Of a stretch of DNA of 64,000 bases, positions 1-64,000 are shown piece by piece. This DNA comes from Dacryopinax spathularia. Lineage: Eukaryota > Basidiomycota > Dacrymycetes > Dacrymycetales > Dacrymycetaceae. The position numbers were made by a program, and so were the translations under genes. Every line of letters begins with the position of its first letter. The stretch's first letter is position 1. Under the pieces are notes generated by a model. That model saw nothing but the letters and a program-made list of their open reading frames with translations. It had not been told where the DNA came from and ran no database searches. The stretch lies in the NCBI GenBank assembly GCA_037974965.1, contig JBBPFI010000001.1, forward strand, positions 2,356,001-2,420,000, in the 5' to 3' direction.

Positions 1-46
1 TGCGAGGGGAGCATGCGGTTCACATGAACCCCATGTTGACGAGTGG

Positions 47-81
47 GCGGATTCGGCCCTGTCGCACACGCGGATTCGGCC
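47..81. repeat. 12-bp direct repeat upstream of the macro-domain gene
   Basis: The 12-mer GCGGATTCGGCC occurs twice, at 47-58 and 70-81, so the two copies start 23 bp apart. They lie just upstream of a TATA-like stretch (TATAAGTAAA, 101-110). The placement would suit a pair of activator sites. No known factor is assigned. Confidence 0.5.
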
Positions 82-127
82 TTGACGAGGACCCTCGGTG
101 TATAAGTAAACCCCCCACTCTCGGACG

Positions 128-151
128 ATGAGCACCAACAACCAGAAATGA
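128..151 (+). promoter_or_regulatory. Seven-codon upstream ORF overlapping the macro-gene start
   Basis: ATG at 128 opens a seven-codon frame (MSTNNQK) whose TGA stop (149-151) overlaps the main ATG (148-150) as ATGA. A leader transcribed from the TATA-like box at 101 would probably include it if the start site lies about 20-25 bp downstream, which is close to the limit. Overlapping stop and start codons are a known layout for reinitiation or for down-tuning of translation. Confidence 0.45.
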
Positions 152-948
152 CATCCCGTATCCGCTTTACGCTCATAGACCGGCATACCGACCTGCTTGA
201 CGCATGGCGCGCGGCGTTCAACAAGCACCTGCCTTCTTCCTGGGTTGAGAGGTTCACGCTTCTGCAGAGCGATATCCGTACTGCAGGGACATATGACTGC
301 GTTGTCTCCCCCGCAAACTCTTATGGGATCATGGATGGCGGGTGCGCCCATTTCCTATCCTCGCTCTATGGGAAGGACGCTGATAGGATTGGGCGGAGCA
401 GGATAGACCTCTACATCGCCATCTCGATCTCGCACTCCAACCCCTCCTCAGTAATCAAGTCCGTCCAATCCCATCTCTACACCTCGCACAGGGGGTATAT
501 CCCCCCAGGGCAGTGTACGCTCGTCCCACTCCCTTCGGAGCTGAGGGGGGAAGAAAACAAATTGGGGTGCAAGTACGTCGCTGTTCTGCCTACTATGAGG
601 CTGCCCGAACGGGTGGAGTGGAATAGGGAGGTGGTGTATGAGTGTGTGTGGAGCTTGTTGCTCGCTCTCGAAAAGCACAACGCTTCTGTGCAGTCAGCCA
701 CTGTCAGCTCAGCGATGGAAGTGGATGGACAGGGAGGAGGGCAAGGGGAGGAGGAGATCAAGACGGTCATCATGTCCGGCCTTGGCACTGGCACAGGCGG
801 GATCTCAGCGCAGAGATGCGCGGAGCAGATGGCGCTGGCTTTCAAGCATTTTGAGGAAGCGGGAGACAAGCCGGAGAAGTGGAGTGGGTTGAGTTGGGAG
901 GATGTGGAGGCGCTTGATGAGGAGATTGGGCCGACCAGGAAGTTGTGA
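148..948 (+). CDS. Macro-domain-like protein
   Basis: Intronless 266-residue protein. A macro-domain-like ADP-ribose binding loop is visible at residues 51-65 (CVVSPANSYGIMDGG), and a second glycine-rich loop at 211-220 (GLGTGTGGIS). These match the two loops that cradle the ligand in macro domains. The classical NAAN motif is replaced by SPANS, as in many fungal macro-domain-like proteins, so hydrolase activity on ADP-ribosylated substrates is not assured. A TATA-like box at 101 and the overlapping short upstream ORF support this start. Residues about 180-204 form a Gly/Glu-rich, probably disordered insert. The next gene downstream is about 2 kb away. The family call is fairly sure; substrate and role are unknown. 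Confidence 0.8.
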   Translation: MTSRIRFTLIDRHTDLLDAWRAAFNKHLPSSWVERFTLLQSDIRTAGTYDCVVSPANSYGIMDGGCAHFLSSLYGKDADRIGRSRIDLYIAISISHSNPSSVIKSVQSHLYTSHRGYIPPGQCTLVPLPSELRGEENKLGCKYVAVLPTMRLPERVEWNREVVYECVWSLLLALEKHNASVQSATVSSAMEVDGQGGGQGEEEIKTVIMSGLGTGTGGISAQRCAEQMALAFKHFEEAGDKPEKWSGLSWEDVEALDEEIGPTRKL

Positions 949-2996
949 GCTCTTGGGTCACCACTACCACTACTGGTGAGGAGAGAGAAAGCACTTGCGG
1001 GGAGATCTGGATCTAGGAATGAGAGGATAGGATCGCTGGATCGCCATCTCCAGGCATGAATGATTGACCGGATGGACTACTGTACGACCCTGTGTACCGC
1101 TTGCCACGATTGTTGTAAAATCTTACCAAACACAGAACCGGATTACGTTGCGACGTCATCATGCATTTGTGGCGATTTAAGCTAGCACGAAAACACACAA
1201 CATTACCGTGTTCCTCCCGACTGGACATTGCCATTCTGGAAACAGACTAGACCATGCTGTCTATGGTCACGCATTCCAGCTTTGGGACTGCGAAAAATAG
1301 TAGACCGTCGTTAGGCAAACTAGAAGATGGTGAGCTCGAGATCGGAGGTGATCCGCGTTAGCAACAAAAGAACACTGTAAAGATGACGATCGAATTCACA
1401 CTCGTCAACATCAGGCAAGGTCTCGCACGGATTCAGGCAAACTGGATACTCTACTTTTTCGAATATCGAACCACCGTTGAAGAATCGCGGGCATAGAGCG
1501 CGGAAAGCGGACCGCATCTTTATACCAAAAACCGGCAAACGATCAATCAAAATTTCCATAGCCACCATACGTCGCCTCTCCTTGTTCGAAAGCCCAGAAG
1601 ACTTCCATCGAATCTCTCCACACTTACGGGCAAAATTCCCCGGACGCCACAAGGCCGCTCAATTGATGGTCCACGTGGGTTCAATCCGGAGCATCAGAGC
1701 GGGAGCAACTTGACTGAATCGAAGGAACGGAGCGGGACCGCGTGAGTCGTTCTGGTCGTCGTCGTCGTCGACGACGCGTATTTTTTTCCTTGCTTGGCTC
1801 GGTTTCGAACGCGAACGCGAACGCGTGCTGCCGGCAACGACTCATTTACCGCTTCGCGTCAGTTCTTGCCTTTCGTTCGGCACGAAGTTCTATAACCGTC
1901 CCATGCCCGCCCATCGCGTCTGCTTGTACGCGTCCCGTGTCTGATCTGGCCAGTACCAATTAATGCCGTAGTGCCGTCCAGACTGGAATGTAAACATTAC
2001 AGGCTCGGGCCTGATGAAACGCTCGTGGGCTGTCTCTCTCTTTCGGCAAAGGAAGGGACGGGGGCATGCGAGATGCGTTGGATGAAAGGGCGTTCAAGGG
2101 CGTTCAGGTGGGTCACGCGCCGCGCCTCGGAGCTCGAGGGATGGGGCATGTCGCTCGACCTTTCAGGGGAAGTGAGTGGGAAGTGGATTGCTCCCGCGTC
2201 GTTGCGTTCCTTCGCACCCTTCCCTGCAGAAAGTGAGCGCCCATGCGGCACCGACTGTCCAATCCGATCCGACTTGGAGCTTGAGCGATGCATGGTAACC
2301 TTGCAGCCCCGTGCCGCACTCGGGGAGCGGGTTGCCGGAAATGGGCGAAGTGACCCATTCGGTGCGACGATGGGCGATGAGACCGCTCACGGCATTGGGC
2401 CCCGCCTTCAGATGTTATGAGATCGACCTGCTGTTCTGTGATGCCTTCCTTCCTCTGTGAGGTGAGCCGTGTGGATCAAAAGGTCTTGCTGGAGACCACG
2501 CTCGCCGCTTGCTCCCTTTCCCCTTCCCTCCCTCTCTTCCCTCGACAATACCCTTCTCGCTCTAGTCACTCGCTCATTCGCTCTCTACCTTCTCTTCGAA
2601 TCTGGCTAGCGCTCGTCGTCGTCTTCGCGACTAGCAACTGCTTTGCGTAATACTCGCCGCCGCCAGCGCGCCTTCCTTCGGCCAGCAAACACCGCGGCGA
2701 CGAATACGAAACGGACGGCTGAGCGCTTCTCCGCTTCCTTTCATTCGCCCGCACGCGCCTTCCGCCGTTCCCCGCGCTTCCCCTCCTTCCCCGCGTGTGC
2801 ACAATTCTGCATCGCATCACGTCGCAAACCAGAGCAGAGTAACGAGGAAACACCTATTACCCCCCGCTGGTCGTTGCCTCAGCTCTCTGCCTGATCCTCT
2901 TCCTCTCCCTCCCTCCTACCTCCTTCGCTTTCGCGTTCTCGCGACCCACTCGCCAACAGGCAACACCTCTCTTTTGACGTATTCAAGACCTAAACA
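949..2996. other. Intergenic region and promoter of the GH13 gene
   Basis: No gene is supported here. Several frames stay open for 70-150 codons, but none has a recognisable domain or a convincing splice pattern. The stretch holds a (GTC)5 run at about 1755-1769 followed by its reverse complement, giving a perfect palindrome. From about 2500 it becomes strongly C/T-rich up to the GH13 start, which is typical of a fungal core promoter. Confidence 0.6.
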
Positions 2997-4823
2997 ATGC
3001 ATTCTTTCGCCTCTCTTTCCTCTTTCTTGTCTCTTGCGCTCCTTTCGCTCCTCTCCTACCCGGCATCAACAACAGCTGCAACAGCCGAACAATGGCGTTC
3101 CCGCTCTATCTACCAGTACGTCCCCCCTCCTCCCTTCCCCCTTCACTCTTTCAACCCCATCTAACACGCGCTGGCAGGATAATAACCGACCGATTCGCCC
3201 TCCCCTCCCCCTCCCCCGGCTTGCTGACGACCCCGAACCCGGACTGTAACCCCGCTGACCAGACCTGGTGTGGCGGGACATGGCAGGCTATTATCGATAA
3301 TCTGGATTATATCCAGGGCATGGGGTTTACGGCTATTTGGATCTCGCCTGTGAGCCAGAACTATGATGGGCCGAGGACGCCGTACGGGGATGCGTATCAC
3401 GGCTACTGGAGCCAGAGTGAGTCTTCGCTTCGCATTCCAGCTGAGGAGTGGGGAGGCTAATCGAAGGGACAGACGTGACGGCCCTCAACCCGCGCATGGG
3501 CACGCCCGACGACCTCAAAGCGCTCTCAAACGCGCTCCACGCGCGCGGCATGTACCTCATGGTCGACATCGTCGCCAACAACGTCATCACGCTCAACTAC
3601 CAGAACCCGGACCTGTCCAAATTCGCGTTCAACTCGCCCAACATGTTCCACCCGTACTGCCCAATCGACTTCTCGAACCAGACCTCGATCGAGCAGTGCT
3701 GGCTGGGGGACACGATCGTCGCGCTCATGGACGTGAACACGGAGAACCAGGACGTGATCAACATCTACAACAATTGGATCTCGGGCTTGGTCCAGGAGTA
3801 TCAGATTGACGGCCTGCGGATTGACGCGGCTAAGCACGTGAGGAAGGATTTCTGGCCGGGGTTCTGTGGGAGTGCGGGCGTGTTTTGTATGGGCGAGGTG
3901 TTTGGTGGCGATGTGGGGTATAATGCTGAGTATCAGGGGTATCTGGACTCGGTGCTCGATTATCCGGGGTACGACAGCCTTGTTCAGGCCTTCACGATCC
4001 CAGGCCCGGGGAACATCTCCGGGCTAGTGGACGCGCTGCACCAAGGCCAGTCATTGTACAAGGTCCGTCCCCTCCCCCCTTCCAAGCGCATATATGCGGC
4101 TCATGCTGACCAAAATGACAGGACATGTCCGTCCTCGGCTCCTTCCTCGAGAACCAGGACAACCCGCGCTGGGCGAACATCTCCGTCGACCCCCAATCCC
4201 TGTGGAACGCCATGACGTGGCAGTTCCTCGCCGGGGGCATCCCGATCGTCTACTACGGGCAAGAACAAGGCCTGAAGGGGAACGCAGATCCGTACAACCG
4301 CGAGCCTCTCTGGCCCACGGGTTACGCAAACACCACCACCTACCAGCTCATTGGCACGCTCAACAAGCTGCGCAATTTCCTTATCTCCAACGCGCCTGAT
4401 TTCCTCACTTCGAACGTTACTGTCCTCGGAGCGACAAATAACGAAGTTGCCATCGCGCGCGGCCCGCTAGTAGCAGTAATGACGAACCGCGGGTCCCCGC
4501 CCGTAAACGCCACTATGGGCGTCTTCGGCGCCGGGTTCGGCACGGGTCAGCCTCTGACGGAAGTCCTGTCATGTCAACAAGTCACCACTGGCTCGCAGGG
4601 CAGTCTCCTGATAGACTACACCATGGGTGGCCACCCGTCAATCTTCATGCGCACGAACGACCTGCGCGGAAGCGGGCTCTGTGGACAGTATACGAACGTT
4701 AACCCGAACTTGAATGGCTTGTCCACGACGAGCGGGGCGACGCCGGCAGTGGTGAGGTGGTCGGTGATGTGGGCGACGCTGTTGGTCGCTACTGTTGGTG
4801 CTGTGGTCGCTTATGCGTCATAG
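2997..4823 (+). CDS. GPI-anchored GH13_1 alpha-amylase-like enzyme
   Basis: Exons 2997-3115, 3178-3416, 3473-4062 and 4122-4823 join in phase to 549 residues. The order is a signal peptide (about residues 1-27), a GH13 (beta/alpha)8 barrel beginning at QIITDRFA, then a Ser/Gly linker and a hydrophobic C-terminal tail (about 525-549) like a GPI-attachment signal. The catalytic nucleophile Asp237 (GLRIDAAKH), the acid Glu261 (MGEVFGG) and Asp329 are present. The two histidines conserved in true alpha-amylases are not: region I reads DIVANN (Asn156) and region IV reads ENQDNPR (Gln328). Known fungal GPI-anchored relatives with such changes (Aspergillus AgtA type) act as 4-alpha-glucanotransferases in cell-wall alpha-glucan metabolism, so that role is inferred here rather than starch digestion. 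Confidence 0.92.
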
Positions 4824-6223
4824 TGCTGGCGCTCGCTCGCTCGCTCGCTTTGGTGTGATTTGGGACGGGAACATAATCAGTCAGGACAAACGGTATCATG
4901 CGCACGAAAGAAGTTGATCGAGGTGAGAGGAGAGAGGAGTAGGCCCCGGCGGAGGAGTGAAAGGGGCAGGCAGCGCGACCACGCCACGGCGACCACCAAC
5001 CCCAGCCCGGCAGCTGGGCACGCTCTTGCTATACTCTCAAGTCAGGAGCGGGTCGTCGCATAATCTTTCTCCTTCGTGGTTTCTCTTGGAAAAAGAAAAC
5101 CGTGTCTTTGCTCTTGCTTGTTATTTTTGTTGTATTCTTAGTCTAGCTCCAGACGCTCGCTCGCTTTTGTTTGTTTGGCAGGGTGGCTGAGGCTGCCTCG
5201 GCGAGGCTTAATGATATGTTGGCTTCGTTTTTCACAGGAAATCGCTCGATTTCTCGCCCGCTGTGGAAGTACAGCTTGTTGGAAACGGTCTCGCTCTCCT
5301 CCATATGGAGTGTGGGCTTAGCGAGTACAGTAGGGTTCGGAGGAGGGGTAGAACCGCCTCGCGCAAATCGTTTGTGGCAGACTTTTCCGTATATGATGAT
5401 ATTCTCGAAAGCGTGGCGAAACTGGCCACGCTGCCAGGGTTGGAGGAGAACGCCATTGCGGATAGGGCATAGGTTTCCAGGGGTGTCTATAATGCGGTCA
5501 ACGTCGATGGTCCTGAAGTCCTGCAGCTCCAGCCTCTGAGTATGGCGGAATCATTTCCTCAACAGAAAACTTCTTCTCAGGTGCATCGCGTACACGAGCA
5601 TCGTGCAAAGCTCACCGTCAGTACCAATTCAGGCTAGGTCTTGGCGTCTGCCGGGAGATTGTGATCAATACAGGGGACAATGGGAATTCGCCAGTCGGTC
5701 GTCGCCGTTTTGACTGTGGGCAAAACCGAGAGGCACACTAGTCGTGAGGCCCACCGCATGGAAGTTAGTCTTCCCTCAGCTGCGCATTCTCGGCCGGAGC
5801 AATTGCACTTAAGATCGTGTGGAGCTGCTCTGTAATGGACTGCGCTCTATGAGCGACCGGCATGTGCTCCGACATGGTTGAACGAAATTCGTTACCTCTT
5901 TGGGAGATAGGCAGCCTCGAGTATTGATTCCCATAGAGCACGATCTCGTGCTGATAGAGAGGGGGATGAGCCGCCAAGAAGGAGAAGAAGAAGAAGCACT
6001 AGTTCGGATCTTGGAGACTGTATACTTACATTCGATAGTGTGAAGAATCTAACAAGTCGCGCACTTAGAGCGGCATGCGTCGTGGAAGCAATTGACACGT
6101 GATTGGTCGCGACCCTCACCATCATTCCGATCGTGCCTATTTAAGCGCGGACACAACCTCTGGCAGCTCCTGTCTCTCCGTCAACGCGCTGGTACTAGTC
6201 CGAAGAGTCCTCTCCCGTACTCC
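4824..6223. other. Intergenic region with unresolved minus-strand open frames
   Basis: A (GCTC)n microsatellite lies directly after the GH13 stop (about 4831-4848). On the minus strand a frame stays open from about 5550 to a TAG at 5143-5145 (136 codons), bounded upstream by a possible acceptor. Further upstream, between about 5990 and 5765, are a strong polypyrimidine acceptor (TCTATCAG) and other splice-like sites. Plus-strand frames over the same bases are also open, so a real minus-strand gene is possible but not shown. A TATTTAAG box at about 6138 precedes the LanC-like gene. Confidence 0.35.
5143..5545 (-). CDS. Possible terminal exon of an unidentified gene
   Basis: The frame has no stop for about 130 codons, ends at TAG 5143-5145, and begins after an AG in TACTCAG. 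The translation is hydrophilic with mixed composition (for example RLELQDFRTIDVDRIID near its start and GKVCHKRFARGG in the middle), unlike simple-sequence artefacts. Candidate upstream exons exist between 5765 and 5990, but I could not join them into one frame. I recognise no family. Two other frames over this segment are also open, so coding status is uncertain. Confidence 0.25.
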
Positions 6224-7934
6224 ATGTCTACTGAGCCTGATCGGTATGTGGAGAACAACTTGAACGACCAGTATGACGCCGAGGTAATTGAGAAGACACG
6301 GCAAACGCTTGCTCAGGCCATCGTCTTCTCCATCAATGAGATCGAAAGGAATCTTGACACGAGCGCGGCCGCTGCCGAGCCCGTCCTGTACACGAAACAA
6401 GTTGGTTCGTTGAAGGTCCTTTTGATCGGAAAGGTGGATCGGGCTGATCTTTCCGTAGGGGAGGCTGTTGCGCTGCTGAGATTATACGCTCAAGCCCACA
6501 GGCTTGGTCTGCCGGACGATATCAGGGATCGGCTTCCACCGTTGATCAAGACCATCCTGGCTCCTTGCATATCAGGAGAACATCCCATTATCCAGGCGGC
6601 CATGGTACCCAATGACCCTCAAAAGGAACAGAAAAACGAAGTTTTGTACTTTGGCCAATGTGGCATGCTGATTTCCGCGGCCGGCCCTGCCTTTCTGGAG
6701 GTTACACGACAGCTGCTCGTACCTGATATACACGAGGACGACGACGACCAATTCGAAGTGGCTCTTAAGGTCCTCGAGAGAGGCTTTGCCGCGTGCTTTG
6801 AAGCAAGTCCCGAACAAGACCTTCAGGGCGACATGGTGGAGCTCATGTTCGGTACCGCGGGTTTCTTGTACGGCATCATCGGTATTCGCGCCCTTATAGA
6901 CGACTTGCCAACAACGGAGCCCAGCAAGGTGTCGAAGGCGAAGAACGCTCGTCTGGGAGCCCTCATCTGCGATGACAGCATTGCTAGACTCGTAACGGAG
7001 ATCATACACACTGGCGTACATGGTTCAGGACGGTTCCGCGAGAAGTTCGATCATGCGCCGCCCGTCATGTGGAGAGATTTCCGAAAGACATATTCAGTAC
7101 GTGTCAATCCTCCTCGATGCTTGCTAAACTAAGCGTACGCGTAGCTCGGCGCCATGCATGGGTTAACCGGCGTGCTGCTCATCTTGCTGCAAGTCCCGCT
7201 CAGGATCCTCGAGCCATACCTGAATGGACATATCCTTCCAACGGTGGACTGGCTCCTAGGACAACAGAAGGATGGTAATACGGCTCGCGCATATCCCTTA
7301 GAGGGACCGCACATCGGTGGACCCGCTTGGATGTGCCAGTTCTGCCATGGCAACATCGGGATGGCGCTTGTGCTCGGAGCGTACAAATACCTTCTGCCAG
7401 TCACTACCGAGGGTTACATTCCCGGCAGTATCAAGCAGAAGAGACTGAATCGCGACAAGTGCTGGGAGGAATGTCTGGACTTCATCTGGAAAGAAGGACT
7501 GTTGCGCAAAGGGTTGTCCATATGTCATGGAGTAACCGGTAACGCGGTGCCGTTCCTGCAGCATGCAGCTTACGACCTTAAGCACGGGGTGGAGAAAAGG
7601 TGCGTGCCCTCTCTTCGGTACTCGTCGGAACCTTTGCTCATACTTGGCAAGCACCTCTTTGGGTCGTGGCCTTGCAATGTTACGCTTCGCGACAGGCATG
7701 CCTCCGGTGAACATGCCGCAATCCGAGCAGCCCACGGTATCTCCTGACGGCGAGCCGATCTTTCGAATGCCGGATCGCCCTTACAATCTATTTGAAGGTA
7801 TTGCGGGTGCTGCTTGTATTTGGGCGGATGCGCTGGTTCTCCTGAACAACGCACAGCAAGGGGAGGAGGACGTCACTCAGGGGATGGTTGGATTCCCGTT
7901 GGCGGGCGGGCTCGGCATTAGATTGCCGTTGTAG
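6224..7934 (+). CDS. LanC-like protein (LANCL family)
   Basis: Exons 6224-7096, 7145-7599 and 7652-7934 join in phase to 536 residues. The protein follows the alpha/alpha-toroid pattern of LanC-like proteins. Signatures are LGAMHGLTGV, QFCHGNIGMAL, the zinc-ligand motif CHGVTGN, and a terminal RPYNLFEGIAGAACIWADA block. The two CHG cysteines and the following histidine are the expected zinc ligands. In bacteria LanC cyclises lantibiotics; eukaryotic LANCL proteins bind glutathione and add it to dehydroamino acids in damaged phosphoproteins, which is the more likely role here. I chose the ATG at 6224 because a TATTTAAG box lies about 85 bp upstream and would leave the in-frame codons before it in the leader. 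No lantibiotic-like partner is nearby. Confidence 0.9.
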
Positions 7935-8195
7935 GACTGCATCTCTGGAGGTTTGATGTATTGTAGACTTTGAGTCGTCTATGCTTGGAAAACAAACGGT
8001 ACAAACTCAACCCGGCTCTTCCCGGTTGTTGAAGAAGCAGGAATGTGCATAGCCACTAACAGGTCATAACCCGCTTGGGCGAGTCTCGCCGACAACAACC
8101 GGCGCTCCCCAGACTACCGCCTCCATCTTGCGGAATGCGCAAGTTGGCTTTCTCTTGCAAGGACTCCAGCTGTACAAGAAGCTCAGTGTTGACAT

Positions 8196-9367
8196 ATGCT
8201 ACTGACTGATTTGCCGATCGACGTTCTGGAATGCATCCTCTTCTTCCTGGATAGTCGTCCCGAGCTCTCGACAGCTTGTCTCATCTGTTCCAGGTTCTGC
8301 TGCGTTGCTCAACCCACATTGTACCGAAACCTTCACGACTTCAAGAGACTGCCCAAGTCTAGAAGGCTCGAGGATGCCGAAGTGCGCATCGCAGTCACGC
8401 GTGCGTGTCGGACGATCAAGCACAAGCCGCATCTTGCGCTGGGGGTTCGCTCGCTTCAGCTCGACTTCACAGAGAAGCTGTTTCAGAAGCCGGATCGCGA
8501 TGTGCTTATGCCGCCGTATACGCGACTCGTATGCCAGCTTCTGCCCGGTATGACCGGCCTTCGGTCGCTCCGAATCATCAGCAGCAACGATGAGGACTTC
8601 CGTAATCTACTCGCTTGCGATTTCCGACTGCAGAAGCTGGCGGTGGAAGGCTCGATGGGTTCCCACGGCGTCCAATTCCTTCGTCAGCAACCTTTTGTGG
8701 AGGACGTCGAGCTGTACTGCGATATCGAAGCACCTCTGCCGGAGGATGAGCTCCTACTCCCGCGCCTCAAGCGATACAGCGGGATGTGGTCGAACGCCGC
8801 GTACTTCGTACCAAGTCGCCCCATTCGGGTCTTTGTTTGGAGCGGAAATAGGGCCAATCTCGAGACTTTGGACGCTTCACGTCCGGCTTGTCTCGCCTTA
8901 TCAACGGGACCTATCGAGGAGCTGGTCCTTGTCTCCGCGCAAATATCTCTCGATACCCTCCCTGCAATACTGCGCCAGGTTCCACATGTCGTGAACATCA
9001 CGATATATGTGTTATGGCGCGATTGCTATGAGGTGACCCCACCTTTTCTCTCTCAGAGATCCCTTCTGACTGTCTGCAGATCATGCACGTATTGCAGGCT
9101 GAAGAGACTCAAGCCACTCTTTCCCATCTTCGAAGATTGGAACGTCTGTCCATCGATGGTCGTCGAATGCAGCAAGTCTCGCCCGCACTACAAGTTCAAG
9201 TCAGCAACCAGCTTGGCCAAGCCTGCCATAGCCTAAGCCGAATCGAATTCAAGGGGTATAGGAAGGGCGATCCATCGAATTGGGACGCAGCATACTGTCG
9301 CAGCGTGGGCGGTCCCTGGGTTAACTTTGGGTTTGATCCATTCGTTGAGCAATCGTACATGCACTGA
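8196..9367 (+). CDS. F-box protein
   Basis: Exons 8196-9032 and 9080-9367 (47-nt intron) give 374 residues. Residues about 3-45 form an F-box (LTDLPIDVLECILFFLD, then ACLICSRFCCVAQPTLYRNL), the domain that binds Skp1 in SCF ubiquitin ligases. The rest is leucine-rich with weakly repetitive LRSLRI and LQKLAV segments, consistent with degenerate leucine-rich repeats for substrate binding. Without removal of the intron the frame ends early at 9236 with a cysteine-rich tail. Splicing at GAG/GTGACC to CTGCAG/ATCATG instead continues the LRR-like sequence to SYMH. It converges with the RING-like gene after only 112 bp. The substrate is unknown. Confidence 0.82.
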
Positions 9368-9479
9368 GTATCAATGTACAACAGACCGGAAATGTGTAGG
9401 AGTGCAGTGTGTAACTAGCAACATGGATATCATTATATGCGAAAGGTATCTTGGATGAGGCAGGGGACGGGCTCGGTTC

Positions 9480-10655
9480 TCATTGTCCTCCTGTGCGCGA
9501 TCGCCGTGTTGACGGCCTTCGTCCTCCTGGTTCCTGTTGTGATTCTTCAATCTGCGTGGCAGGCACATAGTCTTCATCATGCGGGTCGTCCGGGACTGGC
9601 AGTCTGGCAAGGAGTTCACGCGTAACCTGAGGGAAGAAGGAATCCAGTCGTTCCGGTCGGACTACCTCCTCCGGTTCCGGATCTTCATCATCGTCATCCT
9701 CCGAGTCATCATCATCATCCTCGTCCTCCTCGTCCTCGCCCTCTTCATCGGATGAAGAGGAAACAGAGACGACTTCTGTCGGCTGGTTCATCGCCTTCCG
9801 GATCAACTCGAACCTTGCCTTCTTCTTAGCCCAAGCACTGGACAACACTATGAGACGGGGATCGCAAGGTAGAAAGGAGGCAACGCACGTCTTCCGTTCC
9901 TCGTACTCCTTTCTCTTGCTCCCTCCTTCTGCCCAGTCATCATCACCGTTGTCCGCTAATGAATTGATGTGTTTCTCTATGAGATTGTCGATCAGGAGAC
10001 CGGGTATGATAGGAGCAGCGCGGTTCATCGGGGAGCGACAGGCGAAGCAGGTAGGTCTAGATTTCTGTGGAGACCAGTCAGATGAAAGAGGACCGGGTTA
10101 AACCGAAGAGCACACAGTTGAAGCCCATGTTCGTGCGCAAGCTCCACAAGCTGAATGTCCGCATGGGTTCGTCATGTGGCATCCAACGCTGCGAATGTCA
10201 AGTCAGTTTGAATTCCTTGTTATGCTGAAAAGGCAAGCGCATACATTAAGTCAAAGCAGCTGCAAGGTCGCATCAATCACATACTCGGATGGATCGTATA
10301 ATGGGACGTACATAGGGCATGTAAAATCCTCGTCAAACTCCCTCAACACCTTCCGCGCATGCAGCTTCATCTTCTTCAGCGCCGAGCGAGGCGAGTCCAC
10401 CTCCGGCTGTCGTGCCCGTTTCCTGACTTGCGGCGTAGGCGGCAGGAAGGTCGCAGCGCTCTTGAATTCATTTAGTATGGGCTTGTGTTGCGTTCGTTGT
10501 TGTCCAGAGGGATGACGGCTGAGAGTTGGCTTGGATGTTGATGCTTGGGGTAGAGTTGGTGGTGGGGCTTGGGAGGCTGCGTCGACTAGCTTGCCGATTT
10601 CTTCCCATGGCAGTGAGTCGTCGAAGAACTGGTCGAACTCGTCTGGGGATGCCAT
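9480..10655 (-). CDS. RING-like putative E3 ubiquitin ligase
   Basis: Exons, in transcript order, 10655-10312, 10188-10104 and 10064-9480 give 337 residues. After a Pro/Ser-rich N-terminus comes a basic helix and a RING-type metal-binding core: EDFTCPI, then GCHMTNPCGHSACGACARTW, then CFACRSP across two introns. The PCGHSACGAC core fits ligands 3-6 of a C3HC4 RING. The first pair is spaced C-x4-C rather than C-x2-C, and the second intron uses a weak GTTTAA donor, so the exact splicing around the first ligands is uncertain. The C-terminal third has a dense Asp/Glu tract (about residues 240-280) and ends in a basic tail. Role in ubiquitination is inferred from the RING; no substrate is suggested. 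Confidence 0.65.
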
Positions 10656-11046
10656 ACTGCGGCCTTGCAACGGGGTATTGTTGCCTGAGATGAGGAGAAG
10701 GGTATGGTGGTGTGTCGTGACTGGTGGGTGGTGAATGGCGAGAACAAACAGTGGCGAATGCGGGGGTTGACCCTCAACAATGCTTCTGCATCGCCACCAG
10801 CAAGGGTTGAAGCGGAAGCACAGCGCCGCCCGTGCATGTGAAGATGGATATTCCAGGCCCTTTTGCAACCCGCGTATTTATGCAAACCTTTCTATCATTA
10901 TTGCCGTGTATCGTACAACAAAATGGAGCGACATGATGGGTATCTATCGTAAGCTAGGGTTGAACCTCTCATAAAAATGCGATCAAAATCTCATCAAAAA
11001 CCCAGACAGGAACCATTTACTTAAATTAGTGTGGTCGACGCTGCCC
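10656..11046. other. RING-gene promoter and choline kinase 3' region
   Basis: Both neighbours are on the minus strand, so this 391-bp gap holds the 3' end of the choline kinase transcript and the promoter of the RING-like gene. The part near 10880-11030 is A/T-richer than its surroundings, which fits polyadenylation signals. No other feature is seen. Confidence 0.5.
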
Positions 11047-12503
11047 TCAAGTCGTCAACTTCTCCGACTCTTGGAGCTCCTTCCACTCATGGAAGAACCA
11101 CTCCATCCTGCATCTCGCATACCGGAGATAGTCAAAGTCTCCCACTTCGGCTTGCGGCCCACCGTTAACGACCGCAAGGACGTCATCTCTCCCGAGAACG
11201 AGGCCCCAGACGGTCCACATGGCATGGCTGGCGGGACTCCATTCGCGCACCTCCTTTTCCAGCTGTTGAAGCTGTTGTTCGGTGGCTGATGGTCCCAGGT
11301 ACGCCTTGTAGAAGTTGCGTCGCTGCTCGAGCGAAGGATAGTTCTTCCGCTGCAGGGACCAGGACGTCTCGGTTGGGCGCGAGTAGTCGAAGCACCATTC
11401 GTGGAAGTGGTTGGCAATATCGAACGCTGCCGGGTTCGGCGAGGCATACTCAAAGTCGACCACGATGAGCTGGTGGTGTGCCGGCAGGGTGGCGCCCGCT
11501 AGGGGCGACGATAACGGCGTCCGTGGCGGCTTGGTGAGCCGAAGCAAATTGCCGTATTGGGTATCGTTATGTGCGAAGACCAACTGCGGCGTGCGAGAGG
11601 AGAGGTATGCGCGGTACGATGCTACCTCTCGGACAAACCGCCGGATATCGATGTCGGACTTGATCGTGGCCCACTTATGCTCGACCGGCAGCTGGACCTT
11701 GGACAGCAAGGCCAGTACGTCTCTTGCAGAGCTTAACCAGGTAGTAATGTTCTTCCATACTCCAGGCATGCTCGTCTCGTCCGGCGCAACGGTCTCCACA
11801 TCGACGGAATGCAGCTCCCGCATCCGCATCCCTATCCACCGGCTCATCTCGGGGTCTCGCAGTTCCGGTGCGGTCAGCGTGCGACTGGGAAGGTACTGCT
11901 CCACGCGGCCATTCGCGAACGTCCCATACACTCGTGGTCCAATGCCGTACTGGCTCGACAGGATGTGCAAGGTTTGCAGCTCGGATGGACGAGAGATAAG
12001 GTTATGGGAGTTTGGGCCGTATACGCGGAGGACGAGTGTGCGAGGTTTCGGTGCTTGCGCATAGGTGACGAAGAACACGGCGTTGGTCAGGGCTCCAGAG
12101 ATCTTCTGCAGCTGGACGTGCTCCGCACTGAGCCGATGTGATGACCACTCGGGGATCCTCAAGGTGCGGAAGACAGATAGCAGTCTCGAAGCGAACGATG
12201 GCGAGCGGTATTTCCTGATCCACGTCAGCACTTACTACCATATTTGGGTCTAACCTGCACGTACCTCGGGTCGAGCTCGACGTCGGCATAGGGCAGGTCC
12301 TTGAGCTGATACTCCTGTAGCTCAGGTTCATCCTCCTCAACCTCCGATTGCCACCTGCTCTGGCTGTCGCTCCTCTGCCGCGGCCTGCTATCAGCAAACG
12401 GAGTAGAGACACTGATAACGCTCGTGTAGCTGCTGCTCAGGTGAAGCGGGGGCGGTGTAGGGAGGTCGAGGGGCAGAGACGGCCCTAGCGTCGGCGTAGA
12501 CAT
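11047..12503 (-). CDS. CKI1: Choline kinase
   Basis: Exons 12503-12265 and 12214-11047 (50-nt intron) give 468 residues. This is a choline/ethanolamine kinase, which phosphorylates choline at the first step of the CDP-choline (Kennedy) route to phosphatidylcholine. The ATP-binding start is seen at LQKISGALTNAVFFV, the catalytic Brenner loop at residues 295-297 (VFAHNDTQYGNLL), and the metal-binding Asp at about 333 (VVDFEYASPNPAAFDIANH). The first 80 residues are Ser/Pro-rich and probably disordered, as in other fungal choline kinases. The splice restores DPR-KYRSPSF, a join consistent in phase and composition. Whether ethanolamine is also a substrate cannot be told from sequence. Confidence 0.93.
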
Positions 12504-14693
12504 TGTCAGAGTATTGTCAGAATAGCCAAATTAAGTCAATGTGAGGCGGAGAATCGATGATGAAAGCAATGTGAAGGCGGTGGGGAGAGAGATGTGCGGT
12601 GTCACACGAGAGCCCTTTGGGGTGCCGAGGCATTTTTAGTAGTCGCGCGACCCGAAGGGCGCCGATCCGCCCATCGCCCCAATCGGATCACACGACCCAC
12701 AACTCCGGTGGCTGCGCAGTAGTTCCGGGAGCCGAGTGGGGCGAGCCAATCACGTCATCAGTGACGCGGAAAGTATCTTGGCAGCACGTGACCAGAGCGG
12801 CTGCAGTCTACAGTACCTCCGTCCGCCACAAACTCGCTGGCTGATATGAACACAAGCACGCAACGTAAATCTTGGTAACCTTCAGCGTCCTTTCGTCTAG
12901 GGCAAGACAAGGCGTGAAATGCAACGGTGTTCCAGGTCGCACATTCCCTTCATATCCTTTGACCTGGACCACAAATCAATCCAAGCCCCTTGTCTGGACC
13001 CAGCATCTGAATTTAAGTCACTTATCACTTTCCCCGGTTGGAATGCTCCGCAGTCCCAAACACATGCTGTGCCGCAAAAGAAGCACTAAGAAACGAACTG
13101 GAACGTTCTGCTGGAGCGATGGGAGTCCAACAGTTGTGACGGTGGTTGTCGAGCGGGAGTGTGCTCGGTAGCGGAGCAGAGCCCAGGAGTTGGGACAGTA
13201 CATGAGCGATCGAAAACCGACCGTCGCTTAGTGAGAAACACGCTGTTTCCATGAGGGATAACGTTAGGTCTCGGATTTGTACCATTCAGTGTTTCCGCAG
13301 TTGGTCAGGAACGTGCACGCTTAGCGACTTATCAACTGCATCGTCCAAGCCCCATCAATTCATTTCGACGTTCCTTGCAGCTGACGTGGACTGATCGAGC
13401 AGTAAAACCGCATAACGCCGCCGATGGGTCGCCTCTCCCTTGTTGCCGCCCTCCGCAAAGTAACGGAGCAGCGCCGGTCGCAAGGGTCTGGGGCTTCCAA
13501 TATTCCAAGCACCCCTGAATTGGAGAAGAGAAGCTGGGCGGAGTTAAATTGCTCGCGCGTGATGGTGGCCTTTGGTTGGAAGGTGCGGGAACTTCATGAA
13601 AGCGGGAAATAGCCCCGGACCCGGATGTGACAAGGGGCAAGAGTGATGACCTTCCCAATGTCTCAGATAAGGGGAAAGTGCGTTGGTACTGAGCAGAAAA
13701 CGAAAACAAAGCCGTTGCGACGTTGAGTTGTTGTGGGATGCACGGTTGTTCGCGGCAGCGAGCCATAGAAAATCGGCAGAAAACGCATTTTCAGGGCGTT
13801 CGGATCGGGCCCGGAGATACGCCAGTTGTTTCCGTTTCTCTTTCATCCCAGAAATAAGCTTGCGGGGAACCCTTGGGAAGCGTACCTCGGAGGTATTTGG
13901 AAGCACCCCTTTGACACGTTTCGTCTCAATGGGAGACGCGGAATGAAGATGAAGAGACGTAAAAAATGCGGAATCACTATAGACGACGGCCGGAAGGGAT
14001 GTTGTGAAGAGTGAGCTGGCTGTCCCTCGTGACAAGCTGTACAACATGTATGCGGCGGGAAAGGAGGAGGAATTACAGGCGATTGAAACGTCGATGGGCG
14101 TCTATGCGAATCCGAGCGAAGTGACTCGGCTCAGTGGCATCGTCTCGATCTGGCAATGGCAATACAATCCATCTATGCGCCCTAAACGGTCTGCTGCCAC
14201 TACCCGTACTTTCCAGAGTATCGAAAAGAGGGAAGCGCTGATGGGGGGTTGATTGTTGGCTGGGGGCGGTGAGGGATCGTCGAAGAATGTGCCGACATGT
14301 GCCGCGGGAGTGCTTCTTTTTAGGCTGTGCAGCGAGGCAACCCCGCCTCGCGCAGGAACCCAGGTCCCTACTTATAGCTGGTCTCTCGTCCCATCACAGC
14401 ATACACTTTCCCAACGGCATCCCCCCTCTTCCCTTCTTCCCATTCCCCCTGCAATCCCCTCCCATACCCTCTTCACGACCAAAACTCTTGTCTATAACGC
14501 CTTTCTGGACGACTCCCGCCTCTTCCTGCATACCCAAAGCCTGAGTTGCTCTGCTAACAGCCCGGCGCTCAGGTCCGTTGACACGTGTCCCGGCTCCCAA
14601 GTCCGGAGACCCGTACCGGGACAACGCTATCAGAAGGTTAGCTGGGCAAGTGCCTCGCTGTCCGTCTGGCGTGTTCGACGAGATAGGCTACCG
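12504..14693. other. Long intergenic region before the CCCH gene
   Basis: Divergent promoters of choline kinase (left) and the CCCH gene (right). No gene is supported; open frames of up to about 167 codons show no domain. The last 300 bp before 14690 are strongly C/T-rich and probably form the core promoter and untranslated leader of the CCCH gene. Such a long upstream region would suit a tightly regulated gene. Confidence 0.55.
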
Positions 14694-14815
14694 GTAAGTC
14701 TGATCCCGCCCTACCCCGCGTCACCTTCGTTTTTCCCCCTCTTCTCGCCACATATTTCTGGTCGCCGCCGCCCGTATATCAGAACGGGTATGCTGACCAT
14801 CTCTCTGATCCTCAG
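14694..14815 (+). other. Predicted 5'-UTR intron of the CCCH gene
   Basis: A strong donor (CCG/GTAAGT at 14694) and a pyrimidine-rich acceptor (GATCCTCAG ending 14815) bound a 122-nt intron, 53 nt before the start codon at 14869. Leader introns are common in regulated fungal genes. Confidence 0.55.
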
Positions 14816-14868
14816 ACTTGCTTTGTCCTACCTTGGTTGACCTGCTCGGACTTTCTTGCGCTTCAATC

Positions 14869-17316
14869 ATGCTGCGTGGTGATGCCTTGCGACCATCTTC
14901 CGACCTCGGTGATGACTTTGTGCTCTATAAAAGGGCGCTGCCGTCGCATGGGCCGATCGGACCCCCGAGCCTAAAATCATCCCTCACACCTTCAAGCCGC
15001 GAATTTGTGCCCTCTTCCCTCCTCTTCCCGCTCAAGAACGACAATCTCCGCCCAACGCAGCGAGACTTGCCCGCGCCGCTCCCGCAGCCAATCAAGCTTA
15101 CGCCGCTCTCCCGCAACCATCACGACCGCGAGCGCGAGCTTGAATTGGAAACCATGTTCGAAAAACTTGCTTCCCTCTCAATTCAAACCGCAACATCCAA
15201 CAATGGTGCATACAGCTCCTCCATCACCACGCCTCAGCTTACTTACTCGGCTACGGCCTCTTCTCCTCGTACCTCTGACTCAGAAACCGAGTCACCCACA
15301 AAACTCATTCCCGCTCCAAACTTTATCAGTCGTGGTCTGACCGCCGCCGACCTCAGCGCCGACCTGCTGTCTCCGCCAAGTAAACTCGATCAAGATGACA
15401 AGTACGACCGCTACCAGGCCATTTCTCCAACCGACTCGGACGATATGCCGGTCATGCGAGGCGGGGAGACCCCCTTCCCTATTCGCTTTCCAAGTGGACC
15501 GGCCCCCTGGAATGCCGCACCAATGAACTTTACCCCTGCTCCTCCCCGCTACCCTGCTGCGACTCCAATGCCCGCTGTTGCTCCAGGGTATCCGAGCCTT
15601 ATCGCCATCCCCGATGTGGCGGTCTACCACGCGGCTCCGCCGGCATACTCTATGCCATACAGCTCCTATGCGCCTCCACTCCCGGCCCCTTATGGTGGTA
15701 CGCCGGCTCCCGCTATGCCTCTTCCTGCTGCATATGGTCCTCCACAAGCCAGTGCGGCCTCACCAATGAACGAGCCATGGATCAGGGACGCTATGATTCA
15801 CTTCCAGTACATGGGACGAGATGGGCCCCGCGACACAGAGGAAGACATTGATGCTGCCCTACAGTTTCTTATCAACATCCACGAAAACAACCATCTCGCT
15901 ACCTACAACACAGAACCCGGTGCACCCTGGCGACGGCAGCTCATCAGCCCTCAACACGGCGCATATATGGCGCGCGCCGCTCTTCCACAGTTGAGAAGGT
16001 CCGGCGCAGCCCATGTGATTCGTAGCGGCATCCATCGCCTCCCGATGCCGCAGATGCTGACGGAACTGGAGTTCGGCGTGGCGCCAAACAACAAGAAGAA
16101 AGATCTGTACAAAACGGAACTTTGCAGGAACTGGGAGGAACGTGGCGAGTGCAGATACGGGGAGAAGTGCCAGTTTGCTCATGGGAGAGACGAGCTGCGC
16201 AATATTCCCAGACACCCGAAGTACAAGACTGAGTTCTGCAGGGTGAGCATATGAAGGGTTTCAGACAGCGGAATCCCACTGACACGTGATATGTTCCAGA
16301 CATGGTATACTGAGGGGAGCTGCCCGTATGCGGGCCGGTGCTGCTTCATCCACCCTACAGATTCCGAGACGGCGGCACTGGCTGGCCGCATCTTGCCTGG
16401 TCCTGGCGGCGAACCTATCTTCCCTCGCCCACCGGCTTCTGCAAATCGGGGTCAAAGTTTGCTCGACCGTATCAGGAACAGCAGCAGTGGTAACGACAAC
16501 TCGGTGGATCACTACGCATCCAGCCAGGTCACCACCAGTCCCGTAGCAACACGCGTTACCTCTCCGGGCGGGCAGTCCAGCTCGTCCGCTGGTGCGTCTT
16601 TCGCAAATATCGGCCTGCCCCGCGTTGCATCCGCTGGGAACATTAGCGCGTTGGTCGAAGACACCATCCTTGGTAGGCATCGCCTCTCCAAGCAAGTACC
16701 CAGTCCTGGCAGTGTCGTTTCCTTGGGCCACCATCAGGACGATAGCAGAGTCTCTATGACTGCTCCTCCAAGTCCTTCCCCAACCAACTCGAGCCTGTGC
16801 ACCGATAGCCCCGTCGTCCCACCGCCTCTCATCAAGATGTCCCAGGCCACGTTGGCCTCGTCTAACGTATCTCAGACAGGCAGCGGTACGCCCAACCTGA
16901 ACTTGCGGCTGAACACGTCCTTTACCTCGGCGGATGGACCGCAAACTGCGCCTGTCTCCCGTGCAAGTATGTCGACTGCCTCGATGTTTGGTCCGACCAG
17001 CCCGACCTTGCGCAGGAACGACCGCCCTTATGCACCGGCCTTGTCGCCTCCTATCTCTGCTCACGTCACCACCAGCCAATCGTTCCGTCCACCGACTTAC
17101 GCTACTCTGAGCGACCTGCGTGGGACGGTACCGACGCGTCCTGCCCTCATGCAGAGTCACGGCCGCATGACCAGCTACAACGACTCTTCCGCTGGCGCTC
17201 CCGCACCCCGTGTATCCAACACTCCCCCAGCCTCGGGCATGCCATACGGGCAACTCAGCGCCAGCGCCAATGGCCGGGTGCAGAACTTCGATGTACCCGA
17301 CATGCGCTGGCTGTAG
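14869..17316 (+). CDS. Tandem CCCH zinc-finger mRNA-decay protein (TTP/Zfs1 family)
   Basis: Exons 14869-16242 and 16300-17316 give 796 residues. Two fingers have the exact tristetraprolin spacing: Cys419, Cys428, Cys434, His438 and Cys457, Cys466, Cys472, His476 (both C-x8-C-x5-C-x3-H). Each is led by a YKTELCR or YKTEFCR motif, the signature that binds UAUUUAU elements in mRNA 3' ends. The intron falls inside the second finger, just after YKTEFCR. Long Ser/Pro/Ala-rich arms flank the fingers and would recruit decay factors. By homology with yeast Cth1/Cth2 and fission-yeast Zfs1 it destabilises AU-rich mRNAs, in some fungi during iron limitation. An NRAMP metal transporter lies next to it, but that link is only suggestive. 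Confidence 0.93.
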
Positions 17317-18304
17317 TACGGCTATCTATCACTTTATCTATCCGGGGACGAACTGCTTTCATGGCGTCGAATCCTTCACCGGAGAGGGACGCAATTATGA
17401 CTAAATGAGCACCTGCTGCTCATCTCGGCGGACGACGGGGACGTTATGCCTAAATGGATGGACGCCGCGTATATCACCATCACCAAACCACCATCATCCT
17501 TGACACCCCTCAATCCCCACATCGGCATTCCAGGAGGGACCGAGGTAATATATGAGCTGCCACTACCGATCTGTTTTGCTTTCTTTCCAGTTTCATTTCC
17601 TGAACATCATTGAACAAAAAAGAGGATGTTGTATGCGGAGGAGTGTACTTCGACTCGGATCCCCCGGTTTCTGTTGTGTCAGTCTGCAGTCACACCATCT
17701 CACTTCGGACATTCCGTCTTGTCATTCTCAACGCATCAACATCATGATACATAACAAACTTGTCTTTTTCTGTGTATATTCCTTGTCACGCGTGTTCCAG
17801 GTTCCTGTCTTCCCTTCCATGCGGGCTTGCCCATTCATGTTCTCTGTAGATCCGTTCCTCGTTCTGCTCATCTTCCCAGGTTTAAAAGCCTGGCCTCTAC
17901 GAGGAACATTCATTATATATAATTTGGAAATGAAGAATCGAATCGAGTTTCTGCTAGCATCAATGGAGGGCGTCGCAGCGATCTGCTTAAACTTTTGCCG
18001 TATGAACGAGGTCGTATGTGATTCGACCAGTTCAGAAGCTCCACGATGGCAAAGGGTAAAACACAAGAGACAAGGTTATAGGTGCTCACTGGGTGTATCG
18101 CGCTGAGACAAGATGGTGATTGTGGACAGGATGATCGCTGATTGATGAGCAGTGTACAGATCTCTACAAGAAATTGCAGTTTGGAGTTACATCAAGACAA
18201 AAACAGAAAACGAAAACAGAAAGTCCATGGGGAATCACAACATCGATTTCTTCATTACCGCCAACCGAGGTATCCTTGCCCCGCTCCGGCCGCCTCGGCC
18301 TCGC
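17317..18304. other. Convergent 3' intergenic region
   Basis: Lies between the 3' ends of the CCCH gene (plus) and the NRAMP gene (minus). An open frame of 184 codons (17552-18106) exists but is rich in Cys, Phe and Ser without any domain, and the stretch is A/T-richer than the coding sequence around it. I read it as untranslated and terminator sequence. Confidence 0.5.
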
Positions 18305-20438
18305 TTACCCGGAGTTGCCCAGGGCGAGCTCGACGATCACGTACCCGTTCGCGAGGCATATGACGATGAACAAGAGCCAGCCGAGGATGTTGGCTGTCCA
18401 GTGGTTGTTGTATTTCACGACTTTGACGGGCGGGAGGTTGGCTTCCTCAGCGTGCGCTAAGACGTCTGCGCGTGGAGTGGCCGGCGCGGGTGCGGTTGCG
18501 GTTGCAGTTGCTGGCGAAGGAGATACCAGAGCTTGGATCGAAGCAGGGTCGAGAGGTACAAGGACGTCCATCCTCCCTTTCCTGCCGGAAGTGATCCACA
18601 ACAGCGGAAAGATCACCCCCGGCAAGCAAATACTCAGCGCCACCTGACTAGCCACAAGCAGCGTATCCAGCCCGCTCCGCCCCGCAGTGACAGCGACGAT
18701 CGTACTAGGCACAAGCCCAATCATGCGCGTCAACAGGCGGCGCAAGAAGGGCGAGACGCGCCACTCTAGGAACCCTTCGCTCACTACTTGACCGGCCATC
18801 GTGGCGGTCACGCTGGCGCTTTGGCCTGAGCAGAGGAGCGCAAATGCGAAGAGGAACGCGGCGGGTGGGCCGAGTTTCGAGGAAAGGAGGGCGTGAGCGG
18901 AGAATATGTCCGCGTCGGGGGAGGGACCGGTGTGGTAGTAGAAGGCGGTGCCGCCGAGGATTAGGATACTGCGCAAACACTTTGTCAGCCGCTATGAGGG
19001 ATAATCGGAGGCTCGACTCACGCAGAATTAATAACCAAAGCCAACAACAACAAACTACACACGATATCCGTCGTCGCATGTCCCAAATGCGCCCTGACAA
19101 ACTCAAGGCTGTTATTCCCCTCCCGTTGGGGAGGCTCCATGTGCGGGTCCCAAATGAAGAGGCGTTTAATCCTCGCTATCGGGCTGAAGCCGGTGAGGAG
19201 TTGTGGCTTGGCTGGCTCCTCCGGGTTGTTTGGGTCGGTGGGTTTGGGCGAGGAGTTTGCGAGGGGGAGGAGGGAGGGTGGTGCTGAGTTCAAAGATGGT
19301 GAGGGTGAGGAAGGAGGCGGGAGAGAGGAGGACTGGGAAGCAATAGCCGCCCCCGCGCTCCTCGCATGTGCCGGACTCCGGCTCCTGGTCGCCAGTGCCG
19401 ACCCCAAGAAGATCGCATGTGGCATCACCGTCGCGCCCAGTATACCAATAGAGATATAAAGTCCATTCGGCTGGAAAACCGCTCCGTTCGGTACGAACCC
19501 CTTGAACACCGGTCCCCAGAGCGGGCCGACCCGAACAAGGAGGACGACGAAGCACCCCAGGACGGCGAGGCAGAGGATGATTATGCCCGCTTCGAATGCC
19601 CGGCCGGCCTTGCCAATCCCGCCTGACGGGCCTGGGCGCCAGAGAGCGAGGATTATGAGGACGTCCGCGGAGGTTATGAGGACTCCTGCCCAGAGCGGGA
19701 GGGTCGGGAAGATCAGGTTGAGCGCTATTGCTGAGCCCAGGAGCTCGGCAAGGTCCGTGAAGACGATCGCGCTCTCCGCGAGCGCGTAGAGGGGATAGAG
19801 GACGGCGTAGCGGGTGACCTTGCGCGGGTAGAGCAGCTTCCTGCAGTGCTGGGCTAGGTCCAGGCCGGTGACTACGCCCATCCGGCAGGCGAGTACCTGG
19901 AGGAGGACAGCGCCGAGACCGGCGATGAGGACGACGAAGAGGAGCGAGTACCCGTAGGTCGAGCCGGCTTGGAGATCGACTGTCCAATTCCCACTAATTG
20001 CGAAAACACGCATACATGTTAGCATACATCTTGATTGCGGGAGAGGGAGGAAAGGACGCACGGATCAAAGTACGCTACGCTGGCGATTATCCCTGGCCCG
20101 ACGTGGTAGGCACAATGATGCCCGATCTTCTGGAGCACGGCGTTAAGCTTGTCGCTCATCCTCGCGGGCGGACTCTCGGGCAACGCATCGGGTACGTTAG
20201 GGCCTCTCCCGCCTCCTCCATCTCCTCCTCCTGCAGTGGGTATATCGGGTGGCTTGGGCACTCCTGGGTCGCCCGCGATACCGGACGGGGAGGGGGAGAG
20301 CGCGTAGCCTTCCTCGGAAGAGTCGTGTAGAGGGGGATCATGCTGCTGTTTGCGGTCGCGTTTCGATGGCGAGAGGACAGCGCGTGCTGCTGCGAGGCCT
20401 GCACGGCGCTCGCGCGGTGAGAGGTGGGCGAGATTCAT
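18305..20438 (-). CDS. NRAMP-family divalent metal transporter (Smf type)
   Basis: Exons 20438-20062, 19993-19022 and 18968-18305 give 670 residues. It is a proton-coupled importer of Mn2+ and other divalent metals. The metal-site motif D-P-G-N (residues 125-128) in the first membrane helix is completed only after splicing (FDP-GNW). The sixth-helix motif is MPHAIFLGSAL, with the Met-Pro-His expected of NRAMP. About 11-12 hydrophobic segments are visible. Residues 1-95 are a Ser/Pro/Gly-rich cytosolic tail. A second disordered insert (Pro/Ser-rich, about residues 320-370) follows the sixth helix. Which yeast Smf member it matches, and hence its membrane, cannot be told from sequence alone. 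Confidence 0.92.
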
Positions 20439-21287
20439 CGCCTGCTTCTCCTCTCTCTATTGGTGGCCCGTTGTAGGCGTGTTGAAGGGGGTCGTAATAG
20501 TCGAGGAAGGTGTCGCTGGCGTGTCGAGGGGCAAAGGAGGAGGAGAGGGGGTTAATTAGACGAAGGATGGCATGCTATGTACTATGAGAAGGAGGGGGGA
20601 ATGAAGAGGTACCCGTCCGGTCGGACATGCCAAGTCTGTGGCCAGCCCGCCCTCACCCAAAACGATCGCGCTTCTCAGATGACACGCGAACGTGCAAAAT
20701 CGGTCTTCTGCATCGCCACACATCTGGCTTGTGGCATGACGCGCGAAAAGATCGAATGATGAAATGCTTCCGGTGGTAATGTCTCACTCGCGATTGGTCG
20801 TTGCTTGGCTTTCTTGCTTTGTTCTTAGGTGGGTGTGAGGTCAAAGGAGTTGCTGATAGCCCTTCAACGTCTCGAATGTGCTTGCGTCTATCTAAATCTT
20901 CTATCAATGCGGAGGGCTGAGCTCTCGAAATCGCACAACGGACATCAAGACCACAGTATTCAGTCGACTTCCTCCGAAAACGCCGCGGACCTACGAATGT
21001 CTTCCCCTCGCACCATCCTCGGGGACGCAGAGCATCGCAATGATTCATTCCAACAATAGGCATCCACCCTGCAGCACGACTGCGGTGTCTTCATCAGGCC
21101 GTCGGTTCTATATGCCCCGCGGGGCAGGCTGGGTATGAACTACTCAGCGGAAGGCGGAATACCAGCAGTCTGTGGTATACATAGTCAGGCGGTCGCTATC
21201 CTATTTTGTAAGAGCGGTCGTGCATGTGCACACGAGCGTCTCCCCATCTCAAGTATGGTCAGCGACAACGGGTCGGTCGGTTACTCA
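20439..21287. other. NRAMP promoter and 3' side of the paralogue array
   Basis: Holds the promoter of the NRAMP gene and the region beyond the first tandem paralogue. A minus-strand frame of 136 codons (20653-21063) has no recognisable domain. Possible acceptors for a short last exon of the paralogue at 21288 lie around 21180-21190, but none is certain. Confidence 0.45.
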
Positions 21288-22493
21288 CTACTCCCCCACA
21301 TCAACGAACCTCACCCCCGGCCTAACCCTCCCAACCACCTCCGAAATCCTCCTCACCCGCTCCCTCGCCCTCTCCAACTCCTCCTCCTGCACCTCCCTGG
21401 CAGTCTTACTCCTATCCCTCGTCGAATTCCCCAGTGGATACCTCCCCGCCCTAGGAGTGTGCAGTTCCTTCACCCGATCTAGGCGGAGGCCGAACTCCTT
21501 CAGCTGAGGGAGCCAAGCTTGGTTGGCGATGAGTGCGAGCCAGGGGTCGGCGAGGGGTGTAAGCCCCGGCGGGCCGACGAGCTTGAATATTTCGAGATTT
21601 GGAGGTAGGTGGTACGGTAGTTCGCGGAGAGCGACGCCCTTTCTTGTCGGGCCTGGCCAAGGACCAAGAGTGAGCTCCAGCACGCGTAGGCAGCTCAGTC
21701 CCTCCAGCACGCTCAAGACGGCTTCTACCGAATAACCAGCCGTGTCGAGTCCCCCCGTCGTAATCCTCAGCACCTCCAGCACAGGCAGAATCCCAACTTC
21801 GGAAAGCTGGCAGACGGTTGCGAATGCGTCAGAAACGTCGATCGTCAGTTCCCTCAGCTCTCCCCGCCTCCCAGCCGGCAAAGACGGGACAGTAAGCCCC
21901 GGACAGTCTTTCAGCCCCAACACCCTCACCCTGCGCCAGTACTCAGCCGAAGGCGGCGCCCACTCAATCAAGCGGACATTGATGAGCTCCAGAACCTCTA
22001 TAGGCCAGAGACAGTGGGAATCGAGCAAGGGGAGGTGAGAGAGGTCGCACGCTTCGTCCCACCCACAATGGACGTGCAGCACCCTAGGCCTTGTGTCCCG
22101 CAGAGCGTGGATAAGCTCGGGACTGGGAGAGGAGGGGGAGGGGAGGTTGAGCATGCATATTCCGTCTATCGGCAGTAAAGGACTTGAGCGATCGGTTGGA
22201 TCTGCCTGTCCGCCGTCGCTGGGCAGCACGGCCTGCCGCACGCGATGGAGGAACTGCGGATGCCTGTCGAGTTTGTCGTTCGAGCCGACTATGCAGTCGT
22301 GTTCCACATAACCCTCGGAGTCGGGCGTACATGTACAAAGGCCGGTGGGGGAGAATTCGATGACCAGAAGGTGCTGCAGACCCAGGTCGGCGATGTTTGA
22401 TAGGAGTAGTGGTGGGCCTTCAGAGATGGAGGTGGTCGTCTCGGCGAACGGAGAGACGGTGGTCGTTAGTATTGGGCAGCTTGGCGAGGCCAT
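21288..22493 (-). CDS. Tandem family protein, member 1 (Cys motif and LRR-like)
   Basis: Predicted 401 residues, the first of four adjacent paralogues. I do not recognise the family. It opens with MASPSCPILTTTVSPF, matching the start of the others (ILTT-x-VS), which fixes the ATG at 22493. Next comes LGLQHLLVIEF and a small Cys cluster (GLCTCTPDSEGYVEHDCI). A central HCGWDEACDL block follows, then leucine-rich stretches (LRELTI, LRVLELTLGPW) like degenerate leucine-rich repeats, and a basic C-terminus. No F-box, signal peptide or membrane segment is seen. The stop overlaps a donor-like GTGAGT in the same phase (2) as donors in members 3 and 4, so a further short exon may exist. This is the most diverged member together with member 2. 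Confidence 0.75.
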   Translation of the reverse strand: MASPSCPILTTTVSPFAETTTSISEGPPLLLSNIADLGLQHLLVIEFSPTGLCTCTPDSEGYVEHDCIVGSNDKLDRHPQFLHRVRQAVLPSDGGQADPTDRSSPLLPIDGICMLNLPSPSSPSPELIHALRDTRPRVLHVHCGWDEACDLSHLPLLDSHCLWPIEVLELINVRLIEWAPPSAEYWRRVRVLGLKDCPGLTVPSLPAGRRGELRELTIDVSDAFATVCQLSEVGILPVLEVLRITTGGLDTAGYSVEAVLSVLEGLSCLRVLELTLGPWPGPTRKGVALRELPYHLPPNLEIFKLVGPPGLTPLADPWLALIANQAWLPQLKEFGLRLDRVKELHTPRAGRYPLGNSTRDRSKTAREVQEEELERARERVRRISEVVGRVRPGVRFVDVGE

Positions 22494-22729
22494 GTCGGCC
22501 ACATCGTGTGCGCCCTCCAGCCTGGGAAGATGGAAGTTGGTGGGAGGGAAGTCTGTTTGTACGGACGCAAGAAGTAGGACGCCGTTGATCGCGGAGTCAA
22601 ACTCCGGGATGATGAGTCACCAAGTACGTAACTTTCGAATGATCAGTATTCGTGCACCTAACCATTCACGATAGGCGTGACTTCTACAGCTGTGCTCGTG
22701 CTACATGTTCATTCCTCACTACGAGCCCG

Positions 22730-23857
22730 TCAGGCGAGAACATCAACGCGAACCCCGGGCCGCACCGTCCGCATCTCCCTGCCAATTTTCTTTGCCTTCT
22801 TCCGCCCGACGGCCAGCGCTCTCTGCTCACGATCCCAAGCGGCCTGTCCGCCGGGATTCGAAGTCTGATCCAAGTGGAGAGAAAACTCCTCCAGCTCTGG
22901 CAGCCAGTTCTCGTCGTTTATCTTCTCGATCCACGTCTCTGTGCGCGGGACGAGTCCGGGCGGTGCAGATAGCTTGAATACTTGCAAGCACTGTGGAAGG
23001 TGGTGCGGCAGGTCGACAAAGTCCATGTACTCTTCGTCGTAGCAGACCCAAGCGCCGAGCGTCAGCTCCAGCAGACGCAGGTTGCCCAGAGCTTCCAGTA
23101 CCTCGAGGACGTCCTCCACCCTCGCCGACGACTGGAAGTCCAGCCCGTGGGTGCTCGTCACGCGAAGCGACTCAAGCCCTTCCAGCATACGCGTCTCCTG
23201 CCCCACGTCACAGAGCATGTTTAGAGCGTCGTTCTCTGTTATGGTCAGATGGCGTAAGGCAACGGGAGGTCCAACACGGCGAAAGCCGAGTGAGCAGCAG
23301 TAGTGGAGATGGACAGTATGGATGTATCTTGCGAAGTACTCGTCCGGAGGAGGGGCCCAGTCCCCACTTGAGACGTTCACTAGCTCCATTACCTCCAGAG
23401 GCCAGCGCACGTCCAGCGCCGCCAGGTTGCCCAGGTCGCAGGTCTCGTCCCAGCCGCAATCGACGTGAAGTAATCGGGGATGAAGGCCTCGAAGGGCCCG
23501 GATGAGAACATGGCTGGGAGAGTCGCCGCAGGGAAACTTGTGCAACACGACAGCGTCGATTCGGGGAGTGACGTCTTGTTCCTGCCAGTCCAGTCGTGCG
23601 ACCTTGCGTACACGGTCGAGGAAGCCGGGCCGGGTGTCAAGCTCACCATTGCTCTGGACGATGCAGTTATGCTCGAGATAGCCCTGCGCGCCCGTCGAGC
23701 AAGTACATGAACCACCAGGGGTATAGTCGATAAGCAGGAGATGGCGCAGTCCCATGTCGGCTCCCTTCGTTAGAAGACGAGAGGCGAGCTGCTCGGTCCT
23801 GGTCGGCCCAAACGGTGAGACAACGGTCGTGAGTATCATCTCGGTGGGTTGAGACAT
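22730..23857 (-). CDS. Tandem family protein, member 2
   Basis: Predicted 375 residues in one exon. It aligns along its length with the other three members: MSQPTEMILTTVVSPFGP start, MGLRHLLLIDYTPGG, Cys cluster GGSCTCSTGAQGYLEHNC, RIDAVVLHKF, VDCGWDETCDL, WPLEVMELVN, then leucine-rich segments LRHLTITENDAL and LRLLELTLGAWV. Its C-terminus RPGVRVDVLA corresponds to RPGVRFVDVGE in member 1. A clean TGA follows, and no donor sits at the end, unlike members 1, 3 and 4. The unusually constant C-G-[WF]-[DG]-E-x-C block suggests a structural or metal-binding role (inference). Function unknown. Confidence 0.78.
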   Translation of the reverse strand: MSQPTEMILTTVVSPFGPTRTEQLASRLLTKGADMGLRHLLLIDYTPGGSCTCSTGAQGYLEHNCIVQSNGELDTRPGFLDRVRKVARLDWQEQDVTPRIDAVVLHKFPCGDSPSHVLIRALRGLHPRLLHVDCGWDETCDLGNLAALDVRWPLEVMELVNVSSGDWAPPPDEYFARYIHTVHLHYCCSLGFRRVGPPVALRHLTITENDALNMLCDVGQETRMLEGLESLRVTSTHGLDFQSSARVEDVLEVLEALGNLRLLELTLGAWVCYDEEYMDFVDLPHHLPQCLQVFKLSAPPGLVPRTETWIEKINDENWLPELEEFSLHLDQTSNPGGQAAWDREQRALAVGRKKAKKIGREMRTVRPGVRVDVLA

Positions 23858-24275
23858 CTTGATGTGAAGAATGCAGACGAGAGGGCGGAAGAGGGGAAAG
23901 CCACGCTACGCCTGACGAGACACTACAGAGGAATCAAGTCTATCATATAGACAGATCTTGCCGAAGCATCCGAAAGGCTTTTTCGGAAGTGGGGGTGGCA
24001 TACGAGTCATCGTGACGCGTTTTGAGGTTCCATTCTTTTGGGTAGACTCATCGGTCGGGATGTGGTCACAACTTGAAAACCCCCTAAGTGACAGCTCTCT
24101 CGTCAGAGCGCAACCTACGTCGCTTAATGCGACTACCTATTTTCAACCGCTGCATTACATTGTTTCTGAAGGATACACTCTTGTTCGAGCATAAAGAGGA
24201 GTGATTAAAAATGCGAGGGTATGCTCATGTCGTCGCCTTCAGTTACCCCGCGTGAGCATCACCACTTTTGGTGAC
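23858..24275. other. Spacer between family members 2 and 3
   Basis: A 418-bp spacer that should contain the promoter of member 2 and possibly a last short exon of member 3. One candidate acceptor (TTCAG) lies near 24169, but the join is unproven. No other feature is seen. Confidence 0.4.
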
Positions 24276-25499
24276 TTACGCGAACATGGGGTCGAACCTT
24301 CTGGAGCTCCGTACATATCCTCGCGATTTCCGTCGTCCCTCTTCTATTGTCGCTTTCTTCGTAGCTGGCCACCGGATAGCGTTGAAATCAACCGGTGCTC
24401 CGTTGTTTCCAGGCATAAATGAAGCGGGAGGCATGAAAGCGGCAGCCTCGAGGGCTAACTTGCCGGCTTCATCTTTATCTTCACCGTCGTCGTCCTCCGT
24501 GCGATATTTATTTGTCGACCCCCACACATCCAGCTTCAGGGTGAATTCTTTCAGATCGGGTATCCAGTGCTCGTCCTTCATCAGCTCAATCCAGTCCTCC
24601 GTGTCAGAGACCAAATCCGAAGGGCCCCTAATTCTGCACGCCTCCAAGCTACCAGGCAGGTGGTTTTGGATCTGTCGAAAAGGAGCGTAGGCGTCTCTCA
24701 GGACAACCCAGGGGCCAAACGCAAGCTCTAGAGCACGAAGGGATCGCATCCGCTCAAGCGTACGCAAGACTTCTTCTGGCTCGGTATCTAGCCAATCACC
24801 ATGACACGTGCTGATGCGGAGGGTGTGCAGACGTTCCAAAAGGCAAGTCGTCGCGCCTAAGGTATGGAAGGTGTCGAATGCGAAGCTTTCCGTAATCGAT
24901 AGCTCCCGTAGCGTTGATGTGGGTCCTATACGGGGAAATTCAACCACATCGCAGCAGAAATGAAGGTGTAGACTGCGGATGTGGCGGGAGAGGTATGCGG
25001 GGTGCAAGTGGACACCGAATTGGCCATTACAGCACCAGTTGATGATCTCCAAAGTCTTCAATGGCCATATCTCGTTCAGAGCATTGAACGAGCCGAGGTT
25101 ACACTCCTCTCCGAACCCACAATCGACCCACAGGAGGCGCGGGTGCAGCCCGCGGACGGCTTGAACGAACTCGCGGCTTGGACCGCCGACACTGATCTCG
25201 TGCAAGCAAAGTGCATCGATACGCGGGACGTCGCTCTGTTCTTCACAATCTCGTCGAACAATGTCTCTGACCCTCTCCAGAAACGCCGCTTCACCTTCTG
25301 GAGTATTCCAAGGGGTGCATATGCACTGGCCTTCCCACGGTCGACATTTGCATGACTCGCCTGTGTGGAACCTGACCAAGAGAACATGGCGGAGACCCAG
25401 CTCGTTCACATCACTGAGCAGCCATGACGGCCCAACTTCTCTCTTGGTTTCAACCCACATGGAAACCTCAGTCGTGAGGATTTGCTGCCGGGGAGCCAT
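24276..25499 (-). CDS. Tandem family protein, member 3
   Basis: Predicted 407 residues if read to TAA at 24276. That stop is formed by the GTAAGT of a strong donor (exon end 24280, phase 2), so the true C-terminus may be spliced. It is very close to member 4: the first two thirds look about nine-tenths identical by eye (LTTEVSMW, REVGPSWLLSDVNELGLRH, DCGFGEEC, WPLKTLEI), while the last third is clearly more diverged. The Cys cluster reads GESCKCRPWEGQCICTPW. I chose the ATG at 25499 because it matches the other starts and lies 4 nt after a CAG acceptor of a conserved leader intron (donor 25797, acceptor 25504). Function unknown. Confidence 0.78.
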   Translation of the reverse strand: MAPRQQILTTEVSMWVETKREVGPSWLLSDVNELGLRHVLLVRFHTGESCKCRPWEGQCICTPWNTPEGEAAFLERVRDIVRRDCEEQSDVPRIDALCLHEISVGGPSREFVQAVRGLHPRLLWVDCGFGEECNLGSFNALNEIWPLKTLEIINWCCNGQFGVHLHPAYLSRHIRSLHLHFCCDVVEFPRIGPTSTLRELSITESFAFDTFHTLGATTCLLERLHTLRISTCHGDWLDTEPEEVLRTLERMRSLRALELAFGPWVVLRDAYAPFRQIQNHLPGSLEACRIRGPSDLVSDTEDWIELMKDEHWIPDLKEFTLKLDVWGSTNKYRTEDDDGEDKDEAGKLALEAAAFMPPASFMPGNNGAPVDFNAIRWPATKKATIEEGRRKSRGYVRSSRRFDPMFA

Positions 25500-25503
25500 T
25501 GGT

Positions 25504-25797
25504 CTGCGTGAGGATTGGGGACGGACTGGGTGGAGGTGATGCGTAAAGCCTGAGGTCCTCTCAAGTGAAATCCCCGTGAGACCCGACAAAAGGCGTACAG
25601 CGATGGACGAGTGGCAGGACTTGCGGTCCTTCGAATTTGGAAGAGGTCGGCTCTGAGAGATATCGAAAGGAGGAATCCAAGCTTGCCCTCGAAGTAACTA
25701 GTGATGAGCAGGGGAGTACTCGCACTGGGGCGCCGAGTAAGGAGACCAGCGGAGCCAACTGACTCGGACGGAAGGAAATTGCCTTAGAATGACTCAC
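25504..25797 (-). other. Predicted 5'-UTR intron of family member 3
   Basis: Minus-strand donor GTGAGTCATTC at 25797 and acceptor CACGCAG ending at 25504, four bases before the ATG. The same donor string occurs upstream of member 4 at 27567. Sequence between them is partly conserved, including a GACTCGGACGGAAGGA block, so the duplicated unit included promoter and leader intron. Confidence 0.55.
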
Positions 25798-26054
25798 GTA
25801 TGGTCTGCCGCCTGCTGCAGCATTGGCTATAGTATGGACAGGCGCACAAAGCAAGGTTACTTCCTGGCGCGAGAACTGGCGAGGCCTCGACAATGTGAAA
25901 AAGTGCGCTGTAGGCCAGTCCTCGTCTGAAATGCGTTTGGCTGCCCTCAACGGCTACATCCTGTTCATTCTGAAGGGTGCTCTCTGGTATCGTATAACAT
26001 GAGTGGTGACACAAATCGTTCGCTAAGCTATGCACCGGGTCGAGTTCCGTGAAC

Positions 26055-27290
26055 TTACCAGGATCTCCACTTCTGCTGACTCGCTCGAACATGCGGCCGA
26101 GCTTTCTGGAGTTCCGCACAGATCTTATCAGCTTTCAGCCTGCCTTCTGAAAGTGCCTCTTCTTTCTTAGCCAACCGGTGCGTAGCGTCTGACCCAGTAA
26201 CTGACTCGTTTCTGCCATCCGTAACGAAGTCGGAGTCTAAGTCAGCTTGCTGTTTGTTTTCTTCATCTTCCTCCTCGTTGTCGTATTTGCAAAACTCATT
26301 TTCGTCTCCCCAGACATCGAGCATGAGGGTGAAGCTTTTCAGGTCGGGTAGCCAATTCTCATCGTTTATCAGCGCAACCCATTGCTCGATATCAGAGATC
26401 AGATCTGGAGGTCCTCTGATCTTGCACACCTCCACGCCGCCAGGCAGATGCTTGGGAATGTCTCGGAAGGCGGTGTATTGGGGATAGACAATCCAGTTTC
26501 CGAAAGCGAACTCCAGAACGCGGAGAGAGCGCATGCGCTCAAGCGTACGCACGACTTGCTCTGGCTCCGCATTTGGCATATAGAATCCATAGAGCGTGCT
26601 GAGTCGGAGCGTATGCAGGTTTTCAAGCAGGCAGGTACTTGCGCCCAATTGATGCAGGGTATCCAGGGCGAAGCTTTCCGTAATCGATAACTCCCGGAGC
26701 GTTGATGTGGGTCCTACACCGGGAAATTCGACCACGTCGCAGCAGAAATGAAGGTGTAGACTGCGTATGTGGCGGGAGAGGTATGCCGGGTGCAAGTGGA
26801 CACCGAATCGGCCATTACAGCACCAGTTGACGATCTCCAAAGTCTTCAACGGCCATATTTCGTTCAGAGCATTGAATGAGCCGAGGTCACACTCCTCTCC
26901 GAACCCACAATCGACGCACAGGAGGCGCGGATGCAACCCGCGGACGGCTTGAACAAACTCTCGGCTTGGACCGCGAATGCTGATCTGGTGCAAGCAGAGA
27001 GCGTCGATACGCGGAACGTCGCTCTGTTCTTCGCAATCTCGTCGAACGATCTCTCGGACCCTCTCCAAAAACGCCGCCTCACCCTCTTCGGTATTCCACG
27101 GGGTGCATATGCACGACCCCTCCTCGCGTGGCGAACATGTGCACGGCTCGCCTGTGTGGAACCTCACCAGGAGAACATGGCGGAGACCCAGCTCGTTCAC
27201 GTCACTGAGCAGCCATGACGGCCCAACTTCTCTCTTGGTTTCAGCCCACATGGAAACCTCAGTCGTGAGGATCTTTTGCGGTCGAGCCAT
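26055..27290 (-). CDS. Tandem family protein, member 4
   Basis: Predicted 411 residues to the in-frame TAA at 26055, again formed by a GTAAGT donor (exon end 26059, phase 2, same phase as member 3). The start MARPQKILTTEVSMW at 27290 is shared with member 3. Features in order: conserved N-terminal block, Cys cluster (GEPCTCSPREEGSCICTPW), RIDALCLHQIS, VDCGFGEECDL, CCNGRFGVHLHPAYLSRHI, leucine-rich LRELSITESFAL and LRVLEFAFGNW, and an acidic linker (EEEDEENKQQ) near residue 350. The frame is also open upstream of 27290 to 27527, but without an ATG and without conservation, so it is taken as leader. Function unknown; likely the parent or product of a recent duplication with member 3. Confidence 0.78.
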   Translation of the reverse strand: MARPQKILTTEVSMWAETKREVGPSWLLSDVNELGLRHVLLVRFHTGEPCTCSPREEGSCICTPWNTEEGEAAFLERVREIVRRDCEEQSDVPRIDALCLHQISIRGPSREFVQAVRGLHPRLLCVDCGFGEECDLGSFNALNEIWPLKTLEIVNWCCNGRFGVHLHPAYLSRHIRSLHLHFCCDVVEFPGVGPTSTLRELSITESFALDTLHQLGASTCLLENLHTLRLSTLYGFYMPNAEPEQVVRTLERMRSLRVLEFAFGNWIVYPQYTAFRDIPKHLPGGVEVCKIRGPPDLISDIEQWVALINDENWLPDLKSFTLMLDVWGDENEFCKYDNEEEDEENKQQADLDSDFVTDGRNESVTGSDATHRLAKKEEALSEGRLKADKICAELQKARPHVRASQQKWRSW

Positions 27291-27760
27291 TTGGCCCGAA
27301 GATTGTGAGAGAACTGGGGACTGGCTGGAGGAGAAACTCCGGTTGTGACCAGCCAGAAAGGGCTCGAGGGTCGGCGGGCCTGACGCCCCGGTCGTTCGGA
27401 TTCGAAAAAGGCTGGCTCTTGCGCAGGTTGCGGGAGGGGGAGTCGAAGGTCGCGCTCGAAGTAGTGATGAACAGGCGAGCAGTACGTCCTCGCATAAGGG
27501 GCAGAGGAAGGAGGACAGCGGAGTCAACTTGACTCGGACGGAAGGATATTGCCGCGGAATGACTCACGCAGAGGCGGCGGCCCACCGGAGATAAGGAGGC
27601 AATCAATTGTCGAGGAAGGTAGCGCGAAGCAACATATGGATGCTAGAATAAGCGGGCGAGGAGTGACACCTGAATCTCAGCGTTATCGTAAATACAAGGG
27701 AATGTTACATTACATAGTTTACAATAAAGGAAACGTGCGACACGTGCTCTGATTCCTCTG
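27291..27760. other. Leader and promoter of family member 4
   Basis: Contains the conserved leader-intron donor (GTGAGTCATTC, 27567 on the minus strand) and the duplicated upstream block shared with member 3 at about 25640-25800. The right end (27620-27760) is A/T-rich and probably carries the UGO1 3' end. Confidence 0.5.
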
Positions 27761-29271
27761 TCACAACTCGGCCCAACCGGGTTCATCCAGATCGCTCCCG
27801 ATAAGTCCTAAGCAGAAGACGATAACTCCAGCCGAAAGAGCCATGCCATATCCGCGGTACAGCTGGCGGATACCTGTGCTCGTCCAGAAGCTGGTGGTCG
27901 CCTTCTCCCGATGCTCCGGCGGCGGCGGCGGAACGGACGCCTCTTCGGTCATGATCCGGTACAGCGCGTCGATGATGCCGTGGTACGGCGTGGGGCGCGT
28001 CAGCACGCGATGCTGGGGTAACTGAGGTGTATGATCATATTCGGAAGACATGGTTGGCGGTGGATCGACCAGGTTGAGCGGCGTTTGAGCTTGCAACCGC
28101 CGTTTCACCGTCTCGAGCGGAAGGGTGATGAGTAGGGAGGCTGCCGTAAAGCTGAAGCTGAGCACTGGCTGCAGGATTGGATGCACCGCAAGCGTGTGGG
28201 GCAGGGAGAGCGGCATCATCCGGGGAAGGAGGAGGGAAAGAACGTGTGAGAGGGATGACGTCAACAGGGTCGGAAGAAGCAAATGTGGGTGCGAGTATTG
28301 CGCCAGAATAGAGGAAAGGTGCAGGCGAGGTGGGGGTGTGGTGCGTTGCGAGGGCGGCAAAGACCGGGAAGATGGAGCCAAAATGAGGTGGGTACGAAGA
28401 TGGTCCAGGGGGATGAGCAACACTCCGGTAAGAACGTGCGACAGAACCAACGGTATAGGCGCAGGTCCGAGCAGCAAACTCGGCGGAGCAGGGCTCAGGA
28501 AGGGGATGCTGGCAAGGATACCATGCAGGAAAGGCTGCACGGTTGAGGTGAGGATGTCGATGAGGGTCGACGGCAGTTGTCCTAGATAGGGAATGTCAGG
28601 GACCGGAGCCAGCAACCGGCAGCATGTATGCCACGCACCGTTCCACAACGTCCACATCCCCTCGGTTCGGGTACGCATGGTCCGCGTGATCATACCCCAT
28701 ACTCCTGGTTCACCGAACGGAGGGAGAACCCAAGGCGGTCGTCGGTAAATACCGACCTCCATCGGCGCCGGCCGAGTCGACGAGCGACGCCGCAGTGTCA
28801 TGGAAGAGGCACGGCGGGGTGCAGGTTGGCGAACAGGGTGCGGCGACGGGTCATGGAAGTAAGATGGTCCGGTATCCTGTCAACGGATCATCACTATTGC
28901 AGCATGTATGCGCTTGGACAGGCACGTACCGAAGCATCAGACTCATCGTCTCGCTCATCTTCGACCTCCTCTTCCGTCCATTCGGCCACGCCCTCTTTGG
29001 GTATCCATTCGACCTGGCTGAGAACCTTCGCGCATTCGAATGGCATTGCGATGGCTGTAGTCGCGTACTGCATCAGCAGCAGCGTGGCTAGTTTACGCGG
29101 CCACGCCGACGCATCGATATCGGGCAGGGCGGACGAAGTTGGAAGAGGCAGATCTACACGAGGAGAGGTTGTCGGTGAAGAGACAGAAGCTTGGGGAGAA
29201 TTGGCCGGCGCGTCGAACGTCCATGATGAGGACGTCGGATGGTAGACATGGCGTAGTGACGGGCTAGACAT
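27761..29271 (-). CDS. UGO1: Ugo1-like mitochondrial outer-membrane fusion protein
   Basis: Exons 29271-28930 and 28876-27761 give 485 residues. The layout is that of Ugo1, a degenerate mitochondrial-carrier protein that joins Fzo1 and Mgm1 in outer-membrane fusion. It has a Ser/Pro-rich cytosolic N-terminus, a first hydrophobic segment (LATLLLMQYATTAIAMPFEC), then several carrier-like helices including HVLTGVLLIPLDHLRTHLIL and SLLITLPLETVKRRLQAQ. The last two retain the P-x-[DE]-x-x-[KR] carrier echo (PLDHLR, PLETVKRR). GIRQLYRGYGMAL is a typical carrier matrix-loop remnant. It shares a 248-bp divergent promoter with CK2 alpha. The assignment rests on architecture and motifs; a true solute carrier is unlikely because the repeats are incomplete. 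Confidence 0.8.
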
Positions 29272-29519
29272 GTTGTATGCGTCCTCGACGTCTCCGCGAC
29301 GAAACGTAGGCCGTCGTCACCAAGCACGTTCTCGTGGTTCTCTCCGAAGTCTCTAGTAAGTTATGTCAAGCAAGAGACTTGAGTTCCAGCTGCAAACAGA
29401 ACGGCGCCTTGCACTGAGCGCTGTGTGCAAAGAGCTGTTTAGCAAAGCCGGCGACGATACGCCGCCTTCCGGCACGAGCGTCAGCTAACGGTACCACCCC
29501 ATCCTCCGCCCATACGTCG
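29272..29519. promoter_or_regulatory. Bidirectional promoter of UGO1 and CK2 alpha
   Basis: The 248 bp between two divergent start codons must hold both core promoters and leaders. No clear TATA box is seen. Confidence 0.5.
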
Positions 29520-30990
29520 ATGTCGCGCTCTTCTTCCGCGGAAGCAGATGTGCGAAATTCGGAAGAAGGCAGACAGCCGGGTATCCGCGCGCGCAACGCT
29601 CACCTCGCGCCTGCTCCTCGTCCCCTGTCGTCAGCACCCAAACTATCTTCGCGAGTCAATACCAATTTCAAGCTGCTTCAGGACATCGAGGAGGATCTCG
29701 GCATGGGAAGGGAGCGTCGTTCGGTAGCACGCGTTTACGCCAACGTTAATGAGCAGCTGGGGAGGTCCTGGTGGGATTATGGTGCGCTGAGCGTGTGGAG
29801 CGCTACCAATATGCGCTGACATATGCCCTGGCAGACAATCTGCAAGTACAATGGGGCAGTCAAGATCACTATGAGATCGTAAGGAAGGTTGGGCGAGGAA
29901 AGTACTCGGAAGTGCGTACATACCGTACATACCATCTGGGATGTGACAATTGACACTCCTGCAAGGTGTTCGAAGGCATCAACATCGTGACCGATACCAA
30001 ATGTATCATCAAGGTGCTAAAACCGGTGAAGAAGAAGAAGATCAAGCGAGAGATCAAGATTCTGCAGAATCTTGCAGGCGGCCCCAACATTGTTGCTCTT
30101 CTGGACGTTGTCAGGGACCCAGCGAGCAAGATCCCTAGTCTTGTCTTCGAGTGTATCAACAATGTCGACTTCAAAATCCTCTATCCCAAGTTCTCCGATT
30201 ATGACGTTCGATACTACATATTCGAGCTGCTCAAGGTTATTACTGCTCGGTCGTATCACGTCATGTACTTACATTTCGTGACAGGCTCTGGACTACTGCC
30301 ACTCGAAAGGCATCATGCACCGCGACGTAAAGCCACACAACGTGATGATAGACCATGAACGGCGCAAGCTGAGACTCATTGACTGGGGTTTGGCGGAGTT
30401 CTATCACCCAAACACCGAGTACAACGTCCGTGTGGCGAGCCGATACTTCAAGGGACCGGAGCTTCTTGTCGACTTCCAGGAGTACGACTACAGCCTGGAC
30501 ATGTGGAGCCTGGGATGCATGTTTGCTAGCATGGTACGCTATGACTGTGTTGCGTTCATGACATGCCTGTTCACATGGGCGCAACAGATATTCAGGAAAG
30601 AACCATTCTTCCATGGCCACGACAACTATGATCAACTGGTCAAGATCGCCAAGGTGCTTGGTACCGATGAGCTAAATGCCTACCTGGAGAAGTATGACAT
30701 CGAGCTCGATAGCCAGTACGACGAGATCCTTGGACGCTACCCTCGTAAGGCTTGGTCCCGCTTCGTCACGACCGACAACCAACGGTACATCACCAATGAA
30801 GCCATCGATTTCCTGGACAAACTTCTACGATATGACCATCAGGAGCGGCTTACGGCTAGAGAGGCACAAGACCACCCTTATTTCGGTGCGTTGAGGCTTA
30901 CCGTCTGAGGGTTAGTGCTCACACTGTCCTGCAGACCCTGTGAAGGAACGAGAGATGACCGCAGATGTCAGCGGAGAGGAGTCAGGTTGA
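29520..30990 (+). CDS. CKA1: Casein kinase II catalytic subunit alpha
   Basis: Six exons, 29520-29781, 29835-29911, 29966-30235, 30285-30533, 30588-30885 and 30935-30990, give 403 residues. All kinase hallmarks are present: the P-loop [11 protein letters not shown] lysine Lys129 ([13 protein letters not shown]), catalytic Asp217 ([10 protein letters not shown]), and DWG (236-238) in place of DFG, which is diagnostic of CK2 alpha. The basic KKKK cluster is the polyanion and substrate site. The last exon adds [16 protein letters not shown]2 is a constitutive Ser/Thr kinase working with regulatory beta subunits. Compared with typical CK2 alpha, which starts close to SVARVYA, this model has about 65 extra N-terminal residues; translation from the ATG at 29704 would remove nearly all of them. 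Confidence 0.95.
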
Positions 30991-33217
30991 AGCGTGATAA
31001 CTGCATCCCACGTCTTTCCCATTCAGTGCTACCCGACCTGTTCAATGCTCTTTCGCGCCCGCACACCTTTCTCTTTCCTTTCTCACCCTCCCATGTCCGC
31101 TTGTTGTCTTGCATCACGGTACGGTACGATACAGTCTGAAGATGGAGCCTCTTTCGTCCCGCCCGTTTTGCCGGATTTTCAGACTTTGACCATCACGGTG
31201 CATATCGCCTCCTGTCCTCATGCGGTGTATAGATAGAGTCACGGCGCCGGAAGTCAGAATGATTCGGAGGAGAAGCATTGTCGTCCTCCAAAGTTGCTGC
31301 TCTTAGCTTACATTCCGGACTGCGCATTCCAGTACGGGAGTCTATCGGCGAAATTGTTTTCGCTAACGGTCGTCTGAGTATCAGCATTTCTCTGCGGGAC
31401 ATGCTCAGATCATCTGGGAATGAACGAGAACAACAATGTATCCCCTTCGGAATTGCTCGTCGTCACCGCACTTAGTGCCCCATAGGCCGCGGACACCGGA
31501 GATTGATGCGGGCAAGCATTTGAAAAGAAATCAGAGGTACCTCAATCAGTGCGGCGCACTACCTTCGACAAGGCTGTTCCGCCCTCGACAAAAATCCGTA
31601 TTCCGGCCGATCGTGCCGAAGTGGAAGCGCCAAGAGGTTCAGGACTGTTCTAACCCGCCCTTCCCCGCGGGGCATAGACCCTCGCCGGTTCTTCCTCTCC
31701 GCAACAGGGCACGGTCTGAATTTGGGAAGGCGTGCCAGCTGGTGCGCCTCTTTGAGATAGTAGCGATACAGACACCAGAAGAGCGGGAATTGCGGAGAAG
31801 AGTCATCCAGTCCCATACGGGTGGGCTCATCAGCTGCGGACTCCCGGAAGAATGATGCCCGCCGTGAATGCGAAGGATGGCCCCGTTAGGTCGAGAACTT
31901 ACGCCCAGGTTCATGATGATAGTCCCTGCGCAGAAAGGCGTTCCGCCCAGAATGGTATCCATGACCACCTCTGGATCTTAAAACGGTGCAATGACGCACC
32001 GCATAGTGCGCCGATGCGCCCGGCGGGTATAGCCAGCACTGATCAAGCGCGGAAGTCAACGCCTTACGGCCGGATCTGAGTTTGGGCATGGCACGATCGA
32101 GACGAGCGTAGTCTGGCGAACCAGAATGGAAGGTCGAAGCTCGAGTCACGGCGGCCCGATACGTTACGAATTCGGGATAGGAGCTAGGCCTGCATGAAAA
32201 GACGTGATCCACCAGGATTTAGTGAACAAGTAATGCTGAAGACGGCACCGTAAACCAACCCTGGCTTCTGGGGTTCTGGCATGCCGTAGGGAAGCGTACT
32301 TGTATAGACTCAGGACGAAGCCCACAGCCCTGGACCAAGCACAGGGACACGGATTAGATGCGAGGAGTCGTAGGCTTGCTGCCCTTCGCCCTGGGATTTT
32401 GCCAGTGGCTACCGCCCGAGAAGCAGCGAAAGTAGAGACAGTAAGACGGCCCTGCTATTCCTCCCGGGTCGGTGAGCAGATGGTGGCACGTACTCTTCTC
32501 CGGATGAAGAACAGATAGAGCACCTTCTCTCACATGCCATGGCTCTTTCGGCCCGCTCAGGTGACCGAGTTGCCATAAGAATAGTGGACCTGAATTCCCC
32601 CGATGGACGACGGAAGGGCATGGGCCTCCAACTACGGGTGCCAACAAAAGCGCCATACGGTAGAAGCAGCCAGATTGCAGAGATGTTGGTGCGAATCTCG
32701 GAAGAGTGACGAGCCTACGATTGGGTAACCGCACGCTGTCAAGCACGAGGAATCAAGTCCGCGGGAATTCACCAGGAGAAGCAGCAAGTCAGATGGTTTC
32801 CTCCGTCACGAGAAGACTCGTTTGTCTTCCGATCCCCAAGCACACGGGCCTGTAGGAATTTAGAATTGGAGAAAAGTCAAGTCTGGAATATCCGCATAGA
32901 GTCTTGTGGATCGGCTGAGCAGAAGAGTGGTCTATCAAGCATCAACGTCGACATTGTACCAGAAGCTCGCTCACTACGACTGGTTGAATTTTTTGCAAAG
33001 CTGCCCGAGCGGAGAACGCATTGGGCGCGGTAAAGGCTCTAGAGCACAGATGCTTACGTAACTCTCCGAATTTGCTTCCCAAATTGCACCCGTATTTGCC
33101 CGGCGAAATTTCTGGCAGTACACCGTCGTCATTCAATTGGGCAGCGTCGGCAAACGGTGTCCTCACTGTGCTCGACGACCTTGACACTGAACACGACGAC
33201 GACCACACTCTTGTACT
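30991..33217. other. Gene-poor 2.2-kb stretch
   Basis: No complete gene can be supported. On the minus strand a short open segment ending near 31904 (VMDTILGGTPFCAGTIIM) runs into a GTAAGT donor. Another lies at about 31560-31816 (CLYRYYLKEAHQLARLPK). These could be exons of a multi-exon or decayed gene, but I could not chain them or recognise a family. The rest shows no domain, repeat or RNA gene. Confidence 0.4.
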
Positions 33218-35099
33218 ATGCCTGCTAGACTTGCAGCACGATCTCTTAGTCCATTCGTTCAATGTATCGCCAGCACCAGCTCGGGCAGGACCCAGCACTA
33301 CCTTGTTGCAGCGGCAGGGCAGCGGAGTTTCCTTTCCGGCGGTGTTTCCAATCTAGACGGTAGCCGGGTACACAAGAGGAAGAGGCTGTCGGATTCCCGA
33401 ACAAGTTTCCAACGGGTATGTACATCACGCCGATCCACTCGTGCTATTGTCTGACACGGCATTCTCAGCGCTGCTTCCACGCAACACGACCCTCGAATGC
33501 CGCAACAAAAGACCCATACCAGGTCCTTGGGGTGAAGAAGGATGCTTCTAAATCCGATATCAAGAAGGCATACTTTGACGTACGTGTATCCTTCCACTCG
33601 CTGCTATTCTTGTGCTGACGGTACCCGGGTCCTCTAGCTGGCCAAGAAGTATCATCCTGACACCAACAAAGACGCGTCGGCTAAAGACAAGTTCGTCGAA
33701 ATTCAAGCGGCATGGGACGTACGTACATGTCCCTTCCAATCACGCGTGGCCTCTAATAATCTTGCTTTATAGATTCTCAGTGACGACCAAAAGCGTGCTG
33801 CATATGATCAATACGGTGCTGCATCCACACAACCCGGTTTCGATCCAGATGCATTCGCCTCAGGCCGGGGTCCTTTCGGCGGTGGCGGATTTGGAGGTTT
33901 CCAGGACTTTGGGGGAGCTTTCGGAGCTGGTGGGGGTCGGGCGGGAGCAGACATCTTCGAGTCGCTGTTTGGATCAGCGTTTGGCGGGAGACGAGGACGA
34001 GGGTTCGCCGAAGAAGTCACACGCGGCGAAGACGTGCAAGTCTCCGTGAACATCAGTTTCTTGGACGCTTGCAAGGGAGCTGAACGTACTGTGAAAATCA
34101 CGCCTGTCGTGGACTGCAAGACTTGCTCCGGTACCGGCTTGCGGCCAGGTCACAAGTTGGCGCAGTGTGGTGCATGTAATGGTACAGGCACCAGGACTTT
34201 CATGCTGGACGGGGGCTTCCACATGGCTAGCACATGTCAAGCATGTCATGGACGGGGAACCATTGTCCCGAAGGGTGGAAGCTGTGTAGACTGCTCTGGG
34301 ATGGGGAAGGTCAAGGAGCGGAAGTCCGTGGAAGTTACAATCCCACCAGGTCAGTATCTGGCTTCTATCGATCGGTGTGATGAAGAGATTGACCCTTTCC
34401 TATTGTCCAGGCGTGGAAGACGGCATGGTTATTCGCGTACCTGGCATGGGAGATGCTCCTATTTCAGGGAAAGGTTCACCCGGCGACTTACACGTTCAAG
34501 TCCACGTAGCCCCTTCCAAGTTGTTCAGGCGACAGGGTGCGAACTTGTATCACGATGCAACCATTCCCCTACATACCGCTCTGCTCGGCGGCCAGATTCG
34601 CGTGCCGACTTTGGATGGTGACGTTGCCGTCAAGGTTGTTCCCGGAACGCAACAGGGCCAGGAGTTCGTTCTCAAGGGCAGAGGTGTACCCTCGATATAT
34701 GGCAAAGATAAGGGAGACCTTTTCGTTACCTTCACGGTAAAACTCCCAAGGTGAGTCTCCCAGTTCGCTGGCTACGGATCCGAAACGGCGGACCTCGAAA
34801 CACGCTGCTGACTCCTTTTCAGATCTTTGACGCCGCGTCAGCGCGAGATTTTGCAAGAATACGCCGATGATGTGGAGGGACGGCCATCATCTCGGAGCAG
34901 AACCGGGAACGCATCCACAACTTCTGATTCATCAGCATCGTCAACTTCGTCCCCTGCCGAGACGCCGGAAGAACCTTCATCAACTGGTGCGTAATCTTTT
35001 CTATATGCAGCGATCCCATCGCCTGAACCCGCAGGGTCAGGCGACTGGCTGTCGTCTGCTTGGAATAGAGTAAAGAAGCTCATCGGGCACCGTTCTTGA
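33218..35099 (+). CDS. MDJ1: Mitochondrial DnaJ/Hsp40 co-chaperone (Mdj1 type)
   Basis: Seven exons, 33218-33415, 33469-33579, 33638-33718, 33773-34349, 34411-34750, 34823-34986 and 35035-35099, give 511 residues. It is a type I J-protein partner of mitochondrial Hsp70. The order is a basic presequence rich in Arg/Ser, J domain starting [10 protein letters not shown] with the HPD triad at 109-111, a Gly/Phe linker, four zinc-binding repeats ([32 protein letters not shown]), the substrate-binding C-terminal domain, and a short basic tail (VKKLIGHRS). The last intron was placed at 34987-35034 (48 nt), because the alternative acceptor at 35010 would make a 24-nt intron. A distal acceptor at 35119 would give another in-frame C-terminus ending KKKATA. 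Confidence 0.94.
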
Positions 35100-36204
35100 T
35101 TTATGTCCTCCCATCGCAGCAGATCAAGATACGGATGCTAATCAAGCCAAAGAAGATGCTCCCCGGCGCGCAAAGAAAAAGGCGACTGCCTAACCGAGCG
35201 ATCGCGATGTGAGGGTGACGAGGTAGAGGCAGATCAGTTTGCGAACTGCAATACGGAAGGGCGAGGAGCGGGCGAGATAATGATCGGAGGGGGAGAAGCG
35301 AGGGTGTTCCTGAGGCTACTCATGTTTTCATGGTCTAACGGCGAGTCTCATCCTTAATATGCTGTCCTGTCGCTGTGGAATAGACTTTAGACTCTGTTCT
35401 CCGAGGACTACCGTACATTATCAAACTCCCCTCCCCACTTCTGTCATCGCTGCTTCTCTGCGTGCCCGATTTTCGTCCTTGAATCTGGTCGGAATGTTGA
35501 CCCTGACAATGCCGTTGTTGCGACCTTTGCGGAGGTTGAATACGGTTCCGTCCTCGCGTGTCCTCGGGCCCTTCGGCATGCGTCCTTGACGTCGAATGCC
35601 CTTCTTCCTGTTGTCACCACGTTGCCGGCAGCGGGGAGAGGCTTCCCTGCCAACTTATCGGCGGAAGACGAAGGCCGCCCGCATCGCCATAGACTCGTGT
35701 TCTTCTTCTCCTGTCTCCTGGTTATTCTGGATCTTTGATGCTCTCCATCGACTGTGTGACCTCAGCGAGACATGTCGCCTTCTGGAGCTCTGCACTTGAT
35801 CCTAACGCGCGTTGACATGGATCACACAATCTCATCTGATAATGCACGGCTTCCCTCATTCACGTTCCTCTCGCACGTCGCTGCCCCTTCATCAGGCTGG
35901 CCCAAGTAGGCACACTTTCAGTATGCTGAAAGCACGGCGTGTTTCCCTTGGCCGTCTCCGCCGTCTCGGTACACCAACCCATTCCACGGGCCTTTTGCTG
36001 CTGTCTCCCTTGCTGCCTTCCTAGTCCGATGCTATCCTCGATGTCCGCAGGGTTCTGGCAAGCTCCGGATTTATGGATAGTGCTGTTCCGTCTGCTCTAT
36101 CCCCACCAGCGGTTTCGACACATATATAGGGAGGGTCTCAATGCGGGGACTCGCTAGTCCTCGACCACCCAGCCTCGCCTTGCTTCAGCCGCTCCTTCGC
36201 CATC
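35100..36204. other. Intergenic region and MFS promoter
   Basis: Between the Mdj1 stop and the MFS start, both on the plus strand. The first part should carry the Mdj1 3' end. A TATA box (TATATA, about 36123-36128) lies about 80 bp before the MFS ATG. The rest is C/T-rich without a supported gene. Confidence 0.55.
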
Positions 36205-38883
36205 ATGTCTACCATTGTCGTGACCAGTCCATCTAAGGACCTGGAAGCAGGATTGTCGAAGGTGCCATCTGTCGACGATAGCACAGTTTCTACGGACTCC
36301 TGTTCTATCGTTGAAGGTATGCCTTGTTACTCGTTGTCCTCTCTATCCCGACTCCTCAGCTAACTTTCTCTGCTTTAGGTAAATCAGATACCAATGTCCC
36401 TGTGTTGGCACCTTCCTATGGTCGACTTTTGGTCATCATGATTGGGTCCGTATCCGTCGCCGCGGCGGTACACTATGTCTCATCTCTTCACTGCTGCAGG
36501 CTCAATATGGCTTTATTCCTAGCCACGACCGTACGCCTATTTTCCCGCCTTCTTGCTCCGGTGCCTCACTTCTCTTGCAGGACACCACCATCGTATCAAC
36601 ATCCCTTCCCACTATCGTCGCCGACCTCGGCGGTTCCGACAGCGACTATGCATGGGTTGGAGTCTCGTACATGCTTATGCAGACCAGCTTTCAGCCACTC
36701 TATGCGAAGCTATCAGACATTCTTGGGAGGAAAGTAAGCTTGTTTATGTTTGTATGCAAGAGAGTCTCCCTTATGAGCGTACCGCAGGCCATATTATTCG
36801 CCAGCATGCTCCTCTTTCTGCTGTCTTCGTGCCTCTGCGGAACCGCGCAAGTGAGTTCTTCAGGGCTGTGGGATCTCCCCAGATCTAACTCTCTAACAGT
36901 CAATGATTTCGCTAATTGCATTTCGCGGAATGCAGGGAGCCGGGGGAGGTGGTATTGTGGCTATGGCCTGGATCATACCTGATGATCTTGTATGTGCCTT
37001 TTCCTCCTTGTACTTGGTTTCTGCTGACTCCGGTCACAGGTCCCTAAGGGCGAAGGTCAGGCGAAATGGGCTTATCTGAAGTCTTTCACCTGGGGAATGT
37101 CAGCAGTATCGGGCCCATTGCTAGGTGAGAATGCTTGCGGTCCTCCCATGCTCCTGCGTCTGACGTTTTCGTAGGTGGTTTGTTTTCCGGTTAGCCTCTC
37201 CCTTCATATTTAGGGTGCAATGAGACTGATGACTGCCAGATACGGTTAGCTGGCGCTGGGGATGTAAGGCAGCCTATGTCGCCATCCCCACGAAGCTAAT
37301 GTACTTGTAGTCTTCATCAACATTCCAGTGGGCGCAGTAGCTGGTCTGCTGCTCTGTATCTTCCTACTGCCTCAACATGTACATGTGCGAAAGCCGTGGA
37401 GCGAAACATGGGCAAAATTCGATTGGCTTGGAGCGTAAGAAGTAGAGCATATCCCTGTTTCTCCTGGAAGCTCATCCAACTATCTGGATAGCACGCTCCT
37501 TACTGCTGGAACGGCTGCGATGATAGTGGGGTTCAGCAATGCATCACGGCTTGGTTGTAAGCAATCTCTGCTCTGCGGTCCAGGACTGTTCTCCTGACGA
37601 GCTCAACAGTCGTGTCTGCCGAGACATTGCCACTCATTATCTCGGGCTTTGTGATGTTTGGGCTTGGACTCTTGAATGAGGCCATCACCACCCGGGATGC
37701 GGTTCTTCCACCTAAACTGTTCCGTGAACGAGAACCAGGTAAATGATCACCCCAACCTCGTAGAACACAGTCTCACGTGATTCAGCCTTACTACTCGCCA
37801 TGACGTACCTTCACAACTTCGCATTCACTGCCGGAACTTTCTATTTGGCTCTGTACTATCAGGTAACCTCCCGTCTTTCTTGATGAATAGGCAACTGACC
37901 ACGCTCCAAATAGGCTGTAGACGGGAGCTCAGCCTTCATGGCAGGTATTCTGATGTTGCCTTATTCTCTTGGATCCTGCCTTGTCTCGCTTCCTGCTGGC
38001 AGATGGGGCGAAGCCGTGGGCCTGAGACGGGTTTATTGGGCAGGATTCATCCTAGCGACTCTAGGCTTTGGTATGTCGCGAGTTCTCGTTCCCCTGAACA
38101 TGTCTTATATGCCGATTTAGGTCTTATGATTACACTGGATGTCGGGTCGTCCCGCGCACTTCAAGCGATCTATCCTTTCATCGCCGCATCTGGAATCGGG
38201 CTTCTATTTCATTGCTTCAAGACCGGCCTACAACGTGCGCTTCCGGGGACAGCGGATGATGCGGGAGCAACTTCTGCTTTCTTCCTGGTCCGTTTCATTG
38301 GTGCAACCACCGGTTTGGTTAGTGTTTTCTGAAACATAGACCACTTGTCACCGACCTCATCTCTTTAGTCTCTCTCGAGTGCCATATTCAACAATCACCT
38401 TACTGGAGTCCTTCCGCCTGGGATGGACATGGCTGTGGCAAGTTCCGGAATAGATTACGGTGCTCTCCATTCTTTGACGCCCATACTGCTGCGGGATACC
38501 GTCCTAGACGCCGTTTCCCGCTCGCTCTCCGTATGTTCCGTTACATTGCGTACCACTGCAAATCGCTCACACATCTCACGACAGATGGTCTGGATAATGT
38601 GTGCCGCGCTCTTGGGTTTCGCGCTGTTGGTGAGTCTTTCCGATTTTACTTCTCGGACGCCTATTCTAATTCAACAATCCGTATTCAGCTATCTCTGATG
38701 ACGCAGCACCATGAGCCAGCAAGTCCTTTCGACTTCAACGTCCTAGGGCGGAGCACCTGGACGCGGAGATTATGGGCCACAAAGTCTGTCACATTAAGCA
38801 CGCCGTCTACTCTCACGGATTCTCCACCCTGTCCAGGTAGTGACGGAGAGAAGACTGCAGTGTCTGTCCCCTCCGCACAATAA
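36205..38883 (+). CDS. MFS drug:H+ antiporter (DHA2-like, 14-helix)
   Basis: Eighteen exons chain in phase: 36205-36316, 36379-36445, 36500-36530, 36581-36733, 36788-36850, 36900-36989, 37040-37124, 37175-37189, 37240-37263, 37311-37434, 37492-37556, 37610-37738, 37786-37862, 37914-38070, 38121-38317, 38369-38530, 38585-38629, 38689-38883. The product is 596 residues. DHA2 signatures appear in order: LATTDTTIVSTSLPTIVADL (motif D region), YAKLSDILGRK (motif A), MQGAGGGGIVAMAWI (motif B), GMSAVSGPLLGGLFSD (motif C), WRWGFFINIPVG, and FFLVRFIGATTGL late in the protein. It is expected to export drugs or small molecules across the plasma or vacuolar membrane. Two exons are only 15 and 24 nt long. 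The substrate is unknown. Confidence 0.9.
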
Positions 38884-39025
38884 GACTGCATCCGCATATC
38901 TTGCCGTTAGGAGCTCCTGCACAGGCTGTTGTATGTAGCAATACAAAGAAGAATAAGAAACTCGAACAATCCTGAAAAAGGAACTGATGCAGGTGCCTGC
39001 CATGCATGCGATTTCGAGACGACTG

Positions 39026-40368
39026 TTATTGGAGCTGGGCGAACCATAGTTCCACCGGTAAGCCTCCGTGTCCCGGGATCTCCTCCATCTTGGAAAAAGC
39101 CATTTCCTGCTCCTCCAGCATCTGCCAAAGATTACGCTCACCCGCATCGCGCTCCTTATAGGCTAATATCGCCAGTGTACCCGTGTTTCTCTCTCTGGAT
39201 AGAGCCCGCAACGAGATGAGGGTCTTGAGGAGAGCTGGAAACGAATCCCTGTTATACGTCACGTCCGACATACTGTTTACGAGCTAAGCAAAGCGACGAG
39301 GAGATTTCTGAAGGACATGCTTACAGTAAGAGTTGAAATGGCGCAGTAGCGCTAATGGTTTCCGAGAGCTTTTCTTCCCAATTAAGAACGGCCGAGGTCA
39401 CAGAAACATCACCGAAGAGCGCCGAGTTCGCTTGGATGTTATGCTGAATCAGAGGCAGGGCAGATGCTGATCGGGAGAGCGGTCAGAGGAAGGACACCAG
39501 GAAGAAGAGAATGATTACTAACCAAGGTCCGTTATGGTGACCGAAGTTTGCGGTCGTTGAGATAAAAGCGCCGAAAATGTAAGGGAAACGAGACCTGTAC
39601 CGGCGCCTAGATGCGCTTATTACTGATACTGACATATGGGGATGCGTGTTCACATACCGAGCTCAAGGACATTGCATGATCCGGGATGGCTGATGACCTT
39701 CTCGAGTAAACGCCCGCCTTCAGAAGGTGCATTTCCGGCTATGGTCTTGCAAAGCCAGCCGGATAAAGCGATGCCCGAATCCCATATTTTCTATATACAA
39801 CTGAGTGTATGGGCTCGTTCAGGGGAAGGGGCACTACCTTGTCCAAATCGAAGGAAGTCCGTTCTCGAATCAGCAATGTTCTGGTTGATAATGTTCCGTT
39901 TTGGTCAGCCGACGGGGACGGCAGTATCAATGCTCGTTCAATTTCATCTTGCTTTGGAATATCTGCGGAGGCGCCGCCTGCAGAGAGTATTGATATAGGA
40001 AGACTCGATGAGCCGTATGGTTGTGCATAAATCCGGCCCAAAGGAATACTCGGTGTAGTATTGGGAGCACAAAACAGCAAGATACGCCAGGATTGACCAG
40101 GCCGAGCGGAAGGCGGCAATTGAATTGTTACTGGTTTGTATGCCGAAGAAGATCCTTTCCAAGTCGTCAGCTTGGCCGGTGGTGTTGTGGCCTTCGTAGA
40201 TCCAGCGAGCGTCCAGCAGTAGAGAATGTCTACAGTCTGCTCATAGAATCTGTCATAGAGGGGACATTGGCGAAAGAAAGACTGAGGACTGGCAGAGTCA
40301 CGCACTCTGTCCGCAGGTCGTTCGTTATCTGTGGGGTAACCACTAGTGAGGAAGCAGAGGTGGCCCAT
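39026..40368 (-). CDS. METTL21-like class I lysine methyltransferase
   Basis: Exons 40368-39838, 39790-39658, 39606-39523, 39466-39325 and 39272-39026 give 378 residues. The Rossmann SAM-binding motif I is split by an intron and reads VLELGAGTG at 218-226. It is followed by LASALPLIQHNIQAN (post-motif helix), and the family hallmark D-x-x-Y at 300-303 (SDVTY), next to LLLM. Upstream, IWDSGIALSGWLC matches the W-D-x-A/G-x-x-L segment before motif I. After it come ILAYKERDAGERNLW and VELWFAQ. These are typical of METTL21/EFM-type protein methyltransferases, which modify lysines on translation factors or chaperones. The first 170 residues are fungal-specific and hold the least certain start. The substrate is unknown. 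Confidence 0.85.
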
Positions 40369-40546
40369 TCTGGTGGAGGCCGAAGAAAGGATAGGTAGTA
40401 GTACATATTTGACTGTGATGGTGCAAATGTTCAGTGCGACGAAGACCTCACATGAAGGGGTGTCCGGGGTCTAGCACCAGCAACAACAGCGAGTATGACA
40501 TGGAGATCGTACACTATCGCCCGTATCGACCCGCCTCTCAACTCAT

Positions 40547-41752
40547 TCATACGTCCATCTTCTTCAGTGCATCGAGAATGCTGTTAGTGAGCGCATCTGG
40601 ATGTGTGATCATGGCGAAATGACCTGCGCCGGGGATGATTGATGTCGCCGTGTGAGGCTGTTGTGCAAGGCGTTCTTGAATCCATCCACCGACATCCTTG
40701 CAATATTCGCTGGCTTCCGACCCTGATCAATGATTAACAGCAGAGCCGAGAAGATGTGAATCATATCGCACCGAGCATCAGGCCGACGCCAAGATCCGAT
40801 GGCACAGGATTGAAGGCTTGTTCTGCGACTCTTTCTATACTAGGTCGATCTGGCGCCAGCAGCCACGCGAACTCGTGGACGCAATGGTCGCCTTGCCATG
40901 CCTTATTAAGGGCTGGTAGGGATTCGGCAGATATCTTCTTTGCCACCCATTTGTAAAAGACGCCTGCCATCTCCGATGCATCCACAGCCAGCTCTTTGGC
41001 ATCATTGGTGGGTGCACGACCGGCGGCCGTTCCTGGAGGCTCATAGAGGAGCACGGCCCGTAGGTACGAGTTGAGGGTGGGATACAGCGAGGCTACCTCT
41101 TTAGGCATTGGGAAAAGCGGACTGGTCACATGCGGCATCGATGCCATAAGTGCTATCGGTGGAATACATCCTTTTGACCTGTTTGCGATTTCATCAGGAT
41201 GCCGAATTGCGCGAGTTTCACTGGGTCATACCATCCCAAGAGTACGATGCCACCGGTCTTGGTTGCCTTATCGGTAGGTTGTACACCCAATTCCTCCACC
41301 GCAAACTTCATAAAATTGAGCATGTCGAGCGTATATCGGACTGTGGTCTGCACAAGTCCTTCCGACGGCGGATCTTCTTGATGGATTGGAGGAGATCCCT
41401 CATATCCCCTGCGGTTGTAGGTTATGAGTCGGATATTATTCTCGCGAAGAGAAGGTAGCCATGGTTCCCAGATGGCTGAAGACGATATGGTCAAACTGCA
41501 CACGTCTGAACGATACTACTTACCCGAGTTGAAGCAGACACCGTGCACGCCGATAATGGTCGTCTTCGGCGGAGGCCCTGAGCCGATGGGTTGACTGTCA
41601 AAGTACCGGAATGTCGTTGGCTCGTCAGTGCTTAAGACCACGGGCAACTGCGCGTTCTTGCTAGTGAACGCCATCGTCCGCCTGGATACGAGGCCTCCCT
41701 CGCGGAAGACCGACCGGAGTGCGCGACGAGGAACGGAGAAAGTGAAAGCCAT
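40547..41752 (-). CDS. Alpha/beta-hydrolase fold protein
   Basis: Exons 41752-41524, 41475-41232, 41178-40772 and 40722-40547 give 351 residues. The fold is visible from IIGVHGVCFNSG (oxyanion HG loop), NIRLITYNRRGYEGS, and the nucleophile elbow G-W-S-K-G with Ser159, formed exactly across intron 2. The catalytic His328 lies in PGAGHFAMITHPDAL. The acid residue is not pinned down; Asp303 or an earlier Asp in the strand-7 region are candidates. The basic N-terminus (residues 1-30, Arg/Ser-rich without acids until Glu18) could be a mitochondrial presequence, but this is weak. It is an esterase, lipase or epoxide-hydrolase-like enzyme; the substrate cannot be inferred. It is tandem with the methyltransferase, 178 bp apart. 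Confidence 0.85.
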
Positions 41753-41973
41753 GGTATGGGTTAGAGCTCCCCGGCATATCGTTTAACCGGTACGCCAGTC
41801 CGCCTTTTTATGTTGCTAGCCATTGACAGCGCATGTGCCTGCCAGCCCGCAACTTTAGGCTACATGATTTGCACGATCAGATACTAGCTGAGCTGCTCAG
41901 AACCCTCGGTTGCATTAATAAAAGATGGAACAGGAAGAAATAGAGGGGGTCATGTGAAGACGTAATAACACTA

Positions 41974-44900
41974 TCACCAGCCAGATGGCCGAACAAATGC
42001 ACCCGATGGAACTGGCTGGTACCCATCATACGCGTTCCGCACCGCTCCTCGACCACCACCGATGGGTACGCTATACATCTGCTGAGAAGGATTAGCTTGC
42101 TGAGGAGCAAAGCCAACATGAGTTTGAGGGAGAGCATTATGCACTGGTGGGGAGAAACCGGGCATCTGCTCCATACCACCGACTGAATGGTACGAAGGTG
42201 AGACATGGCTGTCAAGCGTGCTTGCATGGGGCATATTCGGCGTATGCATGAGCATAGGACGCTCTCCGCCTGGAGCTTTTGACGTCGGTTGCATAGGCTG
42301 ATATGGCCGCGCAACGCCACCGACTGTGCCGGCCGTACCGTAGGGCATCATTCCAGGCGTATATTGTGTGGAGGTCGTCACGTAGCTGGCTGCCGGAGAT
42401 GCTTGCTGCGGTACCCAAAGTCTTTGAGGCATGCTCGGTGACATGGTCTGCCCCAGACTCTGGGAGACCATGCTGTACGGTGCTGCCGTTGGATACATGA
42501 TAGGAGGACTGGGTGAATGGCCAGGCACAATGGGCGCATACGATGGGAAGGGCCGAGCCGCCGCATGAGTGGCCGCCCCAGGCCGAATCGTGCCAGCTGC
42601 TCCCAGGCTCGAATAAGACGTTGGTGGATGGATGGCGGGCGCGCTATAGTTGACTGGCGGAGGCGGCACGAATCGAGAACTGCTTGATGATGGCTGGGCT
42701 GGGACCTGTTGAAAGGATTTGTGTGGATCAAAGAAGGAGGGCCGCACAGGGGTCTCAGCCACGGCAGGGGTCGGCAACTCATCGGCGTTCTTCACGCCAG
42801 GGACATCCTCTTCTTCGGATCGCAACTCCTGTACAGACACGGGCAGCGATGCAGGGAACTCATCTGCGATACCCTTCAAAGAGTTTTCAGTGATCTTGGA
42901 TGTGCCAGGATGGGACCACACTGCCTTGAGATGTTCCGGATCGGGAAGTATAGCCTTTCCCCAGGGATTCGGAGTTGCGCCAGAACCGGGCGTAACCGAG
43001 CTCTTGGTAGGTCCATCATTCGAGCTCGGCTTAGAAAGGTCGATCTCTGGTGATGGCATGCTGGTCGAGCTTGTTGGCAACGCCCCAACCGATGACAACA
43101 ACGAGGACATCTAGACAACCATTTGAGCTCTAAATACTGCATCAAACGAACTACTGCACTCACGCTGCCGTCCGAGCTCTTGGTACTGGTGCCTACCTCT
43201 ATCGGACGCACCGCGGCATCTCCAGTGCGGTCGTTCACACGAATATTCCTTTCAGATTCGCCCGCCAGGTCCAAAGTGACCTTGCGCGGAGAAACGCGTG
43301 CAACACTAATGGGCTTCTCGAATGTCGTTTGCGCGTCCAACTCACTGCTTACAGTGAAGCGAACAGTGGATGTGTCAGCGGTAGTAACATCCGTACGGCT
43401 TGGCGACTTGTAAAGGACGAGATTCACTCCCTCAGGCATCTTGCGTGGCACTCTTGGTGCAGTTGCAGGGAATGCCTTATCTGTAGACTGCCTAGCCGAC
43501 GTGAGGGCATCAGAAGGCGGAGAGAGCGGATAAGTGATGTCAGGTGGAGGCGATCGACTCGTTAGATTGAGGTTCCCACTTGTCGAAGTTTCACCAAGAC
43601 CGCCCGCGGGAGCACGGGAAAGGCTGTCCACGAAATGTTGCCTTGCTTCCGGAGGGACATCGCGTGGTGCCAGGGAGGGCATCCTAGATTTGGGAAGGAG
43701 AACTCGAGGGAGGGATGACGCCACTACTGGATGGTCTTGAACGCTCGTGGAGCTCGTGGAAGGCAAGCGTACAATTGGTTGTGGTGGCGGTTTCACATAT
43801 TGCACAAATCGCTGTGAAGGTAGATGGACTCGAGCGTTGACTACCCCGCGGGTGTAGGTCTTGCGATGGAAGAGATCGTCACGGGAGAGTGTTCGGATGG
43901 ACATGTCTTTGACTGGTGGCACCCAACACAGAATATCCATTGAAGCAGGAGGCGGGATTTGCAGAAACTCCTGGAGCCGCGAAGGTGGGACTGCATCGCG
44001 CTTGATGGACTTCTTCGGAATCCTGACGGTAAATGACCTCCAGACAAGCGGAGGCGATACTGGTCTGTCAATGTGCGTGGTGGCCTCTAGCGGTCGAACC
44101 GTCAGACTCGTTGCGACTACAGGTGGTATGGCCGGTGGCGATATTGTGATCTTGGTGCCCGTGCCACTGCCACGCGCTTCTTGCATAGCACCGAGAGCTC
44201 CTTTGATCCTTGACATAGTGTCGTCCAACGCAGACAAAGCAGGCTCTCGGTATGCATGTTTCGCGTGTGGCTGCTGCTGCTGAGACGCGACGCGCAAGCC
44301 CGCAGGGCTCGGGACGGATACTCGAGGAACTGGTGTTTCCTCAATCGACGTTGGTTCGTCATCGAGTACGAAGACTTCCGAAGGGAGCGTCGAGAAGCTT
44401 TCGGGTTCAATAGGGATGGGTCGCGCTGTTCCGTTCATCGCTGGCTGCGCACTTGTGGCATCAACAGTCGAAGACTGCCCTCTCCTCCAGGGACCCGTCT
44501 CGTCCTTGACGTTCACAGGATGAGCTCGTTCTCGTGAAGGTGCCTGTACATGCTGCGACGGCCCTGCCGGAGACGGATTGGAGTGGGAAAGTCGCCCCAT
44601 TTCCGCGAAATCCACTTCTTCAACATCATCCGCTGAGCTAATGGCGAGAACTTCGGGCACCGTAGACACGATGGGTGACCGCGCTTTGGCGATGACAGGA
44701 GGGGAGGACGAGGACGCCGAAGCTGGCGGTGGTGGGACTGTTGTGATAGCTGCAATAACAGTAACGGGTCCAGGTGGCTTCGCAGACCTCCACGAGTCAG
44801 CTCGCATGGAGGGAGCATCCGGAGATTTGGCTGATTGCGTCGGCCCTGGTCCAGGACGAGCAGGTGCGGCATGAGGTGGCCGAATCGCTTGTACTGATTC

Positions 44901-47204
44901 TCGCTGTGCTGGTTTGGGGGGCTCAGCCTGCCACGCTCCTTTCCGCTCGGACACCTTCTGCTGAAGCTCCGCTGCCTTTCGTTCCTCCTCCATGCGTGCG
45001 GCTTCCTTCTGTCGCCCAGCCTCCTTCTGTCTCTCAGCCTCCTTCTGTTTCTCTAATTCCGCCGCCTTTATCCGCTCTTCCAGCTCTTGTGCCTTTCGTC
45101 TTGCCCGCTCACGCTCGCGTTCTCGCTCCTCTTCCTCTTCTTGCCTCCGACGCTTTGCTCGCTCTGCTGCAGAGTGCATGGCTAATCGGTGGAGTTCACC
45201 GACGTCTACTGCACTGATAGGCAGTGCTGGCGAGCTAGCTGCATCGGGACTTAGGGACTTCAGGGAGGCGGAATCAGGTGCGGTGGAAATCGAAGTTGCG
45301 AGGTGAGGAGGCGGAGGTAGTAGCGTAGAAGATGGTGCAACTGCTGAATCGGATTCAGATGAGGTCGTTAATGGCTGCTGCGGTCGTCCGGAGCCCACCG
45401 CGGGTAACGGTTCGCGTGACTGTGCAGGATGTGCGATATGAGGCGGTAATTGGCGGCCAGTACTTTCACTTTGACTGGGTCGGCGTTGTGTATGGGGATG
45501 AGGAGGAAGAGGTTGTGGCTCTCGCGGAGCGAACGACCCGCTCCGAGGCTCTTTCTGCAAGACATGTATGCCGGTGTGCGGCGGGGCGTCGCGACCAGGA
45601 AAGCCGCCTCGATGATCGTCGAAGCTTTCTCGCCTCCTGCCTGGTGGGTGCTGTTGATGTTGCGTCCCAGGTCGGCCCCAAGGCTCCAGTCGGTTCGACC
45701 GCTCGTTGAACAATGCTCTCGGACTGGTCGCTGAAGGTGATAAGTGAGGAGGTGCATGGCGGTTTGTGTCATGAGCAGGGGGAAGAGGTGCTGTTCGAGG
45801 CCAACTTCGATCAAAGTCGTCCGAGAACCGTTCTTCTCGTGGTACTGGGATAGCAGTCGCCGGTAACGCCTGCTCTATCTCCGCCTCGGCAGCCTCCACC
45901 TTGTATTGGCGTCCGTCACCAAACTCCACCTCGCCAGCCAGGAAATCATCTTCCTCGTCTTCCATCTGTTGAAGCATGAGAGACTGTTCACGTGATGAGC
46001 GCAATCATGCTCACTTCATCCCAGTGATGCGCATTAGGATCCAGATGCACGCCGCGGAACGCATCAGCAGACGTGTCTGCCAGCGCAGGCGGACGCGCTT
46101 CTGCCTTATGCGACGGTCCGACTCTTGGTCTCTTGCCTATTGAAATATCAACAGGGTCCCACGTACAATCGGACTATGAGTCAAGCGCACCTCTTGCTGC
46201 CTCTGCTGCTGTCGGAAAATCAGCCTCCACTCCCAGAGCCGGTTTAGCACTTGTAGGTGCTGCTGCCACAGGATGACCCCAAGCGTTCACAGTGGGCGCT
46301 GCCGGCTTCTGCATCTGTACAATTGCTGGAGCTCGGCTCATCGGGACAACTCCTGCGGGAACTGCTGGCACTCCGGTCGTCCGCGGCGGTGCCGCCATTG
46401 AGGTTGCTAACTTCGCAGATGCGGCTTGTAATGCCGCAGCGGGTCCGACGGTGCCAGGACCAGCACTGCCAGAGACAGAGGACTGGCCTTGCGCAGGGGC
46501 TGGTGTCGCAGCGGGTTGAGGTGAGGGGGCTCCTGATGGCGTGTTGCTCTTCCAGCCCGCAGACGGCGTAGATACTGAAGGAGCGACCATTGTCAGCTTT
46601 GTAGTGACGAGTCGTGATTGAGATTGGGTTGGTGTGATGGATGCGGGTCGGGCAACTGAAGGCCAGTCAGATTAAGACTACAACCTTGGAGAAAAACGGA
46701 CGTACTCGTAGGAACGACGCCCTTGCCCGGGGCTGGAGGCGGGGTTGGCGTGGCTGTCTTCTGCAAGAACTTCTTGTTGATATTCGCGGAGCTGACGAAC
46801 TTCTTCGGTGGTCCTGGATGCGCCATGCCTGTGGCGTGTGCAGATGCGGATGTTGAGGCGTGTTCACTAGTCGCACTCGGCGTCTCCACGGGCGTTGATA
46901 GCGTCGAACCCTCCAGGCCACCATCTTCATGCGGCTCTCCATTGTGCTGACCCTCCGACACCTCTGCCTTTCGCTCTGCATCCTCATGTGGCGGAGTTTG
47001 CGTGTCGATCGATAGCTCTTTCGCCGAATTTGTGCTTCCACTAGCTTCTGCCTGCACAGACGCGTCCCTCGGCTCATCTCCATGCTCATCTCCAGAATGT
47101 GCCCCTGAACCCGCTACACCCGTCACAACAGTCTCCTCGGTCGAACTGCCATTATTGGAATCAATGGCTTGCTGCTGAGAGTCGCGTTCTGGGTCATCAC
47201 CCAT
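41974..47204 (-). CDS. Large disordered protein, BAT2/PRRC2-like N-terminus
   Basis: Exons 47204-46706, 46655-46191, 46136-46015, 45965-43164 and 43110-41974 chain in phase to 1674 residues. Most is Ser/Pro/Ala-rich and disordered. Ordered-looking islands are KKFVSSANINKKFLQKT (about 135-155), the WGHPVAAAP to DFPTAAEAARG segment, FRGVHLDPNAHHWDE joined to MEDEEDDFLAGEVEFGDG (about 347-380), and a highly charged Glu/Arg/Lys helix at about 620-705 that should form a coiled coil or single alpha-helix. The combination resembles fungal proteins with BAT2-like N-termini, proposed to act in RNA granules or translation; that role is inferred. The PNPWGKAILPDPEHLKAVWS motif near 1345 is another conserved-looking patch. 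No enzyme domain is seen. Confidence 0.78.
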
Positions 47205-47696
47205 GCTCTGGTCGAACTAGTTCGCTGAGAGACGCGCCGAAAGAAGCCAAGATCAGCCAGGGATGCTCACACGACTGCGGTCGACACGCCTCACCAGCAG
47301 GTATCGGAAATATGATAGCCAACGACCTCCCCAGGCTTAGAAAGGTATAAGAGAATCTGAGAGCTCCCTTCGAGTGGTGGAGCAAATGATAGGAGCAGGC
47401 AGCAATGTGTATTGATAGTAGTCGCCCGACGCCGACGCTATTGGGCTGTACAGTCTGCTCACACCGCGCAACTGACTGTGGGCTTGCGATCCAATGTGAA
47501 TCACAGAACGGACCTAAACTTTTAGCTCCGTGCACCCTCCCTCACCCGCCACCTATCACCGAACTGAACGTATAGCTGCGCGCCGAACCAACAATGGAGA
47601 TGGTTATCTTGACTACCGCCTTCTCAAGGTAGTTTGTAGGTATAATAAATTTCATTCAGGGACTGGATTACCCCATCATATGCTACAACACCACCT
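47205..47696. other. Promoter of the large protein and 3' end of NDUFS3
   Basis: A 492-bp gap on a run of minus-strand genes. Nothing beyond the expected promoter and terminator is seen. Confidence 0.5.
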
Positions 47697-48767
<1,071 letters not shown>

Positions 48768-48983
48768 GGTTTGGGCGAGGTTAAGGACCAGATACCCTGC
48801 TTTGGCAACGTTCTAATTGGGCAACACATTCGCACAGCCACTGATGGGCGTCATCCGTGCGATCGGCCGGCTGTCCCCGCACCATGACAAGGTAAAATCT
48901 ATCACTATCGTGGTATAAATAGGTTCATTCACAACCAGATCATTTGTGTAATGTAGAAAGATTAGCTATGCGAACGAAGGGCT

Positions 48984-50543
48984 TTATGCGGCATGAGCGA
49001 GCTCAACAGCCTTCTCAGCAGCCTCATCTAAGCCGTCGAAGGGGTAGATCTTCAACCCAGACTCCCGGATAAGCCTAAACGAGACGTGAGCAAGAGGCCG
49101 AAAAGAAGCAGAAATTGCTTACGCCTTCGCCTCAGGCTCCTTCGTGCCCTGCAGACGCACGACCAAGGGGACCTTAAGCTGGAGCTCCTTGGTAGCCTTG
49201 ATCACACCCTCGGCAATGTAGTCGCAGCGCATGATACCACCGAAAATGTTGACGAAGATCGACTTGACGCTAGGATCGCTGAGCAGGATACCGAACGCAG
49301 CCTTGACAGTCTCAGGCGTGGCCCCACCACCAACGTCAAGGAAGTTGGCGGGGTCACCACCATGCAGCTTGAGCACATCCATGGTGGCCATGGCGAGACC
49401 GGCGCCGTTGACGAGGCAGCCGACGTTGCCGTCAAGCTTGATGAAGTTCAGGTTGTACTTCTGAGCCTCAACCTCGGCCGGGTCTTCCTGGGAGATATCG
49501 CGGAGAGCGAAGATGTCCTTCTGACGGAACTCGGCGTTATCGTCGAAGCCGAACTTGGCATCCATGCTGCGGAAGAACGTTTAGTCGAGGGTTGACGATC
49601 TTTCTCGGGTATATGCTCACCAAAGAACAGCACCACCCTTCGTCTCAGCCAAAGGATTGATCTCAATTTGCGTCGCATCCTTCTCATGGAAGATCTTGTA
49701 CAGCTTCTGGAAGATATCGGCCGCCTGCTTTTGGGCAGACTCGGTCTTGAAGCCCAGCTTCTTCGCGACGCCGAGAGCCTCGTCGGTAGATAAGCCATTC
49801 TCAAAGTTGATGGGAGTGGTGATGATCGCCTCTGGGTTCTCCTTTGCCACATCCTCGATGTTCATACCACCAGATGCAGATGCAACGAGTACAGGTGATT
49901 GCGTGGCACGGTCATTAAGGATGGCAGCGTAGTATTCATGCTCCGGTGTGCGACGCTCCGCAAGCATGACCTGCGTTACATCAGCAAAATCATTCTTTAA
50001 GCAGTGTTGACAGCACGCACAGCGTTACATATCCGCCCCTTCTCGCCAGTCTGCTTCGTGATCAGCTTGTGGCCAATCATCTTCTCCGCGATCTCCTCCG
50101 CCTCCTGAGGCGAGTTGACCATGTGCACACCGCCCTGGAAACCATTCTCGAAATGGCCCTTCCCACGACCACCAGCAAGGACCTGAGCCTTGATCACCAG
50201 CTCATTAGTGCCTATACTTTACGTCAGCCGATAAACGGAATGCATGCTGAGGAGCTGGCTAACCAAACTTCTTTGCCACTTCCAATGCCTCCTTCGGCGA
50301 TTTGGCAGCAATGCTCTTTGGTGTTGGTACACCATACTACGAACACGATGAGCAACTCATCCCTCGAACATGCCTTTCATCACTTACAGAGTTCAGCAAC
50401 TCGACAGATTGGTATTCATGAATGCTAAGAAAGCGCTTCTGCTGGCCCGCGAACTATATGCACATCAGCGGACCATCACCACAAATCCGCAAACCTTTAC
50501 ATACGCGCTTAAGAGCGGGCAATGCCCTCGCAGAGCGAAACAT
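48984..50543 (-). CDS. LSC2: Succinyl-CoA ligase beta subunit, mitochondrial
   Basis: Exons 50543-50505, 50453-50388, 50336-50264, 50211-50021, 49970-49621, 49566-49123 and 49074-48984 give 417 residues. With the alpha subunit it converts succinyl-CoA, phosphate and a nucleoside diphosphate to succinate, CoA and NTP in the TCA cycle. A short presequence ([13 protein letters not shown]) fills exon 1. Exons 2-4 carry the ATP-grasp start ([27 protein letters not shown]). Later motifs are [10 protein letters not shown] (Mg2+ binding), [18 protein letters not shown], and [12 protein letters not shown], the last two in the phosphate and CoA-interacting ligase domain. ATP versus GTP preference cannot be read with confidence. 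First exons are tiny (39 and 66 nt). The call is secure. Confidence 0.97.
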
Positions 50544-52204
50544 AGTAGTGGGTGCTGGTCGTCAAAAAGTCAGCGACAGCAACGACAAACAGCGAAAGCG
50601 AGCGAGATATACCGGAGTTGGCTTTGCCGGTTCAATCGTGGATGAACGTTAGGGACGGCAACGGCGGGAAGGGGCCGAGGAGAGATTGAACGGAGACGGA
50701 TTCGGTCACGTTCGCATGACGTCCGCGACGCCGCGGCGTGCTCAGCCACTAATTTGGGCCCAATTGACCTGACAACGAGCTGTTGTGCGAACCTCGCTGG
50801 CGAACGTGCCGTCCAGCACTTTGCTTATCGTTGAAATATGTCGGCGTTGTCGAAGTACCATGCCCGCAATGACAGGCTGAAGAGAAATGACATACGGACT
50901 AGGAAGTGGAAGCGCTAGATGCCAGTGTGCGAGATCACCCTTGAGCTAATAAGGACAGGTGTGTCTGACATATATTTTGATTGACCTATTGGAGTTCAAT
51001 GCCCTCCTACTCATACCATTGTTTGCACTAAACCAGCTATCAACATGAATCTAGCGTGAGTGGATGCCTCAAAGCATCTGAGCGGATAGAAGCCTTTGTT
51101 AGAAACCCAAAAAGCGTTTCCGCTGACGATTCCGGCCCGCTCCCGTACACCCTTGATCGTCCGCAAGCTGATCAATTCGGCTAGTCGTTCAGACGACAGC
51201 TTGGTTTATGGATTTCAGTCAGTCCTGCCATGGCGCTGTGCCACAAGTGGTGGTCTGCTTCCCGAGTTCAGGTCGGGGTTGGTTTCCAGTATCGGATTAC
51301 AGGAGCAGATCGTACGCCGCCCCACCAAAGAGTTCGGGAACGAGGGCGAGAAAACGTAATTTACAACCTCAATAAGGCGAATTAGCTCCGGCAGCCGTTG
51401 TTGACAGATAGTCCAGGTCAACGGTGAGCTGTCGGGGGTCGTGACGAAAAAGGGTTTAAGGGACCGGACAGCCTGGCGACGCGAACAACGGTCGAGGGAC
51501 GCGATCTGCAACAAACATTTGCAGCATCTCACATTCGCGGAGAGCTTGCTTTTTTGTAATGTAGGCCGGTTGTGAATGTGACTGATACGTGAGCCCAACA
51601 TGACCAGTCCTGCGCTGAACGGAGAGTCCACGTAACGGTCTTGCTCATCAACCCTCATCAAGCCGAAAACGTCGCAGACATTGATTTGTCGCTTCTTGGG
51701 ATAGGGCCCTTGACAACACCCGCTTTTCGCTCTCCAGTAAAGAGAACAAGGCGAATTAGCGGGCATCCCATGTGGTTCCTGACATTCGAAATACCCCCGG
51801 CGGGCTGATAGCCACATCAAAGGCCGGGCATGCAAGGGTGGAGAAAAAGGGAAAGGACCGATCGATTGTCGCTTCGAGGAAAAGAAGCCGGACGCGCTCC
51901 GGATGCATTCCAGTAAGAAAATCCAGGCGCATACACAGACCGTCCCACGCCTCGACGAGACAAACGCGACCCCAAAGCCACCCCTCCGTCTTTGACAGGC
52001 AGGACCAGCCAGACCAGACCCAGCCTTCCCCTCGCCTTGTGCAAGCTGGGCCCCGCTGCCGTCTTCCTCTCGGCAGCCGTCCTCGACAGTCAGTCCATAT
52101 CTCTCCTCCCTCCCGTCCTTCTTTCCCTCCCTTACCCCTGGTCTGCTCTCGTACAACTGGCGACTTGTCGTTGAGGCTCAACCGGCTGAGGGGACACGAC
52201 CATC
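50544..52204. other. Divergent promoter region of LSC2 and the Ser/Pro-rich gene
   Basis: About 1.66 kb. A minus-strand frame from 52156 to 51215 stays open for 313 codons but has no early ATG (first in-frame ATGs appear well inside) and no domain. See the findings. The 200 bp before 52205 are C/T-rich like other promoters here. Confidence 0.5.
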
Positions 52205-55200
52205 ATGCACGCCGTTCGCCCCTCTCCCAACCCATCGACCGATACCCTCTCGGCAGCACCTCCATTGACATTTGGCGCATCGGCAGCATCTTCCTCTCGG
52301 TCCTCCTCACGCTCGGTGCACACATTGCGACCGGTACTCCGCCGGCGGGATGCCGACATGGACAGCGATTCGTCGAGTGCGGGCTCGGACATCTCAGCAC
52401 GCTTGTCGGCACCGCCGAACGTGAAAATCCCGCTCGGCGATGCGGTGGAGGGTATCAGAAGAGAGGTGCGGGAGATGAGGAGTGTGCTCAATGGGACGGC
52501 GAGTGGACGGACCACTCCAAAACGGCGAAAGAAGGGGACAAGGAGCGCTACCGACGGGGAGAGGCCGAGGGGTGCATATAGTGCACTTGGTGTGAGGAGT
52601 GCGGATGAAAAGAGCTTGCTGCAGCGGGAACTTGAAGAGGCCAACGTAAGTCCCATCATGCAAATGTATGCGCGAGATGAAATCCGTTTACGACCTATAT
52701 GCGCTCTATAGGACTTCATGACACATACGCCGATCGACTCGCCCATCATCCCCTCCGCTTCGTCGTCGTCATATATGTCTGACTCCTCCGCCGCCCCCGC
52801 CTACCCATATCACTGGGCAGGCAACCCGTATCCCTCCACCTACACCGACATCCCGCCCTCTCCGTCCCCCTCTCTCCACTTCAGCACCTCTTCGTCGTTC
52901 CAGTCATCCTCTCATACCCCGCATACATCTCTCGCATCCTCGGTCTACCCAGTCTCGTCAAGCAGCACCAACCAGACAAATACCAACACATACACATACA
53001 CCTTTAGCGGCATGTCCTCGCCTACTTCGCCGGGGTCGAACGCAACGTACCGGACGAACAGCATGGCCTTCTCTCAACTGTCTGGCTCTCGCAGCATGCA
53101 GTATCTCCCGCTGTCACCATCTCTATCTGGTAGTGCTTCAGTGCACTCCCAGTCGCTTGAGTCAGCCGCGGACGGCGAAGATGATGTTGCTTATCGATTA
53201 AAGCTGCTCGTGCAAAACCGTTACTACTTGCCATCTCCGCATGACAAGCCTACGGTGCAAGAGCTTGGTGGTCTGACGGTATCGCCTTCTGGTGGTATCA
53301 CGAACACCTCCGTATCATCCAAGCCAAAGTCACCCGGCGGGGCGCTCAAGCAACTCTTCGGCGGGCGAACGCGTTCAAACACTTCCCTCACTTCTTCCTC
53401 CCAAAACTCCTCACCAGGTTCGAACCCGCATCCAGCATCTCCAGGACAAATGCGGTCTTCCCGATCGCAAGTCTTTACACGCGCCGCTGCAGGACCAGCG
53501 CCTCCTCCGTCACTTGCGATTCCTGGTACATTCCCTCGACGAGCTTCGTCGCCAGCCATCGCTAGTCCTCCAACATCCAAGACGCCGGAACCCAAAGGGC
53601 GGGTCATGGTCATCAAGGAGCGCGTGCCTGATCTGCCTCGCGCGGCTCGTGAAGCCCGCATGCGGGAGGAAGAACGCGCTCGGATACATCCTGAAGTAGC
53701 GAAGAGAAGGGAGATGGAGCTGCTGGAGCAAACTCAGGAGTGGGAAGTTGATCCGACAGAGGAGGTTGATATGGCACCCCCCGCACTCAAGGACCCCGTG
53801 AAGGCGAAGATTGCTAAAGGAACATTCCTTCCACCTCGCCCGCCACCTCAGGCGCCTGCTCCGCCTCCTCCTCCTCCCCCGAAGGAGGAATCGCAATCGG
53901 TGGGACTGGGTATCTCAGCACCGCCAGCGCCATCTCCAGTGCCGAGCCGTCAAGTCCCCGCTTCAGTTCGAGGCGAATCTGAGTGGGAGACCGAGGAATC
54001 CGAGTTCGAGGCTGCCCCTGCTCCTGCACCGGTGCCGCGGCATCTCGACCTTGATCCTGAGGAAGAGGCATGGCGAAAGGCGCTCCTGCATCAAGCAGTT
54101 GGTCTCAGCATGGTCCAACAATGGCCGAAGCGGATTATCGCGGACGAAGCGGAGGACAGCTCGGCCTGGGAGACAGAAGCTCCGGCACCTACACCAAGAG
54201 CAGTCCCGCAAAACCAGCCTAGGCGACAAGTTGGACAAGGCACGTACGGCGGCTCAAACGTCGACCTGCGTCCTACGCGACAGAGAATTGCCAGCAACGC
54301 GTCAGCGTCCGCTGCCTCGTCGGCCAAGAAGTCCGTACGGAAAGTCGCGAGTCAGCCAGCAATGGTCGTCGGCCCTCCGCCGCGGATGCCGTTGCCGCCT
54401 CTCCCGCTTCCTCCACTTCCAGCCAAAATTCAGCCTGCCGTACCGCTTTCTGCTCCCGCCGCCTTGCTCCCTCCTCTGGAGTTGATAGACAAGCCGGCGG
54501 CGCCGCAAGCTGCTGCCACCCACTCGATGACTTCAGGCCCAAGCGTTGAATCTGAGCTGTCTACGCGTCAAAGCTTCGATAGCGCCTCCCAGTATTCTGG
54601 AACTGACGGTGAGACAAGGAAGCGGGACACCATCATCGCTCTACCGAGGGGTACGGTCCCCGTTGAGTCTGCGTCTCCGGCCTCACCAGTACATGGACGT
54701 AATGCTAGCGGCGGTACTGGCGCGTCCCTGTCGCCCCCTGGATCGCCGATATCGTTTGGAAGCGGCAGTATTCCGCCGGCTCAGCGAACCTCGCCGCAAG
54801 GTTTCCGATCACCATCTAGCCCGGGTAGTCCGCACAGTGCACTCGGCTTCAGGCGCAAGCCTGCGCCTCTTGTCTTGGGCGGACCCGAACTTGCGACATT
54901 CCCTATTCCACGCGGGCCGCTACATCCAGCCTTGCAAAAAGATGGCAGCGTTCTTGCTCCACCTGCGCGAGATGACGGCATGGTCGATTTCCCAAGTCAA
55001 CGAATGGTTATGACTCCCAGTTCCGTTGGCGCGTCTCTGGGGCATGGACATCCGTCCACCGCTCCGCACGACATGGATCGCTTCCCTGTCGAGCGCTTGC
55101 ACAGCCCGGCAATGTCCAACTTCAGCATGCCACACAGTATTCCTCGAGCATCAAGCACATTCTCGCATGCCGATTCCGTCTCGCTTGCTCCGTCTAGCAA

Positions 55201-55687
55201 GTATCATTCCTCAGGTGCCAAGACGACACCCCTAGACCAATACGGATTCGACCGTCGCCGGCCGATAACGAACACTCCAGTTGAGCCACGCTCAGCTTCG
55301 CCATCCGCGCGTTCGTTCTTCTCCCGATTCAGAAAAGATTCCAACAAGAAAGCCCGAATGCCGGGCTCTACATTAGAGCTCATCAAGCACATGCCGCCGT
55401 CTCCGTCTGCCGCCACCCTTGCCTTGACCAGAACTGGCGGCATCAGCAGCGAGAATGTCGCAATCGTTTCCAACCAGAGCGGCCGTAGTGCCAGCTCTGA
55501 CGCAGGAGTTTCGCCCATTGCGCCAACTCAGAATACCCCTACGGCCGCCTGGACACGCCAGCAGCAATCGGAAGATCCTGCCGTCAGAAGACTGGACGGT
55601 CTGCTTGCTCAGCATGTTGAGGCGGAACGGGAGAGGATGCGACAGATCGCCAGTCGTGCTCACGCGGCCGCTTCTGTGAGATCGTGA
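52205..55687 (+). CDS. Ser/Pro-rich fungal protein of unknown function
   Basis: Exons 52205-52645 and 52712-55687 (66-nt intron) give 1138 residues. No known domain is recognised. Most of it is low-complexity Ser/Pro/Ala sequence. Less biased islands are AVEGIRREVREMRSVLNG (about residue 80), VAYRLKLLVQNRYYLPSPHD (about 300), a charged helix KGRVMVIKERVPDLPRAARE running into RREMELLEQTQEWEVDP (about 440-500), a polyproline tract (about 530-545), and STLELIKHMPPSPSAATLAL near 1040. The splice joins REL-EEAN to DFMTHTPID. The polyproline runs and phosphorylation-rich composition suggest a sca­ffold near the cytoskeleton or signalling, but this is guesswork. Confidence 0.75.
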
Positions 55688-56230
55688 ACGCCTCGCCTTG
55701 GATCGTTTCTTTCGCCCGTCTTTCTTACCACTGCTTTGACGCAACCACCTCGATACCCAATGAGTACGAGATTTCCACATTTTGACATATGCCATCAATT
55801 CGACCTTTTATCTCTCTGGAAATGGGTGTATAGTATATCGTACGAAACGTTTCATATTTGATGTTTTACGGTCTCGTCCTTTCGAGCACAGTGTATTGAG
55901 CTATTTGATCATCATTATTCTACAGTGTCCATCCACACACAAGCGTTTGTTCTGGTGTGGGTATTGCAACACTCGCGGGCGCGGCACTTTTAAGCACAGT
56001 TGGTTTTGGGTGATGCGCTGCAATGTGAAGAGCAACATTATAAACCACGTTTGGATTCGCCCACAACGATGTATGATTTTTGGGGACACATCAAAAGCCA
56101 AGCACTTGACCACTTAACAAAGATCCCATCCTGAAGCCAACATTCACTAGCAATCGCGCAGGAACAGATTTATGATGTATTCATTTTATTATCATGATAT
56201 GAATGACAGCTATACTAGTTTTGACTAAGA
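55688..56230. other. 3' region between the Ser/Pro-rich gene and repeat copy A
   Basis: A/T-richer than the rest of the window, with several AATAAA-like strings (for example ATTTTATTATC near 56185). It probably carries the 3' UTR and terminator of the Ser/Pro-rich gene. No gene is seen. Confidence 0.45.
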
Positions 56231-57241
56231 ATCAAAGAAACGACTCACCTTCAACTAAACCAAGTCAATCCTAAGAGATGGGAGGATGTCAGTTCATTTT
56301 CATGATGCTCAGAGGAAAAGGTACTCACAAAAACAACTGGATGCCCACTGCACAAGCGTACAGTGGGCCACCATCCACACGAGCTCACCCAGTGGCCAAC
56401 CTGGGTGAGCAAGTGCGGACACCGAAAGCGTGGCAAGGGAACGGTGACAGAATAAAGATAAAAATAATAATAAAAAAGAAGACGAAGAAGTTGCCTCCCC
56501 AGGCGATGGCAGCACTTTCATGCGCGGTTAGCTGGCTTCCCTTTCACTGTCCTTTCTCGTCGGTCCGCCTACCCGCCTCCTGCCTCCGCTCTCCTTTCCT
56601 CCCTCGAACCCCTGCCAGCCAGCAACCCGCATCTTCCTGGCTCCCCGGGGAGAGAGGGAGCCGCGCCTATGTATATGTTTAGGTGTGTGGTTGCGGCGCG
56701 ATTTTTGGGCTAGGCCTGTCGAAGACTCCTACGCGCCGCTGGAGGAGTCGACCTAGTGGTGCCCGCCCAGGCAGATACGTCCTCGGCCGATAGGGCTCCC
56801 CTGGGGCGGGTGCAGGGGTGGAGGGTGGGGTAAAGTAGAGAAGGCTCGACGGGGTGAGGGGGTGCGGGGTGTAAGGAGTGACCAACTGCGACAAATGGGC
56901 GAGTTTAATAGGCCAGAGAGGGACGCACAGGCCATGGTTTGTGCGTTTCTTGCTGCTGGAGGAGGACGGTGGCTGGGGTGAGAGAAGCTGCCCCACGTGT
57001 CTGGGAAGCAGGGCGGTCGTTAGGCAGGAGCTTCCGCTGCTTGGGAAAAGAAGGCGTCAAGGAATGAAAGAAGGCGGAGTCCACTTCCGTGGGAAGGTGA
57101 AAGGGTTCCGAGTGAGTGGAGAGGTGGAAGATGTAGGAAGATTGCTTTGTCAGTCCATTCATCGGCCGCAAGGGATTCGTTTTTGCCATGCTCGGCAGGC
57201 CTTCCAAAGGGTTGATGAAGGGGCTGGAGAGGCAACAGCCG
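56231..57241 (-). repeat. Inverted repeat, copy A (left)
   Basis: Read on the minus strand, this segment matches 62714-63632 over almost its whole length, with several indels. Shared landmarks in order are CGGCTGTTGCCTCTCCAGCC, GGCCGATGAATGGA, AACCATGGCC, GCCCCAGGGGAGCCC, CGGCCGAGGACGTATCTGCC, GGGCGGGCACCACTAGGTCG, a TATA-like stretch, the hairpin GGCTCCC...CCCCGGGGAGCC, GGGGAGGCAACTT, and TTTTTGTGAGT. The last is a splice donor, followed by a 58-nt intron (56328-56271), a 22-nt microexon (56270-56249) and another GTGAGT donor. Frames are broken by indels relative to copy B, so conserved coding of the first part is unlikely. Beyond 56249 the similarity stops. Confidence 0.8.
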
Positions 57242-57569
57242 GGAGGGTGCGCCTTGCTCCGTGCTCGCATTATCGGAGTAGCACGTTCTCTTCGCACAGA
57301 GCGGCCGAACAGGAGCAAATCGTCTCCAACGGTGAGACCGGCGCAGAGACCGTACGGTTCAAGACGGGCGCACATCACCAGTATCGAGTCCAATCTGCAA
57401 TCCATAATAAGTGATACTGTACAACGGTTTGCAAGTGCGCAAAAACAATCAGAGATCTCGAGTCTGTAACGAAAGTAACATAGGAGTACACCCGCTCCCC
57501 GTCTCCCCATCCCCCCAACTCCTACCGCTCGCCACCCATCCACGGCGAACAGCCAGCATACGCGCACGT

Positions 57570-58946
57570 TCAGCGCACCTGCCCCCCCGGCTGGTTCCAG
57601 CTCAACAGGCTCATATCGCCCAACCGGCGCGGTTTGACGCAGTGCCATACCAGCCCCACCACGGCGAGGAGGACGAAGAGCGCTGCGGTGCCGACGTATG
57701 CCCAGCCTAGGAAGGGATTTTTGCCGCCTATCCAGGAGACGGTGCTGATTACGAGGGATTTGGTGCCGCCGAACATCTCTACTGGGAAGTCTAGTGGAGA
57801 GGGTTAGTATGGGTAGAGCAGGTGCAGAGAGGCGAGGCGAGGAGGTATGAGGGGGGCAAGGGAGAAGTAGGAAGGGGGAAGGAGAGAGGTAGTGGGAAAA
57901 GGGGAAAGGGGACGTACTCATCGCCACGCTAACCTCGTACCTCCCCTGCGGCAACACAGCACCATCGTTCCTCCCATAAAGCTTCGTGAACGTCGGCAAG
58001 CCCGCAGTCCGCATCCAAACCTGAAAATGCTCGTCGTTCCTCAAATCCGGATAGCTGCTCGCATTATACCTGCTGCCGTACTTCGCGTGCCAGTTCGGCG
58101 GGGGAGCCACCTGCGTGAGGTCGCTGTACCCGGGGTAGTCGACGTATTTCTTCGCTTCGCCCGACCAGGCAATGCCTTGCGAGGTGAAGTTGTACGGCTG
58201 TGTACCCGAAGAGACGGGAGTGAGGTTGCCGATCGTGTCGTTATAGATACTGTTCGCGATCAGCCCGCATGGATAGATAGGGATCGTGCCGTCGATAGAG
58301 TCGAGCGGCGCGCAGTTGCCTTTACTCAGCGCGTTCGCGTCGGGGGCTTTGCCCTGCAGTTGGTTGCTGTCGAGCGACTTGACGTACCGACGATGGTTTT
58401 GGAAGAAGTTTGTCAGTTTGTAGTACATGAATACGCTGGGGCCCATATCGGCCGGGACGTCAAACTGGATCGTGCATGTTCCTTGTTGGCCTTCGGCGTC
58501 GGCCGGAGCGGGCTGGAAGGTCCACTGCGGAGGGCTGTACGAGGAGCCGGAATGGGCCGAGGAGAGCTTGTAGCTGTAGGTGGGCAGGTTGGAGGGTGTG
58601 CTGGAGGCGGTATGACACTGCGTGTAGTCGAGCGTTATCTCGCTGACGAGGTTGGAGCCCCAGATGAGCAGACCGCCAATGGGGGCGAAGATGAGACCGA
58701 TGATGAATAGTGTCGGGAGGACAGTGCGCGGGGTGAGGATAGGCTGCCACGCTTTTAAGCGTTGTTGCTTGAAGGCCGTGTCTGCCAACATCCTGGTTAG
58801 ATAAGGTCTTGACGCAATGGAAGGGAAGTGGTGGACGCACTGGCTGGCCGACGCCAACTGCCTTTCTTCTCCTTCCCTTGGTCGTCTACCTCGCCGTTCT
58901 GCCCATTCTGCTCAGCCTGCTTCTTCTTCCTGTTCCAGACTGCCAT
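57570..58946 (-). CDS. CDC50/LEM3 family flippase subunit
   Basis: Exons 58946-58841, 58781-57918 and 57790-57570 give 396 residues. It is the beta subunit required for folding, ER exit and activity of P4-ATPase phospholipid flippases. After a Lys/Gln-rich cytosolic start, exon 2 opens with the family signature N-TAFKQQRLKAWQPILTP. The first membrane helix is VLPTLFIIGLIFAPIGGLLI (about 55-75). A large ectodomain follows with conserved cysteines (YTQCHTAS, QGTCTIQF, GNCAPLDS, YPCGLIANS) and several N-x-S/T sites, then NFPVEMFGGTKSL and the second helix (YVGTAALFVLLAVVGLVWHC). It lies inside the inverted repeat, divergent from ECD. Which of Cdc50, Lem3 or Crf1 it matches is not clear from sequence. 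Confidence 0.95.
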
Positions 58947-59321
58947 CCCAATCAATCACTTGCACTATACAAAGTCTTCCTAGACAATGGTACAAGACAA
59001 CGACGAGAGCAGCGTAGTGGGGGGTAATGCGTTTGCTGGTTGTCGTCTGCAGCAGAGAGTAGTGCAGATCAGGCGCTCTGGGGAGCTCGGCGGTCGATGA
59101 GGAGGAGGGGAAGCGGTGCTGACACCGTTCGAAGGGATGGGCGTGTTTGTCTCCGCGCCGAGCGTGTCATCTCCATTACATAACAACTTCGCCACTCTGA
59201 AATCGCCACTCTGAAATATCACCGGTGACTTCATAGTTCATACCAAAATCCCAACTGCACTCCAACACAAAGCAGACGACGACCTCGACCTGCACCACTC
59301 CCCTCAGGACGACGGCGCAAC
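58947..59321. promoter_or_regulatory. Bidirectional promoter of CDC50 and ECD genes
   Basis: The 375 bp between divergent start codons holds both promoters. A perfect 14-bp tandem duplication, CGCCACTCTGAAAT, lies at 59190-59203 and 59204-59217, about 105-130 bp before the ECD ATG, and could be a duplicated factor site. Confidence 0.55.
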
Positions 59322-62300
59322 ATGTCAGTGGACATATTCAACCGCCCACCAACAATAGCAGACGACACACTCCACTACACACTTCATTTCCCTCCCCCCG
59401 AGTCCGAGCCCAGTAACCTAACAGCACTATCAGCACTTATACTTGACTACGTTCGCCAGCTGCTGCCGAAAGATTTTCTCTGGCATCGGGATGGGTTCGA
59501 GCTCCGAGTTGCTGAGAGGGAAGGGAAGGGCAAGGGTAAGGCGAAGGCCAGAGACGCAGGGATGGGGAGTGGGGCGAGGGAGATGAGAGAGGGTGATGCG
59601 TGGTTGGAGGGAACTATGAGGGTCGGGGATGCGGTGGATGATGAGTGGGCCGTCGTATTCCTCCTCCGGGAGATAAGCAAGAAATGGGACTGCATAATCA
59701 GGTACGCCCCCTGCCCACTCACTCCAACCCCACCCATATCTTCCAACTACCCTGAATAGAGGCAGCAACTAACTCTAAGCATAGCGTAACAGACTCGGAC
59801 GGCCAGTTCCTCCTCATCGAAGCAGCCGACTCCCTCCCGCGCTGGGTCACACCCCAAAACGCGCAAAACCGGGTCTGGCTCTATCAGGGTCAACTACACC
59901 TCATCCCGCTCGAACATGCTTCTTCCGGTCCCCGGCCTGCGCGGGACCTAGGAGCAGGGGACAGCGACGACGAGCTCGACCCGTCCGATTCTGCCTGGCT
60001 CTCCATCCCCGACGCCCTTCGCTTTGTGCGTGACCCGGCGGTGCAGACCGTTGCGCCCCAGGCAGTACAAGCTGCCGTTAATGGACGAATAGCAAGATAT
60101 CCCGAAGCGTTCAAGGCGCATATACATCACACCCTCGCCTTCCTCCCCCTCCCCCTCGCGCGCGCCCTCTCTACCCACCCAGAGCTAGCGCAACGAGCAG
60201 CAGAAACCTTCTACACGCGAGACGCGCTCCAGCTCCGAGCAGCACACAAGATGTCGCGCTTTCCCCCTTTCCCTAGTGTACTGGTTAGGGTGACGCTGAC
60301 GCGGGTTGCGTATGCGCAGCTGAGGGGACAGAAATGGCTGCCGCCGAGGGTGTTTGGGCCGCAGCCGAGGGGGGAGAAGGAGAGGAGGTGGTGGGAGGTG
60401 GGTGCTATGATAGCGGCGGGGTGTGAGATGCTGTACCAAGAGACTCGCGCTCGGAATGCTCAAACTGCAGCGGCGGCTGCAGGAGGAGCAGAGGGGAAAG
60501 AAGCGAAGGAGGCGAGGTTGGAAGCGTTGAGGAGGGATCCGGGCTGGGGGAGGTATTTGGAGACGTTGAAGCGGGCTGGATATTTTGGGAGTGAGGTAGA
60601 GGGGAGTAGGGTGTGGAAGGAGAGGGAGGAGAGGGCTGTGGAGGCTTATGTCCAGGCCCGAGCTACAGAGTACGTTCTTTTCCCTCTCTACTTCTTGGTT
60701 TCTTCCTTCAGCGCCTTTCTTCGAGCGAGAGCTGATATTCGGAGTAGGGACGCAGCCAGACCATCGTTCGCCTCGCTTATCGAGAGCGCTCTATCCGCCC
60801 CTGGACCGAGTGAGGACGAATTGAAAGCTTCAGCCCAAGAAGGAGAAGACGACGATTCCTGGCTCGACGTAGGGCAAGAAGAGCTCGAAACTCTCCTCGC
60901 GCGCGCCTCAACCGGAAATGCTCCCCCCACCAACCCAAGCTCGACATCAACACAGCGAGCGCAAGAAAAGGAGGAACCAAAGATCCAAGAGCTCAAGGAA
61001 GATGGGACCCCTGCGAACGAGGATGTGGATATGGAAGCTGAGGAAGAACGACTCGCCGAGAAGGAAGCGAGTAGGCTGAAGGAGATGGCCCGGAAAGTGG
61101 AGGCGTTCGTCGAGGGGGAAGGCGATGTCGAGGGCGCCACTTTCCCCGAGTACGTCCCTCCCCTCCTTCCCCACCTTCGATCATATACTAACAGAGAGGT
61201 AGTGATATCCTGGAAGAAGACGACGATATGCGCGATTCTGATGACCCGACGGACTCCGACGCCGATGTGGACATGGAGCTCACTCCTGAAGAACGAAAAC
61301 GCGCTATGGACGCGCTTGTCCAGCCGCTCGCGGAGGGGGAGTACGGCAAGATGCCTGCAGATTGGAAGAAGCCGCAGCCCATGTCCGATACTGCGCTCGC
61401 AGAAGCGGAAGCGAGACATACCGCCCTCACTTCTGGCGACCCTCCTGCAGACGCAGGCAAGGGCAAGGGCAAAGCCAGGGCGAACGAGGATCTCGAGCCG
61501 CTCGATATGACCCAAGGCCACCGCGCGCCCCTCTTCGAACGAGAGAAATACGAAGGCCATTCGTCCGATTCATCCCTCGACGAAGCCGGCCAAGGCCTCT
61601 CCGACTCGGAAGAAGAAGGTTCCGATGCGCCCCAGGTCGTCGGCGAACTGGGGGACGAGGAGCTGGACGTGGATATGCAGGAGGAAGAAGAGGAGTTTTT
61701 GAGGTTTGCGAGGAAGGAACTGGGGATTTCGGATGAGGGGTGGGGGGAGATCGTTAGGCAGAGGGAGGGGGAGGGGAGGTTCGTGCCCAGGTCTGCTGCG
61801 GCGGGGAAGAAACCTGCTCAGGAGGAGGATAAGGAGGTGTTGGGTCCTAAGCCTCCGAAAGGCAAGTCGGCGGCGAAGGGTAGGACATCGGCGGATAAGG
61901 CGGCGGAGAAAGCGGTACGGTGGATGGACGCTACTCCTGCGCCGCAGAAAGCGCCGAGGGAAAGAAGACAAGGCGGACCGCGACCGAACGCCAATCCGAA
62001 CTTGGACTCCTTCGAGCGAGTTATGGAGGCTATGGAGGGAGAACTGGCGCGCGCGAAAGCCGAAAAGTCTGGCAAGGGCAAGAAGTCCTCCGCCAGTCCC
62101 GTCCAGTCGAATACAAAAGCGCAAGATGCCAAGGGCAAAGGCAAAGCGCCCGCTTCTCCTGATGAAGATGAGGAAGACGCAGACGAGATGCTCCGCGCGA
62201 TGGACGCCGAGCTAAAAAGCGCGCTCAAGAAAGGAGAAGGTGATGAGGGAGATTCGGACGACGAAGAGACCCCGATGGACTACAACCTCATCAAGAACTT

Positions 62301-62415
62301 CCTCGAGAGCTTCAAGTCCCAGGCTGGGCTTGCGGGGCCCGTGTCTGGGATGGTTGGGAGGCTCGAGAAGGGGTGGGTGTGGCCGAGGGATGAGGGCGAG
62401 GAGGGGAAGCACTGA
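59322..62415 (+). CDS. Ecdysoneless/SGT1 family protein
   Basis: Exons 59322-59701, 59785-60669, 60712-61149 and 61203-62415 give 971 residues. The conserved N-terminal ECD core is clear: DTLHYTLHFP, GDAVDDEWAVVFLLREISKK, DGQFLLIEAADSLPRWVTP, NRVWLYQGQLHLIPLEH, and later WWEVGAMIAAGCEMLYQE and LKRAGYFGSE. Next comes the acidic middle with LTPEERKRAMDALVQPLAEG and EYGKMP. The C-terminal part is rich in Asp/Glu and KGKGK runs. ECD proteins act in pre-mRNA splicing with Prp8 and in transcription; fungal members were named SGT1 as suppressors of gcr2 (unrelated to the Hsp90 co-chaperone Sgt1). The second intron is only 42 nt, in frame and stop-free, so its retention would add 14 residues. Confidence 0.92.
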
Positions 62416-62713
62416 ACATGTAGGATCGGAAGGAAATGTACGTTTATCTTTGGGCCGATGTTGGCAACGAGCATTGTACAACAACGCATCAATGGAAGTA
62501 ATGAAGTCACTCAATCATGCACAATTGTTCTATGTCTGCTCCCTTTCCATCGTTCAGTCTCTCCGTTTTCGAACAATCTTTGCTGAATACTTGGTTAGCG
62601 CGCTCTCGAGTTTCCATATCCGAAGAACTGAGCTTCTGACCCTCTTTCGACCGGCCGAGCTGTGGCAATTGGTCTGACATACCTTCATTTGCGGTCAATG
62701 GGGAGGCCTACTT

Positions 62714-63632
62714 CGGCTGTTGCCTCTCCAGCCACCGGCATGGAAACATGGAATGCCCGACGAACTCGTGAAAAGCAACCCTTGAGGCCGATGAATGGAG
62801 TGACAAAGCCATCTTCTTGCATCTTCGCATTCTCCCCTCATCAGAACCCTTTCACCTTTCAACGGGAAACAACTCCGTCTTCTTTCACGGTCCGACGCCT
62901 TCTTTTCCCACCGCTCGGAAGCACCTTCCTAGCAACCGGCATGCCTCCCGCACATGTCCATGCTTCTTTCCTTGCGCCACCCTCACCACAAACCAACCAC
63001 CGCCCGCCCCGGCGGCCGCACCTGAAGCAAGCAAGAAACGCTCGAACCATGGCCCGTGCGTCCTCCTCTGGGCTATATAACTCACCCATGGTGGGCACTC
63101 TGGACACTCCGTACACCACACTCCCCACTCCCCGCTCCCTGCTCCCCTCCCTTGACTTTGCCCTACCCTCCACCCCTGTACCCGCCCCAGGGGAGCCCTC
63201 TCGGCCGAGGACGTATCTGCCTGGGCGGGCACCACTAGGTCGGCTCCTTGCGCGGCGCGTAGGAGTCTCCGACAGACCTAACCAAAAAAGCGCGCCGCAA
63301 GCACATACCCATATAAATATATATAGCGCGGCTCCCTCATCTCCCCGGGGAGCCAGAAAGATGCAGTTGGCCAGCATGAAAGCGCAACCGTTGCTGGGGA
63401 GGCAACTTTCCTTTTCTCTCTTTACCCATGCTTGTGCGACGGCCTGATCAACCGGCAAGCAAGCATGGGTGGGCGTCTGCGGGGCTGTTGCCCTCTCCTT
63501 GGAGAGGGTAATGGTAGGTGCCTGCAGGCGCCCAACCCCATTTTTTTGTGAGTCTCCTTTGTCCGCAATGTCTTGACCAGTACTAATGCCGCAAACATGT
63601 TCTAGGCATCTAAGCAGGCTTGAGTTACAGGT
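62714..63632 (+). repeat. Inverted repeat, copy B (right), with spliced transcription unit
   Basis: Plus-strand counterpart of copy A. It contains the same landmarks, a clear TATA run (63312-63325), the hairpin around 63330-63354, a donor GTGAGT at 63548, branch-point-like TACTAAT at 63581, acceptor at 63605, a 25-nt microexon 63606-63630 and donor GTAAGT at 63631. The intron is 58 nt, the same as in copy A. An open frame across 62750-63447 includes GEPSRPRTYLPGRAPLGRLL, also readable in copy A, but indels shift frames elsewhere. The unit continues downstream. Confidence 0.8.
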
Positions 63633-63739
63633 AAGTCATTTCCCTTCTTTCACCTAACTCTTCTTTGGCCTGCACTTTTATGCGCTCTTATACAACACCA
63701 TGCTACTTTTACCATACCAGATAACTTATGCCTTGGGTA

Positions 63740-63945
63740 ATGCTACATCGTTGTCCCGTCTTCAGCTGTGTCTCTTTTGCAAAGAGAACAATTGGCACAG
63801 ATGTGACTTCACCGCAGGACAAACAGCCTCATCGGCGAGAGCCCTTGAGTCAATGCTCACTATGGAGCTCTCCCACCCCAAAAGCGCCGCATCGGCTTCA
63901 CACTGTACTTGCGATGGTGGCAGGAGGAGGCGCCGCCGCGGCTGA
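63740..63945 (+). CDS. Possible downstream exon with Cys-rich motif (partial)
   Basis: After the GTAAGT donor at 63631 an intron with a CTAAC branch-like site could end at one of several acceptors between about 63718 and 63766. The frame that follows contains LCLFCKENNWHRCDFTAG and a later SHCTCDGG, then ends at TGA 63943-63945 after an Arg run. The C-x2-C-x6-C pattern recalls small zinc-binding motifs in fungal proteins. It may be part of the copy B transcript. The exact start and the end of the gene are unresolved. Confidence 0.3.
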
Positions 63946-64000
63946 TAGTGTCGCGCAAAAAGATGATGCCAGGCTGCAATGGTCGTTTGCCGATCGGGTA

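Follow-up and report, generated by a model that had tools for sequence, protein, structure and literature searches.

Four adjacent genes (g1 to g4) of Dacryopinax spathularia were found to encode an unnamed, small family within a known kind of protein, the F-box-less leucine-rich repeat (LRR) proteins. We consider it probable (roughly 0.6) that this family has grown by tandem duplication and that its members are intracellular protein-binding adaptors. The genes lie in the window analyzed here, a stretch of 64,000 nucleotides at positions 2,356,001-2,420,000 of contig C1; the genome measures 29.2 Mb and is assembled in 24 contigs. All four follow one another in a row on the minus strand, and each starts with ATG and stays open in one frame across 375-411 codons (Table 1). 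The original prediction of a same-strand tandem array of relatives was confirmed, with the four proteins found to be paralogues of 36-72% identity. The g3 and g4 proteins were 70-72% identical and the remaining pairs 36-46%; measured against g4 over the alignment, the other three members were 70, 42 and 36% identical. When the members found one another in searches of the genome, E-values ranged from 1.5e-39 to 1.7e-189, far beyond chance. The shared start (ILTT-x-VS) and the C-G-[WF]-[DG]-E-x-C block that had been noticed in the sequence were each present in 4/4 members of the alignment. The Cys cluster described after an RHxLLxxF/Y-type strand was recovered in a looser form, as C-x-C...C after [RQ]-H-x-L-[LV] in all four proteins, one of which has Q for R; the conservation claimed for this cluster did not extend to its fourth Cys, which was detected in only two of the four. 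The span first assigned to the array (21288-27600) does contain the genes, but the last of these ends at 27290 and positions 27291-27600 are upstream DNA.

Table 1. Features of the array, in window coordinates.
Feature	Position	Strand	Description
g1	21288-22493	minus	401-aa F-box-less LRR protein in one open frame; shared motifs present
g2	22730-23857	minus	F-box-less LRR protein, 375 aa; highest mean closeness to the other three; modelled
g3	24276-25499	minus	Paralogue of g4, 407 aa; last conserved alpha/beta unit in a different frame compared to g1, g2 and g4
g3 upstream DNA	25500-25812	minus	Alignable with g4 upstream DNA; contains 53-nt block at 25760-25812
g4	26055-27290	minus	Paralogue, 411 aa; modelled
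g4 upstream DNA	27291-27582	minus	Alignable with g3 upstream DNA; contains 53-nt block at 27530-27582

The LRR-like character suggested earlier was borne out by structure prediction. AlphaFold models of g2 (pLDDT 76.3, pTM 0.80) and g4 (pLDDT 74.1, pTM 0.76) were both LRR solenoids of about 10 beta/alpha units, capped at the N-terminus by a beta-hairpin and closed by a helix-plus-strand unit that in g4 is preceded by an acidic stretch of low confidence. The predicted beta/alpha solenoid carries parallel strands on its concave face, which places the models in the LRR fold class. LRR proteins were the best structural matches of both models, and the F-box LRR proteins TIR1, FBXL2 and FBXL17 were also among the matches. 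By VIA-align, the top rank was held by Rna1p for g2 and, for g4, by a chain of the RANBP2/RANGAP1 complex that is presumably RANGAP1. An identity as RanGAP was not adopted, as NLR, FBXL and LRRC8 chains rank next in VIA-align, at most 1.6 Z units lower. RanGAP (Rna1p/RANGAP1) and ribonuclease inhibitor are likewise LRR horseshoes without an F-box, but they are 11-14% identical to the array proteins, a likeness of fold only.

The array had been said to match no known family, and at the level of sequence this holds. No curated Pfam cut-off was reached by any of the four proteins, and NCBIfam gave no match up to E 1. Weak Pfam LRR matches were detected in two of the four members (PF25019 LRR_R13L1-DRL21 at 14.0 bits versus a cut-off of 27, and PF23598 LRR_14 at 12.5 bits versus 40), with a best E of 0.047. 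A search of PDB sequences with the four-member alignment, up to E 10, returned a single chance match (E 0.7). A profile of this alignment found none among about 5.8 billion proteins at E≤1 (5060 candidates, passed by a word filter that could miss relatives of 36-46% identity), and residues 1-335 of g2 found none in the protein database at E≤10 (7995 candidates, with a word filter nearly blind at about 40% identity). Members of 36-46% identity have only 0-9 five-residue words in common in total, and 0-2 among 100 evenly drawn; thus, the protein search could miss relatives at this distance, and its empty outcome is not taken as proof of the lineage-specific family suggested earlier. The neighboring NRAMP, a conserved protein, was used as a control query and retrieved Dacryopinax primogenitus and many other basidiomycete proteins from the database; it was 75% identical to the D. 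primogenitus protein (97% of query), with the next matches by E-value at 51-52% (best 120 of 1302). Substitutions are spread over the whole of this alignment, so that the host is a species other than D. primogenitus, a member of class Dacrymycetes; as judged by this one gene, it is probably another dacrymycete. The family was not described in any title or abstract opening among the literature matches listed.

Within the genome, no fifth copy was detected when each of the four genes was used as sole query: only the four array genes were recovered, together with a g3 tail fragment when g4 was the query. These searches were performed exon by exon with the best candidates scored (4 or 5 here) and recovered members down to 36% identity, so that additional full-length copies this close are unlikely.

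Fungi are described as poor in LRR proteins, with Pfam counts of 6 to 37 per genome, and as almost devoid of LRR receptors (PMC2939053). As no array member reaches an LRR cut-off, a Pfam-based count of this type would leave out the family. Proteins of the array type fall between annotation systems, with sub-cut-off LRR matches, no F-box detected and empty searches, and with a fold that is still recognizable. The LRR adenylate cyclases and the few LRR receptors of fungi (PMC2939053) are also fungal LRR proteins; the array proteins differ from these in having no cyclase or other Pfam domain and, by hydropathy, no clear membrane helix. The 19-residue Kyte-Doolittle maxima were 1.56 (g1, near the classic limit), 1.12, 0.81 and 0.78, and the means near the N-terminus were 0.44-0.64; by this hydropathy scan, which is not a trained predictor, no clear signal or membrane stretch was found. 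The adaptor reading draws on the fold, the constraint on the coding sequences, the absence of F-box matches and the hydropathy scan, in which no stretch stood out clearly as membrane or signal sequence, all of which were computed, and from it we infer location, partner and pathway. By this reading, the family would have expanded by tandem duplication, its products would be intracellular and protein-binding, and the partner would dock on the concave face of the horseshoe. The g1/g2 and g3/g4 pairs may bind different or differently regulated partners.

The alternative that fares best, although we hold it to be unlikely, is that the array proteins are divergent F-box/LRR proteins that descended from the F-box set of this genome and still dock to SCF ligase/Skp1-like adaptors through a degenerate N-terminus. 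The genome is rich in F-box-like matches: at E≤0.1, at least 149 were counted, and 132 of these exceeded the curated cut-off; this count is a lower bound, as 150 of 206 candidates were scored, and sub-cut-off matches at the same threshold occurred in 2 of 14 control genomes. For comparison, 210 annotated F-box genes are given for Flammulina filiformis (PMC7567395). Many of the D. spathularia matches (89/149) sit in open frames no shorter than 330 aa. A same-strand F-box-like neighbor within 5 kb was found for 32/149; when matches were placed at random over contigs C1-C18 500 times, the mean was 3.6 and the maximum 12. By position, the clustered matches form 12 same-strand groups, two of which have five members at a spacing of 1.6-4.4 kb, and in each five-member group one member is under the Pfam cut-off. 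Examples of same-strand F-box-like clusters are C4:2035553-2043839 and C8:863805-875812. In this genome, it is thus usual for genes with long frames to cluster on one strand, and the four genes resemble the F-box-like matches in this respect. The local expansion that had been proposed is therefore real as a tandem array but unexceptional in its setting.

Two further points favor an F-box/LRR identity: the F-box LRR proteins among the structural matches, and the viral protein that best matches the g2 model, which is an F-box protein. By contrast, F-box models matched none of the four proteins at E≤1 or at E≤10 (in a search with filters that remove most matches above about 0.1), in agreement with the original observation that no F-box is present, and both structural models start with beta-strands and show no F-box helix bundle. 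When the array was compared with 22 open frames over F-box matches, hmmsearch gave nothing significant (best E 0.13), and hhalign gave probabilities of at most 4.6%, with scores of 11.8-27.4 compared to shuffles of up to 27.3. In favor of the F-box reading, 6/22 frames scored higher by hhalign than all five of their own shuffles, compared to about 4 expected from chance alone. The tested frames are part of the set of at least 149; several look like WD40 or other types rather than LRR by eye, and at least one (L033) differs from the actual F-box frame. A match of E 0.018 to a 46-residue stretch (overlapping loci L043 and L046) was set aside, as the F-box frame is on the other strand and the match looks fortuitous. 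FBXL-type proteins (TIR1, FBXL2, FBXL17 and yeast Grr1, the last as described in PMC13117327) also have an LRR solenoid that is probably a protein-recognition surface; the array proteins differ in having a predicted beta-hairpin at the N-terminus where the F-box would be, and in showing no significant link to the 22 frames. Descent of the array from F-box/LRR proteins through loss of the F-box is nonetheless plausible.

The alignment revealed six Cys that are invariant in all four proteins. Residue numbers of the g4 model leave out the first Met. By this numbering, C49, C51 and C59 come after LRR strand 1 (37-42), C127 and C133 after strand 3 (122-126), and C182 (C183 of the full-length protein) after strand 5 (176-180). 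From the strand order in the predicted model, we infer that these Cys lie along one edge of the solenoid. A metal- or redox-responsive protein, whose partner binding is controlled by the C-x-C...C and C-G-[WF]-x-E-x-C loops through either a bound metal or a switchable disulphide, is a reading to which we give little credence. The invariance of the six Cys in proteins of which some pairs are merely 36% alike, and the position of the loops, which come after LRR strands 1 and 3 on one edge of the model, are consistent with such a role. Residues 52-60 of the g4 model, however, have pLDDT below 50, such that distances between the Cys of the C-x-C loop are not fixed by the model, and the fourth Cys of the first cluster, present in two of the four members, also speaks against this reading. 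Cys-type LRR repeats often carry Cys at the position that matches C182, and the last invariant Cys thus fits the repeat consensus and needs no metal. In the adaptor reading, the two Cys-bearing loops may instead shape or stabilize one edge of the concave face.

The relationship of g3 to g4 extends beyond the coding sequence. Over the 320 bases upstream, the two genes were identical at 190 of 288 aligned positions, whereas 20 shuffles gave a mean of 118 and a maximum of 136. This likeness above shuffles suggests that upstream DNA was duplicated together with the gene. No likeness above shuffles was detected upstream of g1/g2, g2/g4 or g1/g4 (72 vs 80, 89 vs 100 and 53 vs 83 identical positions, respectively). 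An ungapped repeat of 92% identity between g3 and g4 stops at the start codon (25344-25500 and 27135-27291), and this fall in identity at the ATG argues against a conserved upstream exon. At 240-313 bases upstream of the start codons of g4 and g3, the 53-nt blocks form a pair of 81% identity. The window contains just two exact copies of the 17-nt core of this block, one upstream of g3 and one upstream of g4; as a control, 3 of 100 shuffles gave two or more matches with at most 3 mismatches. A Gcn4-like site in the block was dropped, since TGACTCA, though present once per block, occurs 7 times in the window compared to 10 expected by chance.

The array comprises two pairs, g1/g2 and g3/g4. The differences between g3 and g4 were distributed over the three codon positions as 90, 62 and 140 of 399. 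At fourfold-degenerate sites, 12/70 differed in the N-terminal part and 23/56 in the C-terminal part (Fisher p 0.005), with a boundary that was picked post hoc and an N-terminal part that is itself uneven (2/24, 6/16 and 4/30). The contrast between the two parts is a modest signal, with p 0.03 by a longest-run test and p 0.56 by a window test. It is consistent with partial gene conversion or with an N-terminal half that evolves more slowly; by the adaptor reading, g3 and g4 would change mostly in the C-terminal half. It is decidedly improbable that these F-box-less LRR proteins are recognition proteins confined to dacrymycetes, in which tandem copies exchange sequence and C-terminal repeats diversify for intracellular sensing, for example of self/non-self or of pathogens. 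Should the family prove to occur in Dacrymycetes alone and to vary from strain to strain, it would become a candidate fungal recognition system; otherwise, it would be an ordinary unnamed family of adaptors.

The ratio dN/dS was 0.16-0.33 in all six array pairs by Nei-Gojobori counting (0.33 for g3/g4 and 0.16-0.26 for the other five, g1/g2 being at 0.26, with synonymous sites of these five near saturation). Thus, g1 to g4 are real genes under purifying selection. The suggestion that they are fast-evolving was upheld in part: the proteins have diverged, but under constraint. The tail of g3 departs from this pattern. Its last conserved alpha/beta unit, the counterpart of the R-P-x-V-R tail in the other members, lies in another frame (24259-24400 of the window) and was detected as a separate genome match (C1:2380259-2380396) to residues 365-409 of g4, with E 5.3e-4 and two TGA within. 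The out-of-frame unit may reflect a frameshift, a splice that was not predicted or an error in the assembly. This tail might point to an array that is decaying and functionless, a very improbable reading given that dN/dS is well below 1 in every pair and that the four frames are open across their length. The least probable of the readings is that the LRR genes were domesticated or acquired horizontally from a giant virus or bacterium, as single-frame genes and the structural match of g2 to giant-virus LRR/F-box proteins might suggest: the structural matches are at the level of fold (8-15% identity among the 50 matches listed), open frames this long are common among the F-box-like matches of the genome, and none of 44 and 48 pattern matches in viral and prokaryote contigs, respectively, was confirmed by tblastn, a weak test based on two short peptide patterns each.

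The surroundings of the array, originally described as otherwise full of single-copy housekeeping genes, were found to be not purely of this type, as an F-box-like gene is present on the plus strand at 8196-9236. It matched PF12937 at 21.8 bits, below the cut-off of 24.3, and reached 26.4 bits in the genome search. Rfam gave no match in the window at gathering scores. The window also harbors an inverted duplication of about 620-660 bp and 75% identity, with arms at 56622-57241 and 62714-63371 around a stretch of 5.5 kb; when its first arm was used to query the genome, only those two copies were recovered.
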